Assembly: GCA_002189035.1 (NCBI GenBank)
Contig: NEEC01000004.1
Span: forward strand, 1,922,001 to 1,986,000
DNA: 64,000 nucleotides
Reading direction: 5' to 3'
Origin: Utricularia gibba
Lineage: Eukaryota; Streptophyta; Magnoliopsida; Lamiales; Lentibulariaceae
Shown here: piece by piece, positions 1-64,000 of the stretch
Position numbering within the stretch: the first letter of the stretch is position 1
Layout of the letters: each line of letters starts with the position of its first letter
Made by a program: the position numbers and the translations under genes
The notes under the pieces: generated by a model
What the model was told of the DNA's origin: nothing
Databases searched by the model: none
What the model saw: only the letters and a program-made list of their open reading frames with translations

Positions 1-410
1 AATGGAGATTAGAGAACATTTCCTGATTGACTAATTGTGTTTGGCCACCAGCGGCATGAATGAGAATGAGGGTGGCTAGGTGTGGAATTAAGCCCATGGA
101 ATGAGCGAATGAAGTATCCAGAAAAATGTTGGTGCTGCCATTGTCAATAAGGATTAAAAAATCTCTGTTATTAAGACACCCATAGAGCCGAAAATGATTA
201 TCAGTGGTTTCCCTAGTGATAGCATGCATGGAGATGGTTTATGCAAGAGGTAATGGGGAATTAGTGAGGGGAAGAGGAGGTTAATCTAATGGAAGGTCAT
301 CCTCATCAACAAAAAGGAGAAAGATTTGTCGTGTTGACCAATGATCTTGAAAAAAGAGGACACCACATTTGATACAAAGATTTTTCTCAAGATGGTCACA
401 TACGAGATCA

Positions 411-1571
411 TCAGTGATATGAGTTTTTTGAGAGTGAGAGGTGGGGCGGGAGAAAGGGTGGTTTTTGGTGGGGAATCGAAGGAAGAAGGGAGGAGCCAGG
501 TTGGTGGTCTATGGAAGAACGATGGGACTCAAGCTCCATATCCTTGATTTTGATGAAAAGGATAATTTCGGGTTCAGTTTTCAATTGCGCAAGTAAGATG
601 ACTGCCTTGAGTTCCTTCTGCAAGCCACTAATTAATATAGTTGGGAGATTGATAGAAGAAAAAGAGGGGTCGAGATTGGTAATTTGCAAAAGAAGAATTT
701 CATAGCATTCAATGTAATCGGTCAGAGTACCAGTTTGAGAGATTTTCATAAATTCAGCAAGGATTCGCATAGGGTCCAAATCATCAAAATATTGCAGGTT
801 GGCTAAAGAAAATTCCTCCCAAGTGGAGGAGGGGTGAGGTGTTTTATAACTTTCTAACCAAGCGTTTATAGCCCCAGAGAATATCAAACTAGCATAAGAT
901 AACCAAGATGAGCGTGAGATTTGTGACATGAGGTGAAAATATTGGGTGATCTTACATAGCTAGACTCGTGGGTTTATGCCATTGAAGGTGGAAAGGTCCA
1001 ATTTGAGGCAAGTGGTGGTGGGTGGGTGGGATTGAGGTGAAATGATTGGTGGGTGGGTGAGAAAATAAATAGGAAACAAGTGGGTTGAAAAGTTGTGAGG
1101 GTGGGCCTAAGACAGAGTTTCCAGGTATGGATGAAGGAGCTTCATGTGAGGGGAGAGTGGAGAGTTCCTTGCGAATGGTGTCCTTTAGAGTGAATGTAAT
1201 GGCTTGTAGAGAGTTAGCAACCTGCTGTTCGAATTTTTTAAATGAAGATTTAGTAGTCTAGAAAAGGGATTGAAGCTGTTGATTTTGCACTTGTTGGGAG
1301 ATTTTAGTTTCCTTTAATGAGTCTCTTAATACTTATTGATTTACTTCTAAGATAGATAAATGGGTTGCTGAGCTTCAATAGAGTTACGAAAATCCAATTG
1401 TGAGGTAAGAAGTTGCTGCAATTGATGCTTGAGACCCTCGTCGCTAGAGTTGGGAGCTATATCAGCAAAATCAAAGAGGTTATCATATGGAAAAGTTTCA
1501 TCCATAGCAATGCTTAGAGGAGAGAACTTATTACGTCTCCTTTCATGACCATTTCTTCTAGGACCCAGCAT
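411..1571 (-). pseudogene. Ty3/gypsy gag-like ORF (broken)
   Basis: The segment 929-411 encodes about 172 residues with the pattern of the plant retrotransposon gag domain: a leading Trp, a central WEEF, a D-P-x-R-x-x-AEFMKISQTGTLTDY stretch, and a later F/I-x-GL-x-x-E-x-K motif. The segment 1571-1347 gives an N-terminal piece of about 74 residues that starts 1 bp from the primer-binding site. The two pieces are separated by stops and frameshifts, so no functional Gag is made. Gag would form the virus-like particle in which the element's RNA is copied. The family is inferred from the residue pattern and from the adjacent primer site, not from a database search. Confidence 0.65.
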
Positions 1572-1583
1572 GCTCTAATACCA
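1572..1583 (-). promoter_or_regulatory. Primer-binding site, initiator tRNA-Met type
   Basis: On the minus strand this reads TGGTATTAGAGC, one base from the usual plant TGGTATCAGAGC that pairs with the 3' end of initiator tRNA-Met. It lies 3 bp inside the presumed LTR end at 1587 and just upstream of the gag frame, as expected for minus-strand DNA synthesis priming. Confidence 0.75.
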
Positions 1584-1586
1584 ATT

Positions 1587-1760
1587 TGTAATGTTCAGTA
1601 GGAGTGAGAAGGAGAAATCCGGATGAAGAGTATAGATGAAGTGAAAGAAGGAGAATACAAAATTTCATTCATGCCCAAAAGGTGTTACATAGGTGGGTAT
1701 TTATGACCCATACATAGTCAACAGCTATCTTCTTAAAATGAATCAGCATGCAAAGAGGCT
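1587..1760 (-). repeat. 5' LTR (3' portion) of the gypsy element; outer end not determined
   Basis: The LTR terminus adjoining the primer site reads TGTAATGTTC on the plus strand, i.e. it ends in CA on the element strand. A TATTTAT-like box lies near 1700. The second LTR is outside the window, so the outer edge cannot be fixed. Confidence 0.45.
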
Positions 1761-2835
1761 AAGGGGATGAACATGGAGGGGCTATGAAGAACCACTCTAC
1801 TCGGCTATCTGCATGCAAGGAATCAGTCGGATGCAAACACGGCGTGCAACTCTTGGTGAAGGCATACCGAGCTCTTGAGCAAACCTCGAGAGTGCTCGTG
1901 GGAGAGACTCGCTTGAGCTAGCGTTGGATGCTAGGTGGAGTGTGGTCGCAAGCCCAAGTAGTGGTGGAGAATGACCCAAGGGCATAAGAAGGGTAAGAGG
2001 GTCAGCTCTCCATATACTTAGCCTGTCAGATGAAGAGTTAGGAAGAAAAAAAGGCTTAGAGACCCAAAAGTCATGAGTGTTATATAAAAGAAAAGCATGG
2101 TGGCAAATTGAGGGTTTGAGAACTTAGAGAAGAAGTGCCACCATGGCAAGATACGGAAGAAGAATGCTATGTTTTGAGAGAAGGGCAAGGAGCCAAATGA
2201 AGGTAAGGGAAGCATGAACAGAAATGCATGAGTAAGGGTCGAAGGACCGTAAGATGATGAGCCCTAAGGGGTGGGGTCGGACCCTTGGCCGAGTTATCTC
2301 CGATAGCAATCCAACATGAGTTTGGAGGTATAGCTTGCCATGAGCTCCAACGGGAGCGGGATTGTCATGGATCAACATGGCTACGATCTCTCCTGATGGC
2401 AATGTGATGTGACATGACAGGATGCATGCCTTTTGTGGCCTACGCATCCTTATGATATGTGATGATGCTATGCGTATGATATATTGATAGTATGTAGTGT
2501 GATCTACTTATGCATATATTAACCCCTTATGAATTTAGGTGACGATTCTAGTCGTGGTGGAGGGGTCAAGGAGCTGGCGGAGTGAACCTAGAGGACCAAG
2601 GGGACTGGGGAATAGAAAGCTGCTGCCTTGCTTGTGGTTTCCCTTTTGTTTGATGTAATATTCATGAATTATGTTTGAACGGTTTTTTCATATTTATGAA
2701 TAAGATATTTCTCATTAGTCTTGTATGTATATGGGTTAAATGGATCAAAACCAAAGCCAACTAGGAGATCGGTGATGTTTCTAGGTGGGGTAACGGCCAT
2801 GGTGACTAGGCCGCCTACTCGGGTTGTTATATATA
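1761..2835. repeat. LTR-like repetitive DNA, unassigned
   Basis: There is no credible coding frame. GC-rich, gypsy-LTR-like text runs from about 2230 and ends near 2830 with CTCGGGTTGTTATA, resembling the 3' end of plant gypsy LTRs. A second copy is not present in the window, so the edges and family remain open. Confidence 0.3.
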
Positions 2836-2989
2836 AAATTCATTGAAATTTGGATTTTAATACATGGTTTTAATTTTTTTTTATTTTTTAATGCTATAAC
2901 CTCAATTGGCTTATATATTCATAAGTGTTATTATTATTTTATTTAAATATGTGTGCTATTTTTTAATCTTTTTTTGAATCATGTATAGA

Positions 2990-3326
2990 ATTGTTTAGCC
3001 AATATTTATCACATAGTCATGTTCATAGGTCTACTAGGATCTGAGCCATAAATGACTCATGGAATTTTTCAAGGATCCAGACCCAAAACTGGAACCACAG
3101 TTTTTGCATGATTTTGGTTCGGTTCCAGTTCAGTTTCGGATAGAACCATAAAATCTGAATTAACTCTAGCAATGGAATGTTGGAAGTGGGAGATGGAAGG
3201 GATTTTTGATGAATGAAAGATAGAGTATTGGGAAGTAACAAAAAGGTAATGCTTATGAGATCACCTTTGATGAAAAACGACTCATGAACAATAAGAATGA
3301 TCGAAAACCTAATTGACACGCATTCC
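2990..3326. other. GGTTC-rich degenerate repeat, left side of the copia insertion
   Basis: Contains clustered GGTTCGGTTCCAGTTC-like words. Similar words occur at about 7020-7200, on the other side of the copia element. This text is typical of hAT-type non-autonomous elements, but no terminal inverted repeat could be fixed. The copia element may sit inside such an element. Confidence 0.25.
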
Positions 3327-3523
3327 TAGTAGGGTTTATATATACCCACGTAGGTTACCCAACAGTGGGCCACAATCATTGAAAACACACAAAAAGCCCA
3401 ACAACTCGAATCCAACACTTCCATGCTCGAACCCAACACCTTTTTATCTGAAATATGACATTATGGCACAAGATTAGTGCTTCCAATCACCTTCAAGCTT
3501 TGGATTGAGGCTGATCTCCAATA
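3327..3523 (-). repeat. 3' LTR of the copia element
   Basis: Nearly identical to 6703-6902 and next to the polypurine tract. Its outer TG end appears mutated to TA. Confidence 0.8.
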
Positions 3524-6500
3524 CTCCCCCCCAGACCGAGATCTCCCAACTTGAGAAAGTCTTTCATAGTCATGAGATTCATGTTCTTCCTTGCTAGCTC
3601 AAACTGAACTCTATTCAAACCTTTGGTGAGCCCATCAGCAAGTTGATTCCCACTCTCAACGTACTGCACTTTAATCTTTTTCTCCTTGATGTAATTCCTT
3701 ATGACATGATACTTGATTCTTATGTGTTTGGCTTTGTTGAAGTTCGTCGGATCCTTGGCAATGGAGATTGCAGCTCGATTATCCATAAGCAGATGTGTAG
3801 CTTCCTTTTGTATGAATCCAAGTTTGTTTAACATCTGCCTCAACCAAACACAATAGTTCAAAGCATGTGCTGCTGAGATGTATTCTGCTTCAGCTGTTGA
3901 TTGTGCTTCCACTTTTTGTTTCTTCGAAAACCAGACTATAGGGGTCTTATTTAAAAAGACTCTTGCTATCTTCAGCCATCCCATAATAACTATCTGAGTA
4001 GACTCTAAGTTTCAAGACTGGTTTTTCACCTTCATAGGGATGGAACAATCCGAAATCAGTAGTAGATTTTATGTACTTGAAAGCTCTTTTCACAGCTGCC
4101 ATGTGAGTTTTTGTTGGTTTGTTGAGGAAGCGAGATAAGACATTTACACAAAAACACAAGTCAGGCCTTGTATGCTAGAGATAAATGAGGCTTCCAATCA
4201 TACTTCTATAAGTAGTGGCATCCACATTCTTTCCCTGATTGTTCATCTTCTTTTCCTTTAACATATAGTGAGTAATCACTATATGTTTTTCTGAAACCAA
4301 TACCCTGAAGAAAGTTATCCATGCGTTCATTCCATGTTCTAGGAGCTTGCTTCAACCCATGGAGAGATTTCTTTAACTTCAATACCTTGTCTTCATGACC
4401 TGACACTTCGAAGCCCTTTGGTTGTTCAACAAAAACAACCTCCTCCAACACACCATTCAAGAACGCAGTCTTGACATCCATGTGATGCACTTTCCATCCA
4501 TGGGCAGCTGAAATGGCAAGAAGTACTTTAATCGTGTCAAATCTTGCTATTGGTGCAAAAATCTCATGAAAATTTATTCCTTTGATCTGACTATATCCCT
4601 TGGCTACTAATCTAGCTTTATATTTGTTGATAGAACCATCTGCATTCATTTTGGTTTTGAATAACCACTTGAGGCCAATAGGTTTGAAACCCCTATCCTT
4701 GGGTTTATCAACTAACTCCCATGTTTCATTTTCAAAGTATAGAATTCATTTCTTCCTTCATGGCCTCTCTCCATTTCGGATTTTGTACAGCCACTTCAAA
4801 TGATGTTGGATCTCCTGTCAATAATCCAGTCAAAATATCAGCTACAGCATCTTGGACATCATCATTCAACTTGGAGAAACTTATTGTAGAAGCCTTGTTT
4901 CTTTTGCTTATTCTAATGTTAGTAACATGACTATCTTCATTATCTATTGAATCTCTGATGTTTTTGTGTTTCCTTCTTTGCCAATCACGATCAGATGAGT
5001 AATAATCTCATCAGTATCAGGTTCCTCTCCATCAGATTCATCTGTTGATGAGTCTTCTGCATTCATGCCTTGCTCCTCTTCTGGGATTTCGAAATTCCCA
5101 TCTGAATGTTGATCATTAGCCTGATGAGATTGTCCATATAGGGGTTCAGAGTTTGATTTTGAATTCTCATTGGACGAGCCATCTTGATTTGTGACCTTCT
5201 CCTCCTCTGGAGCTGGAAAATTGTCATCTGAATGCTGATCATTTACTTGATTTGAATCTTCATGAACGAGTTCTGAAGTTTCTTGGTTTGTTGAATTCCT
5301 GGAAGAGAAGTTTTGAGGCATGTGTGTCCAGAGGTCTCCTTTTCCATGGGTGTTATGCCTTCCATGACTTTTATAAGCTTCTGCATCATTCAGAGAAATG
5401 CAATCATCAATTGAAGTATACCTTGCACCTTCATCAAAAGTGACATCATGGCTGAAGATAAATTTCTTCTGTTGAGGTAGATAAACTTTATATCCCTTGG
5501 TAGTGTTGCTATAACCAACAAATACACCAAATACAGATTTCTTATCAAGTTTTCCTCGTTTTTGGTTTGGTACATGAGTAAAACACAGACTACCAAAGAT
5601 TCTGAGATGATCAACCTTTTTAATATAACCATGCCATTTTTCATGGGCAGTTTTTCCACTAATCGCCTTTGAGGGAAGCAAGTTCAATAGATATACAGAT
5701 GTAGATACCGCTTCAGCCCAGAAATTCACAAGAAGATCTTTCTCAAACAATAGGCATCTTGACATATCAAGGATTGTTCTGTTTCTCCTTTCACATATAC
5801 CATTCTGTTGTGGAGAATATGGTACGGTGAATTGATGCATGATTCCCTCATTTTCACAGAACATTCTCATGCTATTATTGTAGAATTCACCTCCATTGTC
5901 TGATCTAATCATCTTCAAAGAGCATCCATTTTGATTCTCAATCATCACTTTGAATTTTCGAAAGATATGAGGAACTTTTGACTTGCTTTTAAGAAAGTAA
6001 ACCTAACAATAACGTGAATAATCATCAATGAATGTAACAAAATATCTACTCCCCCCTAATGAACATTCCTTAAATGGTCCACAAACATCTGTATGCACAA
6101 GCTCTAATTTCTCCTTTACTACTGAATCATTGGAATAAAAGGGCTTTCTACACTGTTTACCTTGATGGCACACTTCACATATGGCATCGGCAAACTTGAT
6201 GTCTTTCAATTCCAGTACTTCCGTATTCTTTTGCAATATTTTCAGATTGTTGTGCCCAAAACGTTTGTGCCAAAGGCTACTTTGATCCTGAAGTGAGAAA
6301 ATACAACTTTTATGATCACTGACCATGATTTGGTAAAGGTTGTAGGTGGTCAACACAACATCAAATTCAATCTTTGTTGATTGACACTCTGCAATATCAT
6401 CAAACAGATGTTCAGAGATGGCTTGATACAAGGCATCCATTGCTTCATCTTTTCTCTGTTGAAGATACTCAGCTTCCTCTTGTTGTTCTGATGTGGATTT

Positions 6501-6647
6501 GCTTGTTATTGCAATAGCCGGAATCTTCCTTTCGACAACATCCCAAATCTTTCTGACCCGAAGGTAGCTACACATCTTTTTGGCCCAGCTTCCATACTCA
6601 GAACCATCAAATATTGGAGGTCCTCTACCAGATGCCATCATAGCCAC
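3493..6647 (-). pseudogene. copia gag-pol polyprotein pseudogene
   Basis: The minus-strand order is: Gag N-terminus from 6647 (FDGSEYGSWAKKM), joined by a deletion to the GAG-pre-integrase motif LWHKRFGHNNL, then integrase (HTDVCGPF, FIDDYSRY, SDNGGEFYN, SPQQNGICERRNRT). After 4943 comes reverse transcriptase with YKARLVAKGYSQ and VKTAFLNG, and at 3984-3493 RNase H with STAEAEYIS and KHIRIKYH. The Gag zinc knuckle and the protease are missing. The YVDD catalytic block of reverse transcriptase is deleted near 4230. A tryptophan codon in integrase is TAG near 6003. The element cannot be autonomous. Confidence 0.85.
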
Positions 6648-6702
6648 CGTTTGACAAGCTTTGGCTTGATACTTGGTAATCCACTAAGTAAAAAACGCTG
6701 AA

Positions 6703-6902
6703 TAGTAGGGTTTATATATACCCAATACCTAGGTTACCTAATAGTGGGCCACAATCATTGAAAACACACAAAAAGCCCAACAACTCGAATCCAACACTTC
6801 CATACTCGAACCCAACACCTTTTTATCTGAAATATGACATTATGGCACAAGATTAGTGATTCTAATCACCTTCAAGCTTTGGATTGAGGCTGATCTCCAA
6901 CA
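6703..6902 (-). repeat. 5' LTR of the copia element
   Basis: Direct repeat of 3327-3523. On the minus strand it begins TGTTGGAGATC. It contains a TTTATATATACCC box near its internal end. Confidence 0.8.
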
Positions 6903-7210
6903 GGGATGAGGCCTAGCCATGTAAATGACCCCCATTCCCTAAAGCCCAATTACCAATTTATCATTACCTTGATTAATATATTTATCAAAATTAATATAAT
7001 ATTAATATCATATTAAAAAATCTTTCAATTCTATGTTCGGTTTCGAGTCTATATCATAGATCTAGAACCAATCCAGGAACCATCAACTCCTAAAATTTAG
7101 GATCCATAACCGATTGAGAACTGGAACCATGGAATCACAATCACGAAAATTAGTTCGGTTCTGGTTCTGTTATGATTGGTTCCAGTTCTTTGAGCAAGCC
7201 TACCACTCAA
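6903..7210. other. GGTTC-rich degenerate repeat, right side of the copia insertion
   Basis: Counterpart of 2990-3326, with AACTGGAACC and GTTCGGTTCTGGTTC words. No gene is seen. Confidence 0.25.
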
Positions 7211-8097
7211 TGGGTTTGTATGGTACATCAAAAAGGGTAGTCACATGCTTAGAAAATAGTCTTTTCCTTTAATCTCATTTTTATTCATTCATTTTTTAGC
7301 ATTATCTTGATATGTTTTTCAAAAAATGATTTTTGTAAATGCAATGTTGAAACGATCAACATTGTAAATTTAAAATTAGATACTCTCCTTTTTCTTTTTT
7401 GGGTTGCCCATGCGTAAGCATGGATTCATGGAGGAAGGGGCTTTTCACCAACTCCCCAAGGAATCTAGCCCCGATAGGCCCAAGTAATGTCATTCAACCA
7501 CAGGATCACATGATGGATGTCGAGATAAGAGTACTCTTGCTAGGGTGGGTCCCATTCTACTCTGTTTTTATTATAGTTTCCATTTGCAAAGTTGCTGACC
7601 TAGTTGGGTATGTGGCAGCAGCTCTTCCTCTCATCATATCTATTTTCCTTTTATATTGAATACATGTTTGGTTGGACAGTTTAGGTGGGTTTCCATATGG
7701 GTTTTTGGATAAACCCGCATTTTGTTCATGGGTTTCAAACAGGTGAAAATATATCCACCTGTTGTCTATACATTTGACGGGAACCCACCAGGTTGGGTTT
7801 AATTAAACCGATGGGTGTTGGTCAGTTTAGGTAAACAAGGGTTCTAACTTCCAATTCTACCCTCCCCCTCATGTAAATTTGAATGCATATCTACTAGGAA
7901 CCAAACGCAACCATTGCAAACTGTTTGCATTGTTTCTTACGTACACTTTGGGCTAGAGAAGTGGGTCTTTCGGTACGTGTGTATGTCGCGATAAGAAAAT
8001 CCAGCACGCATCAGCCAGAAGTGTGATCAAGCGAGATTGGAGCTTAATAAAGATGCGGTGAGGTATACTATCATTGGCTAGCTGCTATTCACTAGGT
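7211..8097. other. Gene-free stretch containing a fragment of the OSC 5' flank (about 7530-7655)
   Basis: The part around 7530-7590 resembles the sequence just left of the OSC2 upstream region (about 31367-31425: GATAAGAG, CTCTTGC, CCCATTCT). The part around 7615-7655 resembles the left end of the OSC3 upstream region (about 48060-48100: GCAGC, TCTTCCTCT, TCTATTTTCC). Nothing coding is recognised in the rest. Confidence 0.4.
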
Positions 8098-8338
8098 ATG
8101 TAGAATTGGATAATATTGGCATGTGCTTTGCTCCACAACCTCATTTGAAAAGAGATGGTAGTGGATCCTCTTGAGGAGGAGGTGCCATTGGACTTTCAGA
8201 ATGAAGTCGGGGAAATGAGTGACATAGAAGACATCACAACTTCTATCAATGCAAGTCAAGTATGGAATAGGTTGCATGACAACCAAGTTAAGATGATGTA
8301 CATCAAGTGGCTCGCAACCTACAGACACCGTTAATGTA
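8098..8338 (+). pseudogene. PIF/Harbinger-type transposase C-terminal remnant
   Basis: An open plus-strand stretch encodes an acidic run (DPLEEEVPLDFQNE) followed by ASQVWNRLHDNQVKMMYIKW. This resembles the C-terminal tail of plant Harbinger (DDE) nucleases, where an acidic segment precedes a W-x-x-x-R-D-x-x-A/V-x-x-M pattern. No catalytic DDE residues are present. The assignment rests on this short pattern alone. Confidence 0.35.
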
Positions 8339-9140
8339 GGCTTGCTTTGAATTGGAAAATGTAGTGACTTTTGTATTGGATTTTTTATGTGAATCTTGTA
8401 TGCATTAGAAAAAATGACCAAGCACTACATACATGCATATCCATTGTAGAGTCATACTTGCAAGAGGTGTACGTTCACATGAACACCACTACTCATGGTA
8501 ACCAGTGATTGCATCTAATAGTGGTCGGATTCTACCACTCTAGTGCATGTTATCATGGGATAAAAAGTTATTACATAGACGACCATTGGACCAACAATCG
8601 CAAGGTGTAAATGAGGTGCTCCGAAAAGCTTGTGGGACACTAAGAATAAATGCTCTGGGTGGTTGTTACCAAGGGATAAAAGGTATTATATGGAGGATCA
8701 TTGAACCAAGCATTGGGATCCATAAAATCATGTGCTTCGAAAACCTTGTGAGAGACTATGCACATACCATCATCGTGTGTTGCGTTGTCCAATATTCTAT
8801 TTTTTAATAAGAAATGAGTTTAATGGTAAAGTTATCCAACATTGAATGTGCTAGACAGTTGTTAACTATAGTGAGTTATTAATTCCCCTCTATGCACAAT
8901 AATAATTGCTGACATTTCATGCTTTTCAAAACGACTTCATTAATCACACCCTTACATCTCCTTCCTTCTGACATACGTCAGTAGTACCATATACACGGGA
9001 TTCCGTCTATGACCCTTCATTGTCATTCAGAGAGCTATACGATAGTAGGTAGAACAATACATGGCCTTATTCGTATGCATTTCAGAATCTTCCTTTGTTT
9101 TGGTAGGTTGATTTCCATTTTTTTGTAGATGTTGACGTGT
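8339..9140. other. Intergenic, no gene recognised
   Basis: Two similar phrases (ATGGGATAAAAAGTTATTACA at about 8551 and AAGGGATAAAAGGTATTATA at about 8670) suggest a short decayed duplication of about 115 bp. No other features. Confidence 0.3.
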
Positions 9141-9703
9141 AAAAAACTATATGCCCACTTCTCAATTCCCGACGATTACTGAATGTAGGATAAATTACCC
9201 AACAAAACGTCCGACTCCAAACCACTCGCCAGAGTTGGGGCTATGGGATTTGCCATCACCACTGAGCACTTTCAGTGTGGGTTGTGGCTGCCACCACCTC
9301 CTTTATTGGTGCAGATACTTGCTGCACTCAAGATCCCACTCTCGCACTTGACTCTTTGTTCTGTAGCGCACATTCTCGCTTTTTGCAGATTTTCCAAGAG
9401 GAGGATATACCTCCGAAAATGCATGTCTTCTTTGCAGTCTTTGTGTATATACAACGTAAGGGAAGCCCCCACTATTCTCTATATGATAAACCCGACATGG
9501 TTCTCATCACAGACATTAAAAGCATATATGATAATTGGTGGACTAGTTTCGTAGGGGCATGCCCTCCAAACAATTCAGAATGTTTGACAAGATTGACGAT
9601 TTCAGAGAATGTTGGAGAGCTATCAAGTAATCACATGCACGTGCTTTATTATTCTAAATCAGTGTGCATCATATGGCATAATGTTTTTCTCATGATGTTG
9701 TAG
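9141..9703 (+). pseudogene. Remnant of a plant gypsy-type putative transposase domain
   Basis: Frames from 9243 and 9275 give FAITTEHFQCGLWLP then LAALKIPLSHLTLC, followed after a frameshift by VYIQRKG and SIYDNWWTSFVGA. This layout resembles the plant gypsy-type putative transposase domain (Transposase_28-like), whose core is an F/L-R-L-P-x-x-P-F-x-x-x-L pattern. A related fragment lies on the minus strand at 40640-40951. The frame is broken and no catalytic residues can be pointed to. Confidence 0.35.
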
Positions 9704-9705
9704 GT

Positions 9706-10020
9706 ATGGAGGTCTTACCAAAGCATGCAGCAAAGAAGTTTTTGAATTTGTTCTTTAATAGAATAAAGTCACTCGAGGACATCTTGCCACCTTTTGTGAA
9801 TACCTCTAGAACACATCTATGCTGTGGAATCCCTCGGCATTGTAGACAATGTAAAATACTGAACAATGATGCGGATGACGTAGTTCATGAAGAGTGTGAA
9901 AATGTGCAGCCAGACAACATCAGTAATTCACCAAAGACAATTTTGACACTAGATGATGGGTGTAGAGCTGCCATTGCAAAGTACACTGAGTTGGGGGAAA
10001 TTGTACGTAAAGAATCTTGA
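9706..10020 (+). other. Open frame of 104 codons, unrecognised
   Basis: It may continue the broken 9141-9703 coding remnant, since it begins 3 bp after that frame closes. It contains a Cys-rich patch (LCCGIPRHCRQCK) and an acidic segment. I do not recognise the family and it is unlikely to be a free-standing gene. Confidence 0.25.
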
Positions 10021-12250
10021 ACTATGTGGATGACTTGCTTAATATGAGTATTGGTGGCCATACGATGAACATGCAAGCAATGAAGCACTCCCCCTCCCTC
10101 AACAAAAGTTATTAATATTCAATATAAACGGTGCACTCGCAGACATCGTGTATCCTTGGGATGTTATGTGGGGGAACTTTGAGGCCAGATGATGTCATCT
10201 ATGGAAAAAATGGTAATGCATTATATTCAAGTGTGGCCATCCATCTTGATAAGATTGTCTCAAGTTTGATATCAATTTTATATTAGTGTGTTTCAATTGT
10301 GTTTCTATTAAGGTGTATCTCCGATAAGGAGCGCGAGATTTGATATAGTTTCGAGTGTGGTCATCCATCCTGATGTGGCCATGCATCACATGTTTGATAA
10401 TGGTATACTTTCATCAGACAACCCAAGAATGCCATATTCCCGACCATCTACAAGTACACCTAGGTCAATAATTGTTCCTTGGTTTGAGGGGGTGATATCA
10501 GGATATTACTAGAAGCGCTCATTGATCAGATAGATGTCCCCACGTTCATCGATCGTCAACAAGTAAGTCAACGTCCAATAAACAAGAAGCACCTGTTGTG
10601 GAAGCACTACAAGGTTATTGTTTGATAGACGATGTTGCTTTAATTTGCATTGATATCGCTTGAATTATGGTATTCTAAGTTTGTTGTTACTTCGAACAAC
10701 TAATGCAAATGCACTGCATATCTTAAGATCCGATGCCACAATTAACCACTACACAGAGTATATAAATGGAAATTCCTAATATCGTTGCAAATAAAAATAG
10801 AAAATCCGTATCAAATAAATTTATAATCCCTAATCTATACAAAATACAAATTTGGAAAACTTGTATAGTGGATATCGGGGTCGATCACGAAGAGCTTGTG
10901 CTTGCTAAGTGTTTTAGTACATGCATAATTTCGGATAACAGTAGGTCTTAGTCTAAGCTCGGACTAACAGTGGTAAACAAGTTTCTACGTTTAGGTAACA
11001 GGTACTGGTTTTGACTCAAACTAATACGAGGACGTCTTAAGGGTCTGCGGGTGGTGTTATGCTAAACTTCCTAATTCAATTTATTATCTTCCTACACTCA
11101 CAACTTCAAATAACCTAAGTTTACCTAGGTCATTCATCATATTTTTGGCTTAAGCTAGTCCCCAATGTCATAACCCACATTGCAATTAGGTCTACTCGCA
11201 TGCAAGGCATATAGAACTAGGTCTACCCGGTTCTACTGGTTCTATCTTGGACTAACACATACTGCTCCCGTCTTGGTTTGTTGGTCTACCTCTAAACCAA
11301 GCATCTAAATTGTGAAACTACTTGCTTCCCTCCTTAGGTCTACCCATGGTTTGTAAGAAACAAGAGTTAAGGAATACACATAAATTTCATCATCAAACCT
11401 AAGCACACACCACACCACTTCACCTTAAGGCATCCCTAAGACTCTAGCCACTCATGCTTGGGAAATAAAACACGATTTCATTCATGTAAGTTGACCAAAA
11501 TGGCAGAAACATTGTAAATAAGTCAAATGCAGAAACTCTAAATGTTCAGAAAACGAAAAGTAGATAAAGATTGTTCTTCCGCTCGTTAGCTACTGTTCAA
11601 CGCTCGGAACAGTAGCGCTGGACTCGGCTCCGGTGCTACTCTTGGTGATGAAGGCCTTCCTTCCCCCCTCCTGGTTTTTGTTTTTCCCATTGGGGAAGAA
11701 GACCCCCTTTTGCGTCCCCCTTGCTATCTTTTTCCCTAAACTTCCCGCTCTCCTTCTTTTTTCTAAATTAATTTCCTTTTCTTTTGCTTCACTCCATTGC
11801 ACTATTTCTAACTGCCACTACTGTTCTTGATCGCCAGTACTGCTCCTGGCCTGAACTTGCAAACTGAGGTGGCAGCAGAGCAATGCCCTTTGTCCTTCTT
11901 TGGATTTTGCGCCCTTTTTCGCTTGTTTTACACGCTTGCAAGTCTGATTTTCGGCTCATTCCCTGCTGAACTTACTGAAAAATCAGTAACAAGAGTTGTG
12001 GACTAAATCAAAGGATTTAGTCCACTTTTCAACATAATCACATATGATTAACATAAACACCACTAAAGCATGAAAAACCACATTTATCTAACCTAAAACA
12101 TAATAAAATATAACTATTTTGCATTATGAATTTCAGGAAAAATGTATGTCATCACATTATGCTACAACGACACGAGATTTGTCCCCAAGTCCTAGCTAAA
12201 ACTAACAGGAAACTAACTTCGTCAACGTCAATGATAAACAAAAACAACTT
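10021..12250. other. Repetitive non-coding DNA, LTR-like from about 10950
   Basis: No gene is supported. From about 10950 the text repeats GGTCTAC and ACTAAC words and is followed by C-rich and T-rich tracts, which looks like LTR or leader DNA of the gypsy element whose ORF1 remnant follows on the minus strand. No partner LTR was identified. Confidence 0.25.
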
Positions 12251-13053
12251 TGAAAAAATTCGGATGCATGAGCTATAGGAGTGCTGGTGTGCATGTCATG
12301 TATCACTCAATGTGCATGAATAAATTTCTCTTGGGGAGTGTTTTCGAATATTAATTCCTCAAGTTGATACGTTCAAAACCGCTTAGGACTAGGGTTGCCA
12401 ACTCTTTTCTTTCCTCTCTTTTTTTCTTCTTTTTTTTTTCAATAGTGAAGGGCAGCTCGTTCTGAATTGATCCGGGTATAATGTCATGGCCTTTCTTGTG
12501 AAAGAGTGTTTTTCAAGCACCCAAACCTTATAACTCCAGGCCTCCTTCTACTCCTCCGGATCAATCCATCCCTTCTTACCAATTCACCACTTATTGAATC
12601 CGCACATGCTTTTCTATTATGTGCTGCTTTTCATGACTTTGATCTCAACATTTTTTTTTGGTACTGCTTTTCTTTCTTTTTCTTCTTTTTTTTCTAAGCT
12701 GGCAACCTGTCCCAAAACAATTGTGAAGTTTATCAACTCAAGTGAAACTAATCTAGATCACACTTCCTAGGTTTCTCTAATCATGCACATGCTCTTATAA
12801 AATCAAAGGTAGAACATGCTCTCAGGTATATAGAAGGCATAGAAAGTTCATACATCCAAATCCTCTCATAGTTGCAATGTTCAATCATGTGGCCATTCAA
12901 ATTAGTTCACTAACTGGAAACAAAACAAACAAGCAAGTACTCGACTATTCCTAGCACAAACTAATAGACACATATACGAGCAGCATCCTAAGGAAAAGTA
13001 AAACTAAAAAGAAAAACGAAAATAAAACTACGCAAAATAAGTTCAGCAGCAGG
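12251..13053. other. Non-coding, with poly-T tracts
   Basis: Long T-rich tracts lie at about 12415-12440 and 12650-12690. No gene is recognised. Confidence 0.3.
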
Positions 13054-13744
13054 TTACTTGTTCAGGGAGGAGTTTATCACTCCCTGTTTCAGTTCTTGCA
13101 CTTCACGAATTAAATCAGACATTTTCTCATTCAATTCTTTGATCATTTCCGGGCAGCAGCATCCTGTGTTGTTGTGCTTGGAGGTTGCAGGAGCAGGGGC
13201 ATTTGTGTTGCCTTCTTCAGGGATAGACTGTCTGCAAAGACCTGCCAAAGATCTAAAAACAAACCCACTTCCTTGGGCTTTGATTAGTCCAGCAACTTTT
13301 AATGAAACTTTTAATGAAATAAGCATCTAAAGGCACTGTCTTAGATTCAACATGAAAATATTCTAATTCAGACAGTTTTTCAATGCATAAAATATGAGCA
13401 AGATGCATAATAATGTTGCCAAAACTCAAATGTTGAATTTTCGTGCACCTATAGTCTCTAGTCATTTGTTCAGCAATCATGGCACCTAAGTTTAGAGAGC
13501 GTTTGTTCATAATGCACCACATAACAAATAATTCATGCTTATAAAGAGAATTAAATCCCACAGTTCGTCCAAAAAGAGTTGTGATGACAAGAATATGAAC
13601 ATAATGCATAACCGGATCAACAAATAAGTCAGTCTTAGTCCTTTTTGCCTTAAACTCTATAGCATGCTGGTCGGTCAGAATAGCATAAATTTCCTCAGCA
13701 TCAAATTCATCAGGGTAATCAAAAAGGGATGTTTTAGTCCCCAT
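13054..13744 (-). pseudogene. Athila/Tat-type retrotransposon ORF1 remnant
   Basis: The minus-strand frame starting at 13744 gives LFGRTVGFNSLYKHELFVMWCI then MNKRSLNLGAMIAEQM. This matches the pattern of the plant-specific 'putative plant transposon protein' domain in Athila-like elements, where a KHELF-x-x-W-x-L-x-x-x-R-x-x-N-x-GA-x-x-A core is usual. A frameshift near 13330-13250 shifts into a second frame (13326-13054) with a coiled-coil-like tail, IKELNEKMSDLIREVQELK. The protein is broken. Confidence 0.5.
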
Positions 13745-13759
13745 CCCTATGTGTTTCTA

Positions 13760-14860
13760 TGCTTTTGTGACTAGTACCACTGTTGCATCTTTTATTCCTA
13801 ATTGTGATTAAATCTATTATTTAATCTCAACCTTAGTTCTAATAGCTCCCCTGAGTAGTGCAGCATATGTTAATGTAGTTGTAAGAGATGGGGACAAAAG
13901 CTGAAGTACACCAGATCCCAAGGTAAAGAGAAAAAGAAGATTTTTGGAATGATGAGAAGGAGAAAAATATCTCAACCACCTTAGAGGGCACGCCACACAC
14001 TTATGGGGGAGAGATTTGAAAAGAAATTACCAGAAGAAAAAATAAGATGACCTAGGAACGAAGCTTAGATCTAAAGATTGTCTTTTGTTTTTCAAGAATA
14101 TTACTCCCAACTAGAAGTAGTCTACAACATTTTTAGCTTCTTGCTTGAACTTTTTACATTTTGTTCTTATTTGTTTCCTAATTATCAAACAGTGATATGG
14201 ACACAATGTGTTTGATGTTTTGTGTTCTAGTTTTATTTACCTTCAACATAAGTGGCTAAATACACAAAATGCCTTGGGGTAGAAAGGGGAAAGTGATTAT
14301 GTACATGATTGAATGATGTTTTATGTACATGATTATTGCTTGTTAGACTATATTAGTTTGATAATCAAACCATTTTCTTATCCTACCAAGGTAGATCCAG
14401 GAGAAGGAAGTGATTATATTCATCATAAACAACCTAAGTAGAAATAGACAAAAAGTTAGGAAAATTAAGAATTCGAGTACACTTGAATCCTTGTATTATT
14501 AGATGAATGATTATCAAGTTAGGTGGTTAAGTGTTGTAATGATCATGTCACTTCTGGAAGCCTCAAGGCATTGCATTATCGTATTCTAATTAATAGTTGA
14601 ATATGCCTGTTATTTGTTACCGTATTTTATTGTAAACTTGCCTTACTCTTACTTTAGACTAAATTTTTTAACCGTGAAAAAAACAATATGTATTAACCTT
14701 CACACAAAAGCACATAACTCCTTATGTTCGACCTTAATCCACTATGCTTATATTTTCGTACGATTGATTGTGAATTAGGTTAGAAATTTATTTGATACAT
14801 GAATTTGCAATTTTAACGACTTGCATAATTTTCATTTATCAGATGCTTTGGCTGATGACA
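13760..14860 (+). repeat. LTR-like repeat, family copy 1
   Basis: Shares a long collinear pattern with 42950-43995, 45010-46090 and the 3' part at 37900-38330. Common phrases are AGGAACGAAGCT, AAGAATATTACT, TTTATTTACCTT, GAGTGGCTAA/AAGTGGCTAA, TCCACTATGCT and TGAATTAGGTT, ending in TTTATTTGATA and CATAATTT. The copy at 37.9-38.3 kb leads into a gypsy gag, so the family is inferred to be LTRs of an Athila/Tat-like gypsy element. Confidence 0.5.
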
Positions 14861-15371
14861 ACATAACAGTTAATGCCAATATGATGCTCTTCAATCATTT
14901 CTTGATAGCACCGCACCGTGTTGTGCCCTTGTTCGAAGCACCACATTTATGGATTAGTACTAGAAAGCATAACACTGCACTTGTTTGCACTCCGTGCTTC
15001 TGAGGATGTTGGAACATCGCTTGTCCTCTACTAAGGTGCTCATGCTCTATGCACAACCTTCCCCACTTCAATCCAATGTTGTGTATACAAGTTACATGTA
15101 CTCATCTTTGGTCCACACTTTCATATGCAATACTATACATATTTGCTTAGAACCTAAAATATTCAATGTATAAACTAACAAGTGAACAAATGTAACAAAA
15201 GTTAGGCATATAGCAATCCGCTAAGTCCACCAAAATGCAAAAACAGCACAAATGGTTCAAGATCTAAGATCAAAGGCTAGACTATGCACAATCACTCGAG
15301 GCAAGAAAGTAGGAAAAGGTCACACGGTTTGAACTAATCATATCCGCTATAGTAAAACGTTAAAGCATAGT

Positions 15372-15896
15372 GTTAAGGACGAAAATCGGCATTGGGGTCG
15401 GAACTAATTTTCGGGTTATGGAGTTCGTTAGAGGCGTCGAACTCGGGTGTCAGTTTTATGCTTTGTTTGGTGCGTTTTACGAAAATAGAAAAGAACGAAG
15501 AGTTTTTACGTGGAAACCGCCGAGGGATGGAAAAACCATGGAGCTATCGAGGCTCACCGAAGAAGTCTTCACTAGATGGAGGTGGGGAGAGAAGTACAAG
15601 TTGGAGGGCTTAGAGACGAACCCCTTTCTCTTCAGGATTTTTCTTATTTATAGAAGAGGTCGGTCTGACCGAATCCTGAATTCCGTAGATGTCGATCGAT
15701 TTCCGCCCTTGTACTGTGGTCTCGTTTTTCAGATAACCGCCACTTGTTCTGTCGTAATTCAGCAACTTATCAGACTATGCAAAATGGCTGCCGCTATTAG
15801 ATTCTGACAATTTTTGGTATGTCGCCCTTTGTCATACTATCGTAACACCTTTTGGCAGCTTTTCAGGGACTGACTAATCCGATTTGTACCCCATCA
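15372..15896 (+). repeat. Solo LTR (copia-like) with 5-bp target duplication CATAG
   Basis: Begins TGTTAAGG and ends CCCCATCA. It is flanked on both sides by CATAG (15367-15371 and 15897-15901). A TTATTTATAG box at about 15645 fits an LTR promoter. A homologous solo LTR lies at 42415-42936, with shared TTTTTACGTGGAAACC and GGAAAAACCA. No internal retrotransposon sequence is attached, so this is a solo LTR left by LTR-LTR recombination. Confidence 0.85.
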
Positions 15897-16026
15897 CATA
15901 GAAAGTTGTAGTGGCATACCTATGATGATCTTCCTACGTGATGCTGGTTCTGTATCAACTCTCACGCCTGCTGCATCACTGTTAATCCCAAGCGACACAA
16001 CTCCTTGCATGCCCATACATTCAGCT

Positions 16027-16790
16027 CTACATTTCGTGAAAGAACTTCATGTGATCATCACTTCCCCTCAGCCTCCATTTGCTTTGTAAAGACCACCGTG
16101 AGGAGTCAATACTGTTGTGTGATTCGGAGTTCCTACTCTCTAAGGTGACATTCACACCCTCGATGCCACAGCCACATGGGTCACAAGGTCTATTAGTGTA
16201 GGAAAAGTTCATATCTTGTCTAGTGATATCTGGATCGAGAGGACAATCCCAAGATGTATTCACATACTCATCGACCTCTTCGGCGAATTTTCTATTCCTG
16301 GTCGTGCCTACGAAGTTCATAGTATTATTTTCGGTAGCTCGATCCTTTCCAAAGATTTCATGCCACTCCATGTAATATGACCATGCTTTGTATCTTAGCA
16401 TGTGCACCCTCAGTACATGCTGACATAAACACAAGATAAGTACCAGTTATAACACCGCTGACTATAAGGAGATATGTGCCTGGTCAGTTTCCTTCCAAAT
16501 CTCCTCATCGGCATCTACAATGTAGGTTAGATTGTTGAAATCAGTGATCGACCATCCTAAAAAATCGATAAGGAGGTAGTAATTTTTTTTCCATGTGTGC
16601 ATCTTATTGGATATGTGCAAGTGTGCATAAATGTTAGTTCATAGGCAGAGTTTCAAGAACTTTGTCTCTAATGCTTGGTGATACTCACCCTTGAAACCAT
16701 TCTCAATCTTCCAGGCTTCTTTTACTATATGCTTCAGTACATGTAACAAGTCCTTCTCCTCATCTGCCTTCTAGGCCATCTTCGTTTTTT
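16027..16790 (-). pseudogene. Myb/SANT-like DNA-binding protein remnant (transposon-associated type)
   Basis: On the minus strand, separated pieces read ADEEKDLLHVLKHIVKEAWK, then YIVDADEEIWKE, then WHEIFGKDRATENN followed by an acidic and Ser-rich tail. The order and motifs match the plant Myb/SANT-like domain, with its V-x-A-D/S-E-x-W helix and IFGxDxATG ending. This domain occurs in Harbinger companion proteins and related host genes. Pieces lie in different frames separated by intron-like or broken DNA, and no start is evident. It is probably a decayed copy. Confidence 0.45.
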
Positions 16791-17250
16791 TGGTAAAGTC
16801 TTCGATAACATTTGGGTTATATATATACCTATGGTCTACATCTAAGGAAATGAAGCAGAAAGAACAAATCAAAACTAACAACAATGTACAATAAGACATA
16901 TGTAATCGACAAGTAATCCAAGCACCAAAGCCCTCACATACTAGTGAAATCGTTGGAGATCTCGTCGCGTGCTAGCACCGCATTCCTGTAGATGTTGTCA
17001 GTGAGGAAGCGGGAAAACGAATTGTGATATAAAGGGGTGGGAATTTTGAGAAGGGATATATTGATATTTTCATGTATACATTCATCATATATTTAATTTT
17101 ATATTCACACATCAAACATATTTTTATCTTAAATTCAAATAAATTAAACTCATTAACCAAATTCAAATAATTTTCTAAACTTATAAAATCTATTTATCTA
17201 AACCCAAATAAATTAAACCTGAATTTAAGTATTACCCACCAACTAAACAT
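16791..17250. other. AT-rich intergenic DNA
   Basis: No gene is recognised. The homology shared by the three OSC 5' flanks begins at about 17250. Confidence 0.4.
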
Positions 17251-17916
17251 GACATCAGCATATCAACACTTTACACAAACAAAATGAAGTAGAACAGATA
17301 AAGCATAAATGATGGATCAAGAATAACCCTAGGGGACGGGCAGATATTTTTAGGGCGGCCGCTTAACAATTTCCACGTCCAGAATGGTGGCGGCGGGTTT
17401 TCATTACATGGACGTCTGACAAATGCTTTTTATGACATCATGTCTTTTCCTTAATGAAACATATATTGTTATAATAATTGTGTCCCATTTTCTTTTTGGG
17501 TTAATATGTGTCTGCATAATAAAAAGTAAGCGCTACAGTGGGTAATCAGTAATTACAAGAAGAAGGTATTCTATCTAATTTTTTTGATAAATAGTTGTTT
17601 TAAAAACTTATCGATTAGTTATACAATCACAAATAAAACTCAATTTAGTATTTAACTAAATAAATTAAGTAGAGGCGTTTGATTCACCGGGTTCCGGACG
17701 GCTCAACCTTTGGATTTCTAAAAACTGCGTGCTACCAGAAATTTCGTTTCTGGGTAGGTTGACTGGACTTTTCTGTTTTACTTGTGTACGACAACAGACG
17801 CCCGTCACCTTACGGTGCTTCCTTTTCATTACATAAACCACTCACTTATCACAAGTCTCTCCACTACCAAGCCACACATAACACACCCACGCACACCCAG
17901 AGAGAGAGAGGAAGCC
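17251..17916 (+). promoter_or_regulatory. OSC1 upstream region
   Basis: Homologous to 31425-32015 (OSC2) and 48098-48631 (OSC3): shared ATATCAACACTT, ATGATGGAT(T/C)AAGAATA, CCCTAGG and GAAATTTCGTTTCTGGGTAG words. The TATA-like site is TACATAAA at 17830-17837, 80 bp before the ATG, with a GA repeat just before the start codon. OSC1 has extra sequence at about 17540-17710 that the other two lack. Confidence 0.6.
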
Positions 17917-20900
17917 ATGTGGAAGCTGAAGATAGCGGAAGGGAAAGATTCGCCTTATCTATACAGCACAAACGGGTTCGTGGGAAGACAGATCTGGGAG
18001 TTCGATCCTGAGGCCGGGACGCCGGAGGAACGGGAAGCTTTTGAGGATGCTCGCCGGAAGTTTCAAGAGAATAGGAAGCATGGGTTTCATTCATGCGGTG
18101 ATATGTTCACGAGAATCCAGGTGCTTGATTGGAAGGAGAGGCTACTTGGTGAATTTGGGATCCAGTATTTTGGTTACCAATTGCGTTTCCACGTTTACAG
18201 CTGAAGAAGGAGAGCGGGATTGATCTACTGAGCTTGCCGCCTGCGAGAGTCGGAGAAAACGAGGCCGTCAGCTACGAAACGGCGACGGTGGCCGTGAGGA
18301 AAGCATTGCGTCTTAATCGCGCTATTCAGGCGGTGGACGGTCATTGGCCGGCAGAGAACGCCGGCCCAATGTTCTTCACACCACCCCTGGTACGTGGCAG
18401 CTCGAAGGATACCCTTCTCCTTTCATTTTTTTTTTTAAACAAACTTAATTATCCTGTAATTTCCACTTTTTTTTTTGTTGTACAGATAATCGCACTGTAC
18501 ATAGGTGGAGCCATTAATGCAACTTTAACTTACGAACACAAAAAGGAGATGATCCGTTACATCCTCAATCATCAGGTACTTTTTCGAATGATTTTGTAAA
18601 TTAAAATTTTCAAAACATATTTATTAATCATTTACGTTTTACTCTTTAATGTATTTACCTTTTTTACATTTTTATTAATAACTTATTTTTAGTACTGATC
18701 TATATTAAAAATTTATCTTTATTTTCATCTCTAAATTTTAAATTATAAAATTAAATTTCAAATTATTAATTTAAATAATTTAAATCATAATCTTCAATTA
18801 AAACCTTAAAAATATGATATTATAACTTTAAACTAACCTAAATCAAAATAATAAAATTTATTTATCTTTATTTTAATCTCTAAAATGTCCAAAAACTTAT
18901 TAATATATTATACCCAAAGTATAAATACTGAATTTAAACCTTCAATTGAAACAATAAGGTCTGAAAATAAACTATATTTTTAATAATATTAATATATGAA
19001 AAAATACATCTAATAAATTTATTAAAAATAGAATACATAAAGAATCATAAAGATAAAATAAAATACAAAAAATATCTCTACTTTTATTAATATTACAATT
19101 TTTTTTATAAGATAATATAAATAAAAAAAGTAAATACAAAAAAGTTGAGATATTTACAAAGATAAAAGTATATTATCAATTATATTCTACAATTCAGATA
19201 AAACAATAACAAATTTGAAAACAAGAGTAAAATGAAAATGTTTTTAAAAAACTAGAGAATTTAACCTATTATCTTGTACTCTTTCTAGATTAGATTCTAA
19301 TTAATTCTCTATTTAACCTAATTGTGGTTTCAAATTATGTAACACATTTGTGATTATGACATGATAGAACGCGGATGGCGGATGGGGATTTTACATAGAG
19401 GGGCATAGCACCATGATCGGATCAGCCCTCAGTTATGTCTCGCTGAGGTTACTAGGGTTGGGCCCGGACGATGCGGACGGTGCCGTCGCCAAGGGCCGAA
19501 AATGGATCCTCGACCACGGTGGAGCAACCGGCATTCCTTCCTGGGGAAAAGCATACCTTTCGGTAATTTCATTCCGTTTGTAGGTATTTGTTTGTACGTT
19601 TCATGGGTTGCTAAAACTATATTTGACCAGGTACTTGGAGTGTACGGCTGGGATGGGTGCAACCCTCTTCCACCAGAGTTCTGGTTGTTCCCTTCAGTTC
19701 TTCCTTATCATCCGGGTATGATTCTTCTACAGGGAAACCTACAAGGAAGCTTTGTTTGCCTGATCCCATTCTAATCAGTAGTTTGAATACAAAAATGCAG
19801 CAAAAATGTGGTGCTATTGTCGTACAACATACATGCCAATGTCGTATTTGTATGGAAGGAAGTTCCATGGTCCTCTGACGGACCTGGTCATGTCCCTCAG
19901 ACAAGAGATCCATGTGAGGCCGTACCATCAGATCGATTGGAACAAGGCTCGCCATGATTGCTGCAAGGAGGACGTGTACTTCCCCCACACCTTCGTACAG
20001 GACTTGCTTTGGGATGTTCTTAACTATTGCTCTGAGCCCTTCATGAGGCGATGGCCGCTGAATAGGATACGGCAGAAGGCTCTTGACAAGACGATCAAGC
20101 ACATGCGTTACGGCGCAGAGGAAAGCCGATACATGACCATTGGATGTGTGGAAAAGGTACGTGCGTACATGTTGTTTTCAAGATTACAGCAATATGGTTT
20201 CTCTGTGAGGCAGAGCACATGTGAGTTTGTCGCAAATTTTTATGTGTTGCAGTCTCTACAAATGATGTGTTGGTTTGCCCTTGATCCAAACTGCGAGGAG
20301 TGGAAGTACCACATTGCAAGAGTTCCTGATTATCTGTGGCTAGCAGAGGATGGCATGAAGATGCATGTTTGTTAACTGACTTTACATCTGCATCAACTTC
20401 CATTCCCTTATCAGTTCTTTGATTGGAAATTTACTTGTTTGAATGAAGAGCTTTGGAAGTCAACTATGGGACTGCGTACTTGCAACTCAGGCAATACTCG
20501 CTAGTGGGATGACAGAGGAGTATGGTGACTCTCTAAAGAAAGCGCATTTCTACATCAAAGAATCCCAAGTATGATGATCCATCTATGAACTTCAATTGCT
20601 TTCTCATTTCACTTAGCTTTTGTGAAGGTGGTTTGATTCTTGGTTGAAATGCAGATAAAAGAAAATCCGAAGGGAGATTTTGAAAACATGCACCGGCATT
20701 TCACAAAGGGAGGTTGGACGTTTTCCGATCAGGATCAGGGATGGGTTGTATCTGACTGCACAGCTGAATCACTCAAGGTAGGACTAAACTTCACAAACCC
20801 ACAATCTCTTCCGAATTTAGAAACGCAATAGGGAGAGTCCTCTTTCCCTATGACACTCAATGAGTTGCGCTCTATCTGCTATTCCAGTGTCTGCTTCTGC

Positions 20901-22295
20901 TATCCCAAATGCCAGAGGAAATTGCAGGGGAAAAGGCAAAAGTGGAGGGTCTCTATGAAGCTGTAAACGTACTGCTCTACTTGCAAGTAAGCATGGCTGA
21001 TATACACATCAGGATTTCTTTAATACCTATGGGTTTGCAACTAATCGAAAATTCCGACGATCATCCAGAGTCCTCTGAGTGGCGGATTTGCGCTATGGGA
21101 GCCTGCAATTCCACAGCCTTACTTGCAGGTAAACAATTATCACGTCAAGATATTAGCACACATACTCTTCATCCAATATGCTCATCTCAGAACATTTCGC
21201 AGGTGTTGAATCCATCCGAACTCTTTGCTGACATAGTTGTTGAGCAAGAGTAAGATTTCAACTGCGTTCTTTGGTGGTTCAACAAGAAAGATAAATAACA
21301 CATGTATGTGTATGCAGGCATGTAGAATGCACTGCATCCGTCATGCAAGCACTGGTATACTTCAAGCGCCAGTATCCCGGACACCGTGAGAAGGAGATTG
21401 AGCTCTCCATTGCAAAAGCAGTACACTATCTACAAGAAAAGCAATGGCCTGATGGCTCATGGTGAGCTGTCAGCATACTGTGATCTACTCCACCGATGCA
21501 TACAGCAACAACTCAAATCTGGTTGCGTTGCAGGTACGGCTACTGGGGAATCTGCTTCATCTACGGCACATTCTTCGTGCTTGCAGGACTGGCTTCGGTC
21601 GGAAAGACGTACGAGAACAGCGATGCCGTCCGAAAAGCCGCCAACTTCTTCTTGTCCATACAAAACGAAGAAGGTGGATGGGGAGAATCCCTCGAGTCCT
21701 GTCCCTCTACGGTACTCACTATACATACTTGTTCATTTCAATAGGATGAATGGCGGCCAGATTGCGTTCTTATAAGCTTTCCATTGTTGCAGAAATACAC
21801 TCCTCTAGAAGGAAATCGGACCAACTTGGTTCAAACATCCTGGGCCATGCTCGGACTCATGCTTAGCGGGCAGGTTCGTTATACCGCACTTAAAATAACA
21901 GTGAAATCTTTTAACATATTGTAATCATTCTTTTGTTCTACGAAATGATCCACTCATTTCCACCAATACATTGTCGCATTTCTTACAAACGGAATCTGTG
22001 CTTCCCTTTTAGATGGAAAGAGACCCAAAGCCACTGCATAGAGCAGCCAAGTTGCTGATCAATGCGCAAATGGGGGATGGCGATTTGCCTCAGCAGGTGA
22101 AGCTTAAAACACATCTTTCCAGAAACAAGAAACCTAGTTTATGTGTTGCTTTATACATCATATGACATGCTCTCGCAGGAAATCACGGGAGTGTTCCAGA
22201 AGAACTGCATGCTCCATTACCCTCTACACCGGAACATTTTCCCATTGTGGGCGTTGGGGAAATACAGGAAGCGAGCATGGCCAGGCCAGATCTAG
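17917..22295 (+). CDS. Oxidosqualene cyclase OSC1 (intact, 17 exons)
   Basis: Predicted exons: 17917-18120, 18201-18389, 18486-18575, 19368-19562, 19631-19715, 19801-20156, 20253-20366, 20449-20568, 20655-20777, 20888-20986, 21069-21128, 21203-21249, 21318-21461, 21534-21711, 21793-21873, 22013-22096, 22179-22295. They join without a frame break to 762 codons including stop, giving 761 aa, the usual OSC length. The start is the family-typical MWKLKIAEG. Motifs: MWCYCR (257-262), catalytic DCTAE (485-489), VECT with Cys565, and QW-type repeats ([26 protein letters not shown]). OSCs cyclise 2,3-oxidosqualene at the ER membrane to triterpenes or sterols. The N-terminal third ([14 protein letters not shown]) resembles the lupeol/friedelin/mixed-amyrin synthase branch rather than cycloartenol synthases. 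MWCYCR is the Trp form seen in beta-amyrin-type enzymes. The product cannot be assigned. Intron 3 is 792 bp against about 92 bp in the paralogues. Confidence 0.93.
18590..19290. repeat. About 700-bp AT-rich insertion in OSC1 intron 3
   Basis: Absent from intron 3 of OSC2 and OSC3. The two ends share AAAACAT and TTTTACTCTT words in inverted orientation, so it may be a decayed MITE. No clear target duplication was found. Confidence 0.5.
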
Positions 22296-22539
22296 AACCC
22301 CTCACACGAAAATGTTGATAATGGTCATAAGTGTTTTTATATATTTTTTATACGACAAACATCGAAATCATATAATCTGTTACCTGAACAAACAACGTTG
22401 TTGATTGGAGTCATCAATAGGACTAGACCTGGGCAGGGGTGTCGACTTGGCGGGTAACGAGTTGTACACGTTAAGTCATGACCATATTACAGTTTCACGA
22501 GTCCATGGATATACGGATTCTGACCCCTAACTTGGGTGT

Positions 22540-22795
22540 AAAATGAACTCCCCAAAGGCATGAGAGCTGAGATCAGCAGCAAAGTGCGCAGATGTAAAAT
22601 GGATTCGTATCATCCACAGCAGAGACACGTAAAAGGTGGCTGCTGGTAAGATATTTTTAGAGTTAAAGCTGGCCGTCAACAAATATCCATCGGCATATCC
22701 CACTCTTATGTTTCTAAGGATCATGGAAAAAAAAAAGCAAGGCACTATATTATGTTTGTGAGGGATTGGCTGTTAAATCATTTGTTTTAAGTCAG
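22540..22795 (+). repeat. 3'-flank block shared with OSC3
   Basis: Nearly identical to 52730-52975 (CCCCAAAGGCATGAGAGCTG and onward to TTGTTTTAAGT). It marks the shared 3' flank of the duplicated unit. In OSC2 this block is missing because of a flank deletion. Confidence 0.8.
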
Positions 22796-24195
22796 TGTGT
22801 GGTAGAATCATTTACATCTTTAAATGGGTATATATGTAAACTCAATCGTAAAACAAATATAAGTATATAGGATTAGAGTAGAACATAAAGAATTTTGTGC
22901 TTGCCATATGAAAACTAATGCATTCAATATTTGGCACGGGTGAAGATTAAGTCTAAACTAAAACTAATTTAGTTACGCGATAAAATACAATAAAATAATA
23001 AACAAAAAATTTGGTACTATCTGAACAAGATAATGCAATACTTTGAAGTTCTAAAAGTAACATGATTATTTTTATGCTTATACCATCCATCACACGAAAA
23101 TTTGGTACTCTTTAAGATTACTCCTAAAGAGTTCCATATATCACATTTAACTAACAAATTAAGAGTTCAAATCTATTTAAAATATCATGATTATTACAAT
23201 ACAGCCTACTTATCATTGATACATGTGCTTTATGCTTCCAACCTATTGGGTACGTACCTGATACACGAGATGCGTGGATACGCTTGGATACTTTAATATT
23301 ATTAAAAAAATTAAAAAATATATTAAATAGTTTTTATTATTTCAAGAAGTACCTCTAAGGACAACTCCTGATGTGACCCTCTAATCTATAGAGATTAGCA
23401 ACCCACGAACAAGAAGTGATTTTGAAACTTAGAAAGTAACTCACCCAAGTCTATGCTCAAGAGAATGAATCTCTTGCAACCAGACTTCGAAACAAAGAAA
23501 AGTAAGAGCCACACTTCAAAAAGAGAAGGGATTGGAAGTGATAATCCTAGGACACCACAAGCTCAAAGCTTGATAAGTCAAGAGTGTTCAAGCACTCAAA
23601 GAAGATGAGTATCCTTACAACATACATTAAAATGAACTAAAGGTCCTAAAAGAGTACAACTCTAGAGTATTTATACTTTAGGATTGAGCTCTAACATTAC
23701 TTGATCCAAACTAAATGAAATAGAAAAGTCTAACAAGCCCAATGCTCTAAGATAAATCCACCTTCATGTAGTTGAGCTCTTTTGATGGGATGTCTTCAAG
23801 CCCATGCTTGATTCCAATAGTATTAAGGAGGGCCTTAAGTGTATCTTCAAGCATCTTGGTTTTGTTCCTAGTCATTAATCCTGATGGAATGATCTTTGTC
23901 TCTAATATGTTCACTTGGACAAACTCCTTATCATTCTTTAAATACACTTCATTATCTTCTTGGGGCTCATCAACTCCTATACAATTCTTGCAAGAGCTAG
24001 AGAAGTAGCTACGAGTAAAGCACTTGATGATACGGCTTTACAAGTAGCATTGCCCTTCTTCACTCATGCGATATTGTTGGATCAGGCTTTTGCCCATTGG
24101 AATAGACTTCTAATTTTTCAATTAGTTACCTATTTTATCTAAAGTAAGGAATGCTTAGATTTGCTTCTTGATCATATCTATTGTTTTTTTTTTCA
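22796..24195. other. Intergenic, repeat-derived; no gene recognised
   Basis: 23370-23720 has LTR-like text (CAACTCTAGAGTATTTATACTTTAGG). A minus-strand 66-codon frame at 23747-23947 is not recognised. 22430-22470 carries GGGCAGGGGTGTCGACTTGG, a hAT-terminus-like word. No boundaries can be fixed. Confidence 0.3.
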
Positions 24196-24201
24196 AAAAT
24201 C

Positions 24202-26549
24202 ATGAATCAAGAAAATAGAGATTCAGATTTTACAAACTTAGAAGAAATTGCAGTTGAATATAGAAAAAATATTGATGACAACAATGATGATAAGTGACCT
24301 TTATGGGCATATGTTGAAAAAGAAAAGAAGGGGATAAAAGTGGAAATTCAACCAAAGTGTTATTTGTGATCTATGGTTTTCAGAGGATCCTATTCTAAAG
24401 TAAAAGCACTTTTGCTGAAGTTACCTTGCAACAGGATTTCAATTTGCAAAAAAACTACAGGACCTCAAATTGAAGAACTAAAAAAGATGGAGGAAGAAGT
24501 TGTGAAAAAGAGGCAAATATCCAGAACTAGTACAATCGAAATTTATAGTAGCTCACCTACAACTCAAACATCTTTTAATTTTCATTTATCACTATCTAGT
24601 TACTTGGGAGTACATAAAAGAAAGACATTCACGCAATTGAAGATAGATGATGTTTTTAATACAATAATATTAAATGCAGAACAATTGGATATCATTATTG
24701 CCAGAATGTTTTACTCAATAAGCCTTCCATTTTATCTTGAAAAGAATTCGTACTATGTTGAGGTTTTTTCTATTGCAGCATCAAGAACAATTCTAGGTGA
24801 ATTATAACTTTTTTGAAACAATATATTTTATCTTATATGTTTTTTATTATATTAATCTTTTGGACTACTCTTTTAAAAAATGAAAGAGCACGAATTGAAA
24901 AAGCATTGACCACTACACAAAGTACTTAGAACTCTGTAGGAGTAATCTTGACATGTGATGGATGGACCGATCTACAAAGAAGGCTTTTGATAAATTTCAT
25001 AGCTTTAAATGAGTGTGGAGCAATGTTCATTAATGCTGTGAATTGTGAATCAAAATTCAAGAATAGTGAGTATATTGCTTCGTTAATTGACGATACTATT
25101 AAACAAATTGATCCATCAAGGATAATACAAGTTATTATGGACAAGGCCAAGGTGTGTATGACTGCTAGTTGAATTATTGAGAGAAAATATCATAAGGTTT
25201 TGTTTATTTTATTAATTTTTATTTGATTTGATGATTTGTTTTAATATTTTTTACTTTTGTTTTGTAAATCAGTTGTATTGTTTTTCTTTTTCAGATCTTT
25301 TGGACTACTTGTATTGTACATACTTTAAATCTTATTCTCAAAGATATTTGTGCACCAAAAAAAAAGGTTCCAATCAGGTATGATGATTGCAAATGGATTT
25401 CTAATGTCATGAGTAGAATGATGATGATTGAGCATTTTATTGCTAATCATTGCATGAGGATGTTCTTGTTCAAGAAATATTCAAAGTTTAAACTTTTGAA
25501 TATTGGTGAAATAAGGTTTCAATTGTAATTATTATTAGAAGACTTGTTTTGCTTAAAAAAGAGCTGAAGGCTTTTGTGATTAGTAAGGATTGGTGCGAGT
25601 ATCAAAATGATAATATTGTGAAAGCTAGAGAAGTGGGAGAAATTTTGATGAATTATTCTTTTTGGGATTCTATTGAGCATATACTCTCTTTCACAAATCC
25701 TATTTATGAGATGTTGAGATTATGTGATACAAATGAAGCAAATTTGCATCTGGTTATTGGCATGTGGGACTCTGTTTGTATGAAAGTTAAGAAAGCAATA
25801 TACACTTATGAGCAGAAGCATTCAAATAAGGAATATTTCTTTTGGCATGTTGTGGAGTTGGTGCTATTAAAAAGAAGAGATTATAGTTTAACACGATTGC
25901 ATGCATTGGCTCAAACTTTGAATCCAAAGTATGCTTTGAATATTCAAACTTATATTTAATAGATATGTTTAAAGTTGTTTAAAAATTAAGGATAACTTTG
26001 TTTGATATTATGATAATCTTTTTTTATAGAGTTTATACAGAAGAATGGAAGAATGAGCATCCTTAATTTCTAGATGCCACAAAAGATAAAGAACTAACAC
26101 GTTCAAAACAAGAATTTGTTGAGCATTATTTCCCTACTCCGGGAAAACGATTGGATGCATATGGTGAGATTGCTAACTTTGTGGCTTGCTTATCTGATTT
26201 TGGTACCACTTATGTCATGATTGGAAGGTTAAAGATGAAAGCAATTGTGTGATGGGTTACTTTTGGAATAGAAACACCTATCATTCAAGTCGTAGCAATG
26301 AAAATACTTGATCATGTTTCATTTTCTTCAGCTTGTGAGAGAAATTGGAACATCTACAAGTTCATACCTTCAGCAAAAAAACACAAATTAGCAGATGAAA
26401 GATCTGAAGATCTTATGTTTATTTACAGTAATTTGTGTCTTTTATCAAGATTTTCAGATAAGTATCATGTTGGTGAAAGCAAATTGTGGGATATTATGGA
26501 AGATGTATTTGAAGCCAGTTATGTTGATATTTTGGAGAATGTATTATGA
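24202..26549 (+). pseudogene. hAT-family transposase pseudogene
   Basis: An ATG at 24202 starts an acidic N-terminus. A BED-type zinc-finger region follows (PLWAYVEKEKKG, FRGSYSKVKALLLKL, ISICKKTTGP), but TGA codons interrupt it near 24295 and replace a Cys region near 24368. Next come the DUF659-like block at 24926-25172 (TCDGWTDLQRRLLINF) and IFWTTCIVHTLNLILKDIC at about 25294-25350. The C-terminal region is at 25549-25959 (FWDSIEHILSF, LHALAQTLNPKYALN) and the hAT dimerisation region at 26298-26549 (SACERNWNIYKFI). The domain order is complete but many stops and frameshifts break it. Terminal inverted repeats were not identified. Confidence 0.85.
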
Positions 26550-26789
26550 AAGTGAATTTGAAATGGAGTAATTGGAGTTGAATGTTCAAGCAAATGTGAG
26601 TGGATATTGAAAGATTTAATATAGAAAAAAATAGTATAATTTTGTTATGTATTTGATCATTTTAAAGTTACTTTTTAATTAAGCATATTTTAATTATTGA
26701 TTTTTAATAAGATTTTGTTTTTTATATTCATAAAATAATAAAAATAATAAATTTTAAATAAAATGTATTTGAAATGTACCCTAATATCA

Positions 26790-27060
26790 ATTAATTACAT
26801 ATTTGATCTAAAAATTATGTATTTAGAATATAACCGACTCAAAAATTTTTATAACAGTACATAACGGGCCCATATAATTTTGTGAATAGGCATATTTGAT
26901 CCATAAGTTTTGTGAATTGGCATATTTGACCTACGAATTTTTATTACTATAAAATACACTCATTTAATAATGATAAATTTGACATGTTTCAATTTTGACA
27001 TATTTGACCCACATAATTTACCGGTTCAATATATTTGACCCACACAATTAAACCCGGTTT
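26790..27060 (+). repeat. Left subterminal repeat array of the MULE-like element
   Basis: Several degenerate copies of (G)GCATATTTGAYCCA, spaced about 30-40 bp apart. Confidence 0.5.
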
Positions 27061-27178
27061 AATAATATTATTATTTTAATTAAATTATTAAAAAAATAAA
27101 TTTTTTATATTTGAAAATTCCCCCAAATCGATTAACATGTGAATTGAATGAATTTCCCTAAGAATTACCCTAAATCAT

Positions 27179-27680
27179 TCATTTCCTTAGCTCCAGTATT
27201 TTTTCCTTCTTGTTCTGGGTGAATTTCGTATGGAATCTTTTTCCGCTATCGGAGCTGAATAGCATTGTGGCGGCGGGGTTGCAAAGGGCGGAAGCTACGG
27301 TGCTGTTTTCTGGCAGTGAACCCAATAAGAAAGGTATTGCTAGCTTATGCACAAAATTCTTATTCACTGATATTGGATATACTATTCTTTTCAAATCTAG
27401 TAGACGAACAATCATGTCAATATTTTTCTTTTATCTACTCTTCTTTTTTCTTAGGAACTATGGGCACTTTTCAGCTTCTGCTGTCCTGATTTGCTTGGTG
27501 ACAAGAAAGAGCAATCCATTTGACTTTTCCGATTTCCCCTTGCTGAGTTATGCTACTTTCGTTTTTTTAATTAATTGTTCTTAAGGTTTAAGGAAAAATT
27601 TGAGAACTTCATTAATCGAGGGAATGAGAAGAATGCCTCTGATCGAGAAAAGTATATTGCTTCTTCAATAGCGAAAGTGA
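27179..27680 (+). other. Exon-like pair inside the MULE-like element
   Basis: A GC-richer stretch ending GAACCCAATAAGAAAG|GTATTG encodes LNSIVAAGLQRAEATVLFSG. A second stretch at about 27587-27676 encodes KFENFINRGNEKNASDREKY and is followed by a GTGAG donor. These could be two exons of a host gene fragment captured by the element or the element's own 5' exons. I do not recognise the protein. Confidence 0.3.
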
Positions 27681-27950
27681 GTTTATTTAGGTTTTTCATC
27701 CATTTTTTCTTAGTAAATTAGTGCAGCTTGAGTTTGAACAAGATAGTTTTTCTAAACTGTCTACATTTTGTTCTAATTATGTATGATATAGTATTCAAAC
27801 TGATATTTTTTTAATGAAATATGAAGTTTAAAAAGTACATATAACTTTAATAATTTGTTTTTGCTGAAGCGTGTCTGGTTTTAATAGCAGAGTAGCCATT
27901 AATAGCAAAGTAGTTCTTATTGTTGATTTCTTAGTTGATTTATTTGTAGA

Positions 27951-28535
27951 TATGGATACTCACATGAAGTATGAAAGAGACTTCGAATTAGACTACGAGA
28001 GTGAGGACGAAGACTGTGAAATTCTCGATGACCAATTCCCCATCGAGAATGATGATTATGGACTATCTTTGCAAGTTCCCGTATCTAAAGGAGTACAATT
28101 GGAAGGTCCTCGCAATGAAACAAGTGAAGGGCCTTTGAACATTGTTAGAACGGAAAGCGGTAGTATTCGAATACAAGAACTTTTATAAGTATAATTTGTT
28201 TTGATTATATTGTATTATTATCATTATTATTATTTAAATTATGTTTTATTTATAGGGAAGGGATAATCTTTGAATTGAAAGCCGAGGCGAAAGATGCACT
28301 TGAAGAATATTGTGTGCGGAAAGGAATCCAATTCTGGTTTGAGAAGAATGATAAGTATCGTTTAATTGCTCGTTGTAGAGGTAGTGAAGGGGTAACATGC
28401 CCATGGAAGGTGTATATGAAGGTAACATTGATGATAACTTGGAGTGTTTATGAAGTTACTCCACATAGAGACCATTGTCGGCCACATGTGAACAACAAAT
28501 CAGTAAATGCGCGTTGGCTTGACAATGTCATGTGA
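27951..28535 (+). pseudogene. MuDR-type transposase, N-terminal part only
   Basis: From the ATG at 27951 there is an acidic segment (ESEDEDCEILDDQ). A GT-AG-like break follows near 28188-28256, then the MuDR DNA-binding domain: FELKAEAKDALEEYCVRKGI, NDKYRLIARCRG, CPWKVYM, HRDHCRPH and NARWLDN. In the family this is followed by the MULE catalytic DDE domain. Here the frame ends with TGA inside the hairpin at 28514-28590 and no catalytic domain follows. Exon-like tails at about 28790-29145 (NASSKRRHEGNFGIDTSF) could be the C-terminal end of the same protein. Confidence 0.65.
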
Positions 28536-28585
28536 CCCACGCCCGTGTGCCATACCAAGGACATGGGCGTGGGTCACATGACATT
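28514..28585. repeat. 30-bp inverted repeat (hairpin) with one mismatch
   Basis: The left arm runs from TTGACAATG to GCCCGTGT and the right arm is its reverse complement except for one C/T difference. The loop is about 12 bp (GCCATACCAAGG). The arms hold CCACGCCCGTG, the same motif as in the GC-rich core at 29.46-29.81 kb. Confidence 0.9.
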
Positions 28586-29159
28586 GTCAATGGGTCCGTG
28601 TTGTATTTGACTATATACGTGTATAGTTTAATATTGTAGTATTAAATGAATATAAAATATTTATATCTATGTTAAATGTACAAAATAAAATTGAAAACTT
28701 AACTGATTTGATTTTTAATGAATAAATCAAACCTTGATCTCCGTTTGATTGATCTTTTCCAAATATCTCACATCATGCCTCATACATTGGGAACGATTTA
28801 TCCTTTAGTGCAGAAAACTTCGGCTTGTCATGCTGCAAAACAAAGGTAAACTTGGTAGTTTGTTTATGGTTAAGTATCTAATATGATTATAAACATAATA
28901 TTTGTACCTTTTAGGAGGATGAACAAAATGCTTCTAGCAAGAGAAGACATGAAGGAAATTTTGGGATAGATACATCATTTTCTCGGATAAAGTCACATGA
29001 TAGGGTAATTTTACATAAAATTTCTTATAAAAGTTTTTCACATTTAACACATTTATATACACAGGAGACACATGAACCTTCAAAAGGAATCACTTCTAAG
29101 GTGACGACATATCAAAAGAAAAAAGCTAGCATGTGTGGGCTGGAATAAGATATCTCATG

Positions 29160-30235
29160 AGTTGTTTGGTGGATATATATTCGATCCTTGGTTATAATTC
29201 AGATCATATTTACTATTTTTTTATTTAAATATTTTTATTAACATTTGATTCTTAAGTATAATTCAGATTAAGCATATATTTTCAATTTTAATATTTTAAT
29301 TAGTATTCGATCCTTAGGTATGATTCTGATCAAACGAATATTTTTTATTTTAATATTTTTATTAGCAGTCGATCCTTAAGTATACTATGGATCAAGTGTA
29401 TATTCATTTATTTTAAATCTTAATTAGCATTCGACCTTTAGAAGCAATTTAGATCGTGTATACATGACAAGGACACACGGGCGTGGGTTGTGTATAAACC
29501 ACGCCCGTGTACATTCCCAGCAGCACCACAAGGCCACACGGGCGTGGTTTACGCCCGTACACACACGCAGCAGCATGACAACACCACACAGGCGAGGTTT
29601 ATGCGTAAACCATGCCTGTGTGCACATGCAATAGCCACAAGGCCATACGAGTGTGGTTTATATGTGGTTTACATATAAACCATGCATGTATGCACACGCA
29701 GCAGCACACAAGGCCACACGGGCGTGGTTTACGCCCGTACACACACGCAGCAGCATGACAATGCCACATAGGCATGGTTTATGCACAACCCATGCCCGTG
29801 TTCCCTTGTCATGTATACACGATCTAAATTGCTCCTTAGGGTCGAACGCTAATTAAGACTTAAAATAAATGAATACGCACTCGATCCAAAGTATACCTAA
29901 GGATCAAATGCTAATAAAAATATTAAAATAAAAAATATACGTTCGATTCGAATCATATCTAAGGATCGAATTCTAATAAAAATATTACAATAATAAATAC
30001 ATGCTCGATCTCGAATCATACATAAGGATCGAATGCTAATAACAATATTAAAATAAAAAATATACGCTCGATCTGAATCATATCTAAGGATCAAATGCTA
30101 ATAAAAATATTAAAATAAAAAATATACACTCGATTCGAATCATAATTAAGGATCGAATGCTAATTAAAATGATTAAAGTAAAAATACACACTCCATCGAA
30201 AGTATAACTAAGGATCGAATGCTAATAAAATTAAA
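29160..30235. repeat. Fold-back structure: inverted arrays of a 62-bp repeat around a GC-rich core
   Basis: The right arm (about 29835-30235) is about seven tandem units of 62 bp, with consensus phrases CTAAGGATCGAATGCTAATA and CTCGATC. The left arm (about 29160-29450) holds about five units of the same repeat in reverse orientation. The inner edges (29438-29490 and 29781-29835) are reverse complements over about 54 bp with few mismatches. The arms enclose about 330 bp of GC-rich sequence. Confidence 0.85.
29457..29810. repeat. GC-rich core with CACGGGCGTGG palindromes and a 178-bp duplication
   Basis: The block CACAAGGCCACACGGGCGTG, continuing through CAGCAGCATGACAA, occurs at about 29529 and again at about 29707. 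Each copy includes the short palindrome ACGGGCGT-GGTTT-ACGCCCGT. The core is far more GC-rich than its surroundings. Confidence 0.85.
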
Positions 30236-30584
30236 AACTAAGAAACTTTCATATTTATTATATGATTTAATAAATGACATATTTACATTATTTATATTTT
30301 AATAAACATATATAATATGATTATAAAAATATATTTTTTGTAATTGTTGGATTTGACATGTTCTCGCATGCTTAGAAATAAATATAATTTATAAAAATGC
30401 TAATAATAATCTGAAGTTTACTTTGCAACGACATCACGGGTTCGAATCGTAGTGGATTGACCCAATGGATATTCGGATTGATTGTTGTGCCCATGTCTAC
30501 AAGGCATTTATCGATCAACATTTATTTTAAAAAGTATTTAATTTTTTTAAAATTTTGATAATTTTATATGTTAATTATGCCAAT
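30236..30584. other. AT-rich DNA, no gene
   Basis: No feature beyond AT-rich sequence. A GGGTTCGAATC word near 30438 is tRNA/SINE box-B-like but isolated. Confidence 0.4.
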
Positions 30585-31005
30585 TCGATAAACTTATTGG
30601 GTTAATTATGTTAATTTGTCACACTTTATGGGTTAAATATGTAGATTTAAAGAACTTTAAGGGTCAACAATATCAATTTATTAAACTATAAGGGTCAAAT
30701 ATGTCAAAATATTGGGTTAAATATACTAAATGAACACTATACATGGGACCAATAGTAAACTTATTGGGTTAAACGGACTCCATTGTAAAGTTATATAACT
30801 CTTCGTTGGATCAAATATGCCCTATTATAATACTGTATTGGTCAAATATGTCATGCAACAAATTTTTTAAAAGTTAAATATGTTATTTTATAAATATTTT
30901 GGGTCACATATGCGGAATTGGTACTGGTTCAAATCAAATATGTTAAATCGGTCATTTTGTTATGAGTAAAAAATGTCAAATTTTCAAAATTTTAGGTCAC
31001 AAATG
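30585..31005 (-). repeat. Right subterminal repeat array of the MULE-like element
   Basis: Degenerate copies of GGGTCAAATATG/GGGTTAAATATG, the reverse complement of the left-array motif, spaced about 30-40 bp. Confidence 0.55.
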
Positions 31006-31366
31006 ACATCACCCCACCCTAGTATGGTACTTATAAATTTGTCGTATCCTAAAGATAAATTATTAATATAACAAGATAAATGATTTAATATTAATAATTC
31101 CAAGATAATATGCCACACTTTTATGACTCCGTGCGATGATTTCAACACAAGGTTGGTGTGTTGTTCCTTACAAAAGAGTCAAAGCATTTTTTTTTTTTTA
31201 GTTCATTCTTGAGTGCAATTTGTACCAATCCAGTTAGGTAAAAAAAAATCAAAGTTTGGTGTATAAATTTAATGTTGGGACGAGGGGTGTTCTAATTTGA
31301 TCATGATTCGATATTCATTTCTTTTAATTTCTTTCTTCGCTTATCCATCACATCCGTTGATGAATG

Positions 31367-32015
31367 TCAGGATAAGAGGCCTCTTGCCGGGCCCATTCTG
31401 CTGTGCATTTATCACAGTTTTCTTTCGGTATATCAACACTTCACCCAAAAACATGAAGTAAAAAGAGATAAATGCAGGAATGATGGATTAAGAATAACCC
31501 TAGGATGATGGAAACCGTCAGATACTTTCAAAAAAACAAAAAAGGTTTCAGGGTGGCCGATTCAACAATTTCTCGTCCAAAATGGTGGGCGGCGGCGGGT
31601 GAGCATCAACCCGAGTAGCGTTGAGAGTTGGGAGCCATGGAAGTCTGCTAAATGCTATTTATGACATAATATGTCTTCTCCATTATGAAACATATATTGT
31701 TATAATATTGTGTCACTGATGATATTGCGTCCCATTTTCTCCTCTTTTAATCGTGTGTCTGCATAATAAAACATCAGCGCTAGAGTGGGTAATCAGTGCT
31801 TACAAGGTGTGTCTGCGTGCTAGCAGAAATTTCGTTTCTGGGTAGCTTGACTGGACTTTTCTGTATCATCATTAGATGACTTGTGTACGACAACAGACGC
31901 CCGTCACCTTACGGTGCTTCCTTTTCATTACATAAACCACTCACTTATCACAAGTCTCTCCACTACCAAGCCACACATAACACACCCACGCACACCCAGA
32001 GAGAGAGAGGAAGCC
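31367..32015 (+). promoter_or_regulatory. OSC2 upstream region
   Basis: Collinear with the OSC1 and OSC3 upstream regions. The TATA-like site is TACATAAA at 31929-31936. From about 31878 to the ATG the sequence is the same as in OSC1. Confidence 0.6.
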
Positions 32016-35000
32016 ATGTGGAAGCTGAAGATAGCGGAAGGGAAAGATTCGCCTTATCTATACAGCACAAACGGGTTCGTGGGAAGACAGATCTGGGAGT
32101 TCGATCCTGAGGCCGGGACGCCGGAGGAACGGGAAGCTTTTGAGGATGCTCGCCGGAAGTTTCAAGAGAATAGGAAGCATGGGTTTCATTCATGCGGTGA
32201 TATGTTCACGAGAATCCAGGTGCTTGATTGGAAGGAGAGGCTACTTGGTGAATTTGGGATCCAGTATTTTGGTTACCAATTGCGTTTCCACGTTTGCAGC
32301 TGAAGAAGGAGAGCGGGATTGATCTACTGAGCTTGCCGCCTGCGAGAGTCGGAGAAAACGAGGCCGTCAGCTACGAAACGGCGACGGTGGCCGTGAGGAA
32401 AGCATTGCGTCTTAATCGCGCTATTCAGGCGGTGGACGGTCATTGGCCGGCAGAGAACGCCGGCCCAATGTTCTTCACACCACCCCTGGTACGTGGCAGC
32501 TCGAAGGATACCCTTCTCCTTTCATTTTTTTTTTTTAAACAAACTTAATTATCCTGTAATTTCCACTTTTTTTTTTGTTGTACAGATAATCGCACTGTAC
32601 ATAGGTGGAGCCATTAATGCAACTTTAACTTACGAACACAAAAAGGAGATGATCCGTTACATCCTCAATCATCAGGTATTTTTTCTAAATTAAGTTCTGA
32701 TTAATTCTTTAATTAACCTAATTATCTTTCCAAATCATGTAACACATTTGTGATTGTGATATGACAGAACGGGGATGGAGGATGGGGATTTTACATAGAG
32801 GGGCATAGCACCATGATCGGATCAGCCCTCAGTTATGTCGCACTAAGGTTACTAGGATTGGGGCCGGATGATGCGGACGGTGCCGTCGCCAAGGGCCGGA
32901 AATGGATCCTCAACCACGGTGGAGCCACCGGGATTCCTTCCTGGGGAAAAACATACCTTTCGGTAATTTCATTCCGCTTGTAGGTATTTGTTTGTACGTT
33001 TCATGGGTTGCTAAAACTATATTTGACCAGGTACTTGGAGTGTACGACTGGGATGGGTGCAACCCTCTTCCACCAGAGTTCTGGCTGTTCCCTTCAGTTC
33101 TTCCTTATCATCCGGGTATGATTCTTCTACAGGGAAAACTACAACGAAGCTTTGTTTGCCTGATCCCATTCTAATCAGTAGTTTGAATACAAAAATGCAG
33201 CAAAAATGTGGTGCTATTGTCGTACAACATACATGCCAATGTCGTATTTGTATGGAAGGAAGTTCCATGGTCCTCTGACGGACCTGGTCATGTCCCTCAG
33301 ACAAGAGATCCATGTGAGGCCGTACCATCAGATCGATTGGAACAAGGCTCGCCATGATTGCTGCAAGGAGGACGTGTACTTCTCCCACACCTTCGTACAG
33401 GACTTGCTTTGGGATGTTCTTAACTATTGCTCTGAGCCATTCATGAGGCGATGGCCGCTGAATAAGATTCGGCAGAAGGCTCTTGACAAGACAATCAAGC
33501 ACATGCGGTATGGCGCAGAGGAAAGCCGATACATGACCATTGGATGTGTGGAAAAGGTACGTATGTACATGTTGTTTTCAAGATTACAGCAATATGGTTT
33601 CTCTGTGAGGCAGACCACATGAGAGTTTGTTGCAAATTTTGTGTTGCAGTCTCTACAGATGATGTGTTGGTTTGCTCATGATCCAAACTGCGAGGAGTGG
33701 AAGTACCACATTGCAAGAGTTCCTGATTATCTGTGGCTAGCAGAAGATGGCATGACGATGCATGTTAGTTTCACTGATTTTACATCTGCATCAACATCCA
33801 TTCCATTTTCAGTTCTTTGATGGGAAATTTACTTGTTTGAATGAAGAGCTTTGGAAGTCAAGTATGGGACTGCGCACTTGCAACTCAAGCAATAATCGCT
33901 AGTGGGATGACAGAGGAGTATGGTGACTCTCTAAAGAAAGCGCATTTCCACATAAAAGAATCCCAAGTATGAACTTCAATTTGCTTTTTCATTTCACTGT
34001 AGCGTTTGTGAAGGGTGGTTTGATCCTTGGTTGTAATGCAGATAAAAGAAAATCCGAAGGGAGATTTTGAAAGCATGTACCGGCATTTCACAAAGGGAGC
34101 TTGGGCGTTTTCCGATCAGGATCAGGGATGGGTTGTATCTGACTGCACAGCTGAATCACTCAAGGTACTAAACTTCACAAACCCACCATCTCTTCCGAAT
34201 TTAGAAACGCAATAGGGAGAGTCCTCTTTCCCTATGACACTCAATGAGTTGCGCTCTATCTGCTATTTCAGTGTCTGCTTCTGCTATCCCAAATGCCAGA
34301 GGAAATTGCAGGGGAAAAGGCAAAAGTGGAGCGTCTCTATGAAGCTGTAAACGTACTGCTCTACTTGCAAGTAAGCATGGCTGATATACACATCAGGATT
34401 TCTTTAATACCGATGGGTTTGCAACTAATCGAAAACTCCGACGATCATCCAGAGTCCTCTAAGTGGCGGATTTTCGGTATGGGAGCCTCCAATTCCACAG
34501 CCTTACTTGGAGGTAAGCAATCATCACGCCAAGATATCAGAGCCCACGTACTCTGCATTCAATATGCTCATCTCAATGTTTTGATCATTCCTCAGGTGTT
34601 GAATCCATCCGAACTCTTTGCTGACATAGTTGTTGAGCACGAGTAAGATTTCAACTGCGTTCTTTAGTTGTTGAATAAGAAAGATAAATAACACATGTAT
34701 GTGTATGCAGGCATGTAGAACCCACTGCATCCATCATCCAAGCACTGGTATACTTCAAGCGCCAGCATCCCGGACACCGTGAGAAGGAGATTGAGCTCTC
34801 CATTGCAAAAGCAGTACACTTTCTAGAGGAAAAGCAATGGCCTGATGGCTCATGGTGAGCTGTCAGCATACTGTGATCTACTCCACCGATGCATACAGCA
34901 ACAACTCAAATCTGGTTGCGTTGCAGGTACGGCTACTGGGGAATCTGCTTCATCTACGGCACACTCTTCGTGCTTGCAGGACTGGCTTCGGTGGGAAAGA

Positions 35001-35689
35001 CGTACGAGAACAGCGATGCCGTCCGAAAAGCCGCCAACTTCTTCTTGTCCATACAAAACGAAGAAGGTGGATGGGGAGAATCCCTCGAGTCCTGTCCCTC
35101 TATGGTACCCACTATACATACTTATTCATTACAATGGGATGATTGGCGGCCAGATTGCGTTCTTACAAGCTTTCCATTGTTGCAGAAATACACTCCTCTA
35201 GAAGGAAATCGGACCAACTTGGTCCAAACATCCTGGGCCATGCTCGGACTTATGCTTACCGGACAGGTTCGTTATACGGCACCTAAAATAAAAGTGAAAT
35301 CTTCTAAGTTTGAATGATCCACTCATTTCCACCAATCTCATCTTTAATGCATATACGATATATGGTCGCATTTCTTACAAACGGGATCTGTGCTTCCCTT
35401 TTAGATGGAAAGAGACCCAAAGCCACTGCACAGAGCAGCCAAGTTGCTGATCAATGCGCAAATGGAGGATGGCGATTTCCCTCAGCGGGTGAAGCTTAAA
35501 ACACACATCTTTCCAGAAACAAAAAACCAAGTTTATGCAATGCTTTATACATCATATGACATGCTTTCGCAGGAAATCACGGGAGTGTACATGAAGAACT
35601 GCATGCTCCATTACGCTCTACACCGGACCATTTTCCCATTATGGGCGTTGGGGGAATACAGGAAGCGAGCATGGCCAGGCCAGATCTAG
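32016..35689 (+). CDS. Oxidosqualene cyclase OSC2 (intact frame, altered VECT motif)
   Basis: Predicted exons: 32016-32219, 32300-32488, 32586-32675, 32768-32962, 33031-33115, 33201-33556, 33650-33763, 33847-33966, 34042-34164, 34272-34370, 34453-34512, 34596-34642, 34711-34854, 34927-35104, 35186-35266, 35405-35488, 35573-35689. Each exon has the same length as in OSC1 and the join gives 761 aa with no stop. MWCYCR (257-262) and DCTAE (485-489) are kept. At 563-566 it reads VEPT instead of VECT, so proline replaces the cysteine that in characterised OSCs hydrogen-bonds the catalytic Asp. Other changes from OSC1 include GMTMH for [20 protein letters not shown], and FPQR before the last intron. 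Either the enzyme has altered activity or product, or it is functionally weakened. It belongs to the same OSC branch as OSC1. Confidence 0.9.
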
Positions 35690-36304
35690 AACCCCTCACA
35701 CGAAAATGTTGATAATGGCCATCAAATGTGTTCACCTGTTTTTATATATTTATTATACACCAAACATCCAAATCATATGAGCTAACATGGTTTTCTTAGC
35801 ACAATATCATCAAACCTTTTTACAGGCATTTTTTGAGTCACAATGCTCACCGTAAACTTAAAGGGGTTCGCCACATTGAGTAATTACTTTGAGATTTGAT
35901 GACGAAGAGAGGAGGCCATCCTCAGGGTATATAGCATTTGATGGAGGTGAAGTGAATGATGTCTTGCAGTGCACGATGTGCAACAAAAATCATGGAATTA
36001 TCATCCTCCCCACACATTAAATTAAAAAATTAATATTAGATGTCATTTTTATTACATATATTTATATTACGACATCAGCAATTTTCGAAATAATGTTTAA
36101 TGACGTCAACTTCTAGATTTATTTTAAATACTTATACCAAGCTTAGTGATTTATCATATGCTAAAATATATAAGAGAATGATGACCAAGTTACCTTTGTG
36201 GTAAAAAGGTAACTAATTGGATATGATGCCTTTATATAATTGAAATAATTAAGATATAAATTTAACTTCGATACTAAGAATTGATTTATATTGAAAGATA
36301 ATAT
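35690..36304 (+). other. OSC2 3' flank with a deletion junction and exon-like fragment (about 35897-35985)
   Basis: The flank matches the OSC3 flank up to GAGTCACAA (about 35846; OSC3 about 52625). It then jumps to sequence matching 54582 onward (ACCGTAAACTTAAAGGGG), so about 1.95 kb present after OSC3 is missing here. The part 35897-35985 matches the exon-like fragment at 54714-54800. The remainder is AT-rich with no gene. Confidence 0.6.
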
Positions 36305-36313
36305 TATATTTTA

Positions 36314-37123
36314 GAGAAAAATTGTTTTTTAAGTCATAATGTTTCACTCATTTTCATTTTACAGTCAAATATTTTAATTTATACAAAATATAGTCGATAA
36401 ATTTATCAATAAATTCAATTTATGACATTCCCGTTAAAAAATGTTTTTAAAAATTTAAAATTTTTAAAATTTTAGATATATATTTTTAAATAGAACTAAA
36501 ATTTAATACATTTTTTAAAAAATATTGTAAATTATTAAAAATTTATTCAAAACATACTAAAAAATTATAGAAAATTATTACAAGTGAATCATTTTCTAGT
36601 TCCATTTCTTATAATTTCCTACAAAATGGTATTATAGAAATAATAATTCTATACACAAAACTTCTATTATCTCTTCATATTTCAATTTTAATCAAATACA
36701 TTTATGCAAATTCAAGTCTCAAAATGAAAAGCTTGTTACTATGGTGTAATTGAAGGAGAGACATACAAGAATGATGTAGTACCTTAGAGTAAGGAGAAGA
36801 AGACATTATCTATGTTCACGTATTACTATTAAAATGTTTCAATCTCAAAAAAATTAAATGATGGAAGTATCATAGAAGAAACATTAAAAATTGAGAAAAT
36901 TAATTTTTAAACATTTAAAATATGATTAAAAAATATATATTGAATTTGAGTTCTATTTAAAAATATATATCTTAAATTTTAAAATTTTTAAAATATTTTT
37001 TGACTGAAATACCATAAATTGAGTTTATTGGTAAACTTATTGACTGGATTTTGCACAATTTAAAATATTTGACTATAAAATAAAAATAACTAAAATATTA
37101 TGACTTAAAAAATGATTTTTCCC
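36314..37123. mobile_element. Mutator-type MITE with long terminal inverted repeats
   Basis: An 810-bp element. The left arm starts GAGAAAAATTGTTTTTTAAG and the right arm ends CTTAAAAAATGATTTTTCCC. The arms stay inverted repeats of each other over about 235 bp, with mismatches. The same 9-bp sequence TATATTTTA flanks it at 36305-36313 and 37124-37132. A 9-bp target duplication plus long terminal inverted repeats is the Mutator superfamily signature. No coding frame, so it is non-autonomous. Confidence 0.88.
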
Positions 37124-37361
37124 TATATTTTATATCTATATATTATCCATTCAATATAAAGTGAAGATAGTAAATTAGCCTGTAAAAACCGTAGCAATGG
37201 GGAAAACTCCTGGTGTAGAGAGCAAGTCGCAACAAATGAATTCACTATGTTCAAGCATGTGATACAACATAGAAGAGCAACAACAAACATAACCACTATA
37301 CTTATTGTGGTTTAAAATTGGTCAAGTGGTAGGAACCAATTTATGAGGCTAAAATCGGTTA

Positions 37362-37650
37362 TGTTGGGACTGATTTTGGATTACGATTCTAGTTAGTGTA
37401 AAGAAGAACACAAAGACATTGGGATTTTATGTGAAAACCTCCATGACAGAAAACTACAAAGTTGGAGGAGTTCACTAAGGAAGATGGGTTTTACTAATAG
37501 AAAATGAGAGGATTACAGAGAGTGTAATGGCAGAATGCATACTTCAAATCCAAGCTCCTATTTATAGGGGAACCTTGACCAATCAATTTCGATGTGACTT
37601 TCCAAATAACAAGTGTTTAGAAAATTAGATTTTGAGTTTCAAATGAAGCA
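37362..37650 (+). repeat. Third, divergent copia-like LTR fragment
   Basis: Begins TGTTGGGACTG and has TATGTGAAAACCTCC and CTCCTATTTATAGGGG. This is the same layout as the two solo LTRs (GTGGAAACC, then a TATTTATAGGGG box). The 3' end and target duplication were not found. Confidence 0.4.
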
Positions 37651-37899
37651 ATTATTAAAAAAAAAAAGAAGTTGACTCTTAATAAATAAATTCCATACAA
37701 TCTAAATTATGAAAATGATATCATACTCACAGAACAAATAAAGAAAATGGAAGTGATAAATCAAATTAGATATCATAAGCTAAGTTTAATAAATCTAAAG
37801 TTTTACAGAGCATTGTTCTCAAAATACATTACATCCAGAATTATCCATATCCTTCTTATATAAATAGAGAAATGAGTCTTGTCAAAATAAAAATAATAG

Positions 37900-38330
37900 A
37901 AGTAAATTAGAAAGTAATAACTTACTTTATTTTACTTAGTTCACTTTGAATAAATTGAACTCAATGTCATACTATTCATTGATTTGTTGATTGTTCCATA
38001 ATCTTTTTAGAAACTCTTAACTCTTTCGAATTCTTGATATAGTGATTGGTCCAAATGAAATTGTGCTTGTTTCTTGCTTTCATTGCATTTTATCGTAGAA
38101 CTATATTATTTTTAATTTAGACTTAACTTCTATTGGGACAAAATAGAATATATTAGCCTTCACATATCAAGCAAAATGCTTTTCGTGTTCAATTCTAATC
38201 CATTATGCTCATATTTATTTGATGTTTAATTGTGAATTAGATTTATAAATTTATTTTCTAGGGAGATTAGCATCTTGTACAACAACGTGCATAATTTCTT
38301 GTTTATCAAATTGAGGCTGGGGAACAATGT
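37900..38330 (+). repeat. LTR-like repeat, family copy 2 (3' part) with degenerate primer site
   Basis: Matches the 3' part of copies at 13.8, 43 and 45 kb (ATTAGCCTTCACATA, TCCATTATGCTCATAT, TGAATTAG). It leads into TTTATCAAATTGAGGCTGGGG at about 38304, a degenerate form of the TTTGGCGCCGTTGCCGGGG-type primer region of Athila/Tat gypsy elements. Confidence 0.5.
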
Positions 38331-38479
38331 TTAAATATTATGTATTTCAATTGATGCATTTGTGTTCTTCCTATACATGTGATTTTGATTTCAATCCCGA
38401 AAACAAGAGGGCTGCTAGAAGGAATCGAAAGAAAGTAAGAGAAGTGGCCAAATTGAGAAGACTCCTTACCACAAACTAA

Positions 38480-40703
38480 ATTCATTTGAGTATGGTAGAA
38501 TAGTAGAAAACTTTGAATGAGCTGGATGCAGTAGATTACACGTGTAAAAGGATGTGCATTAGATTTTCTAATGATACATCCAATGAGTTAAAATCAACAA
38601 TGATCAATTTTCTACTTAAGTACTATAGAAAAATGGAAGAGAATACATATGAGCACTTGAACAACACCACAATAGTTTATATGTCCTTCAAAAGTGCTAG
38701 AATGACAGAGGATATCATCTACTTGAAACCATTTCAATTTACATTAGAAGTAAGTGCAAAGACATAGTTTAATTCTCTGAAGTTTGGAAGCATAACTGAC
38801 TGGTCTAGTATAAAGAAGATGTTTTTAAGTAAATACTTCTTAGCTTTAAAGGCTAAAGAGACAACAAAGTAGATCAGTGATATTGAGCAATCAAGTAGAG
38901 AGTTTTTACATGAATCTTGAGAATGTTTAAATCACATGTTGGGATAATATCTGCACCATGAATTTCATATTAATGTATTGGTAAAATATTTTTATGATGG
39001 ATTGCTATGTATTGATAGAACAATGATGGATTCAGCAATTAAAGGATTTTTTAGGAAGAAAATATCTGAAAGCTCTTGCTCTACTTGACTAATTGGTTAA
39101 ACACTCTAGACACATCATTAGGAAGAAGGCTTCAAACAGCAGTGTTTATGAAGTGGAATGCAAGTCCAAAAAGACTAAAAAGTGAACTGAGAAAAAACAT
39201 TGCTGTGATATCTAAAATGGTGAAAGAATTATTTTTATTCCAAACTAACAATATGCTTTTTGGCAAATACCAAAGGATGAGATATATAAAGACAATGGGA
39301 TATATACAACAACAATTTCAATCTCCAAATCAAAATAATATTAGATGAAATCCAGAGACTTCTTTAGAAAAAATGATGAAAATGTTTATGACAATGAAAA
39401 ATTAAGTAAAAAATTTAGAGACTCAATTGAGCTAATTGAAGATGGAACTTTGAGAATTGAAACAAAAAGTTGAATTACCAACATTAGGTTCAAATTTTGG
39501 CAGAAGATTGAATTGCAGCATTATGACATTGAGGAACGAAAAGGAGAAGCCATAGAGGAATTTAGTCCATCCTAAAACCAACAAAGATGAAAGACAAGAA
39601 TTTGAAATTGTTGTTGAAAATGAAGACGAATTTGAAAGTTATCAAGAATTTACTAAAGAGAAGATTACTCAACCTCCATTTCTTGATAAGTTTAGGATGA
39701 AAAAAAGCACAATATGAAAAGGATAAGATTTTGAAACCCTTGAGTAATGCTCAACTTAATTTAATTATTTTAGACTATATTTCCATGATACTAAAACGTG
39801 TGAAATATTTGAAGTGGCTTTGCAAGCCCAAGTCCAAGATGAAAGAAAAGACAAGGTATTATTAGGTGAGAGTTATTCAACATTTCTCACTTGAAAACTT
39901 TCAGAAAAATACAAGGATCCAATCATATTTTTCATTCTTTACAAGATTGGAGATTTGAATATCATGAGAGCCATGACTCATTAAGGAACTTCTATTAATA
40001 TAATATCGTATGCAGTTTATGAGACTCTTAGATTGGAACCCTTGCAAGCTTCCAAAGTATAAATTGAATTGGCAAATCGATGTGTCATTTTTCCCTAGGT
40101 CTTAATGGAAGATGTTCTAATCAAAATTAAAAATATAATATTTTCATCTGATTTCATATGGTTAATATAAATGTTGCAAGATCAAAGGCACTACAATAAT
40201 TTTGAGAAAGTCATTTTAAGTACATCAAATGCAATTATCAATGTAAGATAGGAAAAATTGAGTTGGAATCTGATGGAAAAAAAAAACTATACTTCACATG
40301 CAGGATATTGTGGACTATCCCTGTGACTTTGAAGGTGTTTGTTCTATGGAGTCAAATGAAAAATTTATTGAAGAACTTTAGGAGAAAAAAATCAAATAGA
40401 GAAAATGGAATTATGAAAGAAGAGACTGTTTGTTGGAGATGGAGCACCAAAAGTAAAATCATGGATTTGAAGCCTTGGCCATTCATGTTGGAGCATAAAT
40501 TGCTTGATAATGAGTGGAAAGTTCATATTATTATTTCAAATAATCTCAACTCAAACGAAGAAGAGAAATCATTCAAAAAACTTATCAAGGATCCAAGAAA
40601 TTTGAACAATCATGATTGGAAGAATCTAATTATTAATCATTTTGGAAAAATTGATGAGACCAGAGATGTTGACATAATTGCGAAATCATTTCCCAACAAA
40701 TAG
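38480..40703 (+). pseudogene. Ty3/gypsy (Athila/Tat-like) gag-protease pseudogene
   Basis: Gag pieces in order: FQFTLEVSAKT, SITDWSSIKKMFLSKYF, a KAKETTK..ISDIEQSSREFLHES stretch, then LVKYFYDGLLCIDRTMMDSA. Next is a degenerate aspartic-protease region at about 39880-40170 (KYKDPIIFF, TSINIISYAVYE, LANRCVIFP). From 40263 the linker before reverse transcriptase follows (LKPWPFMLEHKLLDNEWKV, IIISNNLNSNEEEKSF). The protease catalytic D-x-GAS motif is mutated. Numerous stops occur and no reverse transcriptase follows, so the element is truncated at about 40700. Confidence 0.7.
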
Positions 40704-40951
40704 TTACTCTCAGATAAGATTATAAATTGAGAATGAAGGTCTATTGATAATGAAAGTTGCACTAAACAAAGTACAGACTTGACAAATGGTTGGATAGATA
40801 ACCTTAACCCAAATTGAAAATGTTCGATGCTAATTGCAAAAGCACTGGTGCCAACACGCTGTGGTGGTTGATTTGAAATTTGTTCATCTTCTTCTTTCAT
40901 TGATATTACGAAATTTTTTGGCACTAAGTATCTATGTGATCTCGTCTCCAA
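40640..40951 (-). pseudogene. Remnant of a plant gypsy-type putative transposase domain
   Basis: The minus-strand frame has FAISIEHFQFGLRLSIQPFV, related to FAITTEHFQCGLWLP at 9.25 kb. It overlaps the end of the gypsy remnant in the opposite orientation. No catalytic residues are visible. Confidence 0.35.
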
Positions 40952-41379
40952 AAGTCATCTATCATTGTGAATATTAGGAGAATTAGGAAAAATGCAGCAT
41001 ATAGAGAGTATAAAAAATAAAGAGATGTCACATACCTTGAATGAAGAAGGTGGAGATTTCGAAGGTGATGGATGGAGGAAGATGCGGCGGAAGAGGAGAA
41101 GAGGATAAGAGGGTACAGGATTTGAAAAGAGAGTTGGTATGTATTGAATTGAGTTAGGTGTGTATATATATATATATTGAAGTATTTTGAATTTTTCCAA
41201 CAATATTTGAAAAAATTAACTACAATTTATATTTAACAATGTAAGGAGTTTAGTTTTTAATTAAAAAATAGAATATTATGACTACAAATTGTAAAGAATT
41301 AAATAGTTAAGACTTTGTTATTGCAAATTTTTCGCTCTCTACGCACTAGATATTGTTTGTTGTACTAAGTGATGCCTAA
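40952..41379. other. Non-coding, with a (TA)n run
   Basis: A TA dinucleotide run lies at about 41162-41178. No gene is recognised. Confidence 0.5.
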
Positions 41380-41715
41380 AAATGCTTTGAACGTTGCTTA
41401 CAGATATAAAAGACGTGCAAAATTCTATGGTTGTTGCTTACGCATATAAGTAGTGCCCAGAAACACTTTGAGCATTGGTTATGGATGTAAATGGTGCCCA
41501 AGAACACTATGGGTGTTGCTTATGGCTGTAAGCAGCACCTAGAAACACTTTGTGCATTGGTTCAAAACATTATGGGCATGGCTTACGAGTATAAGTGGTG
41601 CCCAGCATCATCTTTAGGTGCTGCTTCATTATATCAATAATGCCCATCACGGCCAGACACCGCCTAGAAATATAAGTAGCTTCCAGCACTGTTGTGGATG
41701 CAACTTACATTTCTA
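41380..41715. repeat. Minisatellite of about 41-bp units with palindromic core, array 1
   Basis: About eight degenerate units, e.g. GGTGTTGCTTATGG-CTGTAAGCAGCACC followed by TAGAAACACTTTG. Each unit has GGTGYTGCTTA and its reverse complement TAAGCRGCACC around a short spacer. A related array lies at 47110-47560. Such arrays are typical of subterminal regions of CACTA transposons, but CACTA termini were not found. Confidence 0.65.
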
Positions 41716-42414
41716 AGCGAGTGGAGTCATGGAACAACAAAAATGGTGTCAACCGCCATCTATCCTCAGATTGCAATGGTTGAATTTGATTCTCTTATAT
41801 TCTGATCTAGTGTCAAGATGTAACAGGGAATTGATGGCATCCCTAGAATCAACGTTTAGTATTTGTTATGCCTTCACACGTGAAGTTACAAGTATAATAC
41901 AAGAGCTAAAATACATAATCAACAAAATTGAGCATGTACCTGCTGTGCATGGGAGCATGTATACCAAAATTTTGCCACTTCCTACACTTTTGTGTACCTT
42001 GACTAATCATCACTATTACCTTCTTTTGTTTTCTGTTTTTTCTACAAGTTGTAACCGAAACCTTCATTTGAGCATGATCAACTACTTTTATTGATGCATG
42101 AGGAATTGGTTTATCCCAATATGAATATAGTTTATGAGGTTGATCTGTAAAATAATTTGTCATTGACATTGATGTAGTGTCTTTTGTAGTCTATCAAAAA
42201 AGTAGTGCTCACATTGCGCAAATATAGTTTGCTCATAAAAAGAAAATCATTGATAACTATATTTATGATTATGCACCTAGAGTCAATGATACTTGTGCCA
42301 ATGAGCATAAGAGTAGATGTCTCGTGCTCTTTAATATAAGTCTAGTGTCGTTGTAGCATAATATAATAATACATATTTTTTAGTATTTTAGGACTACAAA
42401 ATAAGTAATATTAT
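41716..42414. other. Intergenic, no gene recognised
   Basis: A frame of 121 codons at 41729-42094 has no recognisable domain and looks like chance. Confidence 0.4.
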
Positions 42415-42936
42415 TGTTAGGGGTTAAAATCTGCGTGCCGGACTAAGCCGATTTTCGTGTTGCGGGTGGTATTGTGTCATTTTTGCTGTCTGTTTGGTTT
42501 AATTGGATAAAATAGAAGTAGGCGGGGATTTTTTACGTGGAAACCACCGTGAGGCGGAAAAACCACACAGCTATTGGAGCTCGACGAAAAAAATTTTTAC
42601 TAAACGGAGATGGTGGAGAAAGATACATACTGGGAGGCTAGGGATCGAAAAAATTCCCTTCTCCCATCATGATTCCTTTTATTTATAGGGGAGGCCAGTC
42701 TAGCCGATTCCTCGCCTCTGCTGGTGTCAGTTACTTTTATGCCTGCTATGTGACCCTATTTTTCAAACATCGGCCGTCTATTCCACCGTAATTCGGCTGC
42801 TTTTCAGATTGTGTCAGACGGCTATCACTGTCAAATTTCTGACACATATCGGCATGCTGACTGATGTTATTCTGTCAAGGCTCATTTTGACAGCCTTTCA
42901 AAATCCGATCATCCTCGGCCGATTTATACCCCATCA
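42415..42936 (+). repeat. Solo LTR (copia-like) with 5-bp target duplication ATTAT
   Basis: Begins TGTTAGGGG and ends CCCCATCA. ATTAT occurs on both sides (42410-42414 and 42937-42941). It has a TTTTATTTATAGGGGAGG box at about 42677. Homologous along its length to the solo LTR at 15372-15896. Confidence 0.85.
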
Positions 42937-42949
42937 ATTATATTATAAA

Positions 42950-43995
42950 ATTGAGATTTAATTCAACATTTATGCACTTTTGTGTTTAGTAGTATATTTA
43001 TGTATTTTTATTCCTAGATTTAGCTCCAATCTATGTTTTAATCATTTTCTTTTGATAATACATCACGTTTTTCAGCATTCCAAATCCCAAAGAGCCAAAA
43101 GTACACAATAAAAATGGCATCAAATAAGGACAAAATGGATGAAAGAGAACAAAAAGAGAAGTGGAGAGAGAAATATATCTCTCCAATGGAGAACACGTAA
43201 TACAATTTTAGGGGAGAGATTTGGGAAATACTTACAAGAAGAGTGGAGGAGACAAACTAAGAACCAAGCTCATCTTTAAAGATTTTTTTAGTTTATCAGG
43301 AATACTACTCATAGCTAGGAGTAGATCACAACAATTTAGCATTTTGTGTTGAAATATTTACATTTCATTACTTCTATCTTTCTGTTATTAAGATGTGACA
43401 TCAACATGTTTTTGTTGCTATGTTATGAACGTATTTTATTTTCCTTCAGCATGAGTAGCTAATACATACTTAATGCCTTAAGGTAGAAGGGAATTTATAT
43501 GATTATTGATAATCAGACTACATTAGCTTCATGACTACACTAATTCCTTATTAAACAAGAATAGATATAGGAGGAGGGAATAGTGATATTTATTATAAGT
43601 AAACCTAACTAGAAGTAAACAAAAAGTTAGGAAAAACAAGAGTTTAGGTAGACTTGTGTCTTTATTTGTTACATGATTGGATAGTGGATTGGGTGAGATA
43701 AACTAATTTTGGAAGTTTCAAAGCATTGCATTATCTTATTCTTGTTAGTACTCAAATTTGCATATTATTCATTTACTGTCTTTAATCATAAATTTACATT
43801 AGTTCTAACTTAGACTAAATCTTTTAATTATGATATTCATTGAATGTATTGATTCTCATATAACAAGCACCATCTCCTTATATTCAACCCTAATCAATAT
43901 GTTTGTTATTTATTCTATGATTTAGAGTGTATTAGGTTTATAAATTTTATTTAATACAAAAATTTGCAATTTATAATGACATTGAAAAATTTTCG
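42950..43995 (+). repeat. LTR-like repeat, family copy 3
   Basis: Collinear with 13760-14860 and 45010-46090: GGGGAGAGATTTG, GAACCAAGCT, AGGAATACTACTC, GAGTAGCTAA and CATCTCCTTATATTCAACCC. It ends near AAATTTTCGTTTATCA at about 43985. No coding region is attached. Confidence 0.5.
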
Positions 43996-45009
43996 TTTAT
44001 CAAGAGGGTGACATCAATAGTGATCACAGCGTGACAAAAATGGAATGTCTGAATGCATTATCTAAATGACCAAAATAATTATTTAAGTACCTTTGTTTCA
44101 AATATGTTTGGTTGTCAGTGTTGATATTCCACAATGGTACCTGGATTTGTAAGATGCAAATATTTGATGTTTAGAAAACGGAGATACTATCGAATTAATA
44201 GGGTCTAAGACATCCATGGAGTATTCGTTCTTGTCGTCTAGATATTGATGATAAAAGATAGAGGTATCCATTATCTATCTCCAACATTAGTTCGCCTATT
44301 TGATATTTCAAACATGATCATCTCTTCCTCCTCTTGTGTTTCCTCGTTTATATGTTCATCTTCGTCAAGTGGCTCATTCGCTTGTATATCAAAGTCGATG
44401 TCACAATGTTGCATATAATCAACTGGAATGTCATTGCAACCTATAGGATCATTAGTAGCATAATCATCATACTCATGATTTTCTTCACTTGCACAAATAT
44501 AGATTAAACAATAGTCATGCTAAATTTCAATAACACACACTTTAAAAAGTTCCTTTCTTTTTCTATATTACCATACCTTCATTCATTTCTTTTTCAGCAC
44601 AACAAATATTTAAATCAACGTTAAAGACTTCTACAAAGTTTTGCTTTAGTATGTGTTCCACGAAAATGTCGAAACTCATTTGTGCATGGTTGGATTGAAA
44701 GCATATAACAAATCACAATTTACTGTAATCCTAAAAACTCAAGTAAAGTTAGAAGAATAGTTAAAAAGCTCAATTGTTATTCGTATTTTGCAACTTGCTA
44801 GGCCTATGCCACACACTGAATACAATTCTTCCTGAAGAGAATTTAGTGAAATACAACTCTCAAAACTTCAAATGGATATTGACAGCATATCATAAGTTGT
44901 TGATAACACATACTTTTGAGTGATTGAGTATAGGAAATGACTCATATTGTGCTACCAAAATTAAGTTTTATTGTCTAGTTTTATATTTTTGTGCATAGTA
45001 CCGTAGTTG
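43996..45009. other. Non-coding spacer, no gene recognised
   Basis: On the minus strand around 44280-44480 the text is rich in Asp/Glu codons and could be the decayed acidic end of a transposon protein, but no frame stays open. Confidence 0.3.
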
Positions 45010-46090
45010 TGTTATTTTAGTCTTTATTAGGTCTCAATCGTAACACAAATTTCCATATATGAATAGTATCCAACCTTACTCTTAAATAGTTTTCTTTGAG
45101 AAATACACCACATGTCGTAACACAAATCCCAAGGAGCCGGATATAAATAGTGTATTGGCAGAGGATGAGGTAGAAGTCTGAAAAGGAGTACACACAAAAT
45201 CCAAGGAAGAGAAAAAAGAGGATTTTGAACAAAAGAGGGGATAAGATGGAGAAAGAAAAGTATCTCCCCCATTGAAGACAGACGACATTCTTTCTGGAGA
45301 AGGTTTTTTTTGGGGGGGAGGGGGGAGGGTGAGAAGGAGGAAGATGAACCAGGAACGAAGCTGATGTTTGAAGACTATTTTCTATTTCCAAAGAATATTA
45401 CTTTTAGTTAAGAGTAGCTAGCGACATTTCTAGTTTTCTGTTGACATTTTAAATTCCTTGCTTGTTTACTTTTTGGTCGATTGTGAGATGAGTACAATGT
45501 GAATGATGTTTTCATTTCTATTTTTATTTACCTTAAGCATGAGTGGCTAAGCATTTAGGGGTGCCTTGAGATAAAAAGGGGAGAATTGTGTTATTCAATC
45601 TTAACTATAAATCACACCACTTCCTTAACAAATCAGGATGAATCCAGGAGGAGGTTGTAGTGAAACCCAGCTTAACAACCCTAATTAGAGGTAGACTAAA
45701 GATTAGAGGGAAAATAAGAGCTCGGGTAGACCTAGACTTTGTTGTTAATTGTTTGATTTATGGTTTGTGTGAGCTTGTTTAGTGATAAACATACATCCTC
45801 TAGGAGTCCCAAGGCATCACCCATTTCACCTTAGAAACAACCGAGTTCAAAAGTTTGTTACTTTTCTTTACTGTATTTTATCGCAACTCTGTCTTAATTC
45901 TAATTAAGACCAAATCTATCAACGTGACACTGATTACATTCATTGACTTTCACATAGTAAGCACCTAGCTCCTTGTGTTCGACCCTAGTCCACTATTCTC
46001 ATATTTTTCATATGATTTGATGTGAATTAGGTTTATAAATTTTATTTGATAGGGGAAATTTGCATTTATTCAGTTGTGTAATTATTTGGG
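45010..46090 (+). repeat. LTR-like repeat, family copy 4
   Basis: Collinear with 42950-43995: AGGAACGAAGCTGATGTTTG, AAGAATATTACT, TTTATTTACCTTAAGCATGA, CACCTAGCTCCTTGTGTTCG. It ends in TTTATTTGATAGGGGAAATT. It includes a G8 tract near 45312. Confidence 0.5.
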
Positions 46091-47109
46091 TATTCAATTA
46101 TGTTACTTCCATAAAAGATTTTGGTGAGGATGCTACTGGTATTCATCTACTTGCTTACGAAAATTGCAGCACTCCCAGACTTACTTATATGTGATATGTT
46201 AGTTTTGAATGAAGTAAGAAGATTTATGAGAATAGAACCTCTATTTATTAGCAAGTTGAAAGTGTGTAGCAAGATAGTGCTTGCAAATCATAAAATCCAG
46301 ATCGGTGGATCTCCATCAAATGTATGGTTTGAATTAGATCGTACATTCTATATTGGATTTCACTTTACCTTTATGTCATATCAAGGGGTAGGCTGGGTTC
46401 AAAGAAACCCAACAAAATTGGAGGTCTCCAGCATGTGAGCGCAAAAAACACACCGTCAATTATTTTAATTGCGCTCCAATGCGATGTAGCTGGGCAATTA
46501 TAGGGTATTAAACAGACCTTTCCCATCAGGTAACTCCAATGTCACTGATTTCTCGTGGTAGTTTTCGATTTTTCAAATTACACTGCAATATCATTTGGTC
46601 TACAGAATTTTCGTCCATGTTAATGTATAATGACTTATTCATTCATAGTGATGATAGGATATGTGCTTCTATCGATGTTGTTGTAATAAAAATGAAATAT
46701 TTTTTGGGCTACATTCAACAAAATATATTATTGTTAGTGTGTATTTTCCTAATATGATGTATTTTCAATTAAAATGATGGATATCTTTCGTGCTAAATAT
46801 GGTATTTCACATGATTATTCTTTTGTAATACCAAATGGTCAATCTACTCTAGGAATAACATCTTTCATTGAGCATGAGATAGGAATTGTAATCGCAATGA
46901 AGACATTAGAAATTGGTATGAAATTTCCTTTGAATCCATTTTTTTATCAACTTACTCATTCACCTTAATCTTCCATTGGGTGCACTTACATCATCAGCAT
47001 TGCTTATGGCATTTACTTTCTTGCAATTACACTGTCATGCCAAGTGGACATTTTCATTGCCATATCCAAGAGCCAAGGACAATAACACAGATCATGTGCT
47101 TGACAAAAT
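46091..47109. other. Intergenic, no gene recognised
   Basis: Open frames of 60-105 codons are present but have no recognisable domain. Confidence 0.35.
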
Positions 47110-47560
47110 ATATTATTAGGTGCTACTTATTATTCAAAAGCGACTTCTTATTCGAAGCAATGCCCAAAATATATTAGGTGCTACTTATTATTCTAAGCGG
47201 CATCCAATACATATTGAGCATTGTTTGTTATTCAAAACACCATCCAGAATATATACATTAGTTTTTTAAAAAAAATTCCCAAATTGGAAATTTTATCATG
47301 AACACAAAAATTTAGTTGATTTAATGGATGGAAATATTTTGGGAAAATTCTCAGGTTATTGATCTCTACTTTATCGATTGAAACTATATCACTCATATTT
47401 TGAAAGAGTGATGCAATATGTATTCACTTATAAAACCTTTCCTGACCACACATTTTTATTCGAAGCGGTGTGCAGAATATGATGGGTGCTACTTGTAATT
47501 CTAAGAAGTATTCACAAAATGTTGGGTGCTACATATTATTAAACACAATGTCCAAGATAT
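47110..47560. repeat. Minisatellite of about 41-bp units with palindromic core, array 2
   Basis: Units such as GGTGCTACTTATTATTC-TAAGCGGCATCC, interrupted by non-repeat DNA at about 47265-47450. They have the same palindromic plan as the array at 41380-41715. Confidence 0.6.
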
Positions 47561-48039
47561 TTATATTTAGTTATTTTAAAAAAATATGTATTTCAAATAA
47601 AATGTTATATATCGATTATATCATTAATAGATATATGATAAAATATTTTAAGATTAAAGATAATAAACTAAAATCATTTAGTATAATAATTTTGAATAAT
47701 ATTTACATATTTTTTGCAAAATGATTCAATATTATAATATATGTATAATTATTATCAAATATTTACATCAAACTTTATTTTATATCTTTTAGATTAAATA
47801 ATATAATATATTAAATTTTATTACAATATTTTTAATAATATACAATTTAAATGCACATAATATGACATTTATTATTGTTTCTGGTAATTTTAAGAAAATA
47901 ATGAATATGCATGTGAATGTATACGTTTTTTTTACATTTATTTTTAAAAGAAATATTAAGTATGAATATTTTGTAAAAATTTATAAAAAAATGAATGCTT
48001 TTCAAATTAAGATGAAGAAATATGGGCATTTTTCAAATT
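47561..48039. other. AT-rich intergenic DNA, no gene
   Basis: Very AT-rich with no coding signal. Confidence 0.5.
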
Positions 48040-48631
48040 GATCCCGACTCAACTTGGATAACTGGCAGCATCTCTTCCTCTGGCATCTATTTTCCCTTCG
48101 GTATATCAACACTTGACCCAAAAAAATGAAGTAAAAAGAGATAAATGCCGGAATGATGGATTAAGAATATCCCTAGGATGATGGACGGAAACCGGCAGAT
48201 ACTTTCAAAAAAACAAAAAAGGTTTTAGGGTCGAAGGTTCAACAATTTCCACGTCCAAAATGGTGGGTGGCCGGTGCGCATCAACACGTTTAGCGTCGAG
48301 AGTTGGGAGCCATGGAAGTCTGCCAAATGCTTTTTATGACATAATATGTCTTCTCCATTATGAAACATATATTGCTATAATCAAACATCAGCGCTAAAGT
48401 GGGTAACAGTGATTAGAAGGTGTGTCGGCGTGCTAACAGAAACTTCGTTTCTCGGTAGCTTTAGTGGACTTTTCTATTTCATCATTTCAGGACTTGTGCA
48501 ACAACATACGCCCGTCACCTCAAAGTTACAGTGCTTCCTTTTCTTTATATAAACCACTCACTTATCACAAGTCTCTCCACTACGAAGCCACACATACACA
48601 CACCCACGCACACCCAGAGAGAGAGGAAGCC
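48040..48631 (+). promoter_or_regulatory. OSC3 upstream region with canonical TATA box
   Basis: Collinear with the OSC2 upstream region from TATATCAACACTTGACCC onward. The TATA box is TTTATATAAA at 48544-48553, about 85 bp before the ATG. OSC1 and OSC2 have TACATAAA at this position. Confidence 0.6.
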
Positions 48632-51600
48632 ATGTGGAAGCTGAAGATAGCGGAAGGGAAAGATTCGCCTTATCTATACAGCACAAACGGGTTCGTCGGA
48701 AGACAGATCTGGGAGTTCGATCCTGACGGCGGCACGCAGGAGGAACGGGAAGCTTTTGAGGATGCTCGCCGGAAGTTTCAAGAGAATATGAAGCATGGGT
48801 TTCATTCCTGCGGCGATATGTTCACGAGAATCCAGGTGCTTGATTGGAAGGAGAGGCTACTTGGTGAATTTGGGATCCGGTAATTTGGTTACCAATTGCG
48901 TTTCCACGTTTGCAGCTGAAGAAGGAGAGCGGGATTGATCTACTGAGCTTGCCGCCTGCGAGAGTCGGAGAAAACGAGGACGTCAGCTACGAAACGGCGA
49001 CGGTGGCCGTGAGGAAAGCATTGCGTCTTAATCGCGCTATTCAGGCGGTGGACGGTCATTGACCGGCAGAGAACACCGGCCCAATGTTCTTCACACCACC
49101 CCTGGTACGTGGGAGCCTCAACGATAGATATCCTTCTCCTTTCATTTTTTTTTTAAAGAAACCTTATTATTCTTTAATTCCAAAGAAAAAAAATTATATT
49201 TTTTTGTTTTATTGTGATCATGATATTTTCTGGATACAGATAATTGCACTGTACATAGGTGGAGCCATTAATACAACTTTAACCTCCGAACACATAAAGG
49301 AGATGGTCCGTTACATCCTCGATCATCGGGTACTTTTTTCTAATTTAAGTTCTGATTAATTGTCTACTAAACCTAATTAACTTTTCAAATTATGTAACAC
49401 AATTGTTACTATGACATGACAGAACGCGGATGGAGGATGGGGATTTTATATAGAGGGGCATAGCACCATGATCGGATCAGTCCTGAGTTATGTCTCACTA
49501 AGGTTACTAGGGTTGGGCCCGGACGATGCGGACTGTGCCGTCGCCAAGGGCCGGAAATGGATCCTCGACCACGGTGGAGCCACCGGGATTCCTTCTTGGG
49601 GAAAAGCGTACCTTTCGGTAATTTCATTCCGTTTGTAGGTGATTGCTTGTACATTTCATGGGTTGCTAAAAGTTATGTTTGATCAGGTACTTGGAGTTTA
49701 TGACTGGGATGGGTGCAACCCTCTTCCACCAGAGTTCTGGCTGTTCCCTTCAGTTCTTCCTTATCATCCGGGTATGATTCTTCTACAGGGAAGACTACAA
49801 GGAAGCTTTGTTTGCCTGATCCCATTCTAATCAGTATTTTGAATACAAAAATGCAGCAAAAATGTGGTGCTATTGTCGTATAACATACATGCCAATGTCG
49901 TATTTGTATGGAAGGAAGTTCCATGGTCCTTTGACGGACCTGGTCATGTCCCTCAGACAAGAGATCCATGTGAGGCCGTACCATCAGATCGATTGGAACA
50001 AGGCTCGCCATGATTGCTGCAAGGAGGACTTGTACTTCCCCCACACCTTCGTACAGGACTTGCTTTGGGATGTTCTTAACTATTGCTCTGAGCCCTTCAT
50101 GAGGCGATGGCCGCTGAATAAGATCCGGCAGAAGGCTCTTGACAAGACGATCAAGCACATGCGGTATGGCGCAGAGGAAAGCCGATACATGAGCATTGGA
50201 TGTGTGGAAAAGGTACGTATGTACATGTTGTTTTCAAGATTACAGCAATATGGTTTCTCTTTGAGGCAGATCACATGAGAGTTTGTTGCAAATTTTTATG
50301 TGTTGCAGTGTCTAGAGATGATGTGTTGGTTTGCTCATGATCCAAACTGCGAGGAGTGGAAGTACCACATTGCAAGAGTTCCTGATTATCTGTGGCTAGC
50401 AGAGGATGGCATGAAGATGCATGTGTGTTTCACTGATTTTACATCTCCATCAACTTCCATTTCCCTTTCAGTTCTCTCTAATGGGAAATTTACGTGTTTG
50501 AATGAAGAGCTTCGGAAGTCAAATATGGGACTGCGCACTTGCAACTCAAGCAATACTCGCTAGTGGGATGACAGAGGAGTATGGTGACTCTCTAAAGAAA
50601 GCGCATTTCCACATAAAAGAATCCCAAGTATGAACTTCAATTTGCTTTTTCATTTCACTGTAGCGTTTATGAAGGGTGGTTTGATCCTTGGTTGTAATGC
50701 AGATAAAAGAAAATCCGAAGGGAGATTTTGAAAGCATGTACCGGCATTTCACAAAGGGAGCTTGGGCGTTTTCCGATCAGGATCATGGATGGGTTGTATC
50801 TGACTGCACAGCTGAATCACTCAAGGTACTAAACTTTACAACCCTCAATCTCTTCCGAATTTAGAAATGCAATTGGCAGAGTCCTCTTTCCGTATAACAC
50901 TCAGTTAGTTGCGCTCTATCTGCAATTCCAGTGTCTGCTTCTGCTATCCCAAATGCCAGAGGAAATTGCAGGGGAAAAGGCAAAAGTAGAGCGTCTCTTT
51001 GAAGCTGTAAACGTACTGCTCTACTTGCAAGTAAGCATGGCTGATATACACACAAGGATTTCTTTAATACCGATGGGTTTGCAACTAATCGAAAACTCCG
51101 ACGATCATCCAGAGTCCTCTGAGTGGCGGATTTGCGCTATGGGAGCCTGCAATTCCACAGCCTTACTTGCAGGTAAACAATCATCACGCCAAGATATCAG
51201 AGCCCACGTACTCTGCATCCAATATGCTCATCTCAATGTTTTGATCATTCCTCAGGTGTTGAATCCATCCGAGCTCTTTGCTGACGTAGTTGTTGAGCAA
51301 GAGTAAGATTTCAACTACGTTTTTGGTGGTTCAACAAGAAAGATAAATAACCCACTTTTGTGTATGCAGGCATGTAGAACCCACTTCATCCATCATCCAA
51401 GCACTGGTATACTTCAAGCGCCAGCATCCTGGACACCGTGAGAAGGAGATTGCGCTCTCCATTGCAAAAGCAGTACACTTTCTAGAGGAAAAGCAATGGC
51501 CTGATGGCTCATGGTGAGCTGTCAACATACTGTGATCCACTCCACCCATACATACAACAAACAACTCAAAACTGGTTGCGTTGCAGGTACGGCTACTGGG

Positions 51601-52379
51601 GAATCTGCTTCATCTACGGCACACTCTTCGTGCTTGCAGGACTGGCTTCGGTGGGAAAGACGTACGAGAACAGCGATGCCGTCCGAAAAGCCGCCAACTT
51701 CTTCTTGTCCATACAAAACGAAGAAGGTGGATGGGGAGAATCCCTCGAGTCCTGTCCCTCTATGGTACCCATTATACATACTTATTCATTACAATGGGAT
51801 GATTGGCGGCCAGATTGCGTTCTTACAAGCTTTCCATTGTTGCAGAAATACACTCCTCTAGAAGGAAATCGGACCAACTTGGTCCAAACATCCTGGGCCA
51901 TGCTCGGACTTATGCTTACCGGGCAGGTTCGTTATACGGCACCTAAAATAAATGTGAAATCTTTTAACTTTGAATGATCCGATCCACTCATTTCCAGCAA
52001 TCTCATCTTTAATGCATATACGATATATTGTCCCATTTCTTACAAACGGAATCTGTGCTTCCCTTTTAGATGGAAAGAGACCCAAAGCCACTGCACAGAG
52101 CAGCCAAGTTGCTGATCAATGCGCAAATGGAGGATGGCGATTTCCCTCAGCGGGTGAAGCTTAAAACACACATCTTTTCAGAAACAAAAAAACCAAATTT
52201 ATGCGTTTCTTTTTACATCATATGATATGCTTTCGCAGGAAATCACGGGAGTGTACATGAAGAACTGCATGCTCCATTTCGCTCTACACCGGAGCATTTT
52301 CCCATTGTGGGCGTTGGAGGGAATACAGGAGGCGAGCATGGCCAGCCCAGATCTAGAAACCCTCACACGAAAATGTTGA
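48632..52379 (+). pseudogene. Oxidosqualene cyclase OSC3 (pseudogene: nonsense and frameshift)
   Basis: All 17 exons are present with the same lengths as OSC1 and OSC2 up to the last: 48632-48835, 48916-49104, 49240-49329, 49423-49617, 49687-49771, 49857-50212, 50309-50422, 50508-50627, 50703-50825, 50932-51030, 51113-51172, 51256-51302, 51370-51513, 51587-51764, 51846-51926, 52070-52153, 52239-52379. In exon 2 the Trp codon of the DGHWP motif (residue 117) is TGA at 49060-49062. In exon 17 a one-base insertion at about 52317 changes the C-terminus after WAL, and the shifted frame stops at 52377. MWCYCR and DCTAE are still readable and the VECT site is VEPT, as in OSC2. Splice sites are intact, so inactivation looks recent. 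A sequencing error or stop readthrough is possible but two lesions make a pseudogene likely. Confidence 0.9.
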
Positions 52380-52729
52380 TAATGGCCATCAAATGTGTTC
52401 AAGTGTTTTTATATATTTATTATACACCAAACATCGAAATCATATAAGCTGTTACCCGGCTGCTGAACTGAACAAACAATAAGATCTAATGGCATCAGAT
52501 AGTCAGTTTCTAACTGGCTTGTGGGCTGGGGCATGTCAGGTCACACCATCCAACTTGGTCAAAAGCAAACATGGTTTTTTTAGCACAGTATCATCAGACC
52601 CTTTTACAGGCATTAGTGAGTCACAACAAGAATCATCACAGAATGGGATCCCATCAAGTTATTTAAGGTATTTGCAATCTCTCCCTTAGCAAAAATGAAT
52701 AATTATGGAAGCTGGATGTAAATTGAATT
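52380..52729. other. OSC3 3' flank
   Basis: Shared in part with the OSC2 flank up to GAGTCACAA. No gene. Confidence 0.5.
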
Positions 52730-52975
52730 CCCCAAAGGCATGAGAGCTGAGATCAGCAGCAAAGTGGGCAGATGTAAAATGGATTCGGATCATCCACAGC
52801 AGAGACACGTAAAAGGTGGCTGCTGGTAAGATATTTTTAGAGTTAAAGCTGGCCGTCAACAAATATCCATCGGCATATCCCACTCTTATGTTTCTAAGGA
52901 TCATGGAAAAAAAAAAGCAAGGCACTATATTATGTTTGTGAGGGTTTGGTTGTTAATTCATTTGTTTTAAGTGGT
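52730..52975 (+). repeat. 3'-flank block shared with OSC1
   Basis: Nearly identical to 22540-22795. Marks the common 3' extent of the duplicated unit. Confidence 0.8.
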
Positions 52976-54580
52976 CTGACTTATTTATATCTTTGAATGG
53001 TTGTATATTGAAAATTATTCTTGTTTGATATATCTGTTCAATAATTATTCAAATACAAAGAAACAATCAAAATAATAATTAAATTTGTAACAAAAATAAA
53101 AAATAATATTTCTAAGGGTCCACCAAAGATATTAATGAACTCCTAAATTCAACATCCCTCCCATTTTGGGCTTCCCCAATACAGTGCATCCCTTTATGTG
53201 TATATAAATATTGAATTGTAGTTTCTTAAAATGTTATTTTAAATTAATATTACTCAATAACTATTATAACACTGTATTTATTCTGTGAAATTATAAAAAC
53301 AATAAATCATTATTTTAATTTTAATTTTTGTGAATTCTTATTTTCTCCACATTTGTACATAATCCTTACAACTTATACTCTCAAAGATGAGTTACACTAA
53401 ATGTATTTTGATAACGATTTTCAATTAAGCAATCCTTAGATGCTTCGTACCAAATACCAATTATGGATTCTATCACATATCCTTGGAGAAAGCTCAATGA
53501 TACAATATTATCAGGTGGGTTTAATAAATCTCATGATAGTAAATATTCTAATTTTTTAATTATCTATTATAGTTATTTACAGTAACATTATAAGTAAATT
53601 AATTATGAATTTTTATATCAAACATGTGATAAATAGTATTTCCTTAAATAGCATTATCTACAAAACACACTCATGTTCTTGAAATCATTCATCTTTATAT
53701 AAATTAATTTCATTCATATTATATATCGCATAAACTATAATATCTTACTAAACCAGTCATAAGTCACTTACGAGTTCACTAATCCATTTGTAATTTGTAA
53801 AATACTTACATGACTCATCTAAGTATGTCTTTGAAAACGTTTAGGCCATCTAAATTTCCTGAATCAAGCCATATTTGATTTCTTTTTCTTAATTTATTCT
53901 AAATATACCTATCAAACACAATATCATTTATAAAACTTATATATTAAATATATTTTTAAATTAATCATATTATATTTATTTATCAAAATACAAATAATTT
54001 AATTATTAATTAAATTACCTTATCGAATACACTTTTATATTTATTAGATGATGATAAAAAAAACTCAATCCTAACTAACTGATAAGCTATTTATTAATTT
54101 ATTATATACATAGCAACCTTTACCTTTTAGAAGACAATAAAAAACTTCTTTTTTTAGTGGCAAGAAAAGACAGTGAAAAAATTAATTATTAATTTGTAAA
54201 ATTTTTAAAGCTTATTTATATATTTTTTTAAAAAAATAAAAATAATTTTGTTGTAAAAAAATATCAATTGTAAAAATAATTCTACAAAAAAAATACTTTT
54301 GAAATTATATTACAAAAATTATTTTTGGAAAATTAATTAGTAATTTACTTTTACTTTTTATTTATATTTTTTAAAAATAATTTTGAAAAAATAAAAATAA
54401 ATTCCAAAAATTTTCTAAAATATTTCTTTATATTCAATGTTACATTTCTGCAGGTGACATCAGAAGCTCATATTTCCTGTCCATTACGGGTATTCCATAT
54501 CCACATATTAAAGTGTTACACGATGAATAAAAAAAAGGAAAATAACTTTTTTTTGAAACATACATTAAAAAGAAAAAATT
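52976..54580. other. AT-rich intergenic DNA, no gene
   Basis: Very AT-rich, with many A and T homopolymers and no coding signal. Confidence 0.5.
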
Positions 54581-54581
54581 C

Positions 54582-54960
54582 CACCGTAAACTTAAAGGGG
54601 GTTCGCCCACATTAAAAAAATGTAACCGTCAGCTTTATTTAATCATTGATAATTACTTTGACATTTATTACGTCATCAGGTTTTGTTGTTAATTTGGAAT
54701 ATTAGCTACGCAGATTTGATGACGAAGAGAGGAGGCAATCCTCAGGGTATATGGCATTTGATGGAGGTGAAGTGGATGATGTCTCGCAGTGCACGATGTG
54801 GGAAATCATCTGGAGTTGTCAAGAAAAGCAGAAAGGAGAAAAGCAAAAGGGATATTGATAGAGATTTATATTATCTACAATGGCGGAATAAAGAAGAAAA
54901 AAAGAATCTGATCTACGGCTGTGCCCGTCATCTACGGAATAATCAATGGAATTGAGATAT
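54582..54960 (+). other. Duplicated exon-like fragment (also at 35.88-35.99 kb)
   Basis: After an acceptor-like TAGCTACGCAG at 54703-54713, one frame reads FDDEERRQSSGYMAFDGGEV then DDVSQCTMWEIIWSCQEK and stops near 54858. The same frame is open in the partial copy after OSC2, with a few substitutions. It may be one exon of an otherwise lost gene. I do not recognise the family. Another frame is also open here, so the coding status is uncertain. Confidence 0.35.
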
Positions 54961-55163
54961 ACGGGGAGGGGCGCCTTGATTTTCCCTGTGGTCTACGTCG
55001 TCTGCTGCTTGTTCAGGTGCAGGAAGAGGGGGAGTAGGAGAGCAGAGGCTGCGCAAACGAAATTGGAATGTAGAGTGGGTATGACCTGATCGGAGAAATG
55101 CCACAGTGGGAAAATGTTAGGGGACAGGGTATTTCTGGATTCGCTTGATAATGAAATTGCATT

Positions 55164-56347
55164 CTAAAATTTGATTTTGAGGGTTACCTTAGTGGAGCCT
55201 GAGGTCATTGAAATGGTGGCGGATGAGGTCGCCGGAAGAGAGGAGACTCCGACATTATAAACTAGTGTGCCGTTGGGCCGGAAAAGTCCGTAATTGCGTT
55301 CGGAAGTCGGCCCTGGTTTCATGTTCTCGTTGAACAATGCGAATAGGTAGATTTCTAATTTGCTGCTGGGTCTCAATGGAGTTCCTTCATTCTCCGTTTG
55401 TCTTGCCATCAGATTCCGGCTGTAGACTGCCGCGTTTTCGAGGTTGGCACCGACCTCATCCTCGTCGCCTTTCGAAGGCCACCCTGTTTCTGTCACCATA
55501 ACTGGAATCCCCCTGAAGCCCATTTTCGCCATCGCGTATGTGACAGCATCAACCTGGGCGTACAGCATGTTGTCGTAGTGAAGATTTGTGTTTTCATCCA
55601 CCATCCCTGAATTCGGATTGAAAAGCACGTAATCCAGAGGGATTTTTTCTGGGTTGTCTTTGTAAGCAAAGTACGGATATGCGTTGATCCAAAAAGAGGC
55701 TCTTGTTGCGGACAAGAACCGCAGAATTTCAGGCATTATTCCGGCGAGTTCCTCCCGGAAACTCCCTGCCGACGGCGGATACGATTCCTGGAGAACCGCC
55801 AGTGAATTGGGAGTAGAAACTTCGATGTACTGATCCAATCCAAGCCTCGCCAAAGCGTTGTGAATGTTCACCATAGCCGGAACGAGATAACTCAGGAGCG
55901 CAGTATTTCCGCCGGTGAAAACCTCGTTGCCTACAGCGATTCCGGTTATCCGGGTGGCTGGGAAATACGGCCTGATGTTGGTGTACACCCATTTCATAGC
56001 CTGATTTGGGTCGGTTAAAGTCGGGAACACCTCGTTCTCTACAGTGACAATGATCTCGATGTTGGAGTTAGCAAATGCCGTGAGAGCTCGGCGATCGGTG
56101 TCGTAAATTCGAGTTTTCGTTATCCCTAACGACCTTAGGAGCCGAATAGCCTTCTCCGGCGGCGGCAAATTGTTACCCACTTGGCCGTAGTTAACACCCA
56201 GACATTCTAACAACAAAAAATGAAAGAATCATCAGCACGTCTCACAGACAAGAAGAATAACATAATTTGCAAGAACATACCTGAAAAGGGCAGGAAGATT
56301 CCGGAGAGAATATGTAGAACGAAAATCTTTGTAAGAAGATTCTCCAT
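55164..56347 (-). CDS. GH17 endo-1,3-beta-glucanase, secreted
   Basis: Minus-strand exons 56347-56281 and 56206-55164 give 369 aa. Exon 1 encodes a signal peptide (MENLLTKIFVLHILSGIFL) ending near PFSEC, followed by the mature start LGVNYGQVGNNLPPP typical of GH17. The catalytic acid/base Glu lies in GIAVGNEVF and the nucleophile Glu in VMVTETGWPSKGD. The conserved FALFNENMKPGPTSERNYGL ending is present. The enzyme hydrolyses 1,3-beta-glucan (callose or fungal wall glucan) in the apoplast or at the cell surface. No X8/CBM43 domain is seen. An alternative 3' end splices at 55188 (AAG|GTAACC) to an exon at 55085-54993, replacing the last 7 residues with 30 that include a hydrophobic segment. 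The gene is unrelated to the OSC array. Confidence 0.92.
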
Positions 56348-57159
56348 GGTGGAACGGAAAGAAAGCTGAATGGAAAAGAAACAGCGCCGAGGAAGGGATA
56401 TGTAGACACGAGAGAAGCAATAGCAAGAATTCTTTACTTTGCTTGTTAGTTGGTTGTTTTGAGATGGGTGCGAGGGAGGTTTTTATTGGTCTGCGAATTG
56501 TATTTCTGCCATCGTGGGACACGTCACCATTTTCTGCAACACAACGTCACCGAGGAGTAGACTGTGGGGGAGGATTTTGTAAGAGCTGACGGGGCTGATT
56601 CCCCTCCCTGTTCACTGACCCAGCGCTGACGCTGGAAGGCAACTCCGTAAGACCGGAGATGAGCCGGTCACCAACGACGGCCGTTTTTCGAATAAACTAA
56701 GCAATTTTCTTTTACCAAAACAAGAATAAGAATCCGGGAACCCTACCAAACTCCTCCTGCCTACAGGGGAATAGGTATCGGTCACCAACGACGGCCGTTT
56801 GTCACATAAGTTTAATATATCTAGTTAACATGTTAATCTCAAATATATAATAAATATGAATTGTATTAAAAAAATTAGATTAAATTGATTATTAGTTATT
56901 TGTAATTTAGTATGTATTTGATTATTTAACTTTAATTTTTCGATGTGACATTAGTTGCTTTAATAAATAACAAATTGCTTAAAATGATTCAGCCTTTAGA
57001 CCCATGCGTTGAATTAGATTTAGAGGTACAAGATTCTTAAGAAAGCTGATGCACGAGGGGCGGTTATCTCAAGCCAAACATGTCAAAAAGCGGATGGATT
57101 TCATAGGCATAGGCAGGACATGTTGGCTTTAGAAACAAGTGCCTGTGGTTAGGTGCAAT
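56348..57159. other. Glucanase upstream region and intergenic DNA
   Basis: Holds the promoter side of the minus-strand glucanase. A 22-bp direct repeat, CGGTCACCAACGACGGCCGT plus TT, occurs at about 56661 and 56778. No further gene is seen. Confidence 0.5.
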
Positions 57160-57195
57160 GAACACAACACAACAGAACAGAACAGAACAGAATGA
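57160..57195. repeat. AACAG-type microsatellite
   Basis: AACAC/AACAG pentamers are repeated about six times. Confidence 0.75.
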
Positions 57196-59600
57196 ATCCA
57201 GGATCATTTCAAGATTGAAGGCATGGAGACTCATTGATGGATCAATAAACAGTGTGCATGCATGCACATCTACTCACCCCCCACTTCTCTGATCATCCGT
57301 ACACAACACAGAGCACCCCCAAAAACCCAGCACACAGAGACTCTGTTGAATTCCATGTGGAGTCGGTGGGGGGATACCAAAACCAACACGTACAAGAAAA
57401 CCGCAGCACTTTAAAATCTCAATCAAAACAGTCGATCCTGCATCATCTTCATCCTTTATAAACCAAACACTGCTACTTCTTCCCATTTAAACTGGAACAA
57501 TTAGTCCTCGTTCGATGTCAGGGAGGGATGTGCTACGCTGCCTCTGGGGTTCCAACGGAGGAGTGTCTCCATTTCTGCCAAGGGCAATGCACTGGTGCCC
57601 GTTAATAGTATAAACCGAGGATCAGCGCTTGAGATTTCAAGAGATGGAATCCCCAAAGTTACCTTTGGCTGGCGCCCCCAGTCCCAGTCCGATTCCCATT
57701 TCCACGACGTTGCACTTTAGGGGCATCTGACGCGTCGATGAGGCACCGCTGATTGGGCAACCCTTTTACAAAGGAATAATTGCAGAAAAACAAACCACGT
57801 GGGGGCTGGAGAGCAAGGTGATGGCATGAAAACCCGGGTGTGGAAGGCTTCCTTGCTTTTTCTGGTTATTAACTGAAAAACGAACCCGGTTCAACCATTA
57901 CAAATAACTACAAATGAACCAACTGATTAGTAGTTTGGTGGCGGTTAGGTTTGATGAGTTTAATTCTCATCCCCGAATGCCTAATTGTTCGGTTTAAAAT
58001 AAAGTTCAGTTGTATGTATTATTTTAAAACCACAAGATTCGTTTGATAAAATATTTTAATTTATTCGATATTAAATAATATGTTATATATAAAATATTAT
58101 TTAAGAAAAAATTATTTATCACGTGTTAAAATAGAAAATATTATTATTATATTTACATATAATATTACAAAAAATATCCTTAAACAAGAATTTTTTTAAA
58201 TAATAAAGATTATATTGTATTTTAACATGATATAATTAATTAAACTCATAAAATCGATAAATTCGTATGTCATCATGAATATAAGCTTAAATAAAAACAT
58301 TGATTGAATATGTCATCCTTAATATTAAATACCATTGTTTACCAAACATATGATTGGTATATCTTTTTTTTTATTAATATAGTATTTTATCTGATACAAT
58401 TTTTTGGATTTGATCCTGCAAATTTATTTCAATAATTAAAACTAAATTCTAAAGATTGAAACTTAGATAAAAATTCTTGTTTTATATTTTATCTTTTACA
58501 ATAAATGTAAAAAAAGATTAATAAATTCGATTCTATATAGTATAAAAAAGATTCAATTCAAATTCTTAATTGAACCCATTTTTAAAACAACATTTCTTGT
58601 TTTGGCAATCAACCGTATTACCAGCTAATCATATATTAATTTAGTGCCTTTACTTTTGACGTCACGCGAGTATTAATAAATGTTGACGCTAATTATCACG
58701 TGCCTTAGAAATGGTTAGTTTTCAACGATGGCGTCTTTTTAAATTGATAATATGCGAAGAGCGTGAAATAAACGGAGAATTTTCAGAAAAAGGCGTTTGA
58801 TTTTTCATTGACGAAAATGAATAAAATAAACAGCAGGAGAAGTCAAGAGCGCCGGTTAAGGCTACGGTGGTCTAATTTTGACTTGAAAAGACTTAAAAAA
58901 ACAAAGAACTGAAAGCGTGAATACTGCCGTAGTTATCCTCATCGGGTGACCCTTTTCTTGGAGATAAATCTAAATAAACATATTTGTATTTGCAGTCTAA
59001 TAACTAAACAACTCCTGTATAGTATGATACAACAATCGTGATTGAATCGTTTTGAATCATAAATCGTGTATAATAATGATTTGATTAAATTTTAAAATAC
59101 AAAAAATAAATTATAATCTATCATGATTGAATCATAATTATATCGTGATCTAACTGTCTAAATTATTTTTACAAATAAAATTATATATTTTTTAAAATGA
59201 ATAGTATAATCATAGTTTTAACCATAATTAAATCATTCAAATCATAATCACCTTACCAATATAATGATTCACTCTCTATTTATACGATATTGTTCGCTTC
59301 ATGTATTGAATTTTGATGGTTTTATATTTTCATATTTTGAGAAAAAAATTTTTATATATAATTAAAATAATCCATTTCTTTTAATATGTCATTTTATCCG
59401 TTTCTAATTAATATGAGATATTGTCATCAAGCTTTTGGACTTACATTTTCACACAATCAATTCATGGTTTTTTTTTATAATTTAAAACATTGGTATAGTA
59501 TATTGGGAAGTCATCATCTTCAGTTCGAATGGATAATATTTCCATTTTGTGTTGATAAAATCAAAGATATTGGACCCTGAAAATGAATAGAAAAAGAGAG
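57196..59600. other. Intergenic DNA, AT-rich from about 57950
   Basis: 57250-57850 is GC-richer with a TTTATAAACC box near 57455, possibly a promoter, but no supported coding frame follows. The rest is AT-rich with no gene. Confidence 0.4.
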
Positions 59601-60542
59601 GTTCCGATTAAAAGGCAGCGGGCCAAAAAGGACGTGCATGGGCCCGTGAGTGAGTACGGGCCTCGGGGTACGTGGAGATACGTCCACCCCATCCTTCCCA
59701 TGCCACCAGAATCACGAATCTTCTCCATGGCTTTTTTACAAAATAATTTTGTTACCTGAAGGGGAGTGAAGAACAGCTGTTAGTAGCAACAGATGTTGTT
59801 AAGTAACTTACACAAAGTGGTAAGTTAAAAGGGGTTAAAAATTCTCTGCTGCCTCCCGGTGTTCATTCGTATAAGGTCGGAGGGGTGCACCGAAATACGG
59901 GTAAAAGGGAATGCCTTTGAAGGAGGCATGTGATGAGCGGAAAGAGATGGAGGGGCAAAGCAAGACTTTAGCCTTTTGGTGTGATTTGATGAGGAAGATG
60001 AGAGAAAGTAAAGGGCTTTCCCCAGAAAGCACAAAGGCATGAGGCAGCATTCAGGCGTCACTCCACTCGGGCTCCCTCTCTTTCTCCTTCATGCTACGTT
60101 TCATTTCTCATTTTCTGTATTTTTCCCTTTTGTTTCCTATTTTCCCAGCATTCTGATCCAACGCCATCCTCCGATCTCATAGCTTTCGTACTCGGAGGAG
60201 CGGAAGGGGAAGGGAAAGAGAAAAGGGTGTCCGTGTAACTCTTTTCTCACGCGTTTGAAGGGAGAAGATGATGGTGTAGGTTAGAATGATTAAGAACACA
60301 CAAAAGAATAAGGACAATAACAAGGAAATTAAGAGACCACAGTCTTGATAATTCAATTCTAAAGTTATTTAACCGAATTCGTAAAATTAGGAAAATATGG
60401 TCAATTCAACCATTGTCCAGTATTATGCAAAATTAGGAATTTGGTTGCAACAATCAATGACTAAGCCAAGTCTTTGGTTTAGTTATCCACTAATTAGATT
60501 ATTATAATTAAATATTAGATGCTTCCGTGGTATAATAGCCAA
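59601..60542. other. Non-coding; pyrimidine-rich stretch at 60060-60160
   Basis: The CT-rich region could be a 5' leader, but no exon with a recognisable product follows. Confidence 0.3.
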
Positions 60543-60571
60543 GGGTCCTGGTCCTGGTCCTGGTCCTGGTG
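60543..60571. repeat. GGTCCT hexanucleotide repeat
   Basis: GGTCCT is repeated four times, ending GGTGGCG. Confidence 0.8.
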
Positions 60572-60841
60572 GCGAACGCCGATAACCTAACTGATAAGGT
60601 GTCTTTTGAGAGGGGGAGGGACTCTGCAAATGCTTTAACCACAAAAGTTGGCTGCTTTCTATTTGGTGGAATTTCTAGGCACATTAAGTGTTTACTCTCT
60701 ACAATATTTTACCAATGTGTGACGGGGTACTACCTAGTGGTTAATTTGATTCTTCACAAGCTTAGTAGTTAGTGTTGCCAATATGCTGATATCGCAGTAG
60801 GATGCAATTCTCAATAAGAAAATATACCACTTGGGGAGTGT

Positions 60842-60985
60842 TTGGGAGTTAGCATAATCTAATATGGGAATAATTTAGTATGGAATATTCTTACAAGCAT
60901 AATTATCAAGAGGATCGTTATCCGGACCAGATTGCAAACAAAGTGATTTGAACACTTTTATGCTTGTAAGAATATTCCATACCAT
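60842..60985. repeat. Inverted repeat of 25-26 bp with 55-bp spacer (MITE-like)
   Basis: Arms at 60877-60902 (AGTATGGAATATTCTTACAA to GCATAA) and 60958-60983 are reverse complements except for the outermost base. No target duplication was fixed. Confidence 0.8.
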
Positions 60986-63337
60986 GAAACACCTTGTTGG
61001 TCTAGACCCAGCCGGGCAGACCGGGTACTCAGTACGTGGACCAAAATCTAATTTGGAAATTTGATCCTATTATATTCTACAAAAAATGACTTAATTACCT
61101 TCAATTTTTTCTTTCCCATTTTGTTACAATTGGTTGTTAATTTCCTGTTTATTGTATATTTATTCAAAATAATTTGAAATAGGAGATTAATTTAAATAAT
61201 TTATTACTTTAAATTAACTGCTGATCAGGCCAACAATTCAGTCCGGTCCGCCCAGTACCCAATTAAAAAATGAGTAGATGAATTTTTAATTAAAATTTAT
61301 GTTTTATTCAAATTGAAATAATTTACTCCGTTGAATTCCCCCTCCTCAAAAAACGCTCCAGGCATCGCCACTGGACACAACATTTTCTTCTAAGGAAATG
61401 TGTAAATTATCTACTGATCCACCATTGCCTTTCCCGTATAAACGGGAAAAGAAAAAAAAGCAAGGTAAGTTTTGCAATACACAAAGAAAACCTGCAAACT
61501 TTTTATATTGGGGAAAGCAGCCTTACACGAACCATTCCTCATTATTGATTTGCACACAGTGTGCTTCGCCCCTTTTACTTGGGAGGATAACCGAGCAGTT
61601 GCGATTCAGACTTTCTTTCTCTATGCTGCTTTCTTGCTGATTATGTGCTATCGGGGTGTTTTGTTGGAATTTATTGTATTAGAGAATAGCTTTGTATTCC
61701 ATATTGTTAGTTGAAGAGGAGTTAAACTTGTTCATAATGTGTACCAACCCATTAACTTTAATGGACTTGAAATTGAGTTGAATCTCATACACACACAATA
61801 TTTTAATTTAGTAAATCTGATTGGGTTTTTGGAGGACCCAGTCACCCCAAAAGCCGCTCGCATGAGAGCGAACCAAACTCCCATTTTGTCTAGAGTTCAT
61901 TAGGATAATCCTAGAGAATTGAGAAATCATTTGCAAATCTTTTACAACATGTTGATCACTTAGCACCTATATCAAGTCAAATCCAACTCATTCTCACAAA
62001 GTAACATCGATAATTCAATAAAACATTTTTATGAAGTAGACATTGATATTCGAGATAACGTGGTGTAAACTACACTATTAATTTTTTAATGTATTATTAA
62101 GAGGCATTTGTAGTTTTTAACAGTAAGTATTTGATGAAAAAATGACACACCCAATATACAGACATCATTTATACATAAATGGAGTCTATATATTTAAAAA
62201 CAAATGTATATATTGAAATATTGATGAAAGATCAAGTGAAGTCATTGTGAATTGAACAAAAAAATCAATTTTCTAGTTGGGCCCATTTTTTCTTATTTCA
62301 AGCCATCAAGTATGACTCATGTTTAAGATAAACAATCAAATGATTTGATTGCTTTTTATTTGTCAACAATCCTATAGTTGTTATGCCAGTATTCAGTTAC
62401 ATAATAGAATAGAAAAACTGGTCCAAGACAAACAAAAGTTTGGTATCTATCTTTTCCATTAAAACTAATTTACATTCATAAGATATAAGAAGGTTGAATT
62501 CTAAGATTAGGAAATGTGAGTTAAGTTTGTGAGTATGCCTTGTAGTTGTAGTTGGATTTCCCCAAAATCCGTTCATTTTTGAGTGATTTTTTGCTCATGG
62601 TTTTTTCTCTTCATAGTTTCCATGTAAATTTAGTATTGTCTTTATTTTGCATCAACACCACACAAACACAAACTTATTTTGAATTAAACACAATTCATGT
62701 TAAGCTACTTCTTGATCTTTCTTTTTTGAGATTTTTTAGCTATATGCTTAAATGTAACAGTATAATATATACATGTTAGTGGCATACCCGTTGGGAGAGG
62801 AACACCATATGGAATAGAGGAGATAAATACTAGGACCAGTTTTCCTTCCCCTTAAAAACCAGGATATGAATCTCCGATGGAATAGAGGAGATAGAGCCCC
62901 TTGCCACTTTGCTAGGGTATTGACATGATTTGGATCGTCAAACGTACTCTTCAACATATTTCACCATTGTAGACTAACGATGGCCATATCACTTAATGTT
63001 GAAATTTCATTAATACATAAAGTCTTCACACTTAAACGCAATAGCCAATACTAGCCACTTGCACAATATTTCAAAAAAATAAGCCATGTGTGATGTGTTG
63101 CACCAAGTTCAAATCTAATTCTATAAAAAAAAAACAAAGTGGAGCAAAAGACCTTGAACTTGATCAAATAAAATTAACCTAGACACTGAAAATAAAATTA
63201 ATAATATTAGTATACCTGGTACCTAGATTGTCGTTTTGTCTGAGAGTAATATTAAGTCAATGGGCCTTGACAAGGCCCAACTTCTCAAGGATGTGTATTA
63301 TCTCCCATTTAAGGCAGTAAAGGTCCGGTGCTGAGCG
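60986..63337. other. Intergenic DNA, no gene recognised
   Basis: AT-rich. Two overlapping 80-codon frames at 61398-61714 carry no recognisable domain. 63240-63337 is the promoter and leader side of the DEG5 gene. Confidence 0.4.
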
Positions 63338-64000
63338 ATGGCGGGACTTCAGCTAAGCTTTCCGTGCAGGGCATTGTCTGCAAAACAACCTTGTAAAACT
63401 CAGCATTCTCCATATTCCCGTGCGTGCTTGAGCAGCTTCACCAGAAGAGCATCTCTTGTTTTTACATATTCTTGGCTCACGACATCTTTCTCGGGTTTCC
63501 ATCCATATCGGAATCTTTCATCGTTTGCTCAAGAGATAATAGATTCGGAAGAAAACAGGGGTGTTGAAATATTTGAGGTCCTCTTCTTAACTCCTTCGAA
63601 TGTCTCCATGTCCTTTATTTTTCTTCTATTGATTACCCGATTCACCAACGCCTTATTGGACTTTAGGAGAATTCATCCTCTGTTGTTTTTGTTGAAGACA
63701 TTGGGTTATCGAAATTACCCCAGAAAGGGGTTAGTATTATTGAAGAAGATGACGGTTTCAAAGTTGAGGGAACTGGTTCTGGTTTTGTCTGGGATGGATT
63801 TGGCCACATTGTGAGCTTTGTTTCTCAATGTCTTTTGATTTTTTATGTTTCCAGCCAATGTTAATTTTCAATCTCTGAAGCCCAACATCATTTTTCTAAC
63901 AGGTTACCAATTACCATGTAGTTTCCAAGCTGCTGACTGATACAACTGGCTTACGACGCTGCAAGGTCAGGCCCATTCATCGGTTGCTTCTTCATGTACC
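63338..64000 (+). CDS. DEG5: DEG5-type chloroplast serine protease, 5' part (runs off the right edge)
   Basis: Exons 63338-63577, 63667-63810 and 63903-63965, then a GTCAGG donor, give the first 149 residues. The N-terminus is Ser/Arg-rich (LSFPCRALSAKQPCK), a plausible transit peptide for the thylakoid lumen. Next comes EENSSSVVFVEDIGLSKLP, then VEGTGSGFVWDGFGHIVTNY, with the catalytic His in the NYHVV motif, and then TTGLRRCK. This fits DEG5 rather than DEG8 (whose block reads GNGSGVVWD..GYIVTNYHVI without the GLRRCK segment). The remaining triad residues are beyond the window. DEG5 works with DEG8 in the lumen in turnover of photodamaged photosystem II D1. The first donor is GTCCTC, an unusual consensus. 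Confidence 0.82.

Follow-up and report, generated by a model that had tools for sequence, protein, structure and literature searches.

The gene OSC2 raises the question of whether an oxidosqualene cyclase (OSC) can still work when proline replaces one of the cysteines that activate its catalytic aspartate, or whether such a residue marks a gene that is losing its function. We analyzed the gene and its relatives in the window, the whole stretch of 64,000 nucleotides (C413:1922001-1986000), and in the rest of the genome.

The OSC2 gene and its tandem array

Exons were modelled by splice-aware protein-to-genome alignment, with the A. thaliana CAS1 sequence as a guide that was used solely for exon finding. 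Before the terminal codons, the models span 32016-35662 (OSC2) and 17917-22268 (OSC1). The copies found are as follows.

17917..22295, + strand: OSC1, open 17-exon copy with VECT (spliced alignment)
32016..35689, + strand: OSC2, oxidosqualene cyclase gene with open frame and VEPT; 17 exons, 16 GT-AG introns (spliced alignment)
34141..34155, + strand: DCTAE of OSC2, catalytic Asp485 and Cys486, encoded by GACTGCACAGCTGAA
48632..52316, + strand: OSC3, VEPT pseudogene; W117 changed to a stop (TGG to TGA), C-terminal frame altered
C413:1913513-1917352 (L010:1413-5252), about 5 kb upstream of the window: OSC0, fourth array copy, VEPT, broken

All 16 introns are GT-AG in each copy modelled in the window (OSC1, OSC2, and OSC3). 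The spliced OSC2 model has 753 residues, aligns end to end with the CAS guide, matches 1W6K and 8j5z, and ends, like OSC1, in KRAWPGQI followed by a stop. DCTAE lies at residue 485 in OSC1, OSC2, and OSC3 with identical coding letters (GACTGCACAGCTGAA), so that the motif is intact in all three, as had been noted. This acid motif and the full-length two-domain homology to human OSC identify OSC2 as a eukaryotic-type oxidosqualene cyclase; it reads SDCTAE where squalene-hopene cyclases (SHCs) have VDDTA or LDDTA of the DXDD acid motif. It also keeps the MWCYCR motif (beta-amyrin-type, pentacyclic), whereas the cycloartenol synthase of this genome has MWCHCR. The second Asp-activating cysteine (human Cys533) is missing, with Pro565 in its place; because the motifs that define the family do not usually include this cysteine, OSC2 still belongs to the OSC family by descent.

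A whole-genome search (100.09 Mb, 516 contigs) found ten places matching exon 13, four of them in this array. We take OSC2 to belong to a tandem array of four plant pentacyclic-type oxidosqualene cyclases that expanded recently. Neither a broken frame nor a broken splice site, the usual marks of a pseudogene, was found in OSC2. OSC0 and OSC3 do bear such marks: OSC0 is frameshifted, with small coding gaps at codons 85, 525, and 556, and has TGA at codon 747. The original picture of three copies did not include the damage to OSC3, and it lacked OSC0. Proline occurs in three of the four array copies, two of these three VEPT copies are pseudogenes, and OSC2 is the sole VEPT copy with an open frame.

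Proline in place of an Asp-activating cysteine

The residues concerned are encoded by exon 13 and its equivalents.

21322..21333, + strand: VECT of OSC1, encoded by GTAGAATGCACT, with a TGC codon
34711..34854, + strand: exon 13 of OSC2 (spliced alignment)
34721..34723, + strand: Pro565 codon of OSC2, CCC; Cys in OSC1 and in every other OSC checked outside OSC0 and OSC3
51374..51385, + strand: VEPT of OSC3, in the context VEPTSS

The OSC2 motif, GTA GAA CCC ACT at 34715-34726, encodes VEPT at residues 563-566. The spliced models confirmed the predicted difference between VECT in OSC1 and VEPT in OSC2 and OSC3, and the codons bear out the two base changes from TGC to CCC. A phmmer alignment placed Pro565 opposite human OSC Cys533 and the VECT of TwOSC1; with the literature on Cys533, C563, and C564 (PMC10086137, PMC5022052), it upholds the assignment of this column to the Asp-activating cysteine. 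A sequencing or assembly error at the proline codon is highly improbable, since the same CCC occurs in three loci (OSC0, OSC2, and OSC3) with different flanks and surrounding substitutions, and nothing was found in its favor.

A genome scan for bacterial OSCs, seeded by the AEDGMKM motif, gave 80 loci, every one of which has Cys at this column. Four further OSCs found by profile without that seed also have Cys, bringing the bacterial OSCs to 84. Cys is likewise present in human OSC, TwOSC1, C375 (cycloartenol synthase-like), and the amyrin-type copies C304a, C304b, and OSC1. Pro occurs solely in OSC0, OSC2, and OSC3. The aligned SHCs have Val (8 of 9) or Ile (1 of 9) at this column, a tenth having no alignment there. 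On these alignments, the proline is beyond chance. That many OSCs might carry it was not borne out in the sets compared, namely the 84 bacterial OSCs, human OSC, TwOSC1, and the paralogs of this genome; other plant OSCs may still have Pro there. A literature search retrieved no paper that mentions a naturally occurring Pro variant or this plant's VECT cysteine, and a search of viral contigs for OSC relatives found none.

Mosaic structure of OSC2 and origin of the proline

The proline is a derived state, because the other OSCs of this genome have Cys. Exon 13 is identical in OSC0 and OSC2 and differs from that of OSC2 at three sites in OSC3 and at eight in OSC1, a gradation that fits a single origin of the proline. 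Three stretches of OSC2 coincide with one or another of its neighbors.

32314..32674, + strand: tract identical to OSC1 (50 polymorphic sites, permutation p 2e-4)
33537..33875, + strand: tract identical to OSC0, carrying K409T (31 polymorphic sites, permutation p 2e-4)
34710..34963, + strand: block without difference from OSC0, containing the Pro codon; the nearest differences on either side are at 34709 and 34964

Around the Pro codon, OSC2 and OSC0 differ at one site over 34710-35101 (approximately 390 bp) and at none over approximately 250 bp; 31 differences occur in the 327 bp just upstream of 34710, and divergent sequence flanks the block on both sides. The OSC3-like stretch of OSC2 after 35103 is weaker (permutation p 0.04). 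By its pattern of shared tracts, OSC2 is a mosaic produced by gene conversion. It is a known evolutionary pattern that an adjacent pseudogene converts a gene copy, as in CYP21A1P/CYP21A2. OSC2 resembles that pair in that its change at a conserved site lies within a tract that a broken neighbor also has, but in OSC2 the transfer may have run in either direction. A literature search for gene conversion in OSC arrays found none.

The proline is not the only change in OSC2 at a well-conserved position. K409T (AEDGMKM to AEDGMTM) is common to OSC0, P316S is private to OSC2, and Q723R is common to OSC3; human OSC and TwOSC1 keep K at 409 and P at 316. The description of OSC2 as otherwise intact is therefore right for its open, splice-consistent frame, but not in view of these three substitutions, the conversion mosaic, and the two dead VEPT neighbors. 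We rejected K409T as a second "invariant" lesion: its conservation in all members of the 80-locus bacterial set is circular because the set was seeded by AEDGMKM, some bacterial OSCs differ there, and the evidence from human OSC, TwOSC1, and the paralogs alone counts. W622L and T618I were also dropped as lesions, TwOSC1 having IYSTMF there. All array copies have a His three residues ahead of the Cys column. This His is also present in the functional GsAS1, whose product is 7.8% of that of GsAS2, and the corresponding Tyr-to-His change in GsAS2 leaves 58.7% (PMC5022052).

Selective constraint

Between array copies, omega is 0.20-0.40 for exons 1-12 (0.30 for OSC1 versus OSC2) and 0.57-1.03 for exons 13-17, except in OSC2 versus OSC3, where 0.38 comes from seven differences in total and is uninformative on constraint. 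For OSC1 versus OSC2, exons 13-17 have 19 nonsynonymous and 7 synonymous changes (omega 0.76). The control pair C304a/C304b gave 0.33 in exons 1-12 and 0.17 in exons 13-17 (8 nonsynonymous, 14 synonymous). The contrast in exons 13-17 (19:7 versus 8:14) has a Fisher p of 0.019, with small counts and a split at exon 13 that was chosen after the finding was seen. Exons 13-17 thus appear to evolve close to neutrality between array copies, unlike those of the control OSC pair, and this favors impaired or lost OSC2 function over a new initiation chemistry. Whole-gene pairwise omega is approximately 0.4, below 1 (P 4e-4 for OSC2 versus OSC1), and the changes private to OSC2 (6 nonsynonymous, 5 synonymous, P 0.07) are weak evidence of some constraint; taken together, these values suggest that some constraint acted on OSC2.

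Probable consequences for catalysis

In human OSC, Cys456 and Cys533 form hydrogen bonds with Asp455 that increase its acidity (PMC10086137), and in a Gentiana beta-amyrin synthase C563 is the hydrogen-bond partner of D484 (PMC5022052). In a plant OSC, D490E lowered the yield to 1.67%, and C491A, at the Cys of DCTAE, also lowered it (PMC10086137). EtAS D485N/E are inactive; C564A is cited as made and is not listed as inactive (PMC10086137), so that loss of this cysteine may be tolerated. An AlphaFold model of the bacterial OSC L018 (mean pLDDT 81.9; best PDB match human OSC) has Cys541 in the third position of helix 539-555; its catalytic Asp464 lies in the first turn of another helix. Because the first turn of a helix tolerates proline, the fold of OSC2 can survive Pro565 while the thiol is lost. 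From the published yields of the Asp and Cys mutants and the helix position, a weak OSC2 enzyme seems likeliest, a dead or rewired one less so.

We consider it probable that Pro565 is a derived state in which the second Asp-activating cysteine was lost once, that conversion spread this loss under relaxed constraint, and that OSC2 is a weak or inactive cyclase. The Cys-to-Pro change would have arisen once, in the exon-13 lineage leading to OSC0, OSC2, and OSC3, and gene conversion would then have shared it among the array copies. The proline would remove one of the two thiols hydrogen-bonding Asp485, leaving Cys486; placed in the first turn of the helix, it need not break the fold. With the acidity of Asp485 reduced, a folded OSC2 would protonate the epoxide poorly, in an array that is losing constraint on its 3' exons. 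The intact frame and splice sites of OSC2, a whole-gene omega below 1, and the possible tolerance of EtAS C564A count against this reading.

It is rather unlikely that OSC2 is a working cyclase under selection, in which Cys486 alone stands beside Asp485 and a weaker or differently posed initiation gives another product or suits a more basic or oxidized substrate. The 17 exons in open frame, the intact DCTAE and MWCYCR, and the whole-gene omega agree with such an enzyme, as does the first-turn position of the residue in the L018 model, and the SHCs with Val or Ile indicate that the superfamily can function without this cysteine through another donor. However, the proline is shared with two dead copies and lies in a conversion block common to one of them, the 3' exons evolve nearly neutrally, and no sampled OSC besides the VEPT copies of the array lacks the cysteine. 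We doubt that OSC2 would prove to be an active, selected OSC starting cyclization with a single activating thiol. That OSC2 is fully dead and on its way to a pseudogene, unexpressed or catalytically null, with the proline as one of several tolerated lesions, is quite improbable: the broken neighbors OSC0 and OSC3 and the additional P316S, K409T, and Q723R agree with it, but approximately 2.3 kb of coding sequence has no frame lesion at a dS of approximately 0.06 from the siblings, although conversion can keep a frame open. The variant is real and rare, but the array in which it lies speaks for relaxed constraint more than for innovation.

If OSC2 works, it would be the first natural OSC found here without a cysteine that otherwise does not vary across bacteria, plants, and humans. 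As a natural test of the need for the second cysteine, it would show how much tuning of the proton donor OSCs require and what change of product or substrate follows. If it is inactive, the array would show clearly how gene conversion can spread a harmful change in the active site among tandem copies. DCTAE in an open frame would then be insufficient to call an OSC functional.

Related enzymes and genomic neighborhood

OSC2 shares DCTAE, MWCYCR, the QW repeats, and a length of approximately 760 residues with plant beta-amyrin synthases (EtAS and GsAS1/GsAS2), and with GsAS1 also 17 exons and 16 introns and the His located three positions ahead of the Cys column (PMC5022052). It differs from EtAS and GsAS in having Pro instead of Cys564/Cys563 and in changes found throughout the array, for example YGAEES in place of YEDENS. 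The closest solved relative by sequence is the plant OSC TwOSC1 (PDB 8j5z), which differs in having VECT and the conserved K409 and P316. Human lanosterol synthase (PDB 1W6K/1W6J) is similar in fold and in its catalytic Asp455-Cys456, but has Cys533 at the equivalent column and a sterol-type product specificity. SHCs share the superfamily and fold and likewise lack Cys at the column; they differ in the DXDD motif and squalene substrate, OSC2 keeping DCTAE.

All four array copies have YGAEES at residues 358-362 where other plant OSCs have YEDENS, and conserved columns with a departure from the OSC consensus are more numerous in the array than in the C304 paralogs. In the regions at 34141 (OSC2), 20754 (OSC1), and 50802 (OSC3), OSC0, OSC1, and OSC2 have Gln (DQGW), as does C304b, and OSC3 has His (DHGW); we take this position to be the equivalent of A. 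thaliana CAS1 His477. In OSC1, intron 3 (18576-19367) is 792 bp, compared with 92-93 bp in OSC2 and OSC3, reflecting an insertion, and exon 16 (22013-22096) of this VECT copy has its own changes, E716G and F720L, at a QW motif.

Elsewhere in the genome, C304:2832619-2835981 (L014) holds C304c, a third copy of the other OSC cluster, whose middle exons lie on the opposite strand, indicating an internal inversion. The small contig C237 (20001-28300; L016) nearly repeats the C304 OSC region, perhaps as an alternative haplotype or as a duplicate that was left unplaced. The window also contains Copia-type retrotransposon remains with broken frames at 3496-6683 on the minus strand; Pfam matched their integrase, and their reverse transcriptase and RNase H were recognized by eye. 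A MuDR-type fragment lies at 28164-28532, and a gene of glycosyl hydrolase family 17 lies downstream of the array at 55167-56228 on the minus strand.
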